Assembly (NCBI GenBank): GCA_030428865.1
Contig: JAUIEK010000001.1
Coordinates: forward strand, 1-64,000
DNA: 64,000 nucleotides
From: Bacteroidia bacterium
GTDB lineage: Bacteria; Bacteroidota; Bacteroidia; Flavobacteriales; Flavobacteriaceae
Reading direction: 5' to 3'
Position 1 is the first letter of the stretch. Every line of letters starts with the position of its first letter. Positions 1 through 64,000 of this stretch are shown here, piece after piece. A program made the position numbers and the translations under genes. The notes under the pieces were generated by a model. It saw nothing but the letters and a program-made list of their open reading frames with translations, did not search any database and was not told where the DNA came from.

Positions 1-577
1 TAGCTGCGCTCCACAGTCCACTGCTGTTGTCTCTAGCTCTTAAGTAATAGGTTGTGCCACTAGTACGAGTAACTGAAGATGCACTATTGCTAGTGCTTGT
101 ACCGGTAGCTGTCTCTTGCCAATACCATGTAACACCACTAGGGGGTATCCCTCTAGTAATTACAGCACTACCACAGTTACTGCTAATAATTGGGATGCTG
201 GGAACAGCAGGAGCTACAGCATTTACTGAAACAAGTCTGGTTTGTGCAACGAGCATACCCGTAGTAGAAGTGGCTGTATAACGCACACTCCCTGGGTTGG
301 AGTTCCAACGAACCGTAACACGATCTACAGCTTGAAAAGTGATCGTTCCACCTGTAACTCTCCAGTTGACACCAGAAACACCAGATCCTGATACCAAGGC
401 ATAGTAGGTGTCAATATCACCTGCATTTACTTGTGTAGAACCTGTGAGAAAAACACTGGTGCTGCCATCACGATCGCCATCATCTTCTCGGTCATCAGGA
501 AACTCAAAGCCTTGCCCTAAAACCGAAGTAACCCCAAAAACACCTACTAAAAACGTAAGAATCAAATACTTTTTCAT
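1..577 (-). CDS. Secreted RHS-type protein, N-terminal part with Ig-like domains (cut by window edge)
   Basis: This frame opens with an ATG at 577 and stays open to the window edge (192 codons seen). Residues 1-22 are a signal peptide ending in VLGQ. An Asp/Arg-rich linker follows, then an Ig/PKD-like beta domain (about 40-115) and a second repeat with Cys, TWYWQ and YYLRARD motifs. I associate such repeats with the N-terminus of flavobacterial RHS repeat-associated core proteins (DUF6443-type). It begins 5 bp after the stop of the YD-repeat gene at 583-4086, so the two are probably co-transcribed. The RHS core and any C-terminal toxin domain would lie outside the window; calling it RHS is inference from context and the Ig-like repeats. 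Confidence 0.72.
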   Translation of the reverse strand, partial: MKKYLILTFLVGVFGVTSVLGQGFEFPDDREDDGDRDGSTSVFLTGSTQVNAGDIDTYYALVSGSGVSGVNWRVTGGTITFQAVDRVTVRWNSNPGSVRYTATSTTGMLVAQTRLVSVNAVAPAVPSIPIISSNCGSAVITRGIPPSGVTWYWQETATGTSTSNSASSVTRTSGTTYYLRARDNSSGLWSAA

Positions 578-582
578 AGCGC

Positions 583-3500
583 TTAGTTGTTGTTTTTGTA
601 GTTATAGGCATGTTCGGTAACTACATTGCCTTCCTGATCTTTTACTCGAACCAACCGATTAAAATCATCATACTCGTAATAAACCGTAGCGCCTCGAGGA
701 TCCGTAATACTCGTAACACCAATTAACGGATCGTGGGTGTAACTCGTGACCATTGCACTAGGTAAGGCATCTCGTAAACTTTGTAAAGCTTCTCTAAGTT
801 CTCCTTCTTTGCCTAAATTACCGATCGTTCGATCATCATCTGCATTGGAGGCAGCAACTACTGCATTGTACAATGCCGTAGGAATCTCATTAAAAGTAAT
901 GCCTTCTAGCTTAGCTACAGGTTGGGTCTGTTCATAACCCCAGATATAAACCACACGAGTGCCATCAGCTTTGCTTAATTCTAGTGGGTTGCCTTTGTTG
1001 TCATAAGAATGGTAAATTAATCGCGGTTCTAAACTCCCTAAACCCTTGCTGGTTTGGATAGTTTCTTTTTGAAAATTACTGTCTGAGTATTCTTTATATG
1101 TACTTTTTGTTTTTTGAATAAGAGCATTGTTCTTTAAAAGTTCTTTATAAACAGGGAACTCTATAATATTTTGATCTACCATTAAATCAAAAATAGTTTT
1201 TTCTTGATTTGTGTATACTTCATCAGGTTTGTTATAAGAATAGAAAAAGTTCTCTATAAAAGAAACTGTATCACCATTCTCGTCAACAACTATTGTTTTT
1301 CTATTAAGTTTATTTTTGTCATCATAACTCATTGTCTCTTTTTGAATAGTAACTTGAGAAAGTTCATTGTTTTTGTAAAAAAACTTTTTTCTAGTAACTT
1401 CTTTAGGTAACCTAATTCCCTTAATATAATTATGTGTTAAATAAGCGACATCAGGGTTGTTCGTCATTCCATTATAGCATGTACCTACACTATTTTCTTG
1501 TGTTGACCCAATACCACACACATTAGATGGAATATCTATAAAATTATTTTTATAATTTTCAAAGGTTGTATAAAATTGATTCCATGGACAGCTAGAAAAT
1601 TGAGTCTCATATATGAAAAAAGATTGTGCAGCTACACTCGATATATCCCAGTAGTCGTAAATATTTTCTTCTAATTTTTTCAATGTATTGTCATAAACTT
1701 CATGTTTTTTTAATTTACCTCTTTTGTAATCCGTGTTTTGTTGCGTCTTGAAAGGATAATTTTTAGATAAATCAGTTTGTATTTGTATTTCTCTAGGAGA
1801 GATATATTCAAAAAATTCACTACCATTACTATATACTTGCACATATTTATATCCTACATAATTTCCTTTTACTAGAGGGGTATAGACATCAGCTATATCT
1901 CTAACAACATCATATTTGACTATTCTAGGAGATCTATTTACGCTTCCCACTCCTGAATAACAAAAAATATTGGATATGAAAGGATGAATTTTTGTCTTAG
2001 TATAGTATCTAGAATTTGAATTCAATTCCATAGAACCACTTGAAGTATGATCTTCAATTCCTACTAAGTCAATGTTTGGATTATCTTTGTATGTGTAAGA
2101 TGTTTTGCTTTTTTCCTGTCCATCGTAATCTCTATAAATAATATCCTTAATGCGGATTCCGCCTCCTTTTTTATTAATTGTATTTAGCTCGAATACAGAG
2201 TGGTTTATTGTTATACTCAAATTTATATTCGTTGGGTTTGGAGTTAGTACTACTGAAGGAGTTATTAATTCGACTATATGCCAACCAGCTGTTATCGTTG
2301 AAGTTGTGTTGTGATTTATTATCGGGAAGTTACGAATACTGCCATTTAATTTATATTGAAAATCATCAACATTATAGTTCGAATAATTAAAAGTCCCTTC
2401 AGGATTTACTATACTAGTTCCTGTTTTTGGTAATGCTTCTCGAATTCTAATAAGATGTTTATTAGGATCTGAAAAACTATTACTAGATAATATAGAGGAA
2501 TTGATTATAATTTCTTGTGAAGTGTCTGCATAAAGAAGAAACTTATTATTAGAAACTTGTGTTTGTAAATCGATATTCAAATTTCCAATACTGTTTTGAC
2601 CAATTCTATTATCTAGAATAGTTTTGGGATCTATTCTTTGACTTCCTTGATAACCATAAGAATTAGCCTCAAAGGCAAACTCTTTTCTACCACCAGTTGG
2701 ATAAGTAATAGAGCTTATAGATCCTACTACTGATTTTTCTGGTTTAAATCTTGATATTATAGAAAGAGTATTGAGTAATTCAGCTCCATTATAATATCCA
2801 AAAGCATCTTTTCTTTCATCTCCAAAACTAGGTAATTCTTCTTTATTAGTATAGCCAACATTATAAGACATAGATTGAGAATTTTCTCCAGAAAACACTT
2901 CTTTGATTCTCGTTAGAAATAGACGGTTATTAGAAGTAGTTTCATAATCGAACTCAATTCGTTTATTTTCATTTCCACTAGGGTTAAAAATCTGAATTGA
3001 ATTTAATTTAGCTCCATTATTTGATTCAAATTCAGGATGATCTTGAGATATATTATATTTTATTTTTGAACCATCTTTAAAGATTACTAGATTTGGATAT
3101 TTTTGGTTACTGGAGATATTTTGATGAGTCGAAATGAGCTTAGGCATTAAAAGTGCATTATTACCATTTTTTAATTCTGTTGTCGCTCCATAATTGTAAT
3201 CACCTTGATTTACAAGGTTATATGCTGTTGATGATTTTGGAGTACTGTACTGTTCTAAGATTGTTTGATATTCAAATTTTAAAAGTTCCTCATTATTAGG
3301 CTGAAGAATTTTTTCTAAATACCAAGCATTTGGAACATTATTTGTCCCTGAGTAGTCATGTTCAACACGAGTTGAATTTCCAGATTGAGAAGTAGATGTT
3401 TTTACAGAAATTATACTATTCTGATTTTTTTCTTTAAAAATATATTTATACCCTTTAGTATCAATAATTTCAAAACTCGTAATATCATAAGTGTCTGAAT

Positions 3501-4086
3501 CGTAATTTAAATTAATTTTTTCTTGTTTTTCCGAGTCAACAATGATAGCTTTTAAAGCCCCCAATTCTTTAACTATTATGAATCTACCTGTATTACCCAT
3601 ATAACTGTATTGGTATAAGTCTTGACTGGTATCCCATTTTTTATCCCTCTTACCATAAGAACTATTCCATAAAAACTCTTGCTTTTGATGTGAATCCATA
3701 GTGTTAAAAGCATAATATGGGTTATGATAAATTCCTTTACCTTTTACAATATCATTGAGCTCATCAGGAAGCCCTATGATAGATCTTGTAATAACGCCCC
3801 CTGATTCCATTGAAAAACCAGTACCTGTCCATCCTGAACGCTCATCAATTCTAATTCCTTGGGTATTATATCTTAGGGCAATTAAATATGGTAGTTTTTT
3901 AGTTATTGGAAGACTCCCTAAAGAAATCGTTATATTGGGCTGCCCTGTATAATTATTCACAGGCATTTCTTCAAAATGCATTAAACCGGCTATACTAGGT
4001 GGAGAAGGAATAATATCAGGCAACTCTTGAGCTTTTAAAACAAGGCAAAACAACACTGCCCAAAGCAGTAACAACGGTCTTTTCAT
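583..4086 (-). CDS. Large secreted YD-repeat/RHS family protein (1167 aa)
   Basis: Residues 1-20 form a signal peptide ending in LKAQ. The motif NYTGQPNI near residue 45 is typical of the N-terminal region of Bacteroidota RHS proteins, which are thought to form a beta-sheet cocoon. The middle is Asn/Ser/Tyr-rich with beta character. The last ~130 residues carry YD-repeat motifs (SYDNKGNPLEL, YIWGYEQTQPVAKLEG, EYDDFNRLVRVKDQEGN). A Cys-containing patch lies around 860-910. No toxin-like domain follows: the protein stops right after the YD repeats, and the partner gene at 577 starts 5 bp later with its own signal peptide. The RHS shell may therefore be split over two exported proteins. The exact role (surface polymer, adhesion or competition) is unknown. 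Confidence 0.8.
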   Translation of the reverse strand: MKRPLLLLWAVLFCLVLKAQELPDIIPSPPSIAGLMHFEEMPVNNYTGQPNITISLGSLPITKKLPYLIALRYNTQGIRIDERSGWTGTGFSMESGGVITRSIIGLPDELNDIVKGKGIYHNPYYAFNTMDSHQKQEFLWNSSYGKRDKKWDTSQDLYQYSYMGNTGRFIIVKELGALKAIIVDSEKQEKINLNYDSDTYDITSFEIIDTKGYKYIFKEKNQNSIISVKTSTSQSGNSTRVEHDYSGTNNVPNAWYLEKILQPNNEELLKFEYQTILEQYSTPKSSTAYNLVNQGDYNYGATTELKNGNNALLMPKLISTHQNISSNQKYPNLVIFKDGSKIKYNISQDHPEFESNNGAKLNSIQIFNPSGNENKRIEFDYETTSNNRLFLTRIKEVFSGENSQSMSYNVGYTNKEELPSFGDERKDAFGYYNGAELLNTLSIISRFKPEKSVVGSISSITYPTGGRKEFAFEANSYGYQGSQRIDPKTILDNRIGQNSIGNLNIDLQTQVSNNKFLLYADTSQEIIINSSILSSNSFSDPNKHLIRIREALPKTGTSIVNPEGTFNYSNYNVDDFQYKLNGSIRNFPIINHNTTSTITAGWHIVELITPSVVLTPNPTNINLSITINHSVFELNTINKKGGGIRIKDIIYRDYDGQEKSKTSYTYKDNPNIDLVGIEDHTSSGSMELNSNSRYYTKTKIHPFISNIFCYSGVGSVNRSPRIVKYDVVRDIADVYTPLVKGNYVGYKYVQVYSNGSEFFEYISPREIQIQTDLSKNYPFKTQQNTDYKRGKLKKHEVYDNTLKKLEENIYDYWDISSVAAQSFFIYETQFSSCPWNQFYTTFENYKNNFIDIPSNVCGIGSTQENSVGTCYNGMTNNPDVAYLTHNYIKGIRLPKEVTRKKFFYKNNELSQVTIQKETMSYDDKNKLNRKTIVVDENGDTVSFIENFFYSYNKPDEVYTNQEKTIFDLMVDQNIIEFPVYKELLKNNALIQKTKSTYKEYSDSNFQKETIQTSKGLGSLEPRLIYHSYDNKGNPLELSKADGTRVVYIWGYEQTQPVAKLEGITFNEIPTALYNAVVAASNADDDRTIGNLGKEGELREALQSLRDALPSAMVTSYTHDPLIGVTSITDPRGATVYYEYDDFNRLVRVKDQEGNVVTEHAYNYKNNN

Positions 4087-4150
4087 AGAGATGTAAAATT
4101 TAAGATTGGGGGATTACTAGCAATTTTTTATCAAATGATTTTAAAGTAGG

Positions 4151-4158
4151 CAAATTTA
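4151..4158 (-). promoter_or_regulatory. Candidate -7 box (TAAATTTG) for the RHS gene pair
   Basis: Read on the minus strand this matches the Bacteroidota -7 consensus TAnnTTTG, about 65 bp before the ATG at 4086. No clear -33 TTTG is visible, so the call is tentative. Confidence 0.35.
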
Positions 4159-4271
4159 AAAGTTCTTATAAAACAGGGAAATAAAAATGATGGTTTTTTG
4201 TCGTTAAAAAATTCACCCTCTATATTTAAGTTTATTTATCCTACCTATTAAAGAGACGGGACAATCTGATA

Positions 4272-4308
4272 GAAAACAAAACCCCTAACAATTTAATTGT
4301 CAGGGGTT
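4272..4308 (-). terminator. Intrinsic terminator behind tRNA-Cys
   Basis: An inverted repeat with 13-bp arms (AACCCCTAACAAT / ATTGTCAGGGGTT, one mismatch) lies at 4280-4308. On the minus strand it is followed by a T-rich tail (4272-4279). It begins 14 bp after the 3' end of tRNA-Cys and separates the tRNA from the RHS genes. Confidence 0.85.
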
Positions 4309-4322
4309 AAAGTGCTTTTTTG

Positions 4323-4393
4323 AGGTGTCGAGCGGATTCGAACCGCTGTAGATGGTGTTGCAGACCACTGCCTAGCCACTCGGCCACGACACC
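4323..4393 (-). tRNA. tRNA-Cys (GCA)
   Basis: The minus strand folds as a cloverleaf: acceptor GGTGTCG/CGACACC, D-arm GGCCGAGTGGC, anticodon loop CTGCAAC (anticodon GCA) and T-loop GGTTCGAATCC, with U as discriminator as expected for tRNA-Cys. CCA is not fully encoded. Confidence 0.95.
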
Positions 4394-4440
4394 TTATGGG
4401 AGTGCAAATTTACATTTTTTTTATTTCTTGCAATACTTTT

Positions 4441-4800
4441 TCAAGTTCTGTTTTTGTTTAGTACAACTGTAACTTCTTGAACATCTCCTCCTATTGGCGG
4501 ATTTATTTTAGTTACCTTGACCTTAGCTTGCGTAACTAATTGAAGCTCTAGAAAAATACGATCTAAGATTCGTTGAGCAACATGTTCTAACAATTTAGAA
4601 CGTACTTTCATTTCTTCTTTAACAATATGATTAAGATGCACATAATCAACTGTATCTTCTAGGTTATCTGATTTTGCTGAAGCTGACAAATCTGCTGAAA
4701 TTTCTAGATCGACTCGATAGTCAGAGCCAATCATGGCTTCTTCTTCTAAACAACCATGATAAGCGTAAACCCTAATGTTTGTAACGTGTATTTTTCCCAT
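4441..4800 (-). CDS. folB: Dihydroneopterin aldolase
   Basis: FolB converts dihydroneopterin to 6-hydroxymethyl-dihydropterin and glycolaldehyde in folate synthesis, in the cytosol. The 119-aa length fits the family. Visible motifs are YAYHGCLEEE (residues 12-21, HG plus the catalytic Glu region), DTVDYVHL in the middle and the C-terminal K-x-NPP element. An upstream in-frame ATG at 4857 would add 19 residues that look like translated leader. The ATG at 4800 gives the usual MGKI-x-V-x-N start and was chosen. The gene is divergent from glnS. Confidence 0.9.
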   Translation of the reverse strand: MGKIHVTNIRVYAYHGCLEEEAMIGSDYRVDLEISADLSASAKSDNLEDTVDYVHLNHIVKEEMKVRSKLLEHVAQRILDRIFLELQLVTQAKVKVTKINPPIGGDVQEVTVVLNKNRT

Positions 4801-4857
4801 AAAATTGCACGGCAAAAATACGATAAAAAGAAAAAAGCGTTTCATCTGTAATTTCAC

Positions 4858-4865
4858 TAATTTTG
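4858..4865 (+). promoter_or_regulatory. Candidate -7 box (TAATTTTG) for glnS
   Basis: Matches TAnnTTTG and ends 27 bp before the glnS ATG at 4893. Confidence 0.45.
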
Positions 4866-4892
4866 TGGCTTGTAATTCAACAAGAAAATCGA

Positions 4893-6581
4893 ATGTCTGA
4901 AGAAAAGAAATCGCTCAACTTTCTCGAGCAAATCATTGAAGAAGATCTTGCCAACGGAATGTCAAAAAAGGCTTTACGCTTTCGCTTTCCTCCAGAACCG
5001 AATGGTTATTTGCATATTGGACATACCAAAGCAATTGGTATTAGCTTTGGATTAGGAGAAAGATACAATGCTCCTGTAAATCTTCGATTTGATGATACAA
5101 ACCCAGTTAAAGAAGAGCAGGAATATGTAGATGCGATAAAAGAAGACATCTCTTGGTTGGGTTACAAATGGGCTAATGAATGTTATTCTTCAGACTACTT
5201 TAAACAACTATATGATTGGGCTGTTATGCTTATAAAGAACGGAATGGCTTATGTAGATAGTCAAACTTCTGAAGAAATTGCTACCCAAAAAGGAACGCCA
5301 ACGCAAGCGGGAGTTAATAGTCCGTTTAGAGATAGAACTGTTGAAGAAAATTTAGACTTGTTCAAAAAAATGAAAGATGGTCTATTTAAAGAAGGAGAGC
5401 ATGTTTTGCGTGCAAAAATCGATATGAGTAGTCCTAACATGTTAATGCGTGATCCTATTATGTATCGTATCCTTTTTAAAGAGCATCATAGAACAGGTAA
5501 TGATTGGAATATTTATCCAATGTATGATTGGACGCATGGCGAGAGTGATTATATTGAGCAAATATCACATTCTTTATGCTCTTTAGAGTTTAAGCCTCAT
5601 CGAGAGTTGTATAATTGGTTTCGAGATGCGGTCTACGAAATCAGCAAAGCTGATTTACCTCTAGCGCCGAAACAACGTGAGTTTTCTCGCTTAAACTTAA
5701 GTTATACAATAATGAGCAAGCGTAAACTAATGCGTTTGGTAGATGAAGGAATTGTCTCTGGTTGGGACGACCCTAGAATGCCAACTATTTCTGGACTTAG
5801 AAGGAGAGGTTACACTCCTGCCTCTATAAGAAGTTTTGTAAAAACAGTTGGTGTTTCTAAACGAGAAAATGTAATTGATGTAGCATTACTTGAATTTAAA
5901 ATTCGTGAAGATTTAAACAAAACAGCTAATCGAGCAATGGCGGTTTTAAATCCCGTAAAATTAGTTATCACAAACTATCCAGAAGATCAAGAGGAAATTT
6001 TACTTGCAGAAAACAATCCTGAAGATGAAAGTGCAAGCTCAAGAAATGTTCCCTTTTCGAGAGAATTATACATAGAGCGTGAAGATTTTAAAGAAGAAGC
6101 AAATAGAAAATTCTTTAGACTTTCTTTAGGGAAAGAAGTGCGTTTAAAAAATGCTTATATTATAAAAGGAGAAAGTGTTGTAAAAGATAATGAAGGAAGT
6201 ATCACTGAGATTCATTGTACGTATGATCCTTTAAGTAAATCTGGTAGTGGAACTGAAGAAAGCAAACGAAAAGTAAAAGGAACACTACATTGGGTTTCTA
6301 TCAAACATGCTAAAAAAGCAGAAGTAAGAGCATACGATCGACTGTTTTCTGATGAAGCTCCTGACAGTCATAAAGACAAAGATTTTATGGAGTTTCTTAA
6401 TCCTAATTCGTTAGAAATTATTGAAGCTTACGTAGAACCTAGCTTACAAAATGCTAAAGTAGGAGATCGTTTTCAATTTCAACGACTAGGATATTTTGCA
6501 GTTGATAATGATTCTACCGCAGAAAAACTGGTGTTTAACAAAACAGTAGGATTACGAGATATTTGGGCTAAAAAACAGTAA
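4893..6581 (+). CDS. glnS: Glutaminyl-tRNA synthetase
   Basis: GlnS charges tRNA-Gln with glutamine using ATP. It is a class I synthetase of 562 aa, the expected length. PPEPNGYLHIGHTKA (33-47) contains the HIGH motif at 41-44. IMSKRKL near 270 is the KMSKR-type loop. The C-terminal half has the two beta-barrel anticodon-binding modules of GlnRS. The start at 4893 (MSEEKKS) was preferred over an upstream in-frame ATG at 4863 because that one overlaps the TAnnTTTG promoter box. The small lipoprotein gene at 6594 follows after 12 bp and may be co-transcribed. Confidence 0.96.
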   Translation: MSEEKKSLNFLEQIIEEDLANGMSKKALRFRFPPEPNGYLHIGHTKAIGISFGLGERYNAPVNLRFDDTNPVKEEQEYVDAIKEDISWLGYKWANECYSSDYFKQLYDWAVMLIKNGMAYVDSQTSEEIATQKGTPTQAGVNSPFRDRTVEENLDLFKKMKDGLFKEGEHVLRAKIDMSSPNMLMRDPIMYRILFKEHHRTGNDWNIYPMYDWTHGESDYIEQISHSLCSLEFKPHRELYNWFRDAVYEISKADLPLAPKQREFSRLNLSYTIMSKRKLMRLVDEGIVSGWDDPRMPTISGLRRRGYTPASIRSFVKTVGVSKRENVIDVALLEFKIREDLNKTANRAMAVLNPVKLVITNYPEDQEEILLAENNPEDESASSRNVPFSRELYIEREDFKEEANRKFFRLSLGKEVRLKNAYIIKGESVVKDNEGSITEIHCTYDPLSKSGSGTEESKRKVKGTLHWVSIKHAKKAEVRAYDRLFSDEAPDSHKDKDFMEFLNPNSLEIIEAYVEPSLQNAKVGDRFQFQRLGYFAVDNDSTAEKLVFNKTVGLRDIWAKKQ

Positions 6582-6593
6582 TACTAAACAAGC

Positions 6594-6905
6594 ATGAAAA
6601 ATGTACTAATTATAGCGGGGATATTACTTTTTATTAGTTGCTCTAATGAGAAAAAAGAAGTCTTAATTGCTGATATATCTTGCGGGCAATGCCAGTTTGG
6701 TTTAACAAGCCAAGATGGTTGTGATCTGGCTGTTAAAATGAATAACACTGCTTATTTTGTAGATGGTTTTCATATAGACGATTTTGGCGATGCTCACGAT
6801 AAAGAAACTGGGTTTTGTGAAGTTATCAGAAAAGCAGAAATCACTGGTAAAATTGAAGATGATCGTTTTAAAGCAACTTCAATTAAACTAATTGATAAAA
6901 AGTAA
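6594..6905 (+). CDS. Small four-cysteine lipoprotein (DUF6370-like)
   Basis: A 103-aa protein with a lipoprotein signal (LLFISC, lipidated Cys16). The mature part has C30-G-Q-C33, C43 (GCDLAV) and C75 (GFCEVIRKAE), plus H60 and H68 in FHIDDFGDAH. The pattern reminds me of the DUF6370 family of small Bacteroidota periplasmic proteins; the function is not known. The four Cys and two His suggest a metal site or disulfides, which is inference. It lies 12 bp downstream of glnS and converges on the aldo/keto reductase gene, with 7 bp between stops. Confidence 0.7.
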   Translation: MKNVLIIAGILLFISCSNEKKEVLIADISCGQCQFGLTSQDGCDLAVKMNNTAYFVDGFHIDDFGDAHDKETGFCEVIRKAEITGKIEDDRFKATSIKLIDKK

Positions 6906-6912
6906 ATGCAAC

Positions 6913-7953
6913 TTACGGCGCAGGATTTGGAATAGCTGAATGAATTGCTTCTATTTCTTGCAATATTTCTTCTGATAAGTCAATACGGATACTTCCAATA
7001 TTTTCTTTTAACTGATCCATTTTTGTGGCACCTATAATATTACTAGTTACAAACGGTAGCTGATTGATAAATGCCAGTGATAATTCAGTCAATGTAATTC
7101 TGTATTTAGCAGCAAGTTTTTGATATGCTTCTACCGCTGTTGTTGCTCCCTGACCTTTATATCTGGCTATAAATTGCGGAAATAATGTTCCTCTGGCTCC
7201 TTTTGGCTGGTTTCCATTCAAATATTTTCCAGACAAAACACCTTGAGCCAATGGTGAGTATGCCAACAACCCAATATTTTCTCTTAAAGAAACTTCAGAC
7301 ATTCCATACTCGTAAGCTCTGTGAATTAAAGAATATGAATTCTGAATAGTAATCATTCTAGGTAAATTGTATTTCTCGGCAGTTTCCAAATACTTCATAG
7401 TTCCCCAAGGAGTTTCGTTAGATAAACCAACATATTTAATTTTTCCTTGCTTCACTAATCCATTTAACGTTTCAAGAATTTCTAGATGATTTTCTGCTTC
7501 TTTTCTAGATGTTGCAAAAGGATAATCACGAACCCCAAAACAATTCACACCTCTTTCTGACCAGTGCAATTGATACAAATCAATGTAGTCTGTTTGTAAT
7601 CTTTTTAAACTTCCTTCTACTGCTTCAATAATAGCTTCTTTAGCAAAACCATTACTTCTTATATGAGCTGTATAAGGACCCGCTCCAGCAATTTTACTTG
7701 CTAAAACTACCTTATCTCTATTTCTTGTTTTTTTGAACCAAGTTCCAATAATCTCCTCTGTTTTTCCGTAAGTTTCTGCAGAAGCAGGAACTGCATATAG
7801 CTCGGCTGTGTCAAAAAAATTAACTCCTTGTTCTAAAGCATAATCCATTTGCTTATGACCATCAGCTTCGGTATTTTGTTTTCCCCAAGTCATGGTTCCT
7901 AGGCAAATTTTACTAACTTTTATATCGGTATTGGGGAGCGTTGTGTATTTCAT
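6913..7953 (-). CDS. NADP(H)-dependent aldo/keto reductase (Tas-like)
   Basis: A 346-aa TIM-barrel oxidoreductase. The catalytic tetrad is visible: D48 and Y53 (FFDTAELY), K87 (LASK) and H130 (YQLHW). The length and the extra segment after the Asp motif resemble the Tas branch of the aldo/keto reductases. NADPH-binding elements lie near the C-terminus (NIIGATKMDQLKENI). The substrate is unknown. The gene starts 27 bp after the pgk stop on the same strand and probably shares its transcript. Confidence 0.88.
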   Translation of the reverse strand: MKYTTLPNTDIKVSKICLGTMTWGKQNTEADGHKQMDYALEQGVNFFDTAELYAVPASAETYGKTEEIIGTWFKKTRNRDKVVLASKIAGAGPYTAHIRSNGFAKEAIIEAVEGSLKRLQTDYIDLYQLHWSERGVNCFGVRDYPFATSRKEAENHLEILETLNGLVKQGKIKYVGLSNETPWGTMKYLETAEKYNLPRMITIQNSYSLIHRAYEYGMSEVSLRENIGLLAYSPLAQGVLSGKYLNGNQPKGARGTLFPQFIARYKGQGATTAVEAYQKLAAKYRITLTELSLAFINQLPFVTSNIIGATKMDQLKENIGSIRIDLSEEILQEIEAIHSAIPNPAP

Positions 7954-7980
7954 CTGACTAATTTAAAAACAAAAAATAAA

Positions 7981-9168
7981 TTACTTAAGAATTGCTTCAA
8001 TTCCTGGCAATGTCTTTCCTTCAAGAGTTTCTAGCATTGCACCTCCTCCTGTAGAAACATAGCTTACTTTATCTGCAAAGCCAAACTGCTTTACCGCTGC
8101 TACAGAATCACCACCGCCTACTAAAGAAAATGCTCCATTTTTAGTTGCTTTATCAATAGATTCTCCAAGAGCGATTGTTCCTTTTGAAAACGTTTCTAGT
8201 TCGAAAACTCCTAAAGGTCCGTTCCATAAAATAGTTTTAGACTGATTTACAATTTCATCAAAAATTTCTGATGATTTAGGTCCTACATCTAACCCTTGCC
8301 ATCCTTCTGGAATTTGATCAACATTAACTAATTGCGTGTTTGCATTGTTATCAAAAGCATCGGCAATAATAGCATCTACTGGTAAATGAACTTGAACGCC
8401 CTTTTCTTTAGCCTTCGATAATATTTCTAGAGCAAGATCTAATTTATCATCTTCGCAAATAGAGTTTCCAATAGTTCCTCCTTGAGCCTTTATAAAAGTA
8501 AAAGTCATTCCTCCACCAATAAGTAAGTGATCTATTTTATCTAAAATATTTTCTATAACCGTAATTTTAGATGATACTTTAGCACCGCCTAAAATTGCCA
8601 ACACAGGTTTTTGACTATTATTAAGCACTTTGTCTATACTCTCAATTTCTTTAGCTAGTAAGTCGCCAAAACATTTTTTATCTGAAAAATATCGAGCTAC
8701 AATTGTTGTTGAGGCGTGTGCTCTATGAGCCGTTCCAAAGGCATCATTTACGTAAATATCTCCCCATTGCGAAAGGTCTTCTGCAAAAGCCAAATCTCCG
8801 TTTTTTTCTTCTGAATAAAACCGTAAGTTTTCCAACAGCAATACTTCTCCATTTTCTAAAGTTTCAATAGCATCCGAAACTTTTTCTCCAATACAATCAT
8901 CAACAAATTTTACCTGAACACCAATAACTTCAGAAACCTTCTCTACAATGTGTTTTAATGAATATTGATCTTCAAAACCCTGAGGTCTTCCTAAATGAGA
9001 CATTAAAACAGCCGCACCGCCATCTTCTAAAACCTTAATAATTGTTGGTTTTGCAGCTTCTATTCTTGTAGCATCCGTTACTTCAAAATGATCATTTAAT
9101 GGCACATTAAAATCTACGCGAATTAACGCTTTCTTGTTTTGAAAGTTAAAGTCGTGAATGGTCTTCAT
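7981..9168 (-). CDS. pgk: Phosphoglycerate kinase
   Basis: Pgk transfers phosphate between 1,3-bisphosphoglycerate and ADP in glycolysis and gluconeogenesis. It has 395 aa, standard for bacteria. Motifs: RVDFNVP (17-23), [31 protein letters not shown] and the C-terminal GGGDSVAA. The ATG at 9168 gives the canonical MKTIHDF start; an in-frame ATG at 9186 would add 6 residues and overlap the -7 box. It appears to lead a two-gene unit with the aldo/keto reductase. Confidence 0.96.
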
Positions 9169-9183
9169 GTATAAAAATTTTAG

Positions 9184-9191
9184 CAAACATA
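9184..9191 (-). promoter_or_regulatory. Candidate -7 box (TATGTTTG) for pgk
   Basis: Minus-strand match to TAnnTTTG, 16 bp before the pgk ATG at 9168. Confidence 0.45.
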
Positions 9192-9261
9192 ATTATTTCT
9201 AGACGCTTGTTAAAATTGAGAATCTTAATTTAACCATAGATTAAAATTCTGTTGAATAAGC

Positions 9262-9269
9262 TATCTTTG
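9262..9269 (+). promoter_or_regulatory. Candidate -7 box (TATCTTTG) for holB
   Basis: Matches TAnnTTTG and ends 5 bp before the holB ATG. If used, the transcript would be nearly leaderless. Confidence 0.4.
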
Positions 9270-9274
9270 TTTTT

Positions 9275-10420
9275 ATGCAATTTTCAGATATTATTGGGCA
9301 AAATCATATTATAAATCATTTAAAAACTTCTGCCAAAAATGGGCGTATTCCTCATGCCCAACTCTTTGTAGGAAAAAATGGTTATGGAACGCTACCTATG
9401 GCAATTGCTTATGCTCAGTTTCTGCTCACTAAATTTTCTAACAATTCAGAAGCCAGTAAATTAAAAGCTGAAAAATTACAACATCCTGATTTGCATTTTG
9501 CTTTTCCTGTTACCACAACCGATCGTGTAAAAAAGCATCCTATTAGTGATTTGTTTTTACAAGAATGGCGCGAATTTTTAGCCGAACAGCCTTATGGAAG
9601 TCTTTTTAGATGGCTTCAATACATTGGTGTAGAAAATAAACAAGGGCTAATTAATGTAGATGAAGCGCAAGAAATTGTAAAAAAACTTCAATTAAAATCT
9701 TACGAAGGTGGCTTTAAAGTAATGATTATTTGGATGGCAGAAAAAATGAATTTAGCTGCTGCAAATAAACTATTAAAGCTGATAGAAGAGCCGCCTGAAA
9801 AAACAATTTTTCTGTTAGTTACTGAAAACGAAGAGCAAATTATCTCCACCATAAAATCTCGTTGTCAAGCACTCCATTTTCCGGCGCTAAGCGAAAACGA
9901 AATTATTAAAGGGTTAATGAAATTAGAAGCTGTATCTGAAAATGCAGCAATAAAAATAGCACACAAAGCAGAGGGAGATTTTGAAAAAGCTATACATCTA
10001 CTTCATGAAGATTCTAACGATTTGGTTTTTGAGCAGTGGTTTATTGCATGGATACGAACAGCTTTTCAAGCAAAGGGAAATGCTTCTGTGGTTAAGCAAC
10101 TGGTTTCTTGGGGAGATACAATTGCCGGTAAAGGGAGAGAGACGCAAAAACAATTCTTAGCATATTGTTTGCAATTTTTTAGGCAAGCTCTTTTGCTAAA
10201 CTATCAGCAACCAGATTTGGTGTTTTTGGAAACAACAACTCCTAACTTTGATCTGAATAAGTTTGCTCCTTTTGTACATGCGAATAACATTCTAGATATT
10301 CAAAAAGAATTGGAAGAAGCGCTTTATCATATAGAGAGAAATGCCAATGCAAAAATTGTTTTTACTGATCTTTCTATGAAACTTACACGACTCTTGCATA
10401 AAAAGGAAGAAAAAGTATAA
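9275..10420 (+). CDS. holB: DNA polymerase III subunit delta' (clamp loader)
   Basis: Delta' is a non-hydrolysing AAA+ subunit of the clamp-loader complex that places the sliding clamp on DNA. The first residues (FSDIIGQNHIINHL) are typical of this family. The P-loop position is degenerate (VGKNGYGTL, no Lys-Ser/Thr), as expected for delta'. The sensor region has KLIEEPPEKT and the SRC motif (STIKSRCQ). The zinc-binding Cys residues of the E. coli protein are absent. Length is 381 aa. The stop lies 7 bp from the convergent MOSC gene. Confidence 0.9.
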   Translation: MQFSDIIGQNHIINHLKTSAKNGRIPHAQLFVGKNGYGTLPMAIAYAQFLLTKFSNNSEASKLKAEKLQHPDLHFAFPVTTTDRVKKHPISDLFLQEWREFLAEQPYGSLFRWLQYIGVENKQGLINVDEAQEIVKKLQLKSYEGGFKVMIIWMAEKMNLAAANKLLKLIEEPPEKTIFLLVTENEEQIISTIKSRCQALHFPALSENEIIKGLMKLEAVSENAAIKIAHKAEGDFEKAIHLLHEDSNDLVFEQWFIAWIRTAFQAKGNASVVKQLVSWGDTIAGKGRETQKQFLAYCLQFFRQALLLNYQQPDLVFLETTTPNFDLNKFAPFVHANNILDIQKELEEALYHIERNANAKIVFTDLSMKLTRLLHKKEEKV

Positions 10421-10427
10421 TCTCACC

Positions 10428-10970
10428 TTATTTTTTACCCTCAAACACTTGAGCAATTGTTGGGTTTTCCGGACATTTTTTTAAGCTTTTAAATGTATCT
10501 CCAATTTTCACATTGCCTGTTTGCAAAGCTTTAAAATACACTCCACACATTGTTGTTTGCCAAAAAGCTTTTACAACTTTCATGTCATTAAATCGAACTC
10601 CTAATTTCATGCATGGTTGCCTACTAGTTGTGGCTTCTAAAATAGTTTCTCCTAACAAAAACTGATCACCAACATGAATGGTCGTTTCATCTAAATCATC
10701 AACTGTTAGGTTCTCGCCAAACATTCCTAAAACCCAATCTGAATTTGGAAATAGATTTTTAAAGTAATCATAATGCTTTAACGAATATGCGTAAACTGCT
10801 TGGTTTATTCCTCCATGATGTTTTCGATCACAAATAACATCTTCTTTAACATTTTCACCATCCAAAAAAATAGGTTGCTGAACAGGGAATTTAAAAATTC
10901 CTGTCACAACTTTTTTTCCTTTCCAATCAACCTCTTTTCTTTCACCAATATTTGTAGAAACTATTTTCAT
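10428..10970 (-). CDS. MOSC domain protein (YiiM-like)
   Basis: A 180-aa protein with the MOSC fold, related to the C-terminal domain of molybdenum-cofactor sulfurase. Motifs: DRKHHGGINQAVYAYS, LGMFGENLTV, and a conserved Cys in TSRQPCMKLG that would contact the cofactor. E. coli YiiM reduces hydroxylated purines with Mo-cofactor; whether this protein does so cannot be told. It lies 14 bp downstream of the GH3-like gene on the same strand. Confidence 0.85.
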   Translation of the reverse strand: MKIVSTNIGERKEVDWKGKKVVTGIFKFPVQQPIFLDGENVKEDVICDRKHHGGINQAVYAYSLKHYDYFKNLFPNSDWVLGMFGENLTVDDLDETTIHVGDQFLLGETILEATTSRQPCMKLGVRFNDMKVVKAFWQTTMCGVYFKALQTGNVKIGDTFKSLKKCPENPTIAQVFEGKK

Positions 10971-10984
10971 AACCCACAGTAAAT

Positions 10985-12481
10985 TTAGTTTTTTACGTAA
11001 TTTACCAATACATCAGCAATTTTTCTGTTATCTGATAATTGAGGAATCTTGTTTTGACCACCAAACTTACCTATCGATTTCATATACTCATGAAATCCGC
11101 CTTTTTGTACTTTTCTAACAATTAAGGGTTTTAAAATTTTGCCTTCTATTAGATCAAAATAATAGATATTTTGGTTTTGCATAGACTGATCTATTTTAGC
11201 AGCAAACGCTTCTATGCTTTCTGGTTCATTTTCAAACTCTATAAACCACTCATGATATGGTAATCCTTCTTCTGGATTTACTTGTGGCGCTACTGTAAAT
11301 TCGCTAACAGTTACTTGAGTTCCAGCAATTGCGTCTTGCAATGCTTTTTCCACTTCTTTTCCAATTACATGTTCGCCAAAAGCAGAAATAAAATGCTTAA
11401 TTCTTCCTGTAACTTTTATTCGATAAGGTAATAATGATGTAAACTCTACAGTATCTCCAATATTATAACCCCATAATCCTGCAGATGTATTTAATATAAT
11501 TACATAGTTAATGCCCAATTCTACATGTTCTATGGTTAATCGTCTTGGGTTTTCATCAAAAAACTCATCAGCAGGAATAAATTCATAGAAAATTCCACTA
11601 TCGAGCTGTAATAACATTCCTTTTTCTTTTTGAGAATCTTGGTACGCGATAAACCCTTCGGATGCAGGATATAGTTCTATGTAATCTATTTTTTTGCCAA
11701 TAAGCGTTTCAAACTTGTTCTTATAAGGTTCAAAATTGACTCCGCCATAAACAAAGAAATTAAAGTTTGGAAATATCTCACTCACTTTTTTACCCGTTTT
11801 GGCAATCAACTTTTCAAAATAGATTTGTACCCAAGAAGGAATTCCGCTAATAACCGTCATGTTTTCTGGCAAAGTTTCTTCTACAATGGCATCTACTTTT
11901 GTATCCCAATCTTCTATGCAATTAACTTCCCAACTTGGCAATCTGTTTTTTTGAAGATATTTTGGCACATAGTGTGCTGCTATTCCGCTTAGACGACCCA
12001 ATTTAATTCCGTTTTTATTATTTAAAACCGGGCTTCCTTGTAAAAAAATCATTTTTCCATCTACAAAACTAGCATCTCCTGTTTCGGCTATATAAAATAA
12101 TAAAGCATTTCTAGCTGCCTTAATATGTGTGGGCATCGATTCTTTTGTAATCGGAATATATTTAGCTCCTGAGGTTGTACCTGAAGTTTTAGCAAAATAA
12201 ATCGGTTTTCCTTTCCATAGCACATTTTCTTCTCCTTTCACAACTCGATCTATATATAATTTTAACCCTTCATAATCATTGATAGGTACCTTTTTTATAA
12301 AGTCAGCATAATTATGAATTTGCTCAAAATTATGATCTCTTCCAAAAGCAGTATCCTTGGCATTTTGAATCAGGTTCTTAAATACTTTTTGCTGAGTTTT
12401 GTGAGGCTGATACGCCCATTTATACACTTTTTTTCGAACAAGTTTGGCAAATGGTACAGCCAATAAAGATTTTAAGCTCAT
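10985..12481 (-). CDS. GH3 family acyl-adenylating enzyme-like protein
   Basis: A 498-aa member of the GH3 family, named after plant auxin-responsive proteins that conjugate acids to amino acids through acyl-adenylates. The ATP-binding P-loop is clear: AKTSGTTSGAKYIPIT at about 97-112. YPASEGF and the hinge KVTGRIKHF are also present. Bacterial GH3 proteins have no established substrate. Its ATG overlaps the stop of the M23 gene by 4 bp (ATGA), so the two are translationally coupled. Confidence 0.85.
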   Translation of the reverse strand: MSLKSLLAVPFAKLVRKKVYKWAYQPHKTQQKVFKNLIQNAKDTAFGRDHNFEQIHNYADFIKKVPINDYEGLKLYIDRVVKGEENVLWKGKPIYFAKTSGTTSGAKYIPITKESMPTHIKAARNALLFYIAETGDASFVDGKMIFLQGSPVLNNKNGIKLGRLSGIAAHYVPKYLQKNRLPSWEVNCIEDWDTKVDAIVEETLPENMTVISGIPSWVQIYFEKLIAKTGKKVSEIFPNFNFFVYGGVNFEPYKNKFETLIGKKIDYIELYPASEGFIAYQDSQKEKGMLLQLDSGIFYEFIPADEFFDENPRRLTIEHVELGINYVIILNTSAGLWGYNIGDTVEFTSLLPYRIKVTGRIKHFISAFGEHVIGKEVEKALQDAIAGTQVTVSEFTVAPQVNPEEGLPYHEWFIEFENEPESIEAFAAKIDQSMQNQNIYYFDLIEGKILKPLIVRKVQKGGFHEYMKSIGKFGGQNKIPQLSDNRKIADVLVNYVKN

Positions 12482-13347
12482 TTAAAATCAATATAATTTA
12501 ACGGATTTACAGCATATCCATTGCTCCATAACTCAAAATGTAAATGAGGACCTGTTGTGAGTTCTCCTGTGGAGCCTACACTAGCTATTACTTCTCCTGA
12601 TTTAACCAAATCTCCTTGTTGTTTTAATAGTGCGCCATTGTGTTTGTATACAGAAACAAAATTACTCGCATGTTTTAGAATAATTACGTAACCTGTTCCT
12701 ATTGTCCATTCTGAAAAAATAACTGTGCCATCTGCAATTGCTTTAATAGGCGCACCCGTTTTAGCCACAATGTCAAGAGCAAAGTGTTTGTTATTGGCAT
12801 TATACGTTTGAGAAATGGTTCCTGTTATTGGAGCAAAAAACACAACTTTAGCACGATCTGTTATATTTTCTGAAACAGAAAAGCGATTTTTTTCTTCTAC
12901 TTTCTCTCGAAATAATGACTCTTCTTCTGTTGCATTTAACCTCACACTGTCTAAAAAAACTCGTTTAGATTCTTCTTGAATGGAGTCTATTTGTTCTTCG
13001 CCTTTTATTTCTCCTGTTAAAACAGGCTTAATTGCTGCCGTAAATTGTTCTAGCATTGCTAGTCTTGCTTTTAAAGAATCGCTTTCAAACACAAGGTTTC
13101 TTGCTTGTTTTTTAAGTTTGGTTGAAGAATAACCAGGAATGTATTCTTTAATGGGTGTAAAAGCTATTAGCAGAATAGTACCAACAATTAAAATTATTGA
13201 AAACAACCCACTGGAAACAAAAACATTAAGGCGAGAAAGTTTTATAGAAAAACGTTCTTCAAACGTATCTTCATTTAGAATTACTAACCTGTATTTGTCG
13301 GTTAATTTTTTCCTAAACTTTCTTTGTTTGTTTTTTGTTTTTGTCAT
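12478..13347 (-). CDS. Membrane-anchored M23 metallopeptidase
   Basis: A 289-aa inner-membrane protein with a short basic cytoplasmic tail, one transmembrane helix (about 43-65), a helical region (75-155) and a C-terminal LytM/M23 domain. The zinc site is complete: H188-x3-D192 and H268-x-H270 in GPHLHFE. It probably cuts peptidoglycan cross-bridges during envelope growth, or acts with other hydrolases. It is the first gene of a unit with the GH3-like gene, which overlaps its stop by 4 bp. Confidence 0.9.
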   Translation of the reverse strand: MTKTKNKQRKFRKKLTDKYRLVILNEDTFEERFSIKLSRLNVFVSSGLFSIILIVGTILLIAFTPIKEYIPGYSSTKLKKQARNLVFESDSLKARLAMLEQFTAAIKPVLTGEIKGEEQIDSIQEESKRVFLDSVRLNATEEESLFREKVEEKNRFSVSENITDRAKVVFFAPITGTISQTYNANNKHFALDIVAKTGAPIKAIADGTVIFSEWTIGTGYVIILKHASNFVSVYKHNGALLKQQGDLVKSGEVIASVGSTGELTTGPHLHFELWSNGYAVNPLNYIDFK

Positions 13348-13365
13348 TTAAAAAACATTGATTCA

Positions 13366-13373
13366 CAAATATA
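13366..13373 (-). promoter_or_regulatory. Candidate -7 box (TATATTTG) for the M23-GH3 unit
   Basis: Minus-strand match to TAnnTTTG, 19 bp before the ATG at 13347. It sits in the 44-bp gap after nadD, arguing that M23-GH3 has its own promoter. Confidence 0.45.
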
Positions 13374-13391
13374 AACGAAAAAATGCCTGTA

Positions 13392-13973
13392 CTATTTTTT
13401 ATAAAAGTTCATTTCATCAATATACTCCCAAACTTCTTTAGTAAGCATTGGTTTTACATTTTTTCTTTCTTTAATTCCTTGTCGTATTAGTGTAGAAGAA
13501 ATTTGAATAATTGGCGCATTTATTTTGTGAATATTTTTATGATTACTAAATTTCGGTTTCACCTGTCCTTCTGCAATTCTTGGATATACATATACAGCAT
13601 AGTTCTCTAAAATGGTGTTATAATTTTTCCATTTATGAAATCCTTTTAAATTATCTTCTCCCATAATCAAGGCAAATTCATAATCTGGATATTTTTCAGC
13701 TATGTAAGCTAGAGTAGTTACCGTGTAATTGGGCTGAGGTAGTTTAAACTCTATATCTGATGGCTTTATTTTTGGATAATCTTCTGTAGCAATATATACA
13801 AGCTGATGTCTATGGTGGTTGTCTAAAAGAGATCGTTTTTCTTTGTGTGGATTATGAGGTGTAACAACCATCCAAACCTCATCTAAATCAGAATATTCCA
13901 CAAGATAATTGGCAATAATTAGATGGCCAATATGTACAGGATTGAATGTGCCAAAGTATAACCCAACTTTCAT
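13392..13973 (-). CDS. nadD: Nicotinate-nucleotide adenylyltransferase
   Basis: NadD makes deamido-NAD from nicotinate mononucleotide and ATP. The 193-aa protein has the nucleotidyltransferase signature GTFNPVHIGH (8-17) and the C-terminal ISSTLIR motif. It starts 2 bp after the gmk stop, as the last gene of yicC-gmk-nadD. Confidence 0.95.
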   Translation of the reverse strand: MKVGLYFGTFNPVHIGHLIIANYLVEYSDLDEVWMVVTPHNPHKEKRSLLDNHHRHQLVYIATEDYPKIKPSDIEFKLPQPNYTVTTLAYIAEKYPDYEFALIMGEDNLKGFHKWKNYNTILENYAVYVYPRIAEGQVKPKFSNHKNIHKINAPIIQISSTLIRQGIKERKNVKPMLTKEVWEYIDEMNFYKK

Positions 13974-13975
13974 AA

Positions 13976-14554
13976 TTATTGATTAAGAAATTCTTCTACT
14001 AAATTTTCTGCTTCTTTAAGAGCTACTTGTAAATCGTAGTTTTTAATAATCTTATCAAATTGAGGCGCCGTTGCCATTTCTATAGATGCTTTGGCAATCC
14101 GCATATTTATTTTGTCTTCACTCTCTGTACTTCTTTTTTTAAGTCGAATTTTAAGTTCATCTACACTAGGTGGTTTTACAAAAACAGCCAATGTTTGTTC
14201 TGGGAATTTTTTCTTAATTCGCAAACCTCCTACAACATCAATATCAAAAATGACATGTTTCCCTTTTTTCCAAATTCTTTCTACTTCAGACTTCAGCGTT
14301 CCGTAAAAGTTATCTCGGTAAACTTCTTCCCATTCTAGAAACTCATCATTTTTAATTTTTTCTTTAAATGCTTTACTTGAAATAAAATAATAGTCTTTAC
14401 CATCTTCTTCTTTTCCTCTCGGCTCTCTTGATGCAGCCGATATTGAAAATTCCAAATTTAACCGCTCTTGTGTTAGAAGGTGTCTTACAATAGTTGTTTT
14501 TCCTGATCCAGAAGGCGCTGAGAATACAAAAAGTTTCCCTTTAAAATCATTCAT
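13976..14554 (-). CDS. gmk: Guanylate kinase
   Basis: Gmk phosphorylates GMP to GDP. The protein has 192 aa with P-loop APSGSGKT (13-20), the GMP-binding SREPRGKEEDGKDYYF region and FDIDVVGG. It starts 1 bp after the yicC stop and ends 2 bp before nadD. Confidence 0.96.
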   Translation of the reverse strand: MNDFKGKLFVFSAPSGSGKTTIVRHLLTQERLNLEFSISAASREPRGKEEDGKDYYFISSKAFKEKIKNDEFLEWEEVYRDNFYGTLKSEVERIWKKGKHVIFDIDVVGGLRIKKKFPEQTLAVFVKPPSVDELKIRLKKRSTESEDKINMRIAKASIEMATAPQFDKIIKNYDLQVALKEAENLVEEFLNQ

Positions 14555-14555
14555 T

Positions 14556-15422
14556 TTAAAGAATATTAAGTATTTGTTCTTTTATTTTTTCGAGCTCGTT
14601 TTTCATAAGAATAACCAACTTCTGAATAGGAGCATAATTCGCTTTAGAACCCATAGTATTAATTTCTCTACCAATCTCCTGAACAATAAATCCTAGTTTT
14701 TTTCCGTTGGAAGTTGATGCTTCTAACTCTTGCAAAAAATAATCTAAATGATTTGCTAACCTTACTTTTTCTTCATTGATATCTAATTTTTCGAGATAGT
14801 AAATTAGCTCTTGCTCAAAACGATTTTGATCAATCTCCACCTTTAAATCATCAATCGCTTTTTTCAATTTAACTCTTACATGATCAATACGATCCTCATC
14901 TTTTTCTTCAACTTTCTCTAAAAATTGTTTAATGCTTTTTATTCGTTCTTTAAAATCAGATTCTAGGGACAACGCTTCATCTGTTCTGTACTGATTGATT
15001 TCTTGTAAAGCAACATCAATCCCTGCGTTTATCTGCCGCCATTCTTCTTCATTTAACTCTTCTCGTTCCGTTTTAAGAGCATCAGGCATTCTTACAGCTA
15101 TTTTTAACAGCTCAACATCATCAGATGTTCCTGTTTGTACTACATTTCTAAGTTGCTTAATGTATTCTGTAATTACTCCTTTATTTACTGTAGCAGTAGT
15201 CTCATCAGCAGTCATCTCAATGTAAATAGAAAAATCTACTTTACCTCTAACCAGTTCACTAGCAATCTTTCTTCTCACATCTAATTCTTTTTCTCTGTAA
15301 TAAGAAGGAATGCGAACGTTTATATCTAAATTTTTACTGTTAAGAGACTTTACCTCTACCGTTACTTTTTTGTTAGGAAGCTGTAAAACTGTTTTGCCAT
15401 ATCCTGTCATGGACTGAATCAT
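14556..15422 (-). CDS. yicC: YicC family endoribonuclease
   Basis: A 288-aa protein of the YicC family; E. coli YicC is an endoribonuclease linked to RNA turnover. The N-terminus MIQSMTGYGK and the C-terminal GREINTMGSKAN element are diagnostic. The middle is a long helical region rich in Glu and Lys. It leads the yicC-gmk-nadD unit; the ATG at 15422 gives the canonical start. Confidence 0.93.
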   Translation of the reverse strand: MIQSMTGYGKTVLQLPNKKVTVEVKSLNSKNLDINVRIPSYYREKELDVRRKIASELVRGKVDFSIYIEMTADETTATVNKGVITEYIKQLRNVVQTGTSDDVELLKIAVRMPDALKTEREELNEEEWRQINAGIDVALQEINQYRTDEALSLESDFKERIKSIKQFLEKVEEKDEDRIDHVRVKLKKAIDDLKVEIDQNRFEQELIYYLEKLDINEEKVRLANHLDYFLQELEASTSNGKKLGFIVQEIGREINTMGSKANYAPIQKLVILMKNELEKIKEQILNIL

Positions 15423-15447
15423 GCATCAATTTTTTTAAAATGAACTA

Positions 15448-15455
15448 CAAAGATA
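15448..15455 (-). promoter_or_regulatory. Candidate -7 box (TATCTTTG) for yicC-gmk-nadD
   Basis: Minus-strand match to TAnnTTTG, 26 bp before the yicC ATG and 6 bp after the DMT transporter stop. Confidence 0.45.
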
Positions 15456-15460
15456 CATTT

Positions 15461-16360
15461 TTATTTAGGCGATACTTTGGGCTGACGAGTAACTAGAAAT
15501 ACGCCTACAAAAATTAGCAGCGTTGCCATTATTTTAATCGTATTAAGAGAATCACTGCCTACAATTAAAGCATAAATTGTAGCAACTACAGGCTGTAAAT
15601 AAATAAAGACACTAACTGTTGTTGGTTTTAGCTTTGATAAAGCGTATAAATTAAAAAGATAAGTGATACAGGTTGTAAATAGGACAACAAAACCTATTTT
15701 AAGAAAAATATTTACGGGCAAGCTAGTCCATAGAACTTCGGAAAACTCTGCATAACTAAATGGTAAAACCAAAATAAATCCAAACAAATACAGCCACTTT
15801 ACAAAAACAATTGGATGGTATTTATGAATAATACCTTTTACCAAAACTAAATACATAGCATAAGAAGCTGCATTTACAAACACTAAAAAATTGCCAAGAG
15901 TTAGGTTGTTCCCTTCCGAATTTTGCTGATTTCCGTACATAATTAGAATAATTGCTCCAATTAATCCTGCAAAAACTCCTAAAATTCTTTTTTTAGGAAT
16001 ACGATTTTTAATAATAATGCTAGAAAATATCAGCACCAAGATTGGAGACATAACCATAATGACAGAAGCACTAATGGGAGTTGTATAACTTAAGCCTTTA
16101 AAAAAGTTTAGCATGTTAAATGCCACTCCAAAAAAAGCACATAAAAGAATACGTTTATAATCGTGAGTTTCAATTTTTTTTGCATTTTTTACCAACAAGC
16201 CTAATAGCCAAAAGATAATTGTAGCACAGCCTACTCGAACCAAAATAAAGCCAAAAGGTTTTATATAAAAAGACATTACGTCTTTAGCAATCGTGAATGT
16301 AACTCCGTAGATAATAGCCGCTAGAAAAAGAGCTACAATTGCCAGTGTTCGAGTATTCAT
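15461..16360 (-). CDS. DMT superfamily (EamA) transporter
   Basis: A 299-aa polytopic membrane protein with about ten transmembrane helices in two EamA halves (roughly 5-140 and 150-290). This is the arrangement of drug/metabolite exporters. Cargo cannot be predicted. The ATG at 16360 (MNTRT) was preferred to the one 6 bp upstream. The gene is divergent from the GT9 gene across 77 bp. Confidence 0.88.
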   Translation of the reverse strand: MNTRTLAIVALFLAAIIYGVTFTIAKDVMSFYIKPFGFILVRVGCATIIFWLLGLLVKNAKKIETHDYKRILLCAFFGVAFNMLNFFKGLSYTTPISASVIMVMSPILVLIFSSIIIKNRIPKKRILGVFAGLIGAIILIMYGNQQNSEGNNLTLGNFLVFVNAASYAMYLVLVKGIIHKYHPIVFVKWLYLFGFILVLPFSYAEFSEVLWTSLPVNIFLKIGFVVLFTTCITYLFNLYALSKLKPTTVSVFIYLQPVVATIYALIVGSDSLNTIKIMATLLIFVGVFLVTRQPKVSPK

Positions 16361-16437
16361 AATCACAAAGTTGAGGAATTAAATCTGATTGACATTTTGT
16401 TTTTAAGAAAAGATTACTTTTACTATCAAAATCAGAA

Positions 16438-17481
16438 TTGAGAACAAAAGAATCACATATTCTTGTTTGGCGATTATCTGCCATGGGAGATGTTGCCATG
16501 ACTGTTCCTGTACTTTTAAATCTTGTTAAACAACATCCAGAACTAAAACTAACCATTGTTTCTAAGCCTTTTTTTGAACCTCTTTTTAAAGATATTCCCA
16601 GTGTTAATTTCTTTCCTGTTGATGTAAAAAATCGACATAAAGGTTTTGTTGGTTTGTACAAGCTTTTTAAAGAGATTAAAAAACTCAATATTACACATGT
16701 TGCAGATCTGCACAATGTTTTACGATCTAAAATTATTCGGTTTTTCTTTCGCTTAACTAATACCCCAACAGCGCAAATAGATAAGGGACGAAAAGAAAAA
16801 AAAGAGCTTACCAAGCAAGCCAAAAAGACACGAAAACCTTTAAAGTCTTCACACCAGCGATATGCTGATGTATTTTTTAAACTAGGGTTTCCTATTCAGT
16901 TAAGCCCTAATTCTAAAAAGCCTCCGATCATTTCTAAAAAAACTGCTGAACTAACAGGTTCAAAAACTTTATATTGGATTGGCATTGCTCCATTTGCCGC
17001 TTTTGAAGGAAAAACGTATCCAATTCATTTAATGAAACAAGTGGTAGAGGAACTATCAAAGCAACCTGTTAAAATCATGTTTTTTGGAGGTGGTAAGGAA
17101 GAAATAAATCAACTAGAAAATATAGCAGTTCTATTTCCAAATACAATTAATCTTGCAGGAAAACTCCGTTTTGAAGAAGAGCTTTCAGTTATTTCTCAAC
17201 TCGATTTAATGATTTCTATGGATTCTGGCAACGGGCATCTTGCCGCTATGTTTGGAGTTGAAACACTCACTGTTTGGGGTGTAACACATCCTTTTGCTGG
17301 GTTTGTTCCTTACAATCAACCTAATAAAAATCAAATTCTACCCGATTTAAACAAGTATCCTTTATTGCCTTGTTCCGTTTTTGGAAAGACTGTTTTTAAA
17401 GGCTACGAAAAGGTTATGGAGTCAATTCATCCTTCAGACATTGTAGAAAAATCGTTACAAATACTAAATTTGAATGATTAA
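16438..17481 (+). CDS. Glycosyltransferase family 9 (heptosyltransferase-like), TTG start
   Basis: A 347-aa GT-B protein related to lipopolysaccharide heptosyltransferases. RLSAMGDVAMTVPVL (12-26) is the family N-terminal signature. The nucleotide-sugar site lies in MDSGNGHLAAMFGVETLTVWG near 260-280. No ATG precedes the signature after the in-frame stop at 16390; TTG at 16438 is the only plausible start. It probably acts on the inner side of the membrane in LPS core or another glycan. upp follows after 15 bp. Confidence 0.85.
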   Translation: MRTKESHILVWRLSAMGDVAMTVPVLLNLVKQHPELKLTIVSKPFFEPLFKDIPSVNFFPVDVKNRHKGFVGLYKLFKEIKKLNITHVADLHNVLRSKIIRFFFRLTNTPTAQIDKGRKEKKELTKQAKKTRKPLKSSHQRYADVFFKLGFPIQLSPNSKKPPIISKKTAELTGSKTLYWIGIAPFAAFEGKTYPIHLMKQVVEELSKQPVKIMFFGGGKEEINQLENIAVLFPNTINLAGKLRFEEELSVISQLDLMISMDSGNGHLAAMFGVETLTVWGVTHPFAGFVPYNQPNKNQILPDLNKYPLLPCSVFGKTVFKGYEKVMESIHPSDIVEKSLQILNLND

Positions 17482-17496
17482 TAATATAAGACAACA

Positions 17497-18156
17497 ATGA
17501 AAATTCATCATATACAAAGCACTAATTCTGTTCTCAATAATTTTATAGCAGAGCTGCGTGATATTACAATTCAGATAGATTCCATGCGATTTCGCAGAAA
17601 TATAGAGCGTATTGGTGAGATTTTGAGTTATGAAATGAGTAAAACTTTTGACTATAAAGCAAAAGAAGTTGTTACTCCATTAGGGAAAAAAGACAGTTTT
17701 ATCTCAGAACAGCCTGTAATTTGCTCTATTTTAAGAGCTGGGTTACCTCTTCATCAAGGCTTGCTTAATTATTTTGATCGTGCTGAGAACGCTTTTATTT
17801 CGGCATACAGACATCATCCTAAAAACGACACTGAATTTGAAATTATAACCGAATATGTTGCAACTCCTAACTTGCAAGATAAAACATTAATACTAGCAGA
17901 TCCTATGTTGGCAACAGGAAGGTCTCTAGTTAGTGTTTATGAGATTCTAAAGCAATATGGAGCTCCTAAAAACATTCATATTGCTAGTGTAATAGCCGCT
18001 CAAGAAGGGATTGATTATATTGCTGAAAAATTTCCTGAGAATACTCATCTTTGGATTGCAGCTATTGATGAAAAACTCACTGAAAAAGGCTACATTGTTC
18101 CTGGTCTTGGAGATGCTGGAGACTTAGCTTATGGTTCTAAATTAGAAGTAAAATAA
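17497..18156 (+). CDS. upp: Uracil phosphoribosyltransferase
   Basis: Upp salvages uracil with PRPP to make UMP. The 219-aa protein has the PRPP loop DPMLATGRS (135-143) and ILRAGLPLHQG for uracil/PRPP contacts; most family members have GGS rather than GRS in the loop. Its 3' end overlaps the convergent membrane-protein gene by 20 bp. Confidence 0.92.
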   Translation: MKIHHIQSTNSVLNNFIAELRDITIQIDSMRFRRNIERIGEILSYEMSKTFDYKAKEVVTPLGKKDSFISEQPVICSILRAGLPLHQGLLNYFDRAENAFISAYRHHPKNDTEFEIITEYVATPNLQDKTLILADPMLATGRSLVSVYEILKQYGAPKNIHIASVIAAQEGIDYIAEKFPENTHLWIAAIDEKLTEKGYIVPGLGDAGDLAYGSKLEVK

Positions 18157-19048
18157 TCGGCAGCACAAGGCCTGCAATAATTGCCAACTCTTTTATTAGT
18201 TTAGATTTTACAGATTCTATCCAATTTGTAATAACTATTGAAGTAGGAAAGAAAAGAAATTGAATCTCTGCTCCAGTTTTTGGGCTTATCAACAAAATAA
18301 ATCCTCCCGCACAAATTAAATTAACAGACACCATTGTCCAATACTTTCTGTAATCTCCACTAATACGAAGTACTTTGGGGGTTTTTACTATGTAAGAGAA
18401 AATAGTGATTATTCCTGCCAAAATAATAGGAATTTTATACCCCGATTGTAAATACAATGAAATATTCAAGTCTATTTGCCACGAAAAATCTGACAAAAAT
18501 GAATCAGTATTTCCATTCCAAAAAAGGAAGGAATAGATACAAAATAAAGGCATTAAAAATCCAATTAAAGGAATAATTATTGTTCGCCAACTAGTTTTTT
18601 GAAAAACACTATTTGCAGTGTAAATCAGCACAAAAAATATTACTGAAAAGGGTTCAAAAAGAAAAAAAATGCCCAACCAAAATCCACTATCAAATAATTT
18701 ACTGTAATGGTCTTTTGCGCTTCTAATGCTATACACTCTTCTGAGAAATAAAAGAAGTATTATGTGTTGCAGCAACTTATATTGATCAAAGATTGAAAAA
18801 GAGAAAGCTCCAAATAAGACGGCAAAAAACAAAAACCCGTAAGAATTGTATAGAGTTAGCTTATTTTTAAATAGAATAAAGTTGTATATAAAGAATATAC
18901 CTGAAATTTCTAGCAACAAAATACTAATATCAAAAAAGGAAATAGTATTCTGATTTATTAAAAGGTTTGATAAAAAATAAACCGTAAGAAGTCCAAAAAT
19001 AATAAGAAAGTTTACAGGGCTAGATTTTCCAAAAAAATTGGCTAACAT
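18137..19048 (-). CDS. Polytopic membrane protein (DUF6427-like)
   Basis: A 303-aa hydrophobic protein with about eight predicted membrane helices and few charges. A recurring neighbour of upp in flavobacteria that I associate with DUF6427; the function is unknown. It converges on upp, with the last 20 bp shared, and is divergent from the 67-aa gene at 19090. Confidence 0.75.
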   Translation of the reverse strand: MLANFFGKSSPVNFLIIFGLLTVYFLSNLLINQNTISFFDISILLLEISGIFFIYNFILFKNKLTLYNSYGFLFFAVLFGAFSFSIFDQYKLLQHIILLLFLRRVYSIRSAKDHYSKLFDSGFWLGIFFLFEPFSVIFFVLIYTANSVFQKTSWRTIIIPLIGFLMPLFCIYSFLFWNGNTDSFLSDFSWQIDLNISLYLQSGYKIPIILAGIITIFSYIVKTPKVLRISGDYRKYWTMVSVNLICAGGFILLISPKTGAEIQFLFFPTSIVITNWIESVKSKLIKELAIIAGLVLPIILLLI

Positions 19049-19060
19049 GATTCGTTTTTA

Positions 19061-19068
19061 TACTTTTG
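19061..19068 (+). promoter_or_regulatory. Candidate promoter (-7 TACTTTTG) for the 19090 unit
   Basis: Matches TAnnTTTG, 21 bp before the ATG at 19090. A TTG at 19038-19040 sits 20 bp upstream as a possible -33 element. Confidence 0.45.
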
Positions 19069-19089
19069 CAGGGTAAATATACTTAAGTT

Positions 19090-19293
19090 ATGACAGCATT
19101 GAATATTTTTAAATGGATTGGAGATTTTTTTCAATGGACTTTTAGTGTAACCTTTGAAAAAATTCGTCTAAGTGGCTCAGATTGGTGGACAACTAATGCC
19201 ATTAATTGGGTTTTCCTTTTTATTCTTTTAGTGCTATTTGCTTATTGGATGAAAGAATCTGCCAAGTTTTTAAGAGAAGGCACAGAAGACTAG
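19090..19293 (+). CDS. Small single-pass membrane protein (DUF6341-like)
   Basis: A 67-aa protein with a Trp/Phe-rich amphipathic N-terminus (FKWIGDFFQWTFSVTFEKI) and one transmembrane helix (about 38-54), then a short charged tail. Conserved at this locus in flavobacteria as far as I recall (DUF6341); the function is unknown. trmB begins 14 bp downstream. Confidence 0.75.
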   Translation: MTALNIFKWIGDFFQWTFSVTFEKIRLSGSDWWTTNAINWVFLFILLVLFAYWMKESAKFLREGTED

Positions 19294-19307
19294 TCTAATT
19301 TTTTGTT

Positions 19308-19979
19308 TTGGGAAGCAAAAATAAACTCAAGCGTTTTAAAGAAAACGAAACTTTTTCTAATGTTATTCAACCTACCAGAGAAGAAGTTTTAAATAATTTT
19401 CAGCACAAAGGAAAGTGGCACACGTTCTTTAATAACTCAAACCCTATTGTTTTAGAGTTGGGTTGTGGTAAAGGAGAATACACAATCGCTCTTGCACAAA
19501 AAAATCCGACTAAAAATTTTATTGGAATCGACATAAAAGGTGCTCGGTTTTGGCGCGGTGCCAAAACTGCAATAGAAGAAAAATTAACCAATGTTGCTTT
19601 TGTAAGAACACAAATCGAACTTATTGATTTCATTTTTGATGAAAATGAAGTAGATGAGATCTGGATTACATTTCCTGATCCTCAAATTAAATACAATCGT
19701 ACAAAGCATCGACTAACCAATCAATCTTTCTTAAAAAAATATTACCATATCTTAAAGCCAAATGGTATTGTAAACCTAAAAACAGATAGTGAGTTTATGC
19801 ATGGTTACACACTGGGTTTACTACATGGAGAAGGGCATGAGGTTTTGCATGCAAACCATCATATATATAAAAACTTATCTTCCCCAAAAGAAGTAACAGA
19901 AACGCAAACGTTTTACGAACAGCAATATTTAGAGCAAGCAAAACCCATAACTTACATTCGGTTTAAACTAAAATATTAG
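19308..19979 (+). CDS. trmB: tRNA (guanine-46-N7)-methyltransferase, TTG start
   Basis: TrmB methylates G46 in the variable loop of tRNA using SAM. The 223-aa protein has SAM motif I ELGCGKGEY (50-58) and the family signature WITFPDPQIKYNRTKHRL. The TTG at 19308 yields MGSKNKLKRF, the usual start for this family. It lies 7 bp before the alkyltransferase-like gene. Confidence 0.93.
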   Translation: MGSKNKLKRFKENETFSNVIQPTREEVLNNFQHKGKWHTFFNNSNPIVLELGCGKGEYTIALAQKNPTKNFIGIDIKGARFWRGAKTAIEEKLTNVAFVRTQIELIDFIFDENEVDEIWITFPDPQIKYNRTKHRLTNQSFLKKYYHILKPNGIVNLKTDSEFMHGYTLGLLHGEGHEVLHANHHIYKNLSSPKEVTETQTFYEQQYLEQAKPITYIRFKLKY

Positions 19980-19986
19980 CGCTGTT

Positions 19987-20319
19987 GTGAACTCTTCTGA
20001 TAATTTTTTTGAAAAAGTATATGAAGTAGCTCGCCTCATTCCTTACGGAAGAGTAACCAGTTATGGCGCTATTGCCAAATATTTAGGAGCCGCTCGATCT
20101 GCCAGAATGGTTGGTTGGGCAATGAACAATTCTGGAAAATACGATGATGTACCTGCGCATCGTGTAGTAAATCGGAAAGGAATACTTACTGGGAAACATC
20201 ACTTTAGTGGCTCTAATTTAATGCAACAACTTCTAGAAAATGAAGGAATTTCTGTTGTAGAAAATCAAATTCAAAATTTTGAAAGTTTGTTTTGGGATCC
20301 TAGCAAAGCACTCAAATAA
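19987..20319 (+). CDS. Alkyltransferase-like protein (MGMT family, no catalytic Cys)
   Basis: A 110-aa protein equal to the DNA-binding domain of O6-alkylguanine-DNA alkyltransferase. PYGRVTSYGAIAKYLG (19-34) and RMVGWAMN (40-47) are family motifs. The active-site PCHR is replaced by P56-A57-H58-R59, so it cannot accept an alkyl group. By analogy with ATL proteins it may bind alkylated guanine and recruit nucleotide excision repair. GTG start, 7 bp after trmB. Confidence 0.88.
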   Translation: MNSSDNFFEKVYEVARLIPYGRVTSYGAIAKYLGAARSARMVGWAMNNSGKYDDVPAHRVVNRKGILTGKHHFSGSNLMQQLLENEGISVVENQIQNFESLFWDPSKALK

Positions 20320-20392
20320 GTTTTTATGATTCTGCTATAAACAAACAAGATTCACTAGTTTTTCAATGTAAGTTGTAAGCTTTATCTTTGCA

Positions 20393-20400
20393 GTTTAGAA
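20393..20400 (+). promoter_or_regulatory. Candidate -7 box (TATCTTTG) for the mrp unit
   Basis: Matches TAnnTTTG, 18 bp before the ATG at 20419. A TTG at 20373-20375 lies 17 bp upstream. Confidence 0.45.
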
Positions 20401-20418
20401 TGAATTTAAAAAGGAAAT

Positions 20419-21558
20419 ATGTCTTTTAAAAAACAGGATATATATAACGCGCTAGAAACCATTACTGCGCCAGGAGAAGGAAAAAGTTTGACAGAAAATA
20501 ATGCCATCAAAAATGTTGTAATTTTTGGAGATGAAGTGATTGTTGATGTAGAAATTAGTAACCCTACATTACAAGCAAAAAAGAAAGTTGAGGTTGAAAT
20601 TATGAAGGCTGTTCATAAACAGGTGCATCAAAAACTAGATGTAAAAGTAAATGTAACAACCACTCCTCAAGAGAAAAAAGAAAAACCTAATCTAATCCGA
20701 GGAAAAGAAATTCCGAACATTCAAAATATTATTGCCATTGCTTCTGGAAAAGGAGGTGTAGGGAAATCTACTATTACAGCTAATTTGGCTGTTACTCTAG
20801 CCAATATGGGCTTTAAAGTAGGGGTTTTAGATGCCGATGTGTATGGTCCTTCCATGCACTTAATGTTTGATGTTGAAAAGGAAAGACCTTTATCTGTTAA
20901 CGTAGATGGTAGATCAAAAATGAAACCTGTAGAAAATTATGGGGTAAAACTACTTTCTCTAGGTTTCTTTACCAATCCAAATCAAGCCGTTATTTGGCGA
21001 GGACCCATGGCTTCAAAAGCATTAAATCAACTTATTTTTGATGCAGATTGGGGAGAGTTAGATTTCTTATTAATTGATTTACCTCCTGGCACAGGTGATA
21101 TTCATTTATCAATTGTCCAAGCTGTTCCTATAACTGGAGCAGTCGTGGTTAGTACTCCTCAAAATATTGCATTAGCTGATGCAAAAAAAGGAGTTGCTAT
21201 GTTTCAGCAAGAAAGCATAAAAGTTCCTGTTTTAGGAATTGTAGAAAACATGGCTTACTTTACTCCAGAAGAATTACCGAATAATAAATACTACATCTTT
21301 GGAAAAGAAGGTGCTAAACATCTTGCAGAAGATTCTGGCACTGCTTTTTTAGGTGAAGTACCATTAGTGCAAAGTATTCGCGAAGGTGGAGATGTGGGGC
21401 ATCCTGTTGCGTTGCAAAAAAACTCACCATTAGAAAAAGCATTTGACACTATTACAAAGGAAATGGTATCCGAATTAATAAAAAGAAACACTAACTTGCC
21501 TCCAACAGAAATAGTACGAATTACTACAATGAGCGGATGTAGCGCTGTTAAAAATTAA
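20419..21558 (+). CDS. Mrp/ApbC-type P-loop Fe-S cluster carrier
   Basis: A 379-aa protein with an N-terminal MIP18/DUF59-like domain (about 5-80) and a ParA/MinD-type ATPase with the deviant Walker A GKGGVGKST (110-118) and LLIDLPPGTGD. Mrp proteins carry Fe-S clusters to apo-proteins. The central CxxC of many Mrp proteins is replaced here by TPEE (ENMAYFTPEEL); one Cys lies in the tail (MSGCS). The NifU-domain gene follows 6 bp later, fitting a role in Fe-S assembly. Confidence 0.92.
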   Translation: MSFKKQDIYNALETITAPGEGKSLTENNAIKNVVIFGDEVIVDVEISNPTLQAKKKVEVEIMKAVHKQVHQKLDVKVNVTTTPQEKKEKPNLIRGKEIPNIQNIIAIASGKGGVGKSTITANLAVTLANMGFKVGVLDADVYGPSMHLMFDVEKERPLSVNVDGRSKMKPVENYGVKLLSLGFFTNPNQAVIWRGPMASKALNQLIFDADWGELDFLLIDLPPGTGDIHLSIVQAVPITGAVVVSTPQNIALADAKKGVAMFQQESIKVPVLGIVENMAYFTPEELPNNKYYIFGKEGAKHLAEDSGTAFLGEVPLVQSIREGGDVGHPVALQKNSPLEKAFDTITKEMVSELIKRNTNLPPTEIVRITTMSGCSAVKN

Positions 21559-21564
21559 AATCGT

Positions 21565-21801
21565 ATGACAACACAAGAAACCCTTGAAAATGTAGAAAAA
21601 GCGCTGAGTGAGATTCGCCCTTTCTTAGAGAGCGATGGAGGAAACATTAAGCTCGTATCTATAGAAAACAATATTGTAAAAGTACAATTAGAAGGTGCTT
21701 GCACTGGTTGCTCTGTAAACCAAATGACGCTAAAAAACGGTGTAGAAGCAACTATTAAAAAACATGCACCTCACATTCAAGAAGTAATCAATATTGAATA
21801 G
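21565..21801 (+). CDS. NifU-like C-terminal domain Fe-S scaffold
   Basis: A 78-aa protein corresponding to the NifU C-terminal domain. C46-T-G-C49 in LEGACTGCSVN is the cluster-binding CxxC. It probably holds or transfers a cluster with the Mrp-type protein just upstream. Confidence 0.92.
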   Translation: MTTQETLENVEKALSEIRPFLESDGGNIKLVSIENNIVKVQLEGACTGCSVNQMTLKNGVEATIKKHAPHIQEVINIE

Positions 21802-21811
21802 TTCGCTTTTT

Positions 21812-22342
21812 ATGAAAAACAGATTGTTAAAAAGGAGATATGATAAAACACTCGCCTTTGTTAAAAAGCACACTTCTGAAAAATCAAAAATATTAGATTT
21901 AGGAACTGAAAATCCTTTTTCACTTATCATGAAAAATGAAGGGTATGATGTAAAAAACACGAATGGAGAAAACCTAGATATTAATTATTCACCTTACATA
22001 AACACAGATGTAGATTATGTAACTGCGTTCGAAATTTTTGAACACATGTTGGCTCCCTTTAATATACTAAGGGCTTTTAAAACAAATAAGCTCATTGCAT
22101 CAGTTCCTTTAAAACTTTGGTTTACAGACGCATATTGGAATGAAAATGACGATTGGGATAAACACTACCACGAATTTGAAAAAAAACAATTCAATTTTCT
22201 TTTAGAAAAAACAGGCTGGGAAATAAAAGATAGTGAAACTTGGACTTCTTCTGATTGGAGAAAAGTAGGTATACGACCTATATTAAGACATTTCACACCT
22301 AGATATTATATTGTTTATTGCGAAAGGAAAAATGTTGAATAG
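21812..22342 (+). CDS. Putative class I SAM-dependent methyltransferase
   Basis: A 176-aa protein with a weak methyltransferase pattern: SKILDLGTENPFS for motif I (no GxGxG), then an EIFEHM motif typical of small methyltransferases. The ATG at 21812 was preferred; an upstream TTG at 21794 would overlap the NifU-domain gene by 8 bp. It lies between Fe-S assembly genes and the ferredoxin reductase. No substrate can be inferred. Confidence 0.7.
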   Translation: MKNRLLKRRYDKTLAFVKKHTSEKSKILDLGTENPFSLIMKNEGYDVKNTNGENLDINYSPYINTDVDYVTAFEIFEHMLAPFNILRAFKTNKLIASVPLKLWFTDAYWNENDDWDKHYHEFEKKQFNFLLEKTGWEIKDSETWTSSDWRKVGIRPILRHFTPRYYIVYCERKNVE

Positions 22343-22351
22343 TATAGAAAA

Positions 22352-23407
22352 ATGATAAAAACAGATATATTAATTATTGGTGCAGGACCCACAGGGTTGT
22401 TTACTGTTTTTGAAGCAGGATTATTAAAACTGAAATGTCATTTAATAGATGCCTTACCTCAGCCAGGAGGTCAATGTTCTGAAATTTATCCTAAAAAACC
22501 TATTTATGATATTCCTGCTTATCCAGAAATTCTTGCAGGAGATTTAACTGATAAATTGCTTGAGCAGATTAAATCTTTTGAACCTGGATTTACACTTGGC
22601 GAACGTGCAGATACAATTGATAAACTAGACGATGGAACATTTATCGTGACAACTAATAAGGGAACAAAACATCATGCACCTGTTGTGGCAATAGCCGGAG
22701 GTTTGGGAAGTTTTGAGCCAAGGAAACCACCTATTTCTAACATCATTAATTTTGAAGATAGAGGCGTTGAATATATTATTCGTGATCCAGAAATCTATCG
22801 GAATAAAAAAGTGGTGATTGCAGGAGGAGGAGATTCTGCTTTAGACTGGTCTATTTTCTTAGCAGATGTTGCTTCAGAAGTAACATTGGTTCATCGAAGA
22901 AATGAATTTAGAGGTGCTTTAGATTCTGTAGAGAAAGTTCAAGAACTTAAAAATCAGGGAAAAATTAACCTAATAACACCTGCCGAAGTAAAAGAGATTC
23001 AAGGAGAAAATCATATAACTGGGGTAAATATTATCAAGGATGGAGATAAGAAAATCACTTTAGAGACAGATCATTTCATTCCGCTTTTTGGGCTTTCTCC
23101 AAAACTAGGTCCTATCGCTAAGTGGGGTTTAGAAATCGAAAAAAACGCTATTAAAGTAAATAATGCATTAGATTACCAAACCAACATTCCTGGAATTTAT
23201 GCCATTGGTGATGTAAATACTTATCCCGGAAAACTGAAGTTGATTCTTTGTGGATTCCACGAGGCAACTTTAATGTGTCAAAGCGCCTATCAGCGTATTC
23301 ATCCTGATAAAAAATATGTAATGAAATATACCACTGTAGGAGGTGTAGAGGGTTTTGATGGAACTAAAAAAGAAGCACCAAAAGCAGTTGTAAAGAAAAT
23401 AGAGTAA
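22352..23407 (+). CDS. Ferredoxin--NADP+ reductase (thioredoxin-reductase-like type)
   Basis: A 351-aa flavoprotein with FAD motif IGAGPTG (9-15) and NADPH motif GGGDSALDW (158-166). The thioredoxin-reductase active-site CxxC is absent at that position, which marks the FNR2 group. It transfers electrons between NADPH and ferredoxin. The ferredoxin start codon overlaps its stop by one base (TAATG), so the two are coupled. Confidence 0.9.
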   Translation: MIKTDILIIGAGPTGLFTVFEAGLLKLKCHLIDALPQPGGQCSEIYPKKPIYDIPAYPEILAGDLTDKLLEQIKSFEPGFTLGERADTIDKLDDGTFIVTTNKGTKHHAPVVAIAGGLGSFEPRKPPISNIINFEDRGVEYIIRDPEIYRNKKVVIAGGGDSALDWSIFLADVASEVTLVHRRNEFRGALDSVEKVQELKNQGKINLITPAEVKEIQGENHITGVNIIKDGDKKITLETDHFIPLFGLSPKLGPIAKWGLEIEKNAIKVNNALDYQTNIPGIYAIGDVNTYPGKLKLILCGFHEATLMCQSAYQRIHPDKKYVMKYTTVGGVEGFDGTKKEAPKAVVKKIE

Positions 23408-23736
23408 TGTCTGATATTACCATAACAATTACCGATCGAGAAAGTGTTACTCACCAAGTTAAAGCACCTACTGATATGGCCATGAACTTAATGGAAGTTG
23501 TTCGCTCTTATGGGTTAGCACCAGAAGGAACAATTGGTGTTTGTGGCGGAATGGCAATGTGTGCATCATGCCAGTGTTACATAAAATCAGATCATAAACT
23601 CCCAGAAATGAGTGCTGATGAAGATTTAATGCTTGCTGAAGCTTTTTATGTAGAAGAGAATAGCAGACTGGGCTGTCAGATTCCTATCACTCCAGAACTA
23701 AATGGATTAGAGGTAGAATTAGCCCCAGAAAGCTAA
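23407..23736 (+). CDS. Adrenodoxin-type 2Fe-2S ferredoxin
   Basis: A 109-aa ferredoxin with cluster ligands C46, C52, C55 (CGGMAMCASC) and C90 (LGCQI). The spacing C-x5-C-x2-C fits the vertebrate/bacterial adrenodoxin group. It starts at the last base of the FNR gene and is the likely partner of that reductase. Confidence 0.94.
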   Translation: MSDITITITDRESVTHQVKAPTDMAMNLMEVVRSYGLAPEGTIGVCGGMAMCASCQCYIKSDHKLPEMSADEDLMLAEAFYVEENSRLGCQIPITPELNGLEVELAPES

Positions 23737-23766
23737 TAATTGTAATGGTAACGATTAGTTTTCTTT

Positions 23767-25365
23767 CTATTTTTTATGATATTCTATCGGGTTTTTTGCA
23801 AATGCACTTTGTAGTTTTACTTTTGGTTTAATCTTAAAATAACACGATAAACCAGTAATTGATAAGCATATCCATAGTATATCTATGATCAAAATTTCAA
23901 ATTGATCATTTTTATATGTATTCCACACCCAGTTATTGGAGACTAAGCCATTGGCAACTGGAATCAATAATCCTAAAATTGAACCGAACAATAACGTTAC
24001 TTTGTTTGTAAAATAATTGTTTCGTTTAAAACGAAAATATATTGTAGCTATAAGCCAAAGACCAAAAAACAACAAGTATATAATCGATTTTTTATGGACT
24101 GGATAAAACGCTGGCAACAATTTAACCGCAAGAAAAGATGCGGCTGTTACAGGGTATAATGACAAGCATATCGCCAAATAAATATGACCCACTTTAGTTG
24201 TATACAAACGTTGTTTAATAGGTATATTTTTTTTATTTCTAGCTTCTATCCAAATAAGTACTCCAGTAATAATTACAAAACATGTAATTAATGATAATAC
24301 AAAATACAACAGCTTTATTGAGATTCCTCCAAAATTAGCAAAGTGTAACCTTTCTACAGATTGCTGAATGTCTTCTATATAGTTGACATCATAAGGATCT
24401 CTATGAACTTCTGTTATCCCAGATGTAACGTTTAAAGAAATCCTTCCTGTACTTAAAAACTGGTCTTTATCTCTTAGTTCTCCTACCAAAAGATATTTAG
24501 CATTGGTTCCCTGATAATTTTTTAAATACAAAGACTTTGGATAAAAATGGTTCCATTGATTAGTAGCGTTTTTTACAAAAGTGTTAATGCTTGGCCGCTC
24601 TTTACTAGATTTTGCGATCCATTCATAAGTCTTACGCTCTGGTTGCATATCCTCAGCAAGCTTGTTTTGATCTCCTTTGTATAAAAAATTTGCGGGAATA
24701 AGCATTAAAATACTCAAACAAAAATAGGTTCCTGTTACAGCGTATATAAACTGAAAGGGCAGTCCAATAATACCTAAAGCGGTATGTGCTTCTGTCCACA
24801 CACGTTTTAGCGCATTTTTAGGATTAAAACTATAAAAATTTGAAACGATCTTTTTCCAATGAACAATTACTCCTGTTACAATGGCAAACAAGAAAAATAA
24901 GGATACAAACCCTGATAAGTAAACTCCCAAAAAGGGCAACTGTTCTAAAAAATGTAAATAATATAGAAATTCCCCTAAGCTATATCTTTCTTGGTAAGTT
25001 GATGTTTCTCCTGAGTGTATATTCACTGCAAAATAGGTAAATCCTTTGGCTGCAGAAGGCACATTTAATGTGTCTTTTGCAGGATTTATCAAAACATAAA
25101 TATCATCATCATTATTGGTTAAATTAAAGTGAATATCTCTACTTGTTAAATGATGTTTTTTTGATATTTGGCTCAAGATTGTATCAAAATCAATATCTTT
25201 TCTGGCTATATTTTGTGAGTGCTTGCCTGTTTCCCATAAACTGATTTCTTCTCTAAATAAAGCAAATGCTCCTGCAAAAAATATAATATATAAAACAACA
25301 CTTATTATAATACCACTAACTGTGTGTATGTTAAAAAACACATTGTAATTCCTATTACTCATCAT
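23767..25365 (-). CDS. PepSY-associated membrane protein of an iron uptake cassette
   Basis: A 532-aa protein with an N-terminal transmembrane helix (about 13-35), a PepSY-like periplasmic part (GKHSQN..., HSGETSTYQERYSLGEFLYYLHFL), further helices and a cluster of four to five helices at the C-terminus. Proteins of this type are found with siderophore receptors and are proposed to act in periplasmic or inner-membrane ferric-siderophore reduction. An ATG pair lies at 25365/25362; the first overlaps the stop of the upstream gene by 4 bp. It is last in a TonB receptor - DUF3325-like - DUF3649-like - PepSY series. Confidence 0.85.
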   Translation of the reverse strand: MMSNRNYNVFFNIHTVSGIIISVVLYIIFFAGAFALFREEISLWETGKHSQNIARKDIDFDTILSQISKKHHLTSRDIHFNLTNNDDDIYVLINPAKDTLNVPSAAKGFTYFAVNIHSGETSTYQERYSLGEFLYYLHFLEQLPFLGVYLSGFVSLFFLFAIVTGVIVHWKKIVSNFYSFNPKNALKRVWTEAHTALGIIGLPFQFIYAVTGTYFCLSILMLIPANFLYKGDQNKLAEDMQPERKTYEWIAKSSKERPSINTFVKNATNQWNHFYPKSLYLKNYQGTNAKYLLVGELRDKDQFLSTGRISLNVTSGITEVHRDPYDVNYIEDIQQSVERLHFANFGGISIKLLYFVLSLITCFVIITGVLIWIEARNKKNIPIKQRLYTTKVGHIYLAICLSLYPVTAASFLAVKLLPAFYPVHKKSIIYLLFFGLWLIATIYFRFKRNNYFTNKVTLLFGSILGLLIPVANGLVSNNWVWNTYKNDQFEILIIDILWICLSITGLSCYFKIKPKVKLQSAFAKNPIEYHKK

Positions 25366-25664
25366 ACAAACGAATTATATTGGTTACCAAAATAATAGAT
25401 CACATAAACCAGAACAATAACTGCTGCGTATAAAGCCCAAGCCTTCCATCCATTTTTAAATAAGAAAGGCACAATTAGCAAACCACACCAAACTATATAA
25501 TGTGTATAAATGGCTGTGATTAACACTTCTTTTGAATATGGAAGCCATAATGCCAGACTCATATGGAATAAAGAAGAGATTATATAACCTCCTAATAAAC
25601 CTGAAGATATTTTAGCAAATTGCTGCCAAGTAGATTTTGTTAGGTGTTTAGGATTAGCTGGCAT
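25362..25664 (-). CDS. Small membrane protein, DUF3649-like
   Basis: A 100-aa protein with three hydrophobic segments. GGYIISSLFHMSLALWLP resembles the start of the DUF3649 iron-uptake proteins of proteobacteria. The start ATG at 25664 (MPANPKHL) overlaps the upstream gene by 11 bp; a longer in-frame start exists at 25709. Stop and the PepSY start overlap by 4 bp. The family call rests on pattern and position, not on a search. Confidence 0.65.
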   Translation of the reverse strand: MPANPKHLTKSTWQQFAKISSGLLGGYIISSLFHMSLALWLPYSKEVLITAIYTHYIVWCGLLIVPFLFKNGWKAWALYAAVIVLVYVIYYFGNQYNSFV

Positions 25665-25995
25665 AATAAAAAATAAGTTCTGTAGTAAGTAGAATCGTAA
25701 ACAAGACAATTATATGCTTATAATTAGCAATTCTTGTAGGAGCTACTACTATCAGCAAAGAAAGGATAGTCATTAAGGTTAGTAGCCAAAAAACAATTCC
25801 TGTAGCAACTCCTAAGTAAAATATCGCTGTAAAAAACGATACAATCAATAGTGCTAGACCAATAATGTTAGAGCATTTTATATTTTTTTGGAGCCAGAGT
25901 TGAAGTTTATTATCACTACTCAAAAATGCCTTTTTTGATGTGTTATACAAAGCAAAACACCCTATAAAAAGAAAGCTAATTGTTATACTGATCAT
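25654..25995 (-). CDS. Small membrane protein, DUF3325-like
   Basis: A 113-aa protein with four hydrophobic helices. The middle part (IIGLALLIVSFFTAIFYLGVATGIVFW) is split by small residues as in DUF3325 proteins, which accompany PepSY and DUF3649 proteins in siderophore loci. It follows the siderophore receptor by 100 bp that contain a strong hairpin. Function is unknown; an accessory role in iron uptake is inferred. Confidence 0.6.
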   Translation of the reverse strand: MISITISFLFIGCFALYNTSKKAFLSSDNKLQLWLQKNIKCSNIIGLALLIVSFFTAIFYLGVATGIVFWLLTLMTILSLLIVVAPTRIANYKHIIVLFTILLTTELIFYYAS

Positions 25996-26025
25996 TGTCT
26001 TAATTCTATTTTAATTTTTTTAACA

Positions 26026-26058
26026 CTAAAACGCTGGTTTTGTAATCCAGCGTTTTAG
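26026..26058. repeat. Perfect 12-bp stem-loop between receptor and accessory genes
   Basis: CTAAAACGCTGG and CCAGCGTTTTAG flank a 9-base loop. The hairpin lies 37 bp after the receptor stop (minus strand) and 31 bp before the DUF3325-like ATG. No long T-run follows on the minus strand, so it may be a partial terminator or an mRNA-stabilising element rather than a full stop. Confidence 0.75.
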
Positions 26059-26095
26059 ATTAATTCAAATAAATAATACTTAACAGTAATACTGA

Positions 26096-28567
26096 TTAAA
26101 ACTTATATACCAAAGACCCTAAAAAAGCTCTTGGTGCTTGCGGATTAATCGTACTCCAACCCTTATAATATTGTGCATCTGTAATATTATTTGCTTTGAT
26201 TCCAATCCTGAATTTTTCAGCCTCATAATACAAAGAAGCATTTAATAAGGTGTACTTTGGTAAAGTGAATTGACCCGAGATAGCATTGTTCACAGTTAGA
26301 TATTCTGAGGCTCCATCAATACCTAACCCTAATCCTAGGTTTTGCAGAGACATTCCTTCTTGAAATTTGTAATCCGCCCAAATGTTATAGAGGTGTTCTG
26401 GTCCAGACTCTTCTGGTCTTCTTCCTAATACTGCAATATATTCTGGATTCACTTTAGTGACCTCACTATCATTGTAAGCATATCCAGCTCTAATGTTTAA
26501 TCCTTCGACAGGACTTGTATTTATTTCTAGTTCTATTCCCTTACTCCTAATTTCGTCTACTATTATAGAGCCTGTTGGCGCGTTGGGGTTTATCGCAAAT
26601 CGATTTTCTACTTTTATATCATAATAACTTAGCGTTGTGTTTAATTTTCCTTTGAATAAGTTTAATTTAACTCCTCCTTCCAATTGATTTGAGCGTACAG
26701 GAGGTCTTGTCATTAAACGTTGATTAGGATCAGGGTTATCAGGATCAATAATTGGATCTACGTTGATAAATCCATTTTGATAATTAGCAAATAAAGATAC
26801 TTGGTTCAATATAGGTTGGTATACTAAACCAAACTTTGGAGAAAATCTTGTTTGTTCACTATCATCTGTATCATCTAAAAGGTTTCCATCTTGAATAAAA
26901 TGATCTACACGTAAACCTATCATAGCAGAAAAGTTAGGTGAAAAATTAATTACATCAGACATGTATGCTGCTAGCGTTTTTGATCTTGTTTTTATTCCTG
27001 CAGGTGTTGCCCCCTGGAAAAAACCGTCTATAATACTTTTACTCATAGGATATTCAGTTTCAACTACATCCGTAGTAAACGGATTGTCAAATGGAGTACC
27101 ATCAGGAAGAAAGAATCCGTAAAATACAGGGAAATAAGGGTTCATCGGGTCTTGAGTAATACTATTATCCGTTTGTTTTCTATGTGCAAAATCTAACCCA
27201 AGAACCATCCTATTTCGAACATTTCCTATTTTAAAATCACCAATAAAATTTTGTTGAACATTATAATTTTGGATATGTGAATCCTGAATAGAAATAATCC
27301 TAGTTAACAAATCTTGCTGAAGCAAAGGCTCAATAAATGGATTGGGTAATAAATATACAGCAGCTCCTTCTATAACAAATTGGTAGTATCCATTACTTTC
27401 AGATCTATTACTAGAAAGAATGGTTTGAGATGTCCATTGGTCTGATATTTTATAATCCGCAATAAAACGAGTATTGAATGTAGGGTTTTTTAAGTAAATG
27501 TCATTGTTAGTAAATGGTTCATTTATATTCAACCCAAAATCATCAACATTGGTTGATACTAATGGATAACCTCTTCTAATAAAGATCATGCTTGGATTGG
27601 TTTGTTTTGTTCTGGAATATTCTAGCCCCACTGAAAAAGTCAATTTATTACTTGCTCTGTAAGAAAAAGATGGTGCAATAAAAAAAGTATTTTTAAATCC
27701 AGCATCTTGAAAACTATCTTGTGTTAAATAAGAGGTATTTAATCTAAAATAAAGTCCATCTTTTTCTGATAAAGGAGTATTAATATCTAATGAAATTCTA
27801 TGTGAGTTAAATGATCCTGCCGTATAAGAAACACTTCCTCCAAAACCTTCATAGGGTTTTTTGGTAACTACATTAATCAACCCTGCTAGAGAGGAAACCG
27901 TACTTCCAAATAAAGTTGCAGAAGGACCTTTTAGTACTTCAATACGTTCAATATAAGAAGGGTCTGCAGCACTAAAAGTAAATCCAGGAACTCCATCCAC
28001 AAGTAGTGGTTGCGCAGTAAACCCTCTAATACTATAATAACCTGTACCATCTCCAGAACGTCCTGTAGCTTCCCAACGTTTGTCCACTCCAGTGGCATTT
28101 TTTAAAGCATCGTCAAAATTAGTCACAATTTGAGATTCTAATAAATCTGATGTTATTGTAGAGTAAACTTGGGAGTTTTCTAAATCTTTTAAAGGCAATT
28201 TAGCTACATAAGCTGTTTTTTTACGAGAGAACTTATTATTTCTTGAACCAAGAACCACTTCTTGCAGTAACTCATTTCCTTCGTATAAAACCAATTCTAA
28301 ATTAGAGGAAGGAGTACTTACCGGTATTTCTCTTGTTTTATAACCTATAGAAGACACAGTCAAAATGTACTTACCGTCTTTTACATTGGTTATTGTAAAG
28401 TAACCATTGGCATCGGTCTGTGATCCTTTTAATGTCTCTTTTATAAACACACTTACTCCTTCTAATGGTGATTTTGTGTTATCAATAATTCTTCCTTTAA
28501 TTGTACTCTGAGCTACAGAGCTTACTGTTATAAAAACGATTAGTAGTGTTGTTAATTTTAGCTTCAT
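26096..28567 (-). CDS. TonB-dependent siderophore receptor
   Basis: An 823-aa outer-membrane receptor. Residues 1-20 are a signal peptide ending in SVAQ. Residues about 21-105 form a carboxypeptidase-regulatory-like domain. A plug follows (about 115-240: GYYSIRGF, RIEVLKGPSATLFGS, AGLINVVTKKP), then a 22-strand barrel ending in VYKF. The plug and the association with PepSY, DUF3649-like and DUF3325-like genes point to a ferric siderophore as cargo. A 23-bp Fur-like palindrome lies 60 bp upstream of the ATG. Confidence 0.92.
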   Translation of the reverse strand: MKLKLTTLLIVFITVSSVAQSTIKGRIIDNTKSPLEGVSVFIKETLKGSQTDANGYFTITNVKDGKYILTVSSIGYKTREIPVSTPSSNLELVLYEGNELLQEVVLGSRNNKFSRKKTAYVAKLPLKDLENSQVYSTITSDLLESQIVTNFDDALKNATGVDKRWEATGRSGDGTGYYSIRGFTAQPLLVDGVPGFTFSAADPSYIERIEVLKGPSATLFGSTVSSLAGLINVVTKKPYEGFGGSVSYTAGSFNSHRISLDINTPLSEKDGLYFRLNTSYLTQDSFQDAGFKNTFFIAPSFSYRASNKLTFSVGLEYSRTKQTNPSMIFIRRGYPLVSTNVDDFGLNINEPFTNNDIYLKNPTFNTRFIADYKISDQWTSQTILSSNRSESNGYYQFVIEGAAVYLLPNPFIEPLLQQDLLTRIISIQDSHIQNYNVQQNFIGDFKIGNVRNRMVLGLDFAHRKQTDNSITQDPMNPYFPVFYGFFLPDGTPFDNPFTTDVVETEYPMSKSIIDGFFQGATPAGIKTRSKTLAAYMSDVINFSPNFSAMIGLRVDHFIQDGNLLDDTDDSEQTRFSPKFGLVYQPILNQVSLFANYQNGFINVDPIIDPDNPDPNQRLMTRPPVRSNQLEGGVKLNLFKGKLNTTLSYYDIKVENRFAINPNAPTGSIIVDEIRSKGIELEINTSPVEGLNIRAGYAYNDSEVTKVNPEYIAVLGRRPEESGPEHLYNIWADYKFQEGMSLQNLGLGLGIDGASEYLTVNNAISGQFTLPKYTLLNASLYYEAEKFRIGIKANNITDAQYYKGWSTINPQAPRAFLGSLVYKF

Positions 28568-28626
28568 TTTTTATTTATATTGAAATCGACGCCAAATGTA
28601 AATCATCATTGAAAAACATACAATTT

Positions 28627-28649
28627 TTATTTAGATTTATTTTAAATAA
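28627..28649. promoter_or_regulatory. Fur-box-like palindrome
   Basis: Arms TTATTTA and TAAATAA are perfect inverted repeats around a 9-bp AT-rich centre. The site is about 60 bp upstream of the siderophore receptor ATG. Position, AT content and target fit an iron-dependent repressor site; no protein binding is shown by sequence. Confidence 0.55.
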
Positions 28650-28690
28650 TTTTCACAGACGATTTAAAACCATAGAATTAATAACCGAAC

Positions 28691-28708
28691 AATGAATAGC
28701 CATTCATT
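28691..28708. promoter_or_regulatory. Inverted repeat, candidate operator for hmgA
   Basis: AATGAAT and ATTCATT form perfect 7-bp arms around AGCC. The repeat ends 8 bp before the TATATTTG box, so it covers the likely -33 region, where a repressor would block RNA polymerase. Confidence 0.45.
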
Positions 28709-28716
28709 CTTTTACT

Positions 28717-28724
28717 TATATTTG
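28717..28724 (+). promoter_or_regulatory. Candidate -7 box (TATATTTG) for hmgA
   Basis: Matches TAnnTTTG. It would give a leader of roughly 175 nt before the hmgA ATG at 28904. Confidence 0.4.
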
Positions 28725-28903
28725 TAAAGCACGATTATACAGAAACATTGCAAGTAATGTATTGGTTAGAATTACCTGTTTTACTAAAGCTTTTAATCAA
28801 GAGGAATCCAGAGTAAATTGTTCAATGTAACAATCAGGAAATTTATCAGTGCATCTAATTACATCGTTTGCACTATTTCGTTAACTTATTATTTAATTAA
28901 ATC

Positions 28904-30061
28904 ATGCCTTTTTATCATAAACTTGGGAAAATTCCCCATAAAAGACATATTCAGTTTAGAAAAGAAGATGGTAGCCTGTATTACGAACAGTTATTTGGAA
29001 CCATTGGTTTCGATGGTATGTCTTCCAATCTTTATCATGAGCAAAGACCTACAATGGTTAAAGAAATAAAAAAACAATATTCTGTTGCTCCAAAAATTGC
29101 CAAATCAAATAATTTAAAATCTTATCGTTTTCGGGGATTTCAAGTACCCGCTGAAGAAGATTATCTAGATAGCAGAAAAACAGTTTTAACAAATTCTGAT
29201 TGCAACATCATTCTGGCAGCTCCAAAAAAATCTTTTAGAGATTACTTTTATAAAAACACTGATGCAGATGAGTTGCTATTTATCCATAAAGGATCTGGAA
29301 AACTAAGAACTCATATGGGTAATCTAGATTTTAAATATGGAGATTATTTACTAATTCCCAGAGGAATTATCTATCAAATCGATTTCGACACAGAAGATAA
29401 CAGATTATTTATTGTCGAATCATACAGACCAATATATACACCTAAGAGATATAGAAACTGGTTTGGACAATTACTAGAACATTCGCCTTTTTGCGAGCGA
29501 GACATTCGCCAACCACAAGAGTTAGAAACCTACAACGAAAAAGGAGAGTTTCTAATGAAAATTAAGAAACAAGATGAGATTATAGAAATGGTATATGCCT
29601 CACATCCTTTTGATGTTGTTGGGTACGATGGATATAATTATCCTTATGCGTTTTCCATCCATGATTTTGAACCTATAACTGGCAGAATTCATCAACCACC
29701 GCCAGTGCATCAAACGTTTGAAACAGATGCTTTTGTTGTGTGTAGTTTTGTACCGCGTTTGTATGATTATCACCCAGAATCAATTCCTGCTCCGTATAAC
29801 CACAGCAATATTGATTCTGATGAGGTTTTGTATTATGTAGATGGTGATTTTATGAGTAGAAATGATATTGATGCAGGGCACATTTCATTGCATCCTGCTG
29901 GCATTCCTCATGGTCCACATCCAGGAGCTACTGAAAGAAGTATTGGACAAACAGAAACGCAAGAACTTGCGGTGATGGTAGATACGTTTAAACCTTTAAT
30001 GGTAACCGAAGAAGCTATGAAAATTGCAGACGAAGATTATCATAAATCTTGGCTGGAGTAA
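28904..30061 (+). CDS. hmgA: Homogentisate 1,2-dioxygenase
   Basis: Opens the ring of homogentisate to maleylacetoacetate in tyrosine breakdown; Fe(II) enzyme with cupin folds. The 385-aa protein has PPPVHQTFE and HPAGIPHGPHPGA, which supply the metal and active-site His residues, and a family-type N-terminus (YHKLGKIPHKRHIQFR). It is shorter than the ~430-aa proteobacterial and human forms, as usual in Bacteroidota. hppD starts 23 bp downstream. Confidence 0.93.
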   Translation: MPFYHKLGKIPHKRHIQFRKEDGSLYYEQLFGTIGFDGMSSNLYHEQRPTMVKEIKKQYSVAPKIAKSNNLKSYRFRGFQVPAEEDYLDSRKTVLTNSDCNIILAAPKKSFRDYFYKNTDADELLFIHKGSGKLRTHMGNLDFKYGDYLLIPRGIIYQIDFDTEDNRLFIVESYRPIYTPKRYRNWFGQLLEHSPFCERDIRQPQELETYNEKGEFLMKIKKQDEIIEMVYASHPFDVVGYDGYNYPYAFSIHDFEPITGRIHQPPPVHQTFETDAFVVCSFVPRLYDYHPESIPAPYNHSNIDSDEVLYYVDGDFMSRNDIDAGHISLHPAGIPHGPHPGATERSIGQTETQELAVMVDTFKPLMVTEEAMKIADEDYHKSWLE

Positions 30062-30084
30062 TAACAATCAAAAAATCAGAAATC

Positions 30085-31245
30085 ATGAGTAAAGAAATAA
30101 AGTCAGTAAACTACGGATTAGAAAAAATATTTGAAGGAGCAGAAGATTTTTTACCCCTTTTAGGAACCGATTATGTAGAATTCTATGTGGGCAATGCAAA
30201 ACAATCTGCTCACTTTTATAAAACAGCCTTTGGATTCCAATCTTATGCGTACAAAGGTTTAGAAACTGGTTCTACAGAATCAGTTAGTTATGTTTTAAAG
30301 CAAGATAAAATCAGATTAGTTTTAACCACACCGTTAAATAGCAAATCTCCAATTAACGATCATATTGTTAAACATGGTGATGGTGTTAAAGTTATTGCAT
30401 TGTGGGTTGAAGATGCTAAATCTGCTTATGAAGAAACTACAAAAAGAGGTGCTAAATCTTTTATGGAACCCACTGTAGAAAAAGACGAGCATGGAGAAGT
30501 TGTAAGAGCAGGTATTTATACTTACGGCGAAACAGTTCATATGTTTGTTGAGCGCAAGAATTATAACGGAACATTCTTGCCTGGTTTTCAAAAATGGGAA
30601 TCAGACTATAACCCATCTTCTGTTGGATTAAAATACATTGACCACATGGTAGGAAATGTTGGTTGGGGTCAAATGAATAAGTGGGTAAAATGGTATGAGG
30701 ATGTTATGGGATTTGTAAATTTTTTGTCATTTGATGATAAGCAAATTCACACAGAATACTCTGCGCTTATGAGTAAGGTGATGAGTAATGGAAATGGAAG
30801 AATCAAATTCCCTATTAATGAACCTGCCAAAGCAGCAAAACGTTCTCAGATTGAAGAATATTTAGATTTTTATGAAGGCGAAGGTGTGCAACACATTGCT
30901 GTAGCTACAGACGATATTATTGAAACTGTTTCTCAGTTAAAGGCGAGAGGAGTTGAGTTTTTACCTCCTCCTCCTCAATCATATTATGATATGATTCCTG
31001 AACGTTTAGGAGAACACATGGAAATAATGAAAGAAGATATTTCTAAACTTCAAGATCTTTCTATTTTGGTAGATGCTGATGAAGAAGGGTATTTATTGCA
31101 AATATTTACCAAACCTGTAGAAGATAGGCCTACTTTATTCTTTGAGATTATTCAACGAATGGGAGCTCGCGGATTTGGTGCTGGAAACTTCAAGGCATTA
31201 TTTGAATCTATAGAAAGAGAGCAACAAAAAAGAGGAACATTATAA
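30085..31245 (+). CDS. hppD: 4-Hydroxyphenylpyruvate dioxygenase
   Basis: Converts 4-hydroxyphenylpyruvate to homogentisate with Fe(II) and O2, the step before HmgA. The 386-aa protein has two vicinal-oxygen-chelate domains. YIDHMVGNV and QHIAVATDDI carry metal-binding His residues; the C-terminal FFEIIQRMGARGFGAGNFKALF contains the Glu ligand and lid helix. The ATG at 30085 was chosen; an in-frame TTG at 30049 lies inside hmgA. A strong terminator follows. Confidence 0.95.
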   Translation: MSKEIKSVNYGLEKIFEGAEDFLPLLGTDYVEFYVGNAKQSAHFYKTAFGFQSYAYKGLETGSTESVSYVLKQDKIRLVLTTPLNSKSPINDHIVKHGDGVKVIALWVEDAKSAYEETTKRGAKSFMEPTVEKDEHGEVVRAGIYTYGETVHMFVERKNYNGTFLPGFQKWESDYNPSSVGLKYIDHMVGNVGWGQMNKWVKWYEDVMGFVNFLSFDDKQIHTEYSALMSKVMSNGNGRIKFPINEPAKAAKRSQIEEYLDFYEGEGVQHIAVATDDIIETVSQLKARGVEFLPPPPQSYYDMIPERLGEHMEIMKEDISKLQDLSILVDADEEGYLLQIFTKPVEDRPTLFFEIIQRMGARGFGAGNFKALFESIEREQQKRGTL

Positions 31246-31261
31246 TTTTAAAAATAAAACT

Positions 31262-31305
31262 AGGAATCAAGTGTTTTTGATAGTAATAACTTGATTCCTT
31301 TTTTA
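31262..31305 (+). terminator. Intrinsic terminator after hppD
   Basis: Arms AGGAATCAAGT and ACTTGATTCCT (perfect 11 bp, loop 16) are followed by a T-run (31299-31304). It closes the hmgA-hppD unit before kynA. Confidence 0.9.
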
Positions 31306-31325
31306 TCTTTTTATTAATAAATCAC

Positions 31326-32243
31326 ATGAAAAGAGAAGAGGTTTTAAAATCCATAGAAGAAAAATACAATCAGTTAGGCGTTCCAGCAGATTCAATGTTA
31401 GAAGGTTTGTTGTGGAGTAAACCAATTACGTATTGGGACTATATTCAAACAGACGCACTGTTAGGATTACAAATTCCGAGAACCACTCAACCTGATGAAA
31501 TGGTTTTTATCATGTACCATCAAGTAAATGAGCTCATCTTTAAAATGATTTTATGGGAAATTGATCAAGTAGCAAAAGTAGATGAAGTAAGCGCAGAAAA
31601 ATTTACAAAGCACCTTATGCGAATCAGCCGCTATTTTGATATGCTTTGTAGCTCTTTTACTGTAATGGCGGATGGCATGGACCCAGAACAATATCTAAAA
31701 TTTAGAAACACACTTACTCCTGCTAGTGGCTTTCAAAGTGCACAATACAGAAAAATTGAATTTGCTTCTACCGAACTCATTAACCTAATCGATTCGCGAT
31801 TTAGAGATACAATAGATAGAAACTCTTCCTTTAAAAATGCTTACGATCATTTGTACTGGCAAGCAGCTGGTAAAAATTATACGACTGGTCAAAAAACTAC
31901 ACTCTTAAAATTATTTGAGAAAAAATATATGGGTGAATTTATTGATTTTATGGAAGATTATAATGAATGTAATCTCTCTAAAAAATTCCAACAACTTCCT
32001 AAAGATGTTCAGAAAAATGAAGAACTGGTTAAAGCTATGCGCCATTATGATTACACCGTAAATGTAAAATGGGTATTGGCACATTATAATGCCGCAGGTA
32101 AATACTTAGGAGGAAGTGAAAAAGACCTACAAGCAACTGGAGGAAGCAACTGGAGAAAATATTTGCATCCTAAATATCAACGAAGAATTTTTTATCCGTA
32201 CCTATGGTCTAAAGAAGAACTAGATAATTGGGGCACATTTTAA
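31326..32243 (+). CDS. kynA: Tryptophan 2,3-dioxygenase family protein
   Basis: Heme enzyme that opens the indole ring of tryptophan to N-formylkynurenine. The 305-aa protein has the family motif MVFIMYHQVNELIFKMILWEID (about 60-80), which includes the distal His, and SGFQSAQYRKIEF. It lies in aromatic amino-acid catabolism genes but behind the hppD terminator, so it probably needs its own promoter within the 20 bp after that terminator or read-through. Confidence 0.92.
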   Translation: MKREEVLKSIEEKYNQLGVPADSMLEGLLWSKPITYWDYIQTDALLGLQIPRTTQPDEMVFIMYHQVNELIFKMILWEIDQVAKVDEVSAEKFTKHLMRISRYFDMLCSSFTVMADGMDPEQYLKFRNTLTPASGFQSAQYRKIEFASTELINLIDSRFRDTIDRNSSFKNAYDHLYWQAAGKNYTTGQKTTLLKLFEKKYMGEFIDFMEDYNECNLSKKFQQLPKDVQKNEELVKAMRHYDYTVNVKWVLAHYNAAGKYLGGSEKDLQATGGSNWRKYLHPKYQRRIFYPYLWSKEELDNWGTF

Positions 32244-32344
32244 AATTTTAAATAAACGTTAAAACTACCATCTTTCTGTAAATTCTTTTCCTTTTTAGTA
32301 CTCTTACTAAATCTTTGTCATGGTTTTTGCGTATGTTTGAAACT

Positions 32345-33127
32345 ATGAAAAAGATAGTTTTACTATTTCTGCTAGTAGCATTCTCTTCTTGTTTATTCTC
32401 ACAAGAAAGATCAGAACCTATTCCTTTTAAATCTGGAGAATGGCTTCGGTATAAAATGAGTTATAGTGGCTTTTTAAAAGCTGGTATTGCTATTATGGAA
32501 GTGTACGAAAAAGAACTAAATGGTAAAAAAGTGTACCATGGTATGGGCTCTGGTTGGACGTCTAAGTTTATTAACTTGTTTTTCAAAGTAAATGATAAGT
32601 ACCAAACCTATTTTGATAAAGAAACTAATCAACCCTATCTTTTTAAACGAGATGTATATGAAGGAGGTCATATTATTAAAAGAAATACCACGTTTCGTTA
32701 TTCTGACAACACGGCTATTGTAGAAGATTTTAGGAAAGATACCATACAGTACGTTAAGTTTAACGACGTACAAGATATGATTTCGGCCTTTTATTACTTA
32801 AGAAGGCAACAAACTGACGCATTAAAACCAGGAGATATATTAACCGTAAATATGTTTTTTGATGCAGATACATTTCCTTTTCGCTTAAAGCTTTTAAAAC
32901 GAGAAGTCATTAAAACGTCATTCGGTAAAATAAAAACATTAAAGTTTAGACCTTATGTAAAATCTGGCAGGGTTTTTAGAGCGAATGAAAGCGTTACTAT
33001 TTGGATTTCTGATGATAATAATAAAATCCCAATTAAAATGAAAGCAGATCTTTCTGTTGGGTCGTTACGAGCAGAACTAAATGCTTTTAAAGGGCTTGCA
33101 AATTCATTCCCAATCATATTTGATTAA
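32345..33127 (+). CDS. DUF3108 domain exported protein
   Basis: A 260-aa protein with signal peptide MKKIVLLFLLVAFSSCLFSQ and one beta-rich domain (YKMSYSGFLKAGIAIMEV, FRYSDNTAIVEDFR, FPFRLKLLKREVI, VWISDD-like ending) typical of DUF3108. Function is not known; neighbours suggest an envelope role. The ATG at 32345 was chosen because earlier starts precede a clear signal peptide. The M23 lipoprotein gene follows 21 bp later. Confidence 0.85.
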   Translation: MKKIVLLFLLVAFSSCLFSQERSEPIPFKSGEWLRYKMSYSGFLKAGIAIMEVYEKELNGKKVYHGMGSGWTSKFINLFFKVNDKYQTYFDKETNQPYLFKRDVYEGGHIIKRNTTFRYSDNTAIVEDFRKDTIQYVKFNDVQDMISAFYYLRRQQTDALKPGDILTVNMFFDADTFPFRLKLLKREVIKTSFGKIKTLKFRPYVKSGRVFRANESVTIWISDDNNKIPIKMKADLSVGSLRAELNAFKGLANSFPIIFD

Positions 33128-33131
33128 ATTG

Positions 33132-33139
33132 TATTTTTG
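33132..33139 (+). promoter_or_regulatory. Candidate -7 box (TATTTTTG) for the M23 lipoprotein gene
   Basis: Matches TAnnTTTG and ends 9 bp before the ATG at 33149, which implies a very short or absent leader. Confidence 0.35.
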
Positions 33140-33148
33140 CATTTAGAG

Positions 33149-34459
33149 ATGAAGCAAAACAATTTTTTTTTATTAATAAGCCTAGTTTTAATAACAATTA
33201 CCTTTTCTGCTTTAACAGCCTGTGAAAAGGGTAATGCTTCTGTTGCGCAAAAACAAGAAGAACCTGTTTTAATCAAAAGAATTTCCAGAGTTGTTTATGA
33301 TTACGGCTACAGACTTAATGATTTTAAAATTATAAAAGATACCATAAAAGACGGAGAGAGTTTTGGTATTATTTTAGATCGTCACCATGTTCCTTACCCA
33401 AAAATAAACCAAATAGCAGAGCGTGTAAAAGACACTTTTGATGTAAGAAGAATAAGAGCTGGGAAACCCTACATGATTCTAACTTCAAAGGATTCTACCA
33501 AGAGAGCGCAGGTATTTATTTATAAAAACAGCAAAGCAGTAGCAACAATTATCGACTTTAGAGATTCTACCATAACAGCACACAAGCATAAGAAACCAAT
33601 CAAAATTGTAGAAAGAGAAGTTTCTGGTAAAATTTACTCCACTTTATCTGAATCTATGGATAGCCTTCATTTAAAACCGAATTTAGTATATGCCGTTGCT
33701 GATGATATTTATGCTTGGACATTGGATTTTCAAAAACTTCAAAAAGGAGATGAATTTAAACTGATTTTTGAAGAAAAATATATTAACGATTCTGTTTTTG
33801 TAGGTTATGGAGATGTAAAAGCAGCTGTTTTTAAGCATAAAGGCCAAGATTTATACGCGTATAAATACATTCCTGATTCTATAAAAGGAATTGCTGAATA
33901 TTATGATGAAAATGGAGATATGTTACGTAGCCAGTTTTTAAAATCTCCCATAAAATTTCAATACAGGATTTCTTCTCGTTATAACATGCGAAGAAGAATC
34001 GCACTTTATGGAAATCGGGTAAGACCTCATAAAGGTACTGATTTTGCTGCTAGAATTGGAACGCCTATTATGAGTACTGCAAGTGGAACCGTTGTTGAAT
34101 CTGCTAGAAGAGGAGGAAATGGCAACTATGTAAAAGTTAAACACAACGGCACCTACACAACACAGTATCTTCATATGAGAAGCAGAAAAGTTAAAGTGGG
34201 TGATTATGTAAAGCAGGGAGACATTATTGGTTGGGTTGGTATGACGGGTAACACAAGTGGTCCGCATGTTTGCTATCGCTTCTGGAAAAACGGAAGGCAA
34301 GTAGATCCATTTAAACAAAAGCTTCCTTCTGCTCAGCCTCTTAACAAAAACTTAATGCCTGATTATTTAGAATATATTAGACCTTTAAAAATTCAATTAG
34401 ATAATATTTCTCAGCAAGAATTAATCATAGAAAACAATAATCTTACGTTTAAAGATTAA
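33149..34459 (+). CDS. M23-family lipoprotein with altered zinc motif
   Basis: A 436-aa lipoprotein (LTAC lipobox, Cys25). Residues about 45-265 carry a Csd3/ShyA-like N-terminal region; the M23 domain spans about 285-390. H294-x3-D298 (PHKGTD) and LH342 are intact. The usual HxH is H373-V-C375 (SGPHVCYRFW), so one zinc ligand is Cys. It may still bind zinc, or it may act as a non-catalytic activator. The ATG at 33149 gives the lipobox at the right place. pgi follows 8 bp after the stop. Confidence 0.87.
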   Translation: MKQNNFFLLISLVLITITFSALTACEKGNASVAQKQEEPVLIKRISRVVYDYGYRLNDFKIIKDTIKDGESFGIILDRHHVPYPKINQIAERVKDTFDVRRIRAGKPYMILTSKDSTKRAQVFIYKNSKAVATIIDFRDSTITAHKHKKPIKIVEREVSGKIYSTLSESMDSLHLKPNLVYAVADDIYAWTLDFQKLQKGDEFKLIFEEKYINDSVFVGYGDVKAAVFKHKGQDLYAYKYIPDSIKGIAEYYDENGDMLRSQFLKSPIKFQYRISSRYNMRRRIALYGNRVRPHKGTDFAARIGTPIMSTASGTVVESARRGGNGNYVKVKHNGTYTTQYLHMRSRKVKVGDYVKQGDIIGWVGMTGNTSGPHVCYRFWKNGRQVDPFKQKLPSAQPLNKNLMPDYLEYIRPLKIQLDNISQQELIIENNNLTFKD

Positions 34460-34467
34460 CCTAATCC

Positions 34468-36036
34468 ATGTCTTTAAAAAATAGTAATCCAACTCAAACA
34501 AAAGCTTGGAAAAAGTTATCCGATCACTTTAAAGAATTCTCTTCATTTACCATCCAAAAAGCTTTTAGAGAAAACTCCAATAGAAAAGAAAAATTCAGCC
34601 TTTTATACGAAGACTTATCGGTAGATTTTTCTAAAAATAGAATCACTGAAAAAACTATTCAGTTACTTATTCAATTGGCAGAAGAAGTCGGGTTACAAGA
34701 TGCTATAAAAAGTTATTTTTCCGGCGAAACTATTAATGTAACAGAACAACGAGCTGTTTTACACACAGCTCTTAGAAGTAATGAGAATGACACTTTATTT
34801 GTAGATGGAATTGATATTCGAAAAGAAATACAACACACTTTAAAACAAATACAATCTTTTTCTGAAAAAGTAATTTCTGGCAGCTGGAAAGGATATACAG
34901 GAAAACCCATTACCGATGTTGTAAATATAGGTATTGGAGGATCTGATTTGGGTCCAGATATGGTTGTTGAGGCGCTTCAATTTTATAAAAATCACCTAAA
35001 AACACATTTTGTTTCCAATATAGATGGAGATCATGTTTCTGAAATACTAAAAAAACTTAATCCAGAAACTACATTATTTATCATTGTTTCTAAAACATTT
35101 ACTACACAAGAAACACTTACTAATGCCAACACGATTAAAAATTGGTTTCTTAAAACAGCTGACTCTAAAGATATCGCCAAACACTTTGTTGCGGTATCTA
35201 CCAACTTACAAGCAATTTCTGACTTTGGAATAGATTCAACCAATGTCTTCCCTATGTGGAATTGGGTTGGCGGTCGTTTTTCTCTATGGTCTGCTGTAGG
35301 CTTATCCATAAGTTTATCTGTAGGGTATGATAATTTTAGACAGTTATTAGACGGAGCTGAAATGATGGATATTCATTTTAAAGAAACTCCTTTTGCAGAA
35401 AATATTCCTGTCATTCTTGCTTTATTAAGCATTTGGTATAATAATTTTTTTAATGCAGAAACAGAAGCCATATTGCCTTACGCTCAGTATCTATCCAAAC
35501 TTCCTGCTTATTTACAACAAGCCATTATGGAAAGCAATGGAAAAGGCGTAGATAGAAACGGAAATGCAATAAATTACCAAACAGGAACCATTATTTGGGG
35601 AAGTACAGGAACCAACATGCAACATGCTTTTATGCAACTAGTGCACCAAGGGACTAAACTTATTCCTACAGATTTTATTGGTTACAAAGAATCGTTGCAT
35701 GGCTTAACAGATCATCATAAAAAATTAATGGCTAATTATTTTGCTCAAATGGAAGCGCTAGCCTTTGGCAAAACAAAAGAAGAAGTTCATTTAGAACTGA
35801 AATCTAGCGGGCAAATGAACAAAATTAACCTACTAATGCCTTATAAAGTTTTTGAAGGAAACAGACCTAGCAATAGTATTCTTTTTGAAAAACTAACTCC
35901 AAAAAGCTTAGGAAAATTAATCGCACTATACGAACACAAAATTTTTGTTCAAGGTATTATTTGGAATATTTACAGTTATGACCAATTTGGAGTGGAATTA
36001 GGAAAAGAATTAGCTAAAAAAATACTTTCTAAATAA
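34468..36036 (+). CDS. pgi: Glucose-6-phosphate isomerase
   Basis: Interconverts glucose-6-phosphate and fructose-6-phosphate. The 522-aa protein is slightly shorter than the 549-aa E. coli enzyme. Motifs: [35 protein letters not shown] (PGI signature 1), ESNGKGV and the C-terminal signature [26 protein letters not shown]. All catalytic regions appear present. Confidence 0.96.
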
Positions 36037-36152
36037 CCTGCCTACTTTTTGCATTTATTCTTCCTTTTTAGTTAAATATTTATTGTTTTTTTAATTGAAA
36101 AAACACTCACTAATTAAAATCTTAATTTTAGCAACAAAACAAGTCACTAAAT

Positions 36153-36191
36153 CTTGTTAAAGGCTTGTTAAACCTTAACATTCGCTTAACA
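36153..36191 (+). repeat. Helically phased short repeats upstream of TonB receptor gene
   Basis: CTTGTTAAA occurs at 36153 and 36164 and CTTAACA at 36174 and 36185; within each pair the period is 11 bp. They lie 58-96 bp before the ATG. Such phased TTAA-rich repeats could bind a regulator or bend DNA. Confidence 0.5.
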
Positions 36192-36248
36192 CAACACATC
36201 GTAAAAACTAAGACTTTTGCCAAGCATTAATAACATTAAAATTTAGTG

Positions 36249-39002
36249 ATGAACAATTTTAAACAATTATTATCTGTAGCAATCTTATTAATATCTGCTA
36301 CTGTAATTGGACAAACAAGATTAACGGGGACAGTAGTTGACGAAACTAATGAGCCTTTACCAGGTGCTAACGTTATTGAAAAAGGAACGTCTAACGGTAC
36401 ACAAACAGACTTTGATGGTAAATTTACTTTAAACACCAAAGCAAGTTCTGGAGCAATTGTAATTTCTTTTATTGGTTATGAAAAAGTAGAGATTGCTTTT
36501 GATGCTTCTAAAACAAATCTAGGAACCATTCAACTAAAAGAAAGTGGTAATCTTTTAGATGAGGTTGTAATTAAAGGAATTATTGATGTTGTAAAAGACA
36601 GGCAAACACCTGTAGCAGCATCTACAATTAAAGCGAGAGAAATTCAAGAAAAATTAGGGTCTCAAGAATTTCCTGAAATTTTAAACAATACTCCTTCCGT
36701 ATATGCAACAAAATCAGGAGGTGGATTTGGAGATGCTAGAATTAATGTTCGTGGATTTTCTCAAGAAAACATGGCGGTATTAATTAACGGAGTACCAGTA
36801 AATGACATGGAAAATGGTGCTGTATACTGGTCAAACTGGGCTGGTTTATCTGATGTAACTACTGCTATGCAAATGCAAAGAGGTTTAGGTTCTTCTAAGT
36901 TAGCTATTTCTTCTGTAGGTGGTACTCTTAATATAATTACTAAGTCTACCGACTTAAAAGAAGGCGGCTCTGTAACTTCTTCTGTAGGAAATAATGGGTA
37001 TTTTAAAAATGCTTTTTCTTACAATACAGGAATGAACGAAAATGGATTTGCAGCGTCTTTTTTACTAAGTAGAACTGCGGGAGATGGCTATGTAGATGGA
37101 ACTCGATTTGAAGGATACAATTATTTTATTGGGTTGGGATTACAAAAAGGTGATCATAACTTCCAGTTTATGCTAACTGGAGCTCCACAAGTACATAATC
37201 AAAGAACAACAAGCTTCTTTAATATGGCTACTCTTGCAGATTATATACAATATGGTAAAACATACAATTACAATCACGGTTATTTAAACGGAACAGAGTT
37301 TAACTGGAGAAAAAATTTCTATCATAAGCCTCTTACTTCATTAAACTGGACTTGGGATATTAATGAAAATTCTACATTAACTACTTCTGCATATGCATCT
37401 TTTGGACGTGGTGGTGGAACTGGAGACCTAGGTAGATTAGGCGGAAGATTTGCGAGTGATAAAGTTTTTAGAGATCCAAACACAGGACTTGTTCTTTGGG
37501 ATGAGATTGTAAAAGCTAACTCTGGACAAGAAGGCACTTTTAGCAATGGATTTACATATACAAATCCTGTAGATCCAACTACTGGTCAGTTTATAGTAAA
37601 TGATGATGAGTTGAGAAGTGATGATCTTCCTGCTGGATTAGAGAGAAGAAATGGACTTGTTCGTAGAGCTGGTATTAATTCTCATAACTGGTATGGAGTT
37701 TTATCAAACTTCAGCACACAGTTAAATGATAATTTAGCATTAGATTTTGGTATTGATTTAAGATCTTACACTGGAATTCATTACCAAAGAATTGATAATT
37801 TATTAGGAGCAGATGGATATCGTGATAATGATGACATCAATAATCCATTAGCTGTACAAACTACAGAGTACTCTTCAACAATAGGGAGTTTGTGGAACGT
37901 ATTTAAAAGCTCTGATGATGAAGAAAAAGTCACTTATTATAACGATGGAAAAGTGCGTTGGTTTGGTGCATTTGGTCAGTTAGAATATGTAGGAGATGAG
38001 GTTTCTGCTTTCGTTCAAGGTGCTGTATCTCAACAAGGTTTTAAAAGAATTGATTATTTCAGATATTTAGATTCTGAACCTGAGCAAGAAACCGATTGGG
38101 AAAATATTATTGGAGGTAATATTAAAGGAGGTATAAACTGGAATATTGACGAAAACCATAACGTTTTTGCTAATGGAGGATATTATTCTAAGCAACCTCT
38201 ATTTGATGCAATTTTCTTAAATAATACAAACGATGTTAATTCAAATCCAAGAAACGAAAAGGTAATAGGTGTAGAGGCTGGATATGGTTATAAAAATGAC
38301 CGTTTTAGAGCCAATGTAAACCTATATAGAACTAGTTGGAAAGATCGATTTATTTCTATTTCTTCAAGATTTGATGGAGAAAATGCAACTGCTGACATAC
38401 AAGGTGTTGAGCAAATTCATATGGGAGCAGAGTTAGATTTTGCCTATAACATTACTGAAGATATTACATTTTTAGGTATGTTTTCTTATGGAGATTGGAA
38501 ATATGGTTCAACAGTATCCGCCAGGTATTTAGATAATAATAATAGCCCTATTTTAGATGATGATAATAATCCTATAGTAGAAACTCTATACTTAGAAGAT
38601 GTTAGGGTAGGTGATGCAGCTCAAACTACAATTAGACTCGGTTTAGATATTAAACCTTTTGAAAACTTCAAAATTGATTATAATCAACGTTTTGTAGATA
38701 GACTGTATGCTAGAATTAATGCAGAAGATTTTGATGATGCTGATCACAATGGTTCTTTACGATTACCTGGTTATGCTTTAGCTGATTTAGGTATGAGTTA
38801 CAAAATTAACTTAAATAATAATTCTAGATTAAATTTACGTCTAAACATAAACAACTTATGGAATACTGAGTATATCGCTGAATCTGCTACAAACTATGCA
38901 GCCGAAGAAGGAGATAGAACTTTCCAAGGGATTAATACAGACAACAAAGTATTCTTTGGTTATGGTAGAACTTGGAACTTTAGCGTTCGTTACAACTTCT
39001 AA
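36249..39002 (+). CDS. TonB-dependent outer-membrane receptor
   Basis: A 917-aa receptor. Signal peptide ending in VIGQ (residue 22), carboxypeptidase-regulatory-like domain (about 23-110), plug with GFGDARINVRGFSQENMAVLINGVPVNDMENG and MQRGLGSSKLAISSVGGTLNI, then a long barrel ending in NFSVRYNF. No SusD-like gene follows, so it is not a standard glycan-uptake pair. Cargo is unknown. GTG at 36246 precedes the ATG at 36249; ATG was chosen. A strong terminator follows. Confidence 0.92.
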   Translation: MNNFKQLLSVAILLISATVIGQTRLTGTVVDETNEPLPGANVIEKGTSNGTQTDFDGKFTLNTKASSGAIVISFIGYEKVEIAFDASKTNLGTIQLKESGNLLDEVVIKGIIDVVKDRQTPVAASTIKAREIQEKLGSQEFPEILNNTPSVYATKSGGGFGDARINVRGFSQENMAVLINGVPVNDMENGAVYWSNWAGLSDVTTAMQMQRGLGSSKLAISSVGGTLNIITKSTDLKEGGSVTSSVGNNGYFKNAFSYNTGMNENGFAASFLLSRTAGDGYVDGTRFEGYNYFIGLGLQKGDHNFQFMLTGAPQVHNQRTTSFFNMATLADYIQYGKTYNYNHGYLNGTEFNWRKNFYHKPLTSLNWTWDINENSTLTTSAYASFGRGGGTGDLGRLGGRFASDKVFRDPNTGLVLWDEIVKANSGQEGTFSNGFTYTNPVDPTTGQFIVNDDELRSDDLPAGLERRNGLVRRAGINSHNWYGVLSNFSTQLNDNLALDFGIDLRSYTGIHYQRIDNLLGADGYRDNDDINNPLAVQTTEYSSTIGSLWNVFKSSDDEEKVTYYNDGKVRWFGAFGQLEYVGDEVSAFVQGAVSQQGFKRIDYFRYLDSEPEQETDWENIIGGNIKGGINWNIDENHNVFANGGYYSKQPLFDAIFLNNTNDVNSNPRNEKVIGVEAGYGYKNDRFRANVNLYRTSWKDRFISISSRFDGENATADIQGVEQIHMGAELDFAYNITEDITFLGMFSYGDWKYGSTVSARYLDNNNSPILDDDNNPIVETLYLEDVRVGDAAQTTIRLGLDIKPFENFKIDYNQRFVDRLYARINAEDFDDADHNGSLRLPGYALADLGMSYKINLNNNSRLNLRLNINNLWNTEYIAESATNYAAEEGDRTFQGINTDNKVFFGYGRTWNFSVRYNF

Positions 39003-39025
39003 CCTAGAAGATATCAATTATCATA

Positions 39026-39056
39026 AAAAACCACCTCAAATGAGGTGGTTTTTCTT
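39026..39056 (+). terminator. Intrinsic terminator after TonB receptor gene
   Basis: Arms AAAAACCACCTCA and TGAGGTGGTTTTT around AA, followed by CTTTTT. It is near-symmetrical and could also work on the minus strand, though no gene converges there. Confidence 0.92.
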
Positions 39057-39099
39057 TTTAAAAAATTAGTACTTTTACCGTAAACTATTATACCAACTC

Positions 39100-39528
39100 A
39101 TGTTAAAAACAATTCATTCTTATTGGGCTTATCTTGCACTTATTATTCTTTTGTTAGCTGTTTTTAATGCTATTTTTGCCCTTGCAAAAAGAAGAACCTT
39201 TACAAATAAAGATTTACGAATCGGGCTATTTACACTAATTTTTAATCACATTCAATTACTTATTGGTTTTGCTGTTTATTTTTCGAGTCCGTACTTTAAA
39301 ATGTTAACGAGTAACACCTCAGAAGTGATGAAAAATAGCGAGTTAAGAAAACTTGCTTTAGAGCACCCATTAACTATGCTTATTGCAATTGCTCTTATTA
39401 CAGTAGGTTGGTCTAGACATAAAAAGAAAACAGAAGATAGAAGTAAGTTTGCTTCGTTTGTAGTTTTTTACGGTTTAGCTCTGGTTCTTGTTTTAGCTAT
39501 GATTCCTTGGAATCAATGGTTTATTTAG
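39100..39528 (+). CDS. Four-helix membrane protein, cytochrome b-like pattern
   Basis: A 142-aa protein with four membrane helices (about 8-28, 42-62, 88-106, 118-138). H6, H50, H89 and H107 lie at or near helix ends, the kind of placement seen in small heme b proteins, but heme binding is inference. Function unknown. The acyltransferase gene begins 7 bp downstream. Confidence 0.7.
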   Translation: MLKTIHSYWAYLALIILLLAVFNAIFALAKRRTFTNKDLRIGLFTLIFNHIQLLIGFAVYFSSPYFKMLTSNTSEVMKNSELRKLALEHPLTMLIAIALITVGWSRHKKKTEDRSKFASFVVFYGLALVLVLAMIPWNQWFI

Positions 39529-39535
39529 TTGTATT

Positions 39536-40267
39536 TTGATTAAACTGCTCAGCTACATACTATCAGGTATTTTTGGGATTATCTTAATTCTGATTTTACT
39601 TTTTTACCATCCATTACAGTGGATTGCATTACGTATAAGTTACAAGGCTCATAAATTAGTTGCAGATGCTTTAAACTGGACAGTTATTCAATCTTTGTTA
39701 CTCATAGGTACGCGAGTGGTTTTTAAAAAAGAAACTAATTTACCTAAAAACACAACACTCATCTTTGCAGCGAATCACCAAAGTATGTTTGACATTCCTC
39801 CTATTATTTGGTTCTTGCGAAAACATCATCCTAAATTTGTTGCAAAAATAGAACTCGGCAAAGGTATTCCTAGTGTTTCTATTAATTTAAGAGGAAGTGG
39901 TGCTGCACTTATTGACAGAAAAGATTCCAATCAAGCGATTAAAGAATTGGAAGAGTTTAGTAAACGAATTCAAAAAAATAATTGGTCTGCAGCTATTTTT
40001 CCTGAAGGAACTAGAAGTAGAGATGGAAAGCCCAAACGTTTTTTTACCAACGGATTAAAAACAATTATCAAATATAATCCTGATTCTTATATTGTTCCAA
40101 TTAGTATCAATAACTCTTGGAAAATATATCGATACGGAAAATTTCCTCTTGGTTTGTTTAGCACAATCCATGTAACAGCCCACGAGCCTATTCCGCTACA
40201 AAATCAAGATGTAGACATGGCTTTGCAAAAATTAGAATCAACTATTAAAGAACATGTTATTGTTTAA
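39536..40267 (+). CDS. 1-Acyl-sn-glycerol-3-phosphate acyltransferase (PlsC family), TTG start
   Basis: A 243-aa membrane-bound acyltransferase. N-terminal hydrophobic segment, NHQSMFD (catalytic H81-x4-D86) and FPEGTR (155-160) are the hallmark motifs. It makes phosphatidate or acylates a related lipid. The only plausible start is TTG at 39536. The 3' end overlaps the convergent amidase gene by 11 bp. Confidence 0.88.
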   Translation: MIKLLSYILSGIFGIILILILLFYHPLQWIALRISYKAHKLVADALNWTVIQSLLLIGTRVVFKKETNLPKNTTLIFAANHQSMFDIPPIIWFLRKHHPKFVAKIELGKGIPSVSINLRGSGAALIDRKDSNQAIKELEEFSKRIQKNNWSAAIFPEGTRSRDGKPKRFFTNGLKTIIKYNPDSYIVPISINNSWKIYRYGKFPLGLFSTIHVTAHEPIPLQNQDVDMALQKLESTIKEHVIV

Positions 40268-41036
40268 TCGTAAACTGGTCTTTATCGTTTAAAAAACCTA
40301 GTTTGTTTCTAATCGCCTTTAATTCCGATTTGCGAAATGTAGCTTTTATAATTCCTTCTTCATTTTCTGGCAGCTCAGAAAGTATTTCTCCTATTGGATT
40401 TATAATAGTAGAATGACCTGAGTATTTATGTTTGTTATCATCAACTCCTACTCTGTTTATTCCTACGCTGTAGCATAAATTCTCAATAGCTCTCGCTCTT
40501 AAAAGAGTATCCCAAGCAGTAATTCTAGGTTGAGGCCAATTTGCTACATATAACAACACATCATAATTCTCTGTATTTCGAGACCAAACAGGAAAACGCA
40601 AATCATAACAAATTAACGGACAGATTTTCCATTCTTTGTAGGTAACAACAAGCTTGTTAGAGCCCGATGTGTACTTTTCCTGCTCTCCTGCTAATGTAAA
40701 AAGATGTCTTTTATCGTAGTATTGTACACTTCCGTCAGGAAAAACAAAAACGCTTCTGTTATAAAAAGATTCTTTCTCTTTTATAACCAAACTACCTGTA
40801 ATTGCAACAGCCTTTTTTTGTGCTTGTTGTACCATCCAATAAACGGATTTTCCTTGCATTGTTTCTGCTACCTTTTCAGGATTCATTGTAAATCCTGTAG
40901 AAAACATTTCGGGCAAAACAATTAGATCTGCATTTGAAATCGTGTCTAATTTTTTAGTAAAATGATCTAAATTTCTATCAACATCTTCCCAAAACAGCTC
41001 GCTTTGTATTCCTACTACTTCTAAAATTTCTGACAT
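40257..41036 (-). CDS. Omega-amidase / nitrilase family hydrolase (YafV-like)
   Basis: A 259-aa carbon-nitrogen hydrolase with the complete triad E43 (LPEM), K109 (YDKRHLF) and C143 (LICYDLRFP). The short length and ANWPQPR...AWDTLLRARAIEN fit the omega-amidase branch, which hydrolyses alpha-ketoglutaramate or ketosuccinamate. Substrate not proven. Confidence 0.9.
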   Translation of the reverse strand: MSEILEVVGIQSELFWEDVDRNLDHFTKKLDTISNADLIVLPEMFSTGFTMNPEKVAETMQGKSVYWMVQQAQKKAVAITGSLVIKEKESFYNRSVFVFPDGSVQYYDKRHLFTLAGEQEKYTSGSNKLVVTYKEWKICPLICYDLRFPVWSRNTENYDVLLYVANWPQPRITAWDTLLRARAIENLCYSVGINRVGVDDNKHKYSGHSTIINPIGEILSELPENEEGIIKATFRKSELKAIRNKLGFLNDKDQFTIKQ

Positions 41037-41104
41037 TCTGTAATTCTTCTTTTATCGTTTAAAATTACGCAGACTATTTGTAAATTGGTTTGAAATTTTT
41101 AAAA

Positions 41105-43813
41105 ATGCAATCTTTTATAGCACAATGTATTGATAGTATTCTTTCCAGTCATAAGCACTTAGAAGATGTTGTTATTGTGCTTCCTTCTCAAAGAGCCAAA
41201 GTATTTGTAAAAAAAGAGTTGACTTCTAAAATGACTGTTGGATTTTTACCCCGAATCCTAAATATTGAAGAGCTTATTAGTGAGGTTTCTGGTTTTGAAA
41301 AGATTGATACCATTCAGCTATTATTTTACTTTTATAAGGTATATCAATCAATAGAAACAGAGTTTCAAGATTTTGATGCATTTTCTAGCTGGGCAGTTAC
41401 TGCTTTACAAGATTTTAATGAAGTAGATCAATACTTAATAAATGCCAACGACTTTTTCGCCTATTTACGAGATATTAAACGAATCCAAAAATGGTCTGTA
41501 GAAAATACTGCTTCGGAAACGGAGTTGGTTAAAAGTCATTTTTCTTTTATGGAAAAACTAGGCAATTATTATCAAGGGCTTTACTCAGAAATGGTTAAAA
41601 ATAAAAAAGGATACCAAGGTGTTCTGTACAGAAAAGCCATTGAATTTTTAGACGTTTATTTACACAAAAATGCTTCTCAATCTTTCTATTTTATAGGTTT
41701 TAATGCACTTACAAAAGCAGAAGAAACTTTAATTCAGCGATTTTTACAAGAAGGTAATTCTGACATTTTTTGGGATATTGACAATACTTTTTTAGAATCG
41801 AATCATCAAGCTGGACAGTTTATCAGAAAATACAAAAAAGAATGGTCTTTTTACGAAAAAAATACCATCAAAACAATTAGCAACAACTTTATAAAGCCTA
41901 AAAAAATTACTGTTATAGGCGCTACTAAAAATGTAACACAGTGTAAAGAAGTCGGCTGTATTTTAAATACCATTCCAGATTACAAAAACACAGCGCTTGT
42001 TCTGGGAGATGAAACACTATTGCCTGTAACTCTAAATTCAATTCCAAAAAAAGTAGAGGCAATTAATATAACAATGGGATATTCTTTAAAAGATGTGCCT
42101 ATCTATTTGTTTATTAAAGATTATTTTCAATTATACACAACACAAGAAGTTTTTGGAAAGCAAGATGCGTTTTACCACAAAGCATTCATTCGGCTGTTAA
42201 AAAACCCAATTGTTCAAGAAATCGCTAACCCTACAGAAAAGCAAATTATTGACCATTTTATTGATGAAATTATAGATCAAAATATTTCTTTTATTCCTGT
42301 TACAGACATTTCTAATCAGTTTGAAGAAAGTGTTTTAAAAAACTTGTTTTTCGCTTCTATTTCCGTTTCTCAATTTATAGAACAAATCCTTGCTTTTTTT
42401 ATTCAAATAAAAGACGCTGTTTCTACAATTGAAAAAGAATACATTTTCCGATTTTACAATGCTTTTATTCAGCTTAAGAATTTAAATGATGAATATGCTG
42501 TGTTTGGCAATTTAAAAACATTGTATCAATTTTTTCAGCAGATTGTTTCAAACGAAAAACTATCTTTTCAAGGAGAACCTTTAAGCGGCTTACAATGCAT
42601 GGGCGTTTTAGAAACAAGAGGATTAGATTTTGAAAACGTAATTATTACTTCTGTTAATGAAGGTGTTATTCCTAAAAACACAATAAACATAAGCTTTATC
42701 CCTTTTGATGTAAGAGTGCAGTTTGGATTACCAACATATAAAGAAAAAGATGCCATTTTTTCGTATCACTTTTTTAGACTTCTACAAAGAGCCAAAAACA
42801 TTTATCTGTTATATAATACAGAAACGGATAGTTTTGGCAAAGGAGAAAGAAGTCGATTTATTGCTCAATTAGAACTCCTACGATCTGATATTGAATACAA
42901 AGTGGTAAGTCCTCTTATTCAAACCACTAAAAACGAGCCAGTAACAATTGAAAAAGATGAAAGAACAATTGAACTACTAAAACAACAAGCACAGAAAGGA
43001 TTTTCTGCCTCTGCTATTGGCGCTTATCTATACAACCCAATTGATTTTTACAAACAAAAAATCTTACGTTTTCAAGAAAAACAAGAGGTAGAAGAAACCA
43101 CAGCTGCAAACACAATGGGAAGCATTGTACATGGTGCATTAGAAGAATTGTATAAACCTTATTTAGGAATCGTTTTAACGCCTAATCATTTTAGCGAAAT
43201 GCAACAAATGGTAAAGGAAATTGTGAATTTTCTTTACCCTAAATACCTTAAAAAAGGAAATTACAAAACAGGAAAAAATAAGCTGATTTACGAAGTAGTT
43301 TGCGCAAATATTAATCGTTTTTTAAAACAAGAAAAGGAGCTCGTTAAAGCAGGGAACACGCTTAAGGTGTTAGAAGTAGAAAAGCAATTAATGGCTACTT
43401 TTCAAATTCCTGGATTTGATTTTCCTTTTAATTTTTATGGAGAAATTGATAGAATAGACAAGCTGAATGGCATAAAACGGATCATAGATTATAAAACAGG
43501 TTTGGTTACTGCTACCAACATGAAAATTCCTGAAAACTGGCAACTAAACGATTATAAATACAGCAAAGCCATTCAAGTGCTTTTGTATGCCGCTATGTAT
43601 ACGCAAAAACAACCAACTCAAAAAACGATACAAGCAGGGAACATCTCTTTTAAAAACCTAAACACAGGCTTTTTACCACTCTATTTTGAAAGCGATAAAC
43701 AAAACGATATTACAGAAAAAAAACTAGCTCAATTTTTATTAAGCCTATCAACTATTTTAAAAGAAATGTTTGATAAAACAATCACTTTTAAAAATAATAG
43801 TTTAATAAATTAA
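41105..43813 (+). CDS. AddB-like PD-(D/E)XK exonuclease
   Basis: A 902-aa protein resembling the AddB/RecB-nuclease group. The N-terminal helicase-like region has VVIVLPSQRAK where a Walker A would be, so ATP hydrolysis there is unlikely. NVIITSVNEGVIP and SRFIAQLELL resemble later helicase-like motifs. The nuclease motif is EIDRID followed by IIDYKTG with D795 and K797. It probably works in double-strand-break repair with an AddA-type helicase, which is not in the window. ATG at 41105 preferred to TTG at 41090. Confidence 0.85.
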   Translation: MQSFIAQCIDSILSSHKHLEDVVIVLPSQRAKVFVKKELTSKMTVGFLPRILNIEELISEVSGFEKIDTIQLLFYFYKVYQSIETEFQDFDAFSSWAVTALQDFNEVDQYLINANDFFAYLRDIKRIQKWSVENTASETELVKSHFSFMEKLGNYYQGLYSEMVKNKKGYQGVLYRKAIEFLDVYLHKNASQSFYFIGFNALTKAEETLIQRFLQEGNSDIFWDIDNTFLESNHQAGQFIRKYKKEWSFYEKNTIKTISNNFIKPKKITVIGATKNVTQCKEVGCILNTIPDYKNTALVLGDETLLPVTLNSIPKKVEAINITMGYSLKDVPIYLFIKDYFQLYTTQEVFGKQDAFYHKAFIRLLKNPIVQEIANPTEKQIIDHFIDEIIDQNISFIPVTDISNQFEESVLKNLFFASISVSQFIEQILAFFIQIKDAVSTIEKEYIFRFYNAFIQLKNLNDEYAVFGNLKTLYQFFQQIVSNEKLSFQGEPLSGLQCMGVLETRGLDFENVIITSVNEGVIPKNTINISFIPFDVRVQFGLPTYKEKDAIFSYHFFRLLQRAKNIYLLYNTETDSFGKGERSRFIAQLELLRSDIEYKVVSPLIQTTKNEPVTIEKDERTIELLKQQAQKGFSASAIGAYLYNPIDFYKQKILRFQEKQEVEETTAANTMGSIVHGALEELYKPYLGIVLTPNHFSEMQQMVKEIVNFLYPKYLKKGNYKTGKNKLIYEVVCANINRFLKQEKELVKAGNTLKVLEVEKQLMATFQIPGFDFPFNFYGEIDRIDKLNGIKRIIDYKTGLVTATNMKIPENWQLNDYKYSKAIQVLLYAAMYTQKQPTQKTIQAGNISFKNLNTGFLPLYFESDKQNDITEKKLAQFLLSLSTILKEMFDKTITFKNNSLIN

Positions 43814-43829
43814 CTATAGTTAATTTATT
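43804..43829. repeat. 26-bp perfect palindrome
   Basis: Each half is AATAAATTAACTA and its complement, with no spacer. It spans the nuclease stop codon and lies 52 bp before the lipoprotein ATG. Very AT-rich, so a weak RNA hairpin; it may instead be a binding site for a dimeric regulator. Confidence 0.8.
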
Positions 43830-43880
43830 TTATATAATTTTTTAATACTTTTCGTCATATTAACTTAAAATTTTTGTGTG

Positions 43881-44273
43881 ATGAAACAAGTATTTATTAT
43901 TATTGCCGTAGCTCTTTTTATGGGCTGTTCTCAAGAAAATTCTGATTTTTTTGAAGAACAAAATCTTATTAAAGAAGCTAACAAAGTTGAAAACAACGGC
44001 AATTTACAAACAAGAGCTGCAGATGGTCCTTCCGAATCTGATTGTTGGGAGATTTGGTGTGAAATAAAGGAACATGAAAGGCTTATAGGCATCTATAATA
44101 GCGCCATCCAAAAAATATACAATAATGCTGGAGTTGGGAACAGGGATGATTTACATCCTGTTGAAGAAGATCTAGTAATGCGATACGAACAAGATATATA
44201 TAGAGAAGAAAGACAACTACAGCTTAAAGAAAGATTATATATGGATTGCATTGAGTATGCAAATATGGAGTAA
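43881..44273 (+). CDS. Small lipoprotein, helical hairpin type (first of a pair)
   Basis: A 130-aa lipoprotein, LFMGC lipobox with Cys16. The mature part has an acidic linker, then C55-WEIW-C60, a helix, a break (NNAGVGNRDDLHPVEED) and a second charged helix ending at C123. It matches the lipoprotein at 44388 in lipobox (GCSQ), linker and Cys placement. Not recognised as a named family. GTG at 43878 precedes the ATG used here. A strong terminator follows. Confidence 0.75.
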   Translation: MKQVFIIIAVALFMGCSQENSDFFEEQNLIKEANKVENNGNLQTRAADGPSESDCWEIWCEIKEHERLIGIYNSAIQKIYNNAGVGNRDDLHPVEEDLVMRYEQDIYREERQLQLKERLYMDCIEYANME

Positions 44274-44286
44274 TTAAAGGCCTCAA

Positions 44287-44327
44287 GAATAGTAACGCAT
44301 TTAAAAATACGTTACTATTCTTTTTTT
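44287..44327 (+). terminator. Intrinsic terminator after first small lipoprotein gene
   Basis: Arms GAATAGTAACG and CGTTACTATTC (perfect 11 bp, 12-base loop) followed by seven T. It makes the two lipoprotein genes separate transcripts. Confidence 0.92.
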
Positions 44328-44387
44328 AATTTTAATCTTATTCTTTTTTCTAAATTTAAAAGATTTCTAATTTAAAACCCCAACACA

Positions 44388-44735
44388 ATGAAAAACTTAC
44401 TTTTAATCATTATGCTTGCTTTTTTAGCAGGTTGTTCTCAAGACGATTCAACTCTTTTCCTAGAAACAAACCATTTAGAAAAAGAGATTGAAAAATCAAA
44501 AAAAATTAAAGCAGAATTACAAGCAAGAGACAATGATGCATGTTATGATAGGGTTATCACACAGATAACATCCGTGACAGGCCAAATAACAAGTCTTCAA
44601 AATACAATTAATAATCCTGATCCTATTCATGACAACGAAAGCACTTTGGTTAGAGATCGCGAAAGATTAAGAGAGCTTGAGGAACAATTAGAATGTCTTA
44701 TTATGTTTGATTTAGAAGCCTGCGCTGTTGAGTAA
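44388..44735 (+). CDS. Small lipoprotein, helical hairpin type (second of a pair)
   Basis: A 115-aa lipoprotein, AFLAGC lipobox with Cys16. The mature part has a Lys/Glu helix, C52, a polar helix (VITQITSVTGQITSLQ), a break with NNPDPIHDNES, and a charged helix ending in C103, plus C112. The layout matches the upstream lipoprotein. Unknown function. It stops 2 bp before the 3' end of the convergent tRNA-Ala gene. Confidence 0.75.
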   Translation: MKNLLLIIMLAFLAGCSQDDSTLFLETNHLEKEIEKSKKIKAELQARDNDACYDRVITQITSVTGQITSLQNTINNPDPIHDNESTLVRDRERLRELEEQLECLIMFDLEACAVE

Positions 44736-44737
44736 AG

Positions 44738-44811
44738 TGGAGCATATCGGATTCGAACCGATGACCTCTACGCTGCCAGCGTAGCGCTCTAGCCAACTGA
44801 GCTAATGCCCC
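44738..44811 (-). tRNA. tRNA-Ala (GGC)
   Basis: Minus-strand cloverleaf: acceptor GGGGCAT/ATGCTCC with one G-U pair, D-arm GCTCAGTTGGCTAGAGC, anticodon stem CTACG/CGTAG with loop CTGGCAG (anticodon GGC), T-loop GGTTCGAATCC, discriminator A. It lies 3 bp after the universal stress protein stop. Confidence 0.95.
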
Positions 44812-44814
44812 TTT

Positions 44815-45606
44815 TTATTGAGAACTTAAAATAAGCATGGGAATGGTGCAGTGAAATTCAGATTTTAGAATGCTGTTCTTTTCCCATAGCTTTTGAAAAA
44901 AACCACGCTTGCGTCTAAAAACACACAACAAATCAGGATTGTTTACTTGAAAATGCTCTAAAACTCCCTGAAAAATAGTCATGTTTTCTGTAGTACTAAA
45001 TGTGTTTTGCATAGTGGTTAGCGAATCATCTATAACAGAATCTTCTTCAGTGTAATCAGGTGTTTTTACCAGCAGTAAATTTACCTTTGTTTGAAATGAA
45101 TTAACTATTTCATGTAACGGTTTTACAATCTCTTTGTTTTCTATTTTCCCTGACTTAAAAGCCATTAATGCAACCGAAAAAGGGCTAAATGTATAATTCT
45201 CTGGAACGACCAAAACCGGAATATTGGTGTTTTTAACAATGCTGCCAGAAGTACTTCCTAAAAACACTTCTTCTTTTATAGAATTACTTTTATTACCAAC
45301 AACAACCAAATCAACACCCAATTCTTTTTCAATAATAGAAATACTACTTGCTGTAGAACCTTTTGCTGAGATAATTTTTACATCTACATCTTTTACATCT
45401 ACTTGGTCTACAATAGATTTTACATATTCTTGCGTTTCTCTAGAAACAATTTCTTCTACATTAATTATTGTTCCTGCTCTAGAAACAACATTATACGCTC
45501 TAAACACAAAAATATTGGCTTCTATCTTAGATGCCATATCAATTGCATACTGCAAGGTATTAACAGCATTTTCTGAGGAGCCAATAAGAACAAGAATGTG
45601 TTTCAT
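44815..45606 (-). CDS. Universal stress protein, two Usp domains
   Basis: A 263-aa cytosolic protein. The first Usp domain (1-140) has HILVLIGSS and the nucleotide-binding tail VVVGNKS...GSTSGSIVKNTNIPVLVVPE. The second (145-263) is more divergent. Two-domain Usp proteins are common in Bacteroidota, where they respond to starvation or oxidative stress. It is divergent from the MATE gene and directly upstream of tRNA-Ala on the same strand. Confidence 0.88.
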   Translation of the reverse strand: MKHILVLIGSSENAVNTLQYAIDMASKIEANIFVFRAYNVVSRAGTIINVEEIVSRETQEYVKSIVDQVDVKDVDVKIISAKGSTASSISIIEKELGVDLVVVGNKSNSIKEEVFLGSTSGSIVKNTNIPVLVVPENYTFSPFSVALMAFKSGKIENKEIVKPLHEIVNSFQTKVNLLLVKTPDYTEEDSVIDDSLTTMQNTFSTTENMTIFQGVLEHFQVNNPDLLCVFRRKRGFFQKLWEKNSILKSEFHCTIPMLILSSQ

Positions 45607-45649
45607 TGTGTGTAAACTTTAATTCTAGAAAATTACATTTTTTCTCGCA

Positions 45650-45657
45650 CAAAGCTA
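45650..45657 (-). promoter_or_regulatory. Candidate -7 box (TAGCTTTG) for the stress protein gene
   Basis: Minus-strand match to TAnnTTTG, 43 bp before the ATG at 45606. Confidence 0.45.
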
Positions 45658-45701
45658 CATTTTTTTAATCAAAGCACACAGAGGATCGTTTTGCAGAGTT
45701 G

Positions 45702-45709
45702 TACTTTTG
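45702..45709 (+). promoter_or_regulatory. Candidate -7 box (TACTTTTG) for the MATE gene
   Basis: Matches TAnnTTTG, 17 bp before the GTG start at 45727. Confidence 0.4.
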
Positions 45710-45726
45710 TAGCCCAATAATTTTTT

Positions 45727-47063
45727 GTGTCAACAACAGATATTAGCTTTAAACGAATTAATTCGCTTGCAATTCCGGCTTTAATAGCAGGCATTGCAGA
45801 GCCTTTACTATCTATTACAGATACGGCAATTGTTGGTCATATAGAAACCAATTCGGCAGAAAGTTTAGCGGCTGTTGGTATTGTTGGCGCATTTATTTCT
45901 ATGCTAGTTTGGGTTTTTGGACAAATACGAAGTGCTATTTCTTCTTTGGTTTCTCAATATTTAGGAGCCAATAAATTAAACGAAATCAAATCACTTCCTG
46001 CTCAAGCTATTGCTATTGCTATTGCTGGAAGTATTGTTGTTATTCTTGTTACTTATCCGTTTGCAAAACAGATTTTTTCTTTTTACAATGCATCAGGCAT
46101 TATCTTAGACTATTCAGTTTCCTACTATCAAATTCGGATTTTTGGGTTTCCTTTTTCTTTATTTGTTTTTGCTGTTTTTGGAACATTTAGAGGATTGCAA
46201 AACACACTGTATCCAATGGTTATTGCTATTATGGGAGCTATACTAAATGTTATTTTAGATATTGTTTTAGTCTATGGAATAAAAGGTGTGTTTCCTCCTC
46301 TAAATATAGAAGGAGCAGCTTATGCAAGCGTAGTTTCTCAAATCGCAATGGCAATATTAGCAGGAATTTTAATGATCTATAAAACTCCTATTTCCCTAAA
46401 AATCAAAATGCCCTGGAATCCTGAAATAAAAAGATTATTGGGGATGGTAATTAACTTATTTATCAGAACCTTATTCTTAAATCTTGCCCTGTATTTTGCC
46501 ACTTCTTTCTCTACAGAGTATGGAAAAGAATATATTGCCGCATATACAATTGGCATTAACCTTTGGTTTTTAGGTGCTTTTGTAATTGATGGTTATTCAA
46601 GTGCAGGAGACATTTTGGCAGGAAAATTATTAGGTGCAAAAGAATATAAAACGTTAATAAAATTAGCAGTCAGCTTATAAAATATGGACTAGCAACAGGG
46701 TTTATAATAGCTGCTATTGGGTTTTTGTTTTACAATTATGTTGGTGGTTTGTTTGTAAATGACATTGACGTACAAAAAGAGTTTACCAATGTGTTTTGGA
46801 TCATATTAATTATGCAACCAATATGCGCACTTACTTTTATTTTTGATGCTATTTTTAAAGGAATGGGAGAAATGGCATTTTTAAGAAACTTACTGTTTTT
46901 TGCTACTGTTGTTGTTTTCGTTCCGTTTATATTTCTTTTCGATTTTTTAGATTATAAATTATATGGAGTTTGGTTTACATTCATGTTGTGGATTGTAGCT
47001 AGAGGCCTCCCGCTAATTATCAAATTCAGGAGAAAGTTTTTACCACTAGTTGAAAAGAAGTAA
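45727..47063 (+). pseudogene. MATE family efflux transporter, frameshifted
   Basis: A GTG-started frame of 317 codons gives the first nine or so helices of a MATE exporter (PALIAGIAEPLLSITDTAIVGH, FRGLQNTLYPMVI) and ends at TAA 46678-46680. The next frame continues the family at 46677 (IKYGLATGFIIAAIGFLFY) through 47063, giving about 445 aa together, the normal MATE length. One base appears to be missing near 46672-46677. No slippery heptamer is visible. A mutation, a sequencing error or recoding are all possible; the first two are more likely. Confidence 0.85.
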
Positions 47064-47068
47064 TTTTG
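47061..47068 (+). promoter_or_regulatory. Candidate -7 box (TAATTTTG) for the enoyl-CoA hydratase gene
   Basis: Matches TAnnTTTG, 13 bp before the ATG at 47082, overlapping the end of the MATE frame. Confidence 0.35.
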
Positions 47069-47081
47069 GCAAAATTCCATT

Positions 47082-47849
47082 ATGAGTTCAGATACAACAC
47101 ACGGAAGTTTATACACACAAATCAACAATAAAATAGCAACGGTAGAGTTTGGTCATCCAGCCAGTAATTCTTTTCCTAGTATATTACTAGATCGATTAAC
47201 AAATGAACTCGATGAGTTATCAAATAATGATGCTGTTTCAATTATTGTTTTAAAATCAGAAGGTGATAGAGCTTTTTGTGCAGGCGCTTCTTTTAATGAA
47301 CTCACCGCTATTACTTCTTTAGAAGAAGGAAAAGCTTTTTTCTCTGGCTTTGCCAATGTGATTAATGCAATGAGAAGGTGCGGTAAACTCATAATAGGCC
47401 GTATTCAAGGTAAAGCTGTTGGTGGCGGAGTGGGTTTAGCAGCGGCTTGCGATTATGCTTTAGCAACAGAGCACGCCTCCATAAAACTATCAGAATTAAC
47501 TATTGGAATTGGTCCTTTTGTAATTGCTCCTGCTGTTGAACGAAAAATAGGATTATCAGGGTTGTCAGAGCTAACTATAGCAGCAACTGAATGGAAAAGT
47601 GCCTATTGGGCAAAAGAAAAAGGATTATTTGCAAAAGTTTTTGAAACTGTAGAAGAGTTGGATAAAGAAATTGACTTGTTAGCCAACAACCTTGCATCAT
47701 ACAACCCAGAAGCGTTACACAAAATGAAGAAAGCGCTTTGGAGAGGAACAGAAAACTGGAAGCAATTACTAACAGAAAGAGCCGAAGTTTCAGGTAAATT
47801 AGTATTATCTGATTTTACCAAAAAAGCACTACAAAAGTTTAAGAAATAA
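47082..47849 (+). CDS. Enoyl-CoA hydratase/isomerase family protein
   Basis: A 255-aa crotonase-fold enzyme. FCAGASFNEL and GKAVGGGVGLAAACDYALATE supply the oxyanion hole. The catalytic Glu of hydratases falls in the KLSELTIGIGPFV region. The exact reaction (fatty acid, phenylacetate or other CoA ester) is open. queD starts at the last base of its stop. Confidence 0.88.
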   Translation: MSSDTTHGSLYTQINNKIATVEFGHPASNSFPSILLDRLTNELDELSNNDAVSIIVLKSEGDRAFCAGASFNELTAITSLEEGKAFFSGFANVINAMRRCGKLIIGRIQGKAVGGGVGLAAACDYALATEHASIKLSELTIGIGPFVIAPAVERKIGLSGLSELTIAATEWKSAYWAKEKGLFAKVFETVEELDKEIDLLANNLASYNPEALHKMKKALWRGTENWKQLLTERAEVSGKLVLSDFTKKALQKFKK

Positions 47850-48298
47850 TGAGTACAATTAGAATTACTAAGCAGTTCAATTTTGAAACGGGTCATGCAC
47901 TTTATGGTTACGATGGTAAATGCAAAAATGTTCATGGACATAGCTACAAGTTATCTGTAACAGTAGTTGGAGAACCTATAAAAGATAATTCTCATGTAAA
48001 ATTCGGAATGGTAATTGATTTTTCGGATCTAAAAAAAATTGTGAACGAAGAAGTGGTAGATGTATTTGATCATGCCACGGTATTTAATAAAAACACGCCT
48101 CATATAGAACTTGCCAAAGAATTAGAAGCAAGAGGACATCATGTTTTATTGGTAGATTATCAGCCAACTAGTGAAATGATGGTAATTGATTTTGCAAAAA
48201 AAATAAGAACTCGGCTTCCTAAAAACATTAAGCTTTACTCAATAAAACTTCAAGAAACAGAAACATCTTTTGCAGAATGGTATGCAAGCGATAATTAA
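47849..48298 (+). CDS. queD: 6-Carboxytetrahydropterin synthase (QueD/PTPS family)
   Basis: Makes 6-carboxytetrahydropterin from dihydroneopterin triphosphate for queuosine synthesis. In the 149-aa protein H16, H29 and H31 bind zinc (FETGHAL, NVHGHSY) and C25 (GKCKN) is catalytic; FDHATVFN and LQETETSFAEWY complete the site. The start overlaps the previous stop by one base. The unrecognised gene at 48307 follows after 8 bp. Confidence 0.93.
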   Translation: MSTIRITKQFNFETGHALYGYDGKCKNVHGHSYKLSVTVVGEPIKDNSHVKFGMVIDFSDLKKIVNEEVVDVFDHATVFNKNTPHIELAKELEARGHHVLLVDYQPTSEMMVIDFAKKIRTRLPKNIKLYSIKLQETETSFAEWYASDN

Positions 48299-48306
48299 AA
48301 TAATCA

Positions 48307-49557
48307 ATGCTTAAAGCACTACTCAAAATATTTAAAAGACAAAAAACTGTGCAGTCAAAAGATGATTTAGTAAAGCTCAATAGTTTAAAAACAAAACAAA
48401 AATTACTTACAGAAAAATTAGAAGCAAAAAAAGCTAAGATTAAAGAACTACAAAACACATTAGAAAACAAAACCTATGTGCGTAGAGAAGCTTATGAATT
48501 TTTTGATTTTCTAAGTTTTACAAATCGTACAACAAAAGAAGAAGTTACTTCTCTATTAGGAGATCCTATTTTTGATCCTAAGATAGGGAGCGAAGATATT
48601 GGAATAAACTATAGTGATAAATTATTCTTTACTTTTTGTAAAGATTCTAAAAAATTGCAATCTGTTAGAATCTTTGCTTATATCGATTATCGTTTATGCA
48701 AAGAGTACCTTAATGATTTTGTTGGGTTTTATGACCATCGTGTTGATTTTATAGGGAAAAGTAAAAAAGAAATTCTTACGCTTTTTGGCACACCGTATAC
48801 TGATGATTCTTATACTTTTAAGTATCGTTACCACAATATGTATGTTACATTTGGGTTTGAAGAAGAAGAATCTGAAGAAAAATGTGTAGAGATTTTTGTT
48901 CGATATCCTTTAAAATCAGATAATTCAATACCCTATAAAGAAGCCAGAACTATTGCTGAAAATCAAAATTTAAAAAACTCCAAACGTTATTACACAAAAG
49001 AAATAACTAAACTAAATACCGAAAATCATCAATTAACTCAAGAATTAAAGGAGTGTGAAAATCAAATAAAAGAATTAGTAAATACTCTACAAATTAACAG
49101 CAATAAATATCCTCGTAGAGAAGCTTACGAGTTTTTTAATCTTTTAGGATTTACTGATGAAACAACAAAAGATGACATTATTAATTGTTTAGGCGAACCT
49201 TCTTCTTGGGCATGTACCGAAGAGGATATGTATTTTACAATGATGATTTATAGCGATGGTTTGTCTTTTATGTATTATAAAAACAACAACTTTTTAATGG
49301 CAACCGAGATTTCTTGCCAAATTAATGATGATGCTCCTAAGAGATACTTAAAAAACCTTGGCATAGATGATTCTCGAATTAATGAGTTTCTAGGAAAAAG
49401 CAAACCTGAAATATTAAAAGCGTTTGGAACACCTACCTATAGTAATTCCTACATAACTTATGTATATGATGATTTTGAAGTTGGTTTTTGGTTTGACGGA
49501 GATGATAAAAACAAAATGTCTATAAGGATAGAGTACTTCTCAAAATACGAAAGCTGA
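48307..49557 (+). CDS. Two-module coiled-coil protein with LGxP/FGTP motifs (copy A)
   Basis: A 416-aa protein not recognised as a named family. It starts with a basic amphipathic stretch (MLKALLKIFKRQK). Two modules follow. Each has a Lys/Glu coiled coil (about 17-56; 232-264), RREAYEFF (59-66; 270-277), a TTK-x4-LLGDP/CLGEP motif (83-87; 294-298) and LGKSKPEILKAFGTP-type motif (149-163; 362-376), then aromatic beta strands. The G-K/T-x-K-x-E-I-x-x-x-x-G-x-P pattern resembles the BamE/SmpA (BLIP-like) half-repeat, which is inference. No export signal is seen. It follows queD by 8 bp and precedes its own paralogue by 23 bp. Confidence 0.85.
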   Translation: MLKALLKIFKRQKTVQSKDDLVKLNSLKTKQKLLTEKLEAKKAKIKELQNTLENKTYVRREAYEFFDFLSFTNRTTKEEVTSLLGDPIFDPKIGSEDIGINYSDKLFFTFCKDSKKLQSVRIFAYIDYRLCKEYLNDFVGFYDHRVDFIGKSKKEILTLFGTPYTDDSYTFKYRYHNMYVTFGFEEEESEEKCVEIFVRYPLKSDNSIPYKEARTIAENQNLKNSKRYYTKEITKLNTENHQLTQELKECENQIKELVNTLQINSNKYPRREAYEFFNLLGFTDETTKDDIINCLGEPSSWACTEEDMYFTMMIYSDGLSFMYYKNNNFLMATEISCQINDDAPKRYLKNLGIDDSRINEFLGKSKPEILKAFGTPTYSNSYITYVYDDFEVGFWFDGDDKNKMSIRIEYFSKYES

Positions 49558-49580
49558 TTTTTTATAAAAAACTGATTTAA

Positions 49581-50774
49581 ATGGAGTCAAAAGATGATTT
49601 TGCAAAACTTAATGGCTTAAAAACAAAACAAAAACTACTTACAGAAAGATTAGAAGCAAAAAAAGCTAAAATTAAAGAGTTGCAAAATACATTAGAAAAC
49701 AAAACTTATGTTCATAGAGAAGCTTACGAGTTTTTTGACTTTCTAGGTTTTACCAATAAAACAACAAAAGAAGAAATAATTTCTTTGTTGGGAGAACCTG
49801 ATGAATATGTTTATAAACATAAAAGTGTTTATTTAGATTATAAATGTTTGTCTTTCAGATTTCTTGAAGAGTCTTCTTTTTTATTTTCTATTATGCTTCT
49901 CGCTTTCGTTATGGATTTTAAGGATGAGCTTAACAATATGGGTTTATATGACTACCGTGTTGATTTTATAGGAAAAAGTAAAAAAGAAATTTTAGAACTT
50001 TTTGGCACACCTTCTAATGATAATTCATACTCATACCAATATCTTTATCACAACGCATATGTTATTTTTGATTTTGGAGAAGGTAAATCTGGAGAAGAAT
50101 GTGATGAAATTAGTGTTCAATATCTTCAAAACAAAAATGAATCCCTTTCACATAAAAAAACTAAAACTATTGCCCAAAACCAAAATTTAAAAAACTCCGA
50201 ACATTATTACACAAAGGAAACAACTAAACTAAATACCGAAAACCTGCAATTAATTCAGAAGCTTGAGCAGTGTGAGAACCAGATAAAAGAATTAGTAAAT
50301 GCCATACAAATTAACAGTAATAAATATTCACGTAGAGAAGCCTGCGAACTTTTTGATCTTTTGGGGTTTACTGAAAAAACAACTAAAGAAGATATTATCA
50401 ATCGGATAGGTAAACCTTCTTCTTGGGCATGCACAGAAGAAGATATAAATTTCACTATGATGATTTATGGAGATGATTTGTTCTTTATGTACTACAAAAA
50501 CAATCATTTTTTAATGTCAACAGAGATTTCTTCTCATATTAATAATGATACTACTAAGAAGTATTTAAAAAGTTTAGGCATAGATGATTCGCGAATTAAT
50601 GAGTTTCTAGGAAAAAGTAAATCTGAAATACTAAAAACATTTGGAACTCCGGCCCATAACTATTCTTATATAACTTATCCATATGATGGCTTTGAGGTCT
50701 CGTTTTGGTTTGGTGGAGACAATAAAGACAAGATGTCTATAAGAGTAGAATATTTCTCAAATTATGAAGATTAA
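49581..50774 (+). CDS. Two-module coiled-coil protein with LGxP/FGTP motifs (copy B)
   Basis: A 397-aa paralogue of the gene just upstream, with the same order: coiled coil (2-42; 212-246), HREAYEFF/RREACELF (45-52; 251-258), LLGEP/RIGKP (69-73; 275-279) and GKSKKEILELFGTP-type motifs (131-144; 344-357). Its second module is far closer to the second module of copy A than to its own first module, so the whole gene was duplicated after the internal duplication. It lacks the first ~15 residues of copy A and starts at a new ATG in MESKDD. It converges on pth. Confidence 0.85.
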   Translation: MESKDDFAKLNGLKTKQKLLTERLEAKKAKIKELQNTLENKTYVHREAYEFFDFLGFTNKTTKEEIISLLGEPDEYVYKHKSVYLDYKCLSFRFLEESSFLFSIMLLAFVMDFKDELNNMGLYDYRVDFIGKSKKEILELFGTPSNDNSYSYQYLYHNAYVIFDFGEGKSGEECDEISVQYLQNKNESLSHKKTKTIAQNQNLKNSEHYYTKETTKLNTENLQLIQKLEQCENQIKELVNAIQINSNKYSRREACELFDLLGFTEKTTKEDIINRIGKPSSWACTEEDINFTMMIYGDDLFFMYYKNNHFLMSTEISSHINNDTTKKYLKSLGIDDSRINEFLGKSKSEILKTFGTPAHNYSYITYPYDGFEVSFWFGGDNKDKMSIRVEYFSNYED

Positions 50775-50876
50775 TTTAAATGGGAAAAAAGCTGCTTTTT
50801 GAATTGCTACGCCAGCTGTGCTTTTGTATTTAGCAGAGTTACGCTTAAACGTTTTCAACCAACTGCTATGTTTTGT

Positions 50877-51491
50877 TTATAAAGATCCATTAAAATTATT
50901 CATTGTATTAGCAATACCATCTGTTCCAAAAGCAACTGCTGCTTTTACAGAAAAAGGTATTCGTTCTATCAACAAGCTTTCTTCTTCTTTACTCCATTCT
51001 CCTAAAACATAATCTACCTGTCTTCCTCTTGAAAAGTTATTCCCCACACCAAATCGAAAACGCGCATATTTTTGAGAGTTCAGTTTTTCTTCAACATCTT
51101 TTAATCCGTTGTGTCCTCCTGCACTTCCTTTTGCTTTTATTCTGATAGTACCAAAATCAATATTAACATCATCTGTAATTATTAAAACGTCTTCTAATAG
51201 CACTTTTTCTTTAGTCATCCAATGTTTTACTGCTTTTCCACTTAAATTCATATATGTGCTTGGTTTTAACAGTATAAACAGTTTTCCTTTAAACCGGAAG
51301 TGTGCTATATCACCAAGCTTATCAGTTTCAAAAGTTGTTTGATGCTCGCTTGCTATAGCATCCACAATTTGAAAACCAATATTATGACGGGTATTTTTAT
51401 ACTTTTCTCCTACATTTCCCAAACCTACTAATAAGATTTTCTTCATTTGGTTTTCTTTTTTACGATTTAATAGACTTTTTAAAAAGCTCAT
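50877..51491 (-). CDS. pth: Peptidyl-tRNA hydrolase
   Basis: Releases tRNA from peptidyl-tRNA. Motifs: LVGLGNVGEKYKNTRHNIGF, STYMNLSG, DDVNIDFG and KAKGSAGGHNGLK. From 51491 the protein has 204 aa with a basic N-terminal extension (MSFLKSLLNRKKENQ). The internal ATG at 51446 gives MKKILLVG and 189 aa, the usual Pth length. I list the longer form because I recall similar extensions in flavobacteria, but the start is uncertain. A terminator lies 12 bp upstream of 51491. Confidence 0.92.
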   Translation of the reverse strand: MSFLKSLLNRKKENQMKKILLVGLGNVGEKYKNTRHNIGFQIVDAIASEHQTTFETDKLGDIAHFRFKGKLFILLKPSTYMNLSGKAVKHWMTKEKVLLEDVLIITDDVNIDFGTIRIKAKGSAGGHNGLKDVEEKLNSQKYARFRFGVGNNFSRGRQVDYVLGEWSKEEESLLIERIPFSVKAAVAFGTDGIANTMNNFNGSL

Positions 51492-51500
51492 TACAACAAG

Positions 51501-51533
51501 AAAATAAAAAAAGCGCTACAAATGTAGCGCTTT
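51501..51533 (-). terminator. Intrinsic terminator after rplY
   Basis: Arms AAAGCGCTACA and TGTAGCGCTTT around AA; on the minus strand they are followed by a T-rich tail. It ends prs-rplY immediately before pth. Confidence 0.92.
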
Positions 51534-51554
51534 ACTTCCAAGATATAATCTTTT

Positions 51555-52181
51555 CTATTCTTCTGCAGTTGTTGCTGGTGTTTCTTCTTCTGCACCTGCG
51601 CTTGCATCATCCTCTTCATCTATATCATCTTCTACTGCATTACGAGACGTTCTTACTTGAACAACAACCGTATTATCTGGATGCATAAATGTATAATCGT
51701 CATTTAATAGCTCAGTGATGTATAGTTTGTTTCCTATTCTCAATTTAGAGATATCTGCATTGATAAAATCAGGTAAATTAGCTGGTAATGCTTTTACTTT
51801 TAACTTACGGTTTGTAAAACGTAAAGAACCACCATTTAAAACTCCGGGAGAAGTCCCTACTAATTTTACTGGAATGCTCATAGTTACCTCTTTATCATCA
51901 AATAACTGATAAAAATCTACATGCAAAATTTTATCTGTTACTGGATGAAACTGAATGTCTTGCAAAATAGCTGCAAATGTTTTTCCGTCAAGTTCAATCG
52001 CTGCAGTGTATACGTTTGGAGTGTACACCAAGTTTTTGAACACTTTTTCTTCTGCTGAAAAGTGAATTGGCTTGTCTCCTCCGTATAACACGCAAGGAAC
52101 CTTTTCAGCATTACGTAAGGCTTTTGTTGATACCTTGCCCACGCTTTCTCTTTGAGATCCTTTGATTGTAATTGATTTCAT
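51555..52181 (-). CDS. rplY: 50S ribosomal protein L25 (CTC form)
   Basis: Binds 5S rRNA in the large subunit. The 208-aa protein has the L25 domain (1-95: [25 protein letters not shown]) and the CTC-type C-terminal beta domain, then an acidic tail ([20 protein letters not shown]). It begins 15 bp after the prs stop; the prs-rplY pair is ended by a strong terminator. Confidence 0.95.
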
Positions 52182-52196
52182 TTACTTATTTAATTA

Positions 52197-53138
52197 TTAT
52201 AATAAAAACTGATCGCTGATGGATGTATTGGTTTGTACCTTATGCATCACATCCGCGAATAAGGGCGCGCAAGATACGACTTTTATTTTAGAAATATCCT
52301 TTTTTAAAGGAATTGTGTCTGAGACAATTAACTCGGTTAATTTTGATTTTTCAATCTTTTCATACGCATTTCCTGAAAGGATTGGATGCGTACAAATTGC
52401 CCGAACGCTTAACGCTCCTCTTTCCATCATTAAATCTGCTGCTGTTGTGAGTGTTCCTCCTGTATCAATCATGTCATCAACAAGAATTACATTCTTTCCT
52501 CTTACATCTCCAATTAATTCCATTTTGCCAATTACATTGGCTTTTTTTCGTTGTTTATAACAAATCACTACGTCTGACCCTAGAAACTTAGAGTAAGCAT
52601 ATGCTCTCTTAGAACCTCCCATGTCAGGCGAAGCAATTGTCAAATTATCTAAATCCAATCCGTGGATGTACGATAAAAAGATAGTTGATCCAAAAAGATG
52701 ATCTACTGGCTTTTCAAAAAAACCTTGAATTTGATCGGCATGTAAGTCCATGGTCATAATTCGTGTAGCTCCAGCTGCCTGCAAAAGATTTGCGACTAAT
52801 TTTGCCCCAATAGCCACCCTAGGTTTGTCTTTTCTATCTTGCCTTGCCCAACCAAAATAAGGCATTACGGCTGTTATGTGCCTAGCAGATGCTCTTTTTG
52901 CGGCATCAAGCATCAACAGCATTTCCATTAAATTATCTGCAGTAGGAAATGTTGATCCGATAATAAAAACGCGTCTTCCTCTAACAGATTCTTCAAAGGC
53001 TGGCTGAAATTCGCCGTCACTAAAATGAGTTATTTTTACTTTTCCTAGATCGGTTCCATATTCTTTGGCAATTTTCTCAGCTAAAACAATACTTTGCTCG
53101 CAAGCAAAAAGTTTGGGTTCTAATTGATTGTAGGACAT
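52197..53138 (-). CDS. prs: Ribose-phosphate pyrophosphokinase
   Basis: Makes PRPP from ribose-5-phosphate and ATP. The 313-aa protein (ATG at 53138, MSYNQLEPK) has FSDGEFQP, PYFGWARQDRKDKPR, MDLHADQIQGFF and the PRPP loop VDDMIDTGGT. Longer starts up to 53210 would include the -7 promoter box and are not likely. Confidence 0.96.
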   Translation of the reverse strand: MSYNQLEPKLFACEQSIVLAEKIAKEYGTDLGKVKITHFSDGEFQPAFEESVRGRRVFIIGSTFPTADNLMEMLLMLDAAKRASARHITAVMPYFGWARQDRKDKPRVAIGAKLVANLLQAAGATRIMTMDLHADQIQGFFEKPVDHLFGSTIFLSYIHGLDLDNLTIASPDMGGSKRAYAYSKFLGSDVVICYKQRKKANVIGKMELIGDVRGKNVILVDDMIDTGGTLTTAADLMMERGALSVRAICTHPILSGNAYEKIEKSKLTELIVSDTIPLKKDISKIKVVSCAPLFADVMHKVQTNTSISDQFLL

Positions 53139-53173
53139 GTGGTTTTGTTTAGTTATGTGTTGTTTTGGAACCA

Positions 53174-53181
53174 CAAAAATA
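53174..53181 (-). promoter_or_regulatory. Candidate -7 box (TATTTTTG) for prs-rplY
   Basis: Minus-strand match to TAnnTTTG, 35 bp before the prs ATG. Confidence 0.45.
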
Positions 53182-53238
53182 AATTTATTTTGTGAGTTTT
53201 TCAGAATCATTTACAGTCTTTACAAGAAAATATTTTCA

Positions 53239-53246
53239 TAGATTTG
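53239..53246 (+). promoter_or_regulatory. Candidate -7 box (TAGATTTG) for tRNA-Leu
   Basis: Matches TAnnTTTG and ends 11 bp before the tRNA 5' end, the spacing expected for a transcript beginning just before the tRNA. Confidence 0.55.
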
Positions 53247-53257
53247 CAGTCCTACTA

Positions 53258-53341
53258 GCCAAAGTGGTGGAATTGGTAGACACGTTGGATTCAAAATCCA
53301 ATGCTGGCAACAGCGTGTGGGTTCGAGTCCCACCTTTGGTA
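53258..53341 (+). tRNA. tRNA-Leu (CAA)
   Basis: 84-nt class II tRNA: acceptor GCCAAAG/CTTTGGT with a terminal G-U, D-loop GGTGGAATTGGTAGACAC, anticodon loop TTCAAAA (anticodon CAA), long variable arm GCTGGCAACAGC, T-loop GGTTCGAGTCC, discriminator A. Confidence 0.95.
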
Positions 53342-53342
53342 C

Positions 53343-53367
53343 AAAGCTGCTTAAAAGCAGCTTTTTT
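53343..53367 (+). terminator. Intrinsic terminator after tRNA-Leu
   Basis: Arms AAAGCTGCTT and AAGCAGCTTT around AA, followed by more T; it starts 2 bp after the tRNA. Confidence 0.9.
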
Positions 53368-53401
53368 GCTTCTATTTATGCTTTCAAACCAAAGGCTTTT
53401 C

Positions 53402-53409
53402 TATATTTG
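53402..53409 (+). promoter_or_regulatory. Candidate -7 box (TATATTTG) for the HupE/UreJ gene
   Basis: Matches TAnnTTTG, 23 bp before the ATG at 53433. Confidence 0.45.
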
Positions 53410-53432
53410 AAAGATTCTAAATCAATATTTCA

Positions 53433-54014
53433 ATGGATAATTTTATTCTTTACTTTAAAATGGGACTAAATCATGTGCTCGATTTTAGTGCTTATGATCA
53501 TATTCTATTTTTAATTGTTTTATCTGTAGTTTATAGCTTTAACCAATGGAAAAAAGCACTTTGGTTAATTACCTTTTTTACGATTGGTCATTCTATAACT
53601 CTGGCCTTAGCGGCTTATAACATTATCAATGTAAGTATCAATTTAGTTGAGTTTCTAATTCCTGTAACTATTTTTGCTACTGCTTTTATGAATATTATTC
53701 GCGCCAATAAAGCTTCTTCTGGAAAAGAACAACTCAATTTGTTTTTCGCACTACTTTTTGGCTTGGTTCATGGCTTAGGGTTCTCTAACTACTTTCGATT
53801 GATGATTGGTAAAGAAGAAGATAAAATTTTTCCCCTTATAGAATTTGCTTTAGGCATAGAGGTTTCTCAAATAATTATTGTGTTAGCTATATTAATTGTT
53901 GCGGCACTTCTACAAGGCTTTTTTAGAGTTTCAAAAAAAGATTGGGTATTGGTTTGTTCTGCCGTCGTATTAGGAATTACAATCCCTATGATTCAAGAGC
54001 GTATATTTTGGTAA
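53433..54014 (+). CDS. HupE/UreJ family membrane protein
   Basis: A 193-aa protein with six membrane helices. GLNHVLDFSAYDHILFL at the start, FTIGHSITLAL and FGLVHGLGFSNYF carry the conserved His residues of HupE/UreJ proteins, which can transport nickel or cobalt in hydrogenase and urease systems. No hydrogenase or urease genes lie here, so the metal and purpose are unknown. Confidence 0.87.
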   Translation: MDNFILYFKMGLNHVLDFSAYDHILFLIVLSVVYSFNQWKKALWLITFFTIGHSITLALAAYNIINVSINLVEFLIPVTIFATAFMNIIRANKASSGKEQLNLFFALLFGLVHGLGFSNYFRLMIGKEEDKIFPLIEFALGIEVSQIIIVLAILIVAALLQGFFRVSKKDWVLVCSAVVLGITIPMIQERIFW

Positions 54015-54045
54015 AACCTTAACGACGCATTTTCTTATTTCTGTG

Positions 54046-54053
54046 TACTTTTG
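54046..54053 (+). promoter_or_regulatory. Candidate -7 box (TACTTTTG) for the deaminase unit
   Basis: Matches TAnnTTTG and ends 6 bp before the ATG at 54060. Confidence 0.35.
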
Positions 54054-54059
54054 CTGCCT

Positions 54060-54482
54060 ATGGATTTGAAACAGCTTAAATATGACAAAGCTTACTTACG
54101 CATGGCTTATGAGTGGGGTAAATTATCACATTGTAAAAGAAAACAGGTAGGCGCACTTATTGTAAAAGAAAGGATGATTATTTCTGATGGTTACAATGGT
54201 ACTCCAACAGGTTTTGATAATTGTTGTGAAGATGAAGATGGCATTACTAAGTGGGAAGTACTTCACGCAGAAGCAAATGCAATCTTAAAAGTAGCAGGCT
54301 CTACTCAGTCTTCTCAAGGAGCTACTTTGTATATTACGCTATCTCCTTGTAAAGAATGTAGTAAGCTAATTCATCAAGCAGGAATAAAACGTGTGGTTTA
54401 CTCTCAAGCATACAAAGACACAAGTGGTTTAGATTTTTTAGAAAAAGCAGGTGTAGAACTTTTACATGTACCTAATGAATAA
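54060..54482 (+). CDS. Deoxycytidylate deaminase (ComEB-like)
   Basis: Deaminates dCMP to dUMP for thymidylate synthesis. In the 140-aa protein zinc is bound by H69 (HAEANAIL, with E71 catalytic) and C97/C100 (SPCKEC). The insert SDGYNGTPTGFDNCCEDEDG is typical of dCMP deaminases. The ATG at 54060 was chosen; its stop overlaps the S41 protease start by 8 bp. Confidence 0.92.
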   Translation: MDLKQLKYDKAYLRMAYEWGKLSHCKRKQVGALIVKERMIISDGYNGTPTGFDNCCEDEDGITKWEVLHAEANAILKVAGSTQSSQGATLYITLSPCKECSKLIHQAGIKRVVYSQAYKDTSGLDFLEKAGVELLHVPNE

Positions 54483-56040
54483 GAAAAATCTCCCTATATA
54501 TTTATCATTAGCTACCATTTTCGGAATCCTAATTGGCACCTTTTTTAGTGGTGGAGAAGCCTTTACACTCAACTCAAATACTTCTAACGAAGCAAAAATT
54601 AAACGATTGCTAGAATACATTGAAAGAGATTATGTTGATGATGTAAATACAGAAGATTTACTAGATGAGGCCATTACTCAAATGTTAGGAAAACTAGACC
54701 CTCACTCTGTTTATATTCCAAAAGAAAGCTTACAGGCAATTACAGAAAATATGCAAGGAAACTTTGTAGGGATTGGGGTTCAGTTTCGAATCATAAATGA
54801 CTCCATTACAGTTATCCAACCTATAAAAGGAGGACCAAGTATTCAGGCTGGAATTAAAGCAGGTGATCGTATTCTAATTGCAAATAATGACACACTGTAT
54901 GGTAAGAAGTTAGCCAGTTCTCAAGTTCCTAAGTTTTTAAAAGGAGAGCCTAATACAACAGTATCTCTTCAGATATATCGTAAAACCAATGATTCTTTAT
55001 TTACAGTTGAACTTGTAAGAAATAAGGTTAATATTAAAAGTGTTGACCTTGCCTATATGCTTAACGATCACATTGGTTATATAAAACTAGATCGTTTTGC
55101 CAGAAATACGTATTCTGAATTTAAAGCTGCTCTAAATAAGCTTTTAGACCAAGGAATGAAAAATTTAGTGCTTGATTTAAGAGGAAATGGTGGTGGATAC
55201 ATTGATATGGCAACAAGCATTTTAGATGAGTTTTTGGAGGACGGCAAGCTGATGGTTTACACCAAAAACAACAAAGGAGCAATTCAAAAATCATTTGCTA
55301 CTGATAAGGGTGATTTTGAAAAGGGCAATTTATATGTTTTAATTGATGAAAGCTCAGCTTCTGCATCAGAAATTGTAGCGGGTGCTCTACAAGACAATGA
55401 TAAAGGAACTATTATTGGGCGGAGATCTTTTGGTAAAGGATTAGTTCAGGTTGAAATGGGTTTGGGAGATGGATCTGCTGTGCGGCTTACAACAGCAAGA
55501 TATTATACGCCAACAGGTAGATCAATTCAAAGACCTTATGATAAAAATGGAGATAACAGCTACTATAAAGATTATCAAAATAGAATTCAAAGCGGCGAGT
55601 TAGTTAATGAAAATAACATTCCCGTTGCAGATTCTCTACAATTTAAAACACCAAAGGGAAAAGTTGTTTATGGAGGTGGCGGAATTATTCCTGATGTCTT
55701 TGTGGCTATTGACACAACTTCGTATCTAGGTAATTTCTATTTCAGAACGGCTAATAGTTTTGCTTTTGATTATGTAGACAGCAATCGAAAAAAATTAACA
55801 AGTCAGTGGAAAATAGATGATTTTCTCAAAAATTTTGATGCAAGCAATACTGTTTTTAACGAATATCTTAGCGGGATTAAGGACTTAAATCCTTCATATA
55901 AAACGCAAATTGTTTTAAAAAAATATGTAAAAGCTTCTATTGCTAATGAGCTTTTTGGCGATGTTGGTATGTACAAAGTGCTACATTTAGACGATAAGAT
56001 GATTCAAAAAGTCTTAGAGTTGGACAGTAAACAGGAATAG
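54475..56040 (+). CDS. S41 family C-terminal processing peptidase
   Basis: A 521-aa periplasmic protease. N-terminal anchor/signal (about 6-25), a CTP N-terminal helical part, PDZ domain (about 95-170) and S41 catalytic domain with DESSASASE (291-299, nucleophile Ser) and FGKG (K321). Length fits bacterial CTPs. The ATG at 54475 overlaps the deaminase by 8 bp; an earlier ATG at 54466 is possible. Two further ORFs in this run (lpxH) follow closely. Confidence 0.93.
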   Translation: MNKKNLPIYLSLATIFGILIGTFFSGGEAFTLNSNTSNEAKIKRLLEYIERDYVDDVNTEDLLDEAITQMLGKLDPHSVYIPKESLQAITENMQGNFVGIGVQFRIINDSITVIQPIKGGPSIQAGIKAGDRILIANNDTLYGKKLASSQVPKFLKGEPNTTVSLQIYRKTNDSLFTVELVRNKVNIKSVDLAYMLNDHIGYIKLDRFARNTYSEFKAALNKLLDQGMKNLVLDLRGNGGGYIDMATSILDEFLEDGKLMVYTKNNKGAIQKSFATDKGDFEKGNLYVLIDESSASASEIVAGALQDNDKGTIIGRRSFGKGLVQVEMGLGDGSAVRLTTARYYTPTGRSIQRPYDKNGDNSYYKDYQNRIQSGELVNENNIPVADSLQFKTPKGKVVYGGGGIIPDVFVAIDTTSYLGNFYFRTANSFAFDYVDSNRKKLTSQWKIDDFLKNFDASNTVFNEYLSGIKDLNPSYKTQIVLKKYVKASIANELFGDVGMYKVLHLDDKMIQKVLELDSKQE

Positions 56041-56053
56041 TGTTTATTTGTGT

Positions 56054-56818
56054 ATGATTTCGATAAAGACAAAACCATCTTACAAGGTTTATTTTGCTTC
56101 CGATCAGCATTTTGGAGCGCCTACATCAGAAGCAAGTCTTCCTAGAGAGAAAAAGTTTGTAAAATGGCTAGATCAAATAAAACAAGATGCTGAAGCTATT
56201 TTTCTTTTAGGCGATCTTTTTGATTTTTGGTTTGAATACAAGAAAGTAGTTCCTAAAGGTTTTGTAAGGGTTTTAGGTAAGCTAGCAGAAATAAGAGATT
56301 TAGGGATTCCTATTTACTTTTTTGTAGGAAATCATGACTTGTGGATGAATGATTACTTCCAAAAAGAATTAAACATTCCCGTTTACCACAAACCACAAGA
56401 GTTTTTGATTAACAATAAAATATTTCTCATTGGTCATGGCGATGGTTTGGGCCCTGGCGACAAAGGCTATAAACGAATGAAAAAGGTGTTTACCTTTCCT
56501 CCATTTAAATGGTTGTTCCGCTGGCTTCATCCTGATTTAGGTGTGCGATTGGGACAATATATGTCTGTTAAAAACAAGATGATTTCTGGTGATGAAGATG
56601 CTACATTTTTAGGAGAAGAAAACGAATGGTTAGTTCAATATTGTAAAAGGAAGCTAAAGCAAAAACAATATGATTTTTTTGTGTTCGGGCATAGACATTT
56701 ACCTCTAGAAATTTCACTATCCGAAAAAAGTAAATATATTAATCTGGGCGATTGGATAACTTATTTTACTTATGGTGTTTTTGACAACACTTTTTCTTTA
56801 GAATCTTTTAACGATTGA
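56054..56818 (+). CDS. lpxH: UDP-2,3-diacylglucosamine diphosphatase
   Basis: Metallophosphoesterase that makes lipid X in lipid A synthesis. The 254-aa protein has all family motifs: D17-x-H19 (SDQH), GD54 (LLGDLFDFWFE), GN93-H94-D, GH128GDG and GH213-x-H215. The ATG at 56054 gives the best start; TTG at 56048 is rejected. It follows the S41 gene by 13 bp. Confidence 0.9.
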   Translation: MISIKTKPSYKVYFASDQHFGAPTSEASLPREKKFVKWLDQIKQDAEAIFLLGDLFDFWFEYKKVVPKGFVRVLGKLAEIRDLGIPIYFFVGNHDLWMNDYFQKELNIPVYHKPQEFLINNKIFLIGHGDGLGPGDKGYKRMKKVFTFPPFKWLFRWLHPDLGVRLGQYMSVKNKMISGDEDATFLGEENEWLVQYCKRKLKQKQYDFFVFGHRHLPLEISLSEKSKYINLGDWITYFTYGVFDNTFSLESFND

Positions 56819-56840
56819 AACAACTTATAAACTAACAAAT

Positions 56841-56861
56841 TAGCTTTAACCTATCTTTAAC
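56841..56861 (+). repeat. Two phased TAkCTTTAAC repeats before the Bat operon
   Basis: TAGCTTTAAC at 56841 and TATCTTTAAC at 56852 are 11 bp apart, one helical turn, and lie about 25-45 bp upstream of the -7 box at 56884. Confidence 0.45.
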
Positions 56862-56883
56862 AACGATAAAATTGCTAAAATTG

Positions 56884-56891
56884 TAGCTTTG
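56884..56891 (+). promoter_or_regulatory. Candidate -7 box (TAGCTTTG) for the Bat operon
   Basis: Matches TAnnTTTG, 41 bp before the MoxR ATG at 56933. Confidence 0.45.
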
Positions 56892-56932
56892 TTTCCCTAA
56901 TTATTTACTGATAATAAAATACATTATTTACA

Positions 56933-57922
56933 ATGGATATAGATGTTCGAGCCATAAATGAAAAAATTGCAATAGAAAGTGCTTTTGTAGATGCCTTAAC
57001 AAACGAAATGAACAAGGTAATTGTTGGGCAAAATCAAATGATCGAAAGGCTTTTAATAGGATTGCTAGGAAATGGTCATATTTTGCTTGAAGGAGTTCCT
57101 GGATTAGCAAAAACATTAGCTATCAATACATTATCAAAAGCTGTTCAAGGTACGTTTAGCCGAATTCAGTTTACTCCTGATTTGTTACCTGCAGATGTTG
57201 TGGGAACCATGATCTACAACATAAAAGAGAATGATTTTTCTATTAAGAAAGGTCCTATTTTCGCCAACTTTGTATTGGCAGATGAGATTAACAGAGCACC
57301 AGCAAAAGTGCAATCAGCATTGTTAGAAGCTATGCAAGAGCGGCAAATTACTATTGGTGATGATACTTTTCCTTTGCAAGAGCCTTTTTTGGTAATGGCT
57401 ACTCAAAACCCTGTTGAGCAAGAAGGAACCTATCCTTTACCAGAAGCCCAAGTAGATCGTTTTATGTTAAAAGCCGTTATTGATTATCCTAAATTAGAAG
57501 ATGAGCAGCTAATTATGCGACAGAATCTAAAAGGAGAGTTCTCAAGTGTAAATCCTGTTATTTCTATTGATCAAATTATTAAGGCAAGAGAGGCTGTTAA
57601 TGAAGTATACATGGATGAAAAAATTGAAAAATACATTCTAGATATCATCTTCGCTACTCGTTATCCAGAGAAATATAACCTTTCAAAATTACAAGGTTTA
57701 ATTAGCTTTGGAGCTTCTCCTAGAGGAAGTATTAATTTGGCTAAAGCAGCTAAATGTTACGCATTTATAAAAAGAAGAGGCTATGTAATTCCAGAAGATG
57801 TAAGAGCCGTAGTTTATGATGTATTACGACACAGAATTGGTATTACCTATGAAGCAGAGGCTGAAAATGTAACTTCTGTTGATATTATTAACTCTATCAT
57901 CAACGAAATTGAAGTGCCTTAA
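56933..57922 (+). CDS. MoxR family AAA+ ATPase
   Basis: A 329-aa ATPase with Walker A GVPGLAKT (54-61), Walker B VLADEINRAPAKVQ and sensor TQNPVEQEGTYPLPEAQ. MoxR proteins act as chaperones for VWA-domain partners; the downstream DUF58, BatA and BatB genes supply such partners. First gene of the Bat operon, 55 bp before the DUF58 gene. Confidence 0.95.
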   Translation: MDIDVRAINEKIAIESAFVDALTNEMNKVIVGQNQMIERLLIGLLGNGHILLEGVPGLAKTLAINTLSKAVQGTFSRIQFTPDLLPADVVGTMIYNIKENDFSIKKGPIFANFVLADEINRAPAKVQSALLEAMQERQITIGDDTFPLQEPFLVMATQNPVEQEGTYPLPEAQVDRFMLKAVIDYPKLEDEQLIMRQNLKGEFSSVNPVISIDQIIKAREAVNEVYMDEKIEKYILDIIFATRYPEKYNLSKLQGLISFGASPRGSINLAKAAKCYAFIKRRGYVIPEDVRAVVYDVLRHRIGITYEAEAENVTSVDIINSIINEIEVP

Positions 57923-57977
57923 AATTAACTTCTAGCACCTAGTAGTTAGCTCATTGCTAATAGCAAACAGCCAAATA

Positions 57978-58847
57978 ATGGATACCAAAGAGATATTAAA
58001 AAAAGTTCGGAAAATTGAGATTAAGACCAAGCGGTTGTCAGATCACGTTTTTGGAGGTGAGTATCATTCTACCTTTAAAGGTCGTGGTATGACGTTTTCT
58101 GAAGTGAGGCAATATCAATTTGGAGATGATGTGCGATCAATTGATTGGAATGTAACGGCTCGGTACAATGAACCTTATGTAAAAGTTTTTGAAGAAGAAC
58201 GGGAATTAACCATGATGTTAATGGTAGATGTATCGGGTTCAGAACTTTTTGGAACGGCTCATCAATTTAAAAAAGATACCGTTACAGAAATTGCCGCTAC
58301 ACTAGCTTTCTCTGCTATTCAGAATAACGATAAAGTTGGGTTAATTCTTTTTTCTGATCAAATAGAATTGTTCATTCCGCCTAAAAAAGGGAAAAGTCAT
58401 GTACTCCGAATTATTCGCGAATTAATTGAGTTTTCTCCTAAAAGTAGAAAAACAAATATCGCCGAGGCTTTTCGATTTTTATCCAATGTGCTAAAAAAGA
58501 AAGCAATTGTATTTATGTTATCCGACTTTATGGATGATGATTACGAAAAAACATTGAAAATAGCTGGAAACAAGCATGATATAACAGGTATTAGAGTATA
58601 CGATAAACACGATGAGGAAATTCCCAATATTGGTGTAGTGCCTATGCTTGATGCAGAAACCAGAAAAGTTCAGTTTATAAACACCTCATCAAAAAAAACA
58701 AGAATGCAATACAAGGCAAATGCCTTACAACTAAGAGATTATTATTATCAAACGTTTAAAAAAAGTGGAGCAGGAATTATCAATTCCAGAGTAGATGAAA
58801 ATTATGTAACCAAGCTACTGGGATACTTTAAACAAAAGGGAGTATAG
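57978..58847 (+). CDS. DUF58 domain protein (VWA-like)
   Basis: A 289-aa cytosolic protein with GRGMTFSEVRQYQFGDDVRSIDWN (37-60, the DUF58 core) and a VWA-like MIDAS DVSGS (84-88). It regularly pairs with MoxR. The ATG at 57978 (MDTKEI) was preferred over the ATG/TTG upstream that fall in the leader. The next gene starts 5 bp after the stop. Confidence 0.9.
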   Translation: MDTKEILKKVRKIEIKTKRLSDHVFGGEYHSTFKGRGMTFSEVRQYQFGDDVRSIDWNVTARYNEPYVKVFEEERELTMMLMVDVSGSELFGTAHQFKKDTVTEIAATLAFSAIQNNDKVGLILFSDQIELFIPPKKGKSHVLRIIRELIEFSPKSRKTNIAEAFRFLSNVLKKKAIVFMLSDFMDDDYEKTLKIAGNKHDITGIRVYDKHDEEIPNIGVVPMLDAETRKVQFINTSSKKTRMQYKANALQLRDYYYQTFKKSGAGIINSRVDENYVTKLLGYFKQKGV

Positions 58848-58852
58848 AGATT

Positions 58853-59773
58853 ATGAAGAAGTTTGTATTAATAGGTTGTCTTTTAATAGTAGGCATCAAG
58901 GTATCTAGTCAAACAGTACGTGCAGAGGTTGATACAACTAGTATTAGAATTGGAGAGCAGTTTACCTACACGTTAACTGTGAGCGATACAGCAAATGTTA
59001 TCCTGCCAAAGTTAAATGACCTTAAAAGCCTAGAAATTGTAGATTCCACTCAAGTTGATACCATAAAAACCAGCTTGATTAGAAAGTTTATTTTAACTGG
59101 ATTTGATAGTGGTGCTTTTTATATTCCTAGACAACAAGTTTTTATAAGAAACAAAGCTTTTTTAACGGATTCCATTCTAATTAATGTAGCTACTGTTCCT
59201 ATTGATACAACCAAAGTTAAAATGTTTGAGATCAAATCAATTAAAGAAGAGCCGCTTATTTTTGATGATTACAAACACTATCTTATTTGGGGACTTGTTG
59301 CGCTTGCTATTATTGTTTTACTCATATACTTAATCAAGACAAGAAAAAAATCAAAACCGCAAGAAAAAACAATTGTTGTTACACAGACTCCGCTTGAAAT
59401 AGCATTGGATCAATTGTCTGAATTAGATAAAAAGTTACTTTGGCAAAACAATTCAATCAAGGAATTTTATAGTGAACTGACAGAAATTGTTAGAAACTAT
59501 ATCGAGAGTGAATTGCAAATTTCTGCATTAGAACAAACAACAGATGAATTAATTTCTGTTCTATCTGATTTTGTAACGGCTAAAACAATTGATACGAATC
59601 AGTCAGTTATCAACAAACTAAAGGCATTGTTACAGGAAGCTGACTTGGTAAAATTTGCAAAATCGAAACCATTAGCCAACGAAATAGAAGAAGACCGAAA
59701 AGATGCAGAAGAAGTGATACAAAACTTAAAAGCAACATTAAAAGAAGAAGAAAACAATGATGAATTGGGATAA
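58853..59773 (+). CDS. Small BatD-like membrane protein of the Bat operon
   Basis: A 306-aa protein: signal peptide ending in SSQ (about 1-20), a periplasmic beta domain (RIGEQFTYTLTVSD, FDSGAFYIPRQ) like the first domain of BatD, one membrane helix (about 142-163) and a helical cytoplasmic tail with Lys/Glu. The shape fits the BatD-like or DUF4381-like proteins found between DUF58 and BatA. Its end overlaps the BatA start. Confidence 0.75.
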   Translation: MKKFVLIGCLLIVGIKVSSQTVRAEVDTTSIRIGEQFTYTLTVSDTANVILPKLNDLKSLEIVDSTQVDTIKTSLIRKFILTGFDSGAFYIPRQQVFIRNKAFLTDSILINVATVPIDTTKVKMFEIKSIKEEPLIFDDYKHYLIWGLVALAIIVLLIYLIKTRKKSKPQEKTIVVTQTPLEIALDQLSELDKKLLWQNNSIKEFYSELTEIVRNYIESELQISALEQTTDELISVLSDFVTAKTIDTNQSVINKLKALLQEADLVKFAKSKPLANEIEEDRKDAEEVIQNLKATLKEEENNDELG

Positions 59774-60767
59774 TTTTGAGTTTCACAATCCTTCGTTTTT
59801 ATGGCTACTATTAATTGTGCCATTACTTGCTGTATGGTATTTTTTTGTTCGTAAAAAAGATACTGCGCACCTTACCATTTCTTCTGTGAAATCTTTTGGG
59901 CAAAAAACATCTATTTTACCTAAACTCCGGTTTGTTCTTTATGTACTCCGTTTACTAGCAATCAGTTTTATCATCATTGCTTTAGCAAGACCTAGAAATG
60001 TTTCTATTAGTAAAAAAACAAAATCCAATCGAGGGATTGATATTGTAATGGCTATTGATGTTTCTGCAAGTATGCTTGCAAAAGACTTAAAACCAAATCG
60101 ATTAGAAGCACTAAAAACAGTTGCTACTAATTTTGTTAATAGAAGACCAAACGATAGAATAGGAATTGTGGTTTATGCAGGCGAAAGTTTTACGCAAACT
60201 CCTATTACAAGTGATAAAAGCATTGTAAAAAGAACCATTTCTGAAATAAAATGGGGGCAATTAGATGGCGGAACGGCAATTGGAATGGGTCTAGGTTCCG
60301 CCGTAAATCGACTAAAAGATAGTAAAGCGAAGAGTAAAGTTATCATTCTCCTTACAGACGGAGTAAACAACTCCGGTTTTATTGACCCTAAAACGGCTAC
60401 AGATCTTGCCAAAGAACTCAATATTAAAGTTTATACAATTGGTATTGGAACTAACGGCATGGCTGATTTTCCTTATAGCAGAGATCCAAGAACAGGCCAA
60501 TTAAGATTTACCAAGCAACAAGTAGAAATAGATGAGGATTTGTTGCAACACATTGCCAATCAAACCGAAGGGAAATACTTTAGAGCAACCAATAATACAA
60601 GCCTGCAATCTATTTATGATGAAATTGACACATTAGAAAAAACCAAAATAGAAGAGTTTAAGTACTACAATTACCAAGAAAAATATCGATTACTCATTTT
60701 TGTTGCTCTTGGTCTTTTGGTACTTGAGTTTATAGTAAAAAACACATTATTCAAAAGCTTTATATAA
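59757..60767 (+). CDS. batA: VWA domain membrane protein BatA
   Basis: A 336-aa protein with two N-terminal membrane helices (about 14-31, 58-77), a VWA domain with MIDAS DVSAS (101-105) and a C-terminal helix (about 313-330). First of the two VWA proteins of the aerotolerance operon; they are thought to act in the periplasm in stress resistance. The ATG pair at 59757/59760 overlaps the preceding gene by 14-17 bp. BatB starts directly after its stop. Confidence 0.9.
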   Translation: MMNWDNFEFHNPSFLWLLLIVPLLAVWYFFVRKKDTAHLTISSVKSFGQKTSILPKLRFVLYVLRLLAISFIIIALARPRNVSISKKTKSNRGIDIVMAIDVSASMLAKDLKPNRLEALKTVATNFVNRRPNDRIGIVVYAGESFTQTPITSDKSIVKRTISEIKWGQLDGGTAIGMGLGSAVNRLKDSKAKSKVIILLTDGVNNSGFIDPKTATDLAKELNIKVYTIGIGTNGMADFPYSRDPRTGQLRFTKQQVEIDEDLLQHIANQTEGKYFRATNNTSLQSIYDEIDTLEKTKIEEFKYYNYQEKYRLLIFVALGLLVLEFIVKNTLFKSFI

Positions 60768-61826
60768 ATGTCAGAATTGTATCGAATAGAAGAACCTATT
60801 TACTTTTACTTGCTTATTGCCGTTCCTGCAATAGTGCTGGTTTTTCTTTTGGTCTTTCTTTGGAAAAAACGAGCTCAAAAACGATTTGCCAATGAAGAAG
60901 TGTTACAACAATTGGCTCCTAACAGTTCTGTTTTTAAGTCTGTTATAAAGCTCATTTTTTTGTGTCTAGGTATTGCTTTTTTAGTGCTTGCTCTGGCAAA
61001 TCCAAAAATGGGGACACAACTGAAAACCTTAAAAAGAGAAGGTGTAGATGTTGTATTTGCCTTGGATGTTTCAAAAAGTATGTTGGCAGAAGACATTGCT
61101 CCTAACCGGCTGGAAAAAGCAAAGCAAATTATCTCTAGAATAATTGATAAATTAGGAAGTGATCGAGTAGGTGTTATTGTATATGCAGGCAACGCATATC
61201 CACTACTTCCTATTACAACTGATCATGCAGCGGCAAAAATGTTCTTACAAAATGCCAATCCAGATATGGTTTCTAGTCAAGGAACAGCTATAAATGAGGC
61301 GCTACAGCTAGCCAAGTCTTACTACAATGATGATGAGCAAACCAATCGTTTTTTAATTATCATTTCTGATGGTGAAGATCATCAAGAAGATACTATTGAC
61401 GAAGCAAAAGCAATGTCTGATGAGGGAATAAAAGTGTACACAGTAGGTGTTGGTCAAGAAAAAGGAAGTAGAATTCCTTTAAAAGTTAACGGATCTCTTA
61501 TTGGCTACAAAAAAAATAGCAAAGGAGAAACCGTATTAACGCAAAGAAAGCCAGACGTTTTAAAAGCAATTGCCGATGCTGCAAATGGCACATACATTGA
61601 TGGAAATCTAACTGAAAAACCTGTAGAGGCCATTGAAGAAATTATTGGAACTGCTCAAAAAAGTGAGTTTGAAACTAAACAGTTTTCTGATTATAAAGAT
61701 CAGTTTCAATGGTTTTTAGGTATTAGTTTACTTTTCTTACTACTAGATGTATTCTTTTTAGAGAAGAAAACAAAATGGTTACGTAAAGTTGACTTGTTTA
61801 ACGAAGAAAATGCAAAAGAATCATGA
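60768..61826 (+). CDS. batB: VWA domain membrane protein BatB
   Basis: A 352-aa paralogue of BatA with the same layout: helices at about 12-32 and 60-78, MIDAS DVSKS (100-104), and a C-terminal helix (about 317-335). ISDGEDH and TVGVGQEKGSRIP are VWA motifs. Zero-base gap to BatA, 4-bp overlap with BatC. Confidence 0.9.
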   Translation: MSELYRIEEPIYFYLLIAVPAIVLVFLLVFLWKKRAQKRFANEEVLQQLAPNSSVFKSVIKLIFLCLGIAFLVLALANPKMGTQLKTLKREGVDVVFALDVSKSMLAEDIAPNRLEKAKQIISRIIDKLGSDRVGVIVYAGNAYPLLPITTDHAAAKMFLQNANPDMVSSQGTAINEALQLAKSYYNDDEQTNRFLIIISDGEDHQEDTIDEAKAMSDEGIKVYTVGVGQEKGSRIPLKVNGSLIGYKKNSKGETVLTQRKPDVLKAIADAANGTYIDGNLTEKPVEAIEEIIGTAQKSEFETKQFSDYKDQFQWFLGISLLFLLLDVFFLEKKTKWLRKVDLFNEENAKES

Positions 61827-62635
61827 AAAACATTGTATCAATTTTATCTTTTATCTTATTTCTTTCTGGTAACGTACAAGCACAAAAGAAACTGGACTCT
61901 GTCCAGTTACAAAGAAAGGCAAGAAAGTTTGTACGAGAAGGAAATAAGCTATACAATCAACAAAAATTTACGGATGCTTCTGTTGCCTATAAAAAATCAT
62001 TGAGTCAAAATGCAGCTTATGAAAAGGCTACATATAACCTAGGAAATGCCTTGTATCAAAATAAAAATTTTCAAGAGGCTGCTCCTCAATTCGGCTTGGC
62101 TGCTAAAAATGCGAAAGATAAGCCATCAAAAGCTGAGGCTTATCACAACCTAGGAAATGCTATGATGGAACTAAAAAAATACCCAGAAGCTGTAGAAGCC
62201 TACAAAAATGCCTTGCGAAATAATCCAAATGATGATGAAACACGGTACAATTTAGCTGTGGCAAAAAGTAAAGTAGAAGATCAAAAACAAAATCAGAAAA
62301 ACGAAAAAGAAAATAAAGAACAAGATAAAAAGGATAAGCAAGATAAAGACGATAATAAAAACGATAAAAATAAAAACGACGGAAAAGACAAGGATAAAGA
62401 CAAAAAAGATCCTAAAAAAAATGAAGGAGATGATGACAATAAAGAAAATAAGAACAAAGACCCTAAAAAAGACGATAATAAAGACAAGAAAAAACCAAAG
62501 CCAAAAAGCAATTTATCTCCTCAACAGCTAAAGCAATTGTTAGAAAGTTTAAACAATGAGGAGAAAAAAACACAGAAAAAAATGAACGCCAAAAAGTCTA
62601 AAGGGCCAAAAATAAAACAAGAAAAAGATTGGTAA
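61823..62635 (+). CDS. batC: TPR protein BatC with Lys/Asp-rich tail
   Basis: A 270-aa protein: signal peptide ending in VQA (1-20), tetratricopeptide repeats (about 35-137: ATYNLGNALYQN, AYHNLGNAMMELKKYPEAVEAYKNAL), then an 80-residue stretch (about 151-230) almost only of Lys, Asp, Asn and Glu, and a short end (LSPQQLKQLLESL). The tail is low-complexity but keeps frame. It joins BatA/BatB in the complex proposed for this operon. Confidence 0.88.
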   Translation: MKNIVSILSFILFLSGNVQAQKKLDSVQLQRKARKFVREGNKLYNQQKFTDASVAYKKSLSQNAAYEKATYNLGNALYQNKNFQEAAPQFGLAAKNAKDKPSKAEAYHNLGNAMMELKKYPEAVEAYKNALRNNPNDDETRYNLAVAKSKVEDQKQNQKNEKENKEQDKKDKQDKDDNKNDKNKNDGKDKDKDKKDPKKNEGDDDNKENKNKDPKKDDNKDKKKPKPKSNLSPQQLKQLLESLNNEEKKTQKKMNAKKSKGPKIKQEKDW

Positions 62636-62646
62636 AAAAGAAACTG

Positions 62647-62654
62647 TATTTTTG
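62647..62654 (+). promoter_or_regulatory. TAnnTTTG match (TATTTTTG) before batD
   Basis: Lies 9 bp before the batD ATG. It may be chance in an operon, or an internal promoter. Confidence 0.25.
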
Positions 62655-62663
62655 CGCAAAGAC

Positions 62664-64000
62664 ATGAAACATATCCATTTATTTTTTACAGGTTTTCTCT
62701 TGCTTATTGCTTCTTTTGCTTACGCTCAAGAAGCAGAGTTTGTTGCTTCTGTTAGTAAAAATAAATTAGGCGTAAATCAACGTTTACGCATTCAGTTTTC
62801 TATTAATAAACAAGGAGCAGATCACTTTGCTCCTCCTAATTTTAGCAATTTTAAGATTGTGGCTGGTCCTAGTCAATCCATTAGTCAGTCTTGGGTTAAT
62901 GGTAAAGCAAGCTATTCCCAATCATACACATACATTATTGAACCTACTCAAAAAGGAGAGTTTACCATTTCTTCTGCCTCTATTAAACTTGAAGGGAAAA
63001 CGCTAAAAACCGATCCAATAAAAGTCATTGTTTTAGATGCAGTAAAGTTACCTAAAGATCCTAATGACCCCAATTACATTGCTCAACAAAACATTCATCT
63101 TGTTGCAGAAGTCTCAAAAAGTAGGCCTTACATTGGTGAGGGAATTTATGTTGAATATAAACTCTATGTTAGTCAAAATATTAGCGTAAATGATTTTTCA
63201 GTTACAGAAACTCCTCAATATAATGGCTTCTGGAATCAAGAAATTAAAGTAAACGGATTACCTATTCGCACAGGTATTTACAACGGAGAACAATATCGTT
63301 ATGTAGTGCTAAAAAAAGCACTTTTAATTCCTACTAAAACAGGAAAATTGAGCATAGACCCTATGAAAATGGATATTGTTATTGGTGTTCCTACAGGTAG
63401 ATCAGATTTTTTTGGAAATCAAATAACCAGAAATATTACGCGAACATTTCAATCTGCAAAGAAAATTATTGTTCCTAAAGAATTACCAGGAAAAGGAAAA
63501 CCTAATGATTTTAGTGGTGCTGTAGGTGATTTTTCTTTTGACGTTTCTACCAGTAGAAATACTCTTAAAGCAAATGAAACAGCACTGGTATCTGTAAACG
63601 TTAAAGGAAAAGGGAATTTAAAACTATTTGAAATTCCAGAAATTAAAACACCCGCAGAATTAGAAGTTTTTTCACCCGAACAAAGAGAAAAAGTAACTGT
63701 TCTACCTAATGGGATTAGAGGAACTGTCTCAAAAGAATATACTGTAGTTCCTCAATATAAAGGGAAGTATAAAATTCCTAATGTGTCTTTTTCGTATTTT
63801 AATCCAGAGACAGAAAAATACTATACAATAACTTCCGAAGATCTGTTTATAGATGTATTAGAAGGAAAAGAACTAGTTACAAATTCTGACAAGAACAGCC
63901 CTATAAAAAAAGATGTTTTAACCACTGGGAAAAACTTTAGATACATCCAAATAAAGACAACTTTTTCTGCTATAAAAGAGCCTGATTTTTACCAATCTAT
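62664..64000 (+). CDS. batD: BatD oxygen-tolerance protein, N-terminal part (cut by window edge)
   Basis: An open frame from ATG 62664 to the window edge (445 codons). Signal peptide MKHIHLFFTGFLLLIASFAYAQ (about 1-22, split here by its AYA-Q cleavage site), then repeated Ig-like beta domains (EAEFVASVSKNKLGVNQRLRIQF; PYIGEGIYVEYKLYVSQ; FSFDVSTSRNTLKANETALV). This is the usual BatD order after BatC. The membrane helix and C-terminus would follow outside the window. Confidence 0.88.
   Translation, partial: MKHIHLFFTGFLLLIASFAYAQEAEFVASVSKNKLGVNQRLRIQFSINKQGADHFAPPNFSNFKIVAGPSQSISQSWVNGKASYSQSYTYIIEPTQKGEFTISSASIKLEGKTLKTDPIKVIVLDAVKLPKDPNDPNYIAQQNIHLVAEVSKSRPYIGEGIYVEYKLYVSQNISVNDFSVTETPQYNGFWNQEIKVNGLPIRTGIYNGEQYRYVVLKKALLIPTKTGKLSIDPMKMDIVIGVPTGRSDFFGNQITRNITRTFQSAKKIIVPKELPGKGKPNDFSGAVGDFSFDVSTSRNTLKANETALVSVNVKGKGNLKLFEIPEIKTPAELEVFSPEQREKVTVLPNGIRGTVSKEYTVVPQYKGKYKIPNVSFSYFNPETEKYYTITSEDLFIDVLEGKELVTNSDKNSPIKKDVLTTGKNFRYIQIKTTFSAIKEPDFYQS

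Follow-up and report, generated by a model that had tools for sequence, protein, structure and literature searches.

The known proteins of the BLIP/BamE/YjgB fold group are mainly exported and bind other proteins, and its well-known members, BLIP and BamE, are both protein binders. BLIP is secreted, and its topology comprises two tandem halves that form one sheet; BamE is a small outer-membrane lipoprotein, and YjgB of Bacillus subtilis (Pfam PF14172, DUF4309; PDB 4ygt) is exported, although the Pfam family does not formally demand an export signal. For the ABC transporter subunit TagH, the C-terminal domain is represented by 5bnd and by the integrative model 9a4o, and the folds of 4ifa and 4h0a, both CAP-associated N-terminal domains, presumably correspond to Pfam PF14504. 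DUF4309 was barely discussed in the literature searched, and no title among the literature matches listed dealt with cytosolic BLIP-like repeat proteins.

Here, we analyzed a pair of genes in a Flavobacteriaceae genome (GCA_030428865.1), located in a window of 64,000 nucleotides, which is the whole stretch of DNA analyzed and starts at position 1 of contig JAUIEK010000001.1. A sequence-only reading of this DNA had described two neighboring same-strand genes encoding proteins of 416 and 397 aa, and both ORFs were recovered with these lengths: gene A (48307..49557, +; 416 aa) and its tandem paralogue gene B (49581..50774, +; 397 aa), separated by 23 bases. The two proteins shared 67% identity in an end-to-end alignment. 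Protein A is organized in the order of coil 1 (residues 17–58; 48355..48480, +), module A1 (48481..48909, +), a linker with coil 2 (residues 227–266; 48985..49104, +) and module A2 (49114..49554, +). Module A1 carries RREAYEFF, LGDP, IGKSK..EIL and FGTP in this order. In gene B, module B1 was located at 49713..50124 (+) and module B2 at 50331..50771 (+).

Eight G-x-P half-motifs were counted, as the sequence-only reading had noted: LGDP (84), FGTP (160), LGEP (295) and FGTP (373) in A, and LGEP (70), FGTP (141), IGKP (276) and FGTP (354) in B, of which IGKP departs from the LGxP form. The proposed module of ~200 residues, present twice per protein, was retained in a refined form: one module comprises two G-x-P halves and thus corresponds to a full domain made of two halves. 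The RREAYEFF box existed in four copies (RREAYEFF twice, HREAYEFF and RREACELF), and 42 of 154 columns were invariant among the four modules. The identity between A1 and A2 was 40%, far above chance, and that between B1 and B2 was 41%. A1 and B1 shared 51% and A2 and B2 shared 74%, which were closer than the modules within each protein. This indicated that the internal duplication was older than the gene duplication. Between A and B, dN was 0.20 and dS was 0.89 (396 codons), and dN was lower than dS in all seven parts of the alignment; thus, both genes look constrained, and their coding status was supported.

The claim that these proteins belong to no described family was mostly right, but protein B exceeded the whole-protein cut-off of PF14172 (25 bits): DUF4309 was its best profile match, with an E-value of 2.1e-6 and 28.1 bits over two stretches. 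DUF4309 was not listed for protein A in the same Pfam scan. When the four modules were scanned singly (E up to 10), as the earlier reading had suggested, DUF4309 was matched by three (best E 5.4e-5) and BamE/SmpA (PF04355) by two (best E 0.0027). The best BamE match with whole proteins was 21.0 bits in A, below the cut-off of 23.2 bits, and a six-frame BamE search of the same genome found none at E 0.1. In a six-frame search with DUF4309, the best single place in this genome reached 19.6 bits, under the cut-off. NCBIfam gave no match at its cut-off for A or B, sequence searches of the PDB found no match at E 10, BLIP included, and PF14504 was matched by neither the whole proteins nor the single modules in the Pfam scan.

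The structure of a single module was predicted from the B2 sequence aligned to the remaining three modules. The best model, built on these four sequences only, was of moderate confidence (mean pLDDT 72.3, pTM 0.70); the five models spanned mean pLDDT values of 46.9–72.3, and the other four ranged from 46.9 to 60.8. The model contained two helices, four strands, three helices and three strands in this order. Its top PDB match was YjgB (4ygt; Foldseek E 8.1e-4, TM 0.49), which was also the sole Foldseek PDB match at E ≤ 0.001. By VIA, 4ygt aligned with the model over 119 of 147 residues (Z 9.3, rmsd 3.4), a score only modestly above the best Z of 7–8 often obtained with models that have no clear relatives. 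The next VIA matches were 4ifa (Z 8.2), TagH (8.0) and 4h0a (7.3), followed by scores of 6.2, 5.6 and 4.4.

The full-length model of A was made from two sequences and was of low confidence (pTM 0.35), so that the arrangement of its modules was not predicted. Residues 60–211 of this model, which hold module 1, matched 4ifa (Z 9.7), 4h0a (9.6), 4ygt (9.1) and the TagH domain (8.1, also 7.0) by VIA. The YjgB group was found at the module 1 region only, and the module 2 region placed 8wj5 first (Z 6.2). Foldseek with the full-length model found no match at E 0.001. The repeated BamE/BLIP-type fold that the sequence-only reading had proposed was thus borne out by prediction: the single-module model placed the YjgB group on top, the full-length model agreed for module 1, and the matches included YjgB/DUF4309, the CAP-associated N-terminal domains and, weakly, the putative BLIP 3d4e (Z 4.4 with the module model and 5.3 with the full-length model). 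The strongest evidence is that library-wide searches by sequence profile and by fold both ranked DUF4309 first. The prediction that each module is one complete BLIP/YjgB (DUF4309)-like domain is therefore fairly supported.

Relatives were searched for in four overlapping genome sets with a profile of module A1. No full module was found elsewhere in 166 genomes of the genus (this genome included), 299 of the family, 395 of the order and 345 of the phylum, and the four modules of this genome were the sole full modules. Protein A had no match in 146 other genomes. No relative was found in the genome contig collection (protein B and the A1 profile), in viral contigs (the A1 profile and protein A), or in plasmids and phages (protein B), where the contig, plasmid and phage collections may leave out records of this or very near genomes.

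Weak partial matches to the A1 profile (E 0.001–0.05) were detected in three other genomes of the phylum, seven of the genus and five of the order, with one genome (G586) matching in both the phylum and order sets. All 14 weak loci were inspected, and a credible half-motif was present at three of them: L015 (151 aa, exported), L099 (179 aa) and L107 (100 aa), the latter two having no signal peptide by eye. The rest were judged by eye to be chance matches, namely a membrane protein (L017), a TPR-like protein (L096), an ORF resembling a penicillin-binding protein that has GKSKKEI by chance (L097) and eight others (L016, L098, L100, L101, L102, L108, L109, and L110). The 179-aa protein (L099/L103:8225-8764) contained a BamE-like half-motif and scored 21.9 bits with BamE against the cut-off of 23.2 bits; it was surrounded by small genes, many of them unrecognised. 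The 100-aa protein (L107:1468-1770) carried the motif KSKNEILIAFGRP and was flanked by two helix-turn-helix-like ORFs.

The DUF4309 profile was also searched against relatives. Among 97 of them, 10 genomes besides this one had matches at E 0.01, all of them sub-cut-off. One of these sequences (L004, 19.3 bits) was a subtilisin-like protease by look and likely a chance match, which indicated that DUF4309 scores near 19 bits may arise by chance. The six-frame search of the 345 phylum genomes found none over the cut-off; G757, at 20.5 bits, and the present genome, at 19.6 bits, were the two that matched at E 0.001. The place in G757, the best among the 345 genomes, was a frame of 147 codons (L104:1237-1677, −) that contained two G-x-P-like halves; a signal peptide was not visible. 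Judged by its sequence, this frame appears to be a true relative of the fold with two halves, but it does not resemble A or B. Since no signal peptide was visible in this frame, L099 or L107, relatives seem to have cytosolic proteins of this kind. By these searches, the coil-linked double module has so far been found in one species and not in its relatives.

Upstream of gene A there was a gene of the 6-pyruvoyl tetrahydropterin synthase family (PTPS; 47849..48298, +), and downstream of gene B the convergent peptidyl-tRNA hydrolase gene pth (50877..51491, −). Between the PTPS stop and the ATG of A there were 8 bases, a spacing that makes co-transcription of A with PTPS likely by prediction. In a scan of the locus, nine promoter-like sites were found against a mean of 15.9 in shuffled sequences, and three terminator-like sites against 1.0, all within coding frames. 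PTPS and pth were convergent neighbors in most of the genus. Their gap was measured in 54 genomes besides this one in which both genes were placed (58 searched, including this one; in G048 the PTPS copy on the pth contig was used and the other copy dropped). It was shorter than 250 bases in 27 genomes, 250–900 bases in 16, 900–3000 bases in eight and longer than 3 kb in three. All eight loci inspected of the 16 in the 250–900 class held one ORF of 175–179 aa with a lipoprotein-like start. The eight loci in the 900–3000 class were all inspected; four held a lipoprotein-like ORF (177–180 aa) and the rest other ORFs. No lipoprotein-like ORF was found in two inspected loci of the 27 with the shortest gaps. 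In total, 12 of 18 inspected loci (L078–L095) contained a lipoprotein-like ORF of 175–180 aa, and the profile found no relative of A or B in any of them. The PTPS-pth spot (47849-51491) is an accessory locus, and its cargo differs among species of the genus.

Other features were observed further upstream in the window. A MATE-family transporter gene (45727-47063, +) extended over two frames (ORFs of 317 and 112 aa), owing either to a frameshift or to an error in sequencing. Next to each other at 43878-44273 and 44388-44735 (+), two small lipoprotein-like ORFs appeared to be distant paralogues by look, with 26% identity over 100 columns (E 1e-7 in that single comparison); the former had no Pfam match at E 1 and the latter had sub-cut-off matches only. 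A 1167-aa ORF at the start of the contig (583-4086, −) contained one RHS repeat near its C-terminus.

The coiled coils recognized in the sequence-only reading were supported for three of the four segments by a heptad permutation test, in which the score was reached in 7 of 1000 shuffles for coil 1 of A, in none of 1000 for coil 2 of A and in 6 of 1000 for coil 1 of B. Coil 2 of B failed the test (123 of 1000). The model of A contained helices at residues 2–53 and 226–263, both with a heptad pattern. For coil 2 of A, Ile, Asn240, Leu, Ile and Leu occupied the a positions, and Tyr, Leu, Leu, Cys and Leu the d positions, with Leu at three of these five. Parallel dimers typically have such an Asn at a together with Leu at d. 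The suggestion that the proteins lack a signal peptide and may be cytosolic also held: the maximal 10-residue Kyte-Doolittle mean over the first 40 starts was 1.07 in A and −0.37 in B, with no hydrophobic N-terminal core, and no lipobox was seen by eye in either protein. No transmembrane-like segment was found by hydropathy (maximal 19-residue mean of 0.33 in A and 1.46 in B), and the peak in B aligned with strand 117–123 of the A model. The cytosol is thus the simplest reading, and A and B are probably cytosolic.

The differences between A and B were concentrated in one patch. Among 396 aligned residues 129 differed, and 36 of these fell within one 50-residue window (A residues 86–141; 48562..48729, +) in the first half-sheet region of module 1. 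Such strong clustering was reached in none of 5000 permutations. At A 87–145 the two proteins agreed at 17 of 53 residues, whereas the first half of module 2, counted with its helices, had 66 of 90 identical. This pattern may reflect selection acting on a binding face. However, dS was also raised in this hot spot (1.48, the highest of the parts), and if the flanks had undergone gene conversion, the same pattern could arise with no selection on binding. Among the identical residues, a synonymous change was seen at 6 of 14 inside the hot spot versus 68 of 253 outside, a difference that was not significant (p 0.22).

Here, we propose, tentatively and at somewhat less than an even chance, that A and B are an accessory cytosolic dimeric adaptor or inhibitor that binds proteins through coils and BLIP/YjgB-like units. 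Each protein would comprise two units, a coiled-coil helix followed by one BLIP/YjgB (DUF4309)-like domain, whose two halves of helices and strands would form one sheet; the fold and the coils are supported by prediction. The coils would most likely pair as A-A, B-B or A-B, and a dimer would thereby display four domains. The sheet faces may hold one or more protein partners, as in BLIP with beta-lactamase or BamE with the BAM subunits. Since A and B have diverged in the first half-sheet of module 1, with the coils and module 2 better kept, we speculated that this half-sheet sets partner specificity and that the rest serves as a common frame. A and B matched no enzyme family in Pfam or NCBIfam, and BLIP and BamE are protein binders; by this analogy, we infer a stoichiometric, multivalent adaptor or inhibitor, carried as accessory cargo, rather than an enzyme.

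Another explanation is that A and B are orphan immunity proteins against toxins delivered by competitors, each covering different toxins, so that an adjacent toxin gene would not be required. This would fit the finding of this accessory cargo in a single species, the one patch in which the tandem paralogues diverge, and the five RHS_repeat matches in this genome (contigs C1, C2 with two, C5, and C6). A possible link to toxin, RHS or peptidoglycan genes had been raised in the sequence-only reading, but it was not supported at this locus: the immediate neighbors were PTPS and pth, no toxin gene adjoined A or B, and the nearest RHS-repeat ORF, that at the contig start, was ~44 kb away. PADLOC gave no match. 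The module model also resembled the immunity protein RhsI1 (6xtd), but the match was weak (Z 5.6, rmsd 5.8), and the fold of RhsI1 is called previously undescribed in its report (PMC10539506); this link was therefore downgraded. Simple immunity would presumably not need two modules per chain plus coils. We thus consider this explanation unlikely.

It is less probable still that the pair derives from a mobile element or phage, as its remnant or as its cargo, and is retained neutrally without host function. The GC contents of A (0.288) and B (0.287) were the lowest of 53 ORFs, which were hand-picked from 66 in the window after overlapping frames were dropped, with a median of 0.331 and a narrow distance to the next value (0.289). 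Low GC of this kind is compatible with horizontal gain as well as with fast evolution, and is proof of neither. Such an origin would also fit the lack of full-module relatives in the searched genomes, a weak PHROG match of A (phrog_3135, 3.4e-5, with no single stretch passing alone) and the best BFVD fold matches, which were phage proteins (two at E 0.001 or better). However, both frames are intact, dN was lower than dS throughout, the phage, plasmid and viral contig searches gave no relative, and Pfam detected no integrase or transposase among 12 neighboring ORFs, none of which lies to the right of pth. An internal scaffold, in which A is placed at the inner membrane through its N-terminal MLKALLKIFKRQK and organizes proteins by its coils and modules, would agree with the long coils and with the N-terminal extension of A, which contains hydrophobic and basic residues and is missing from B, but it is improbable, given the pLDDT of about 31 at the N-terminus of A and the low 19-residue hydropathy maxima.

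Within the preferred reading of a dimeric adaptor or inhibitor, a bolder form would be a new intracellular multivalent inhibitor, in which coil dimers with four BLIP-like domains act against incoming phage or competitor proteins in the cytosol. The fast-diverging sheet of module 1 would then be a replaceable specificity patch, and the tandem paralogues would widen the range. We regard this form as a long shot. The locus offers a small testable system, with two paralogues that have a common frame and differ mainly in one sheet.

Among the known systems, DUF4309/YjgB is the closest, being the best profile match of B and the best fold match of the module. However, YjgB is one domain, whereas A and B have two coil-linked domains per chain and no signal peptide. 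The CAP-associated N-terminal domains have a common fold with the module by VIA, and 4ifa is, by its entry title, an extracellular protein with an SCP domain, which is absent from A and B. BamE has in common with the A and B modules the half-motif with G-x-P; unlike BamE, A and B have two halves per domain, no lipobox and no signal peptide by hydropathy. The TagH domain matches the module in fold, but the A/B locus has no ABC transporter context. The order of secondary structure in the module fits two tandem halves forming one sheet, as in BLIP, but the putative BLIP 3d4e scored only Z 4.4 and 5.3. If the proposal is true, this cytosolic, coil-linked four-module pair would represent the re-use of that fold as a multivalent binder inside the cell.
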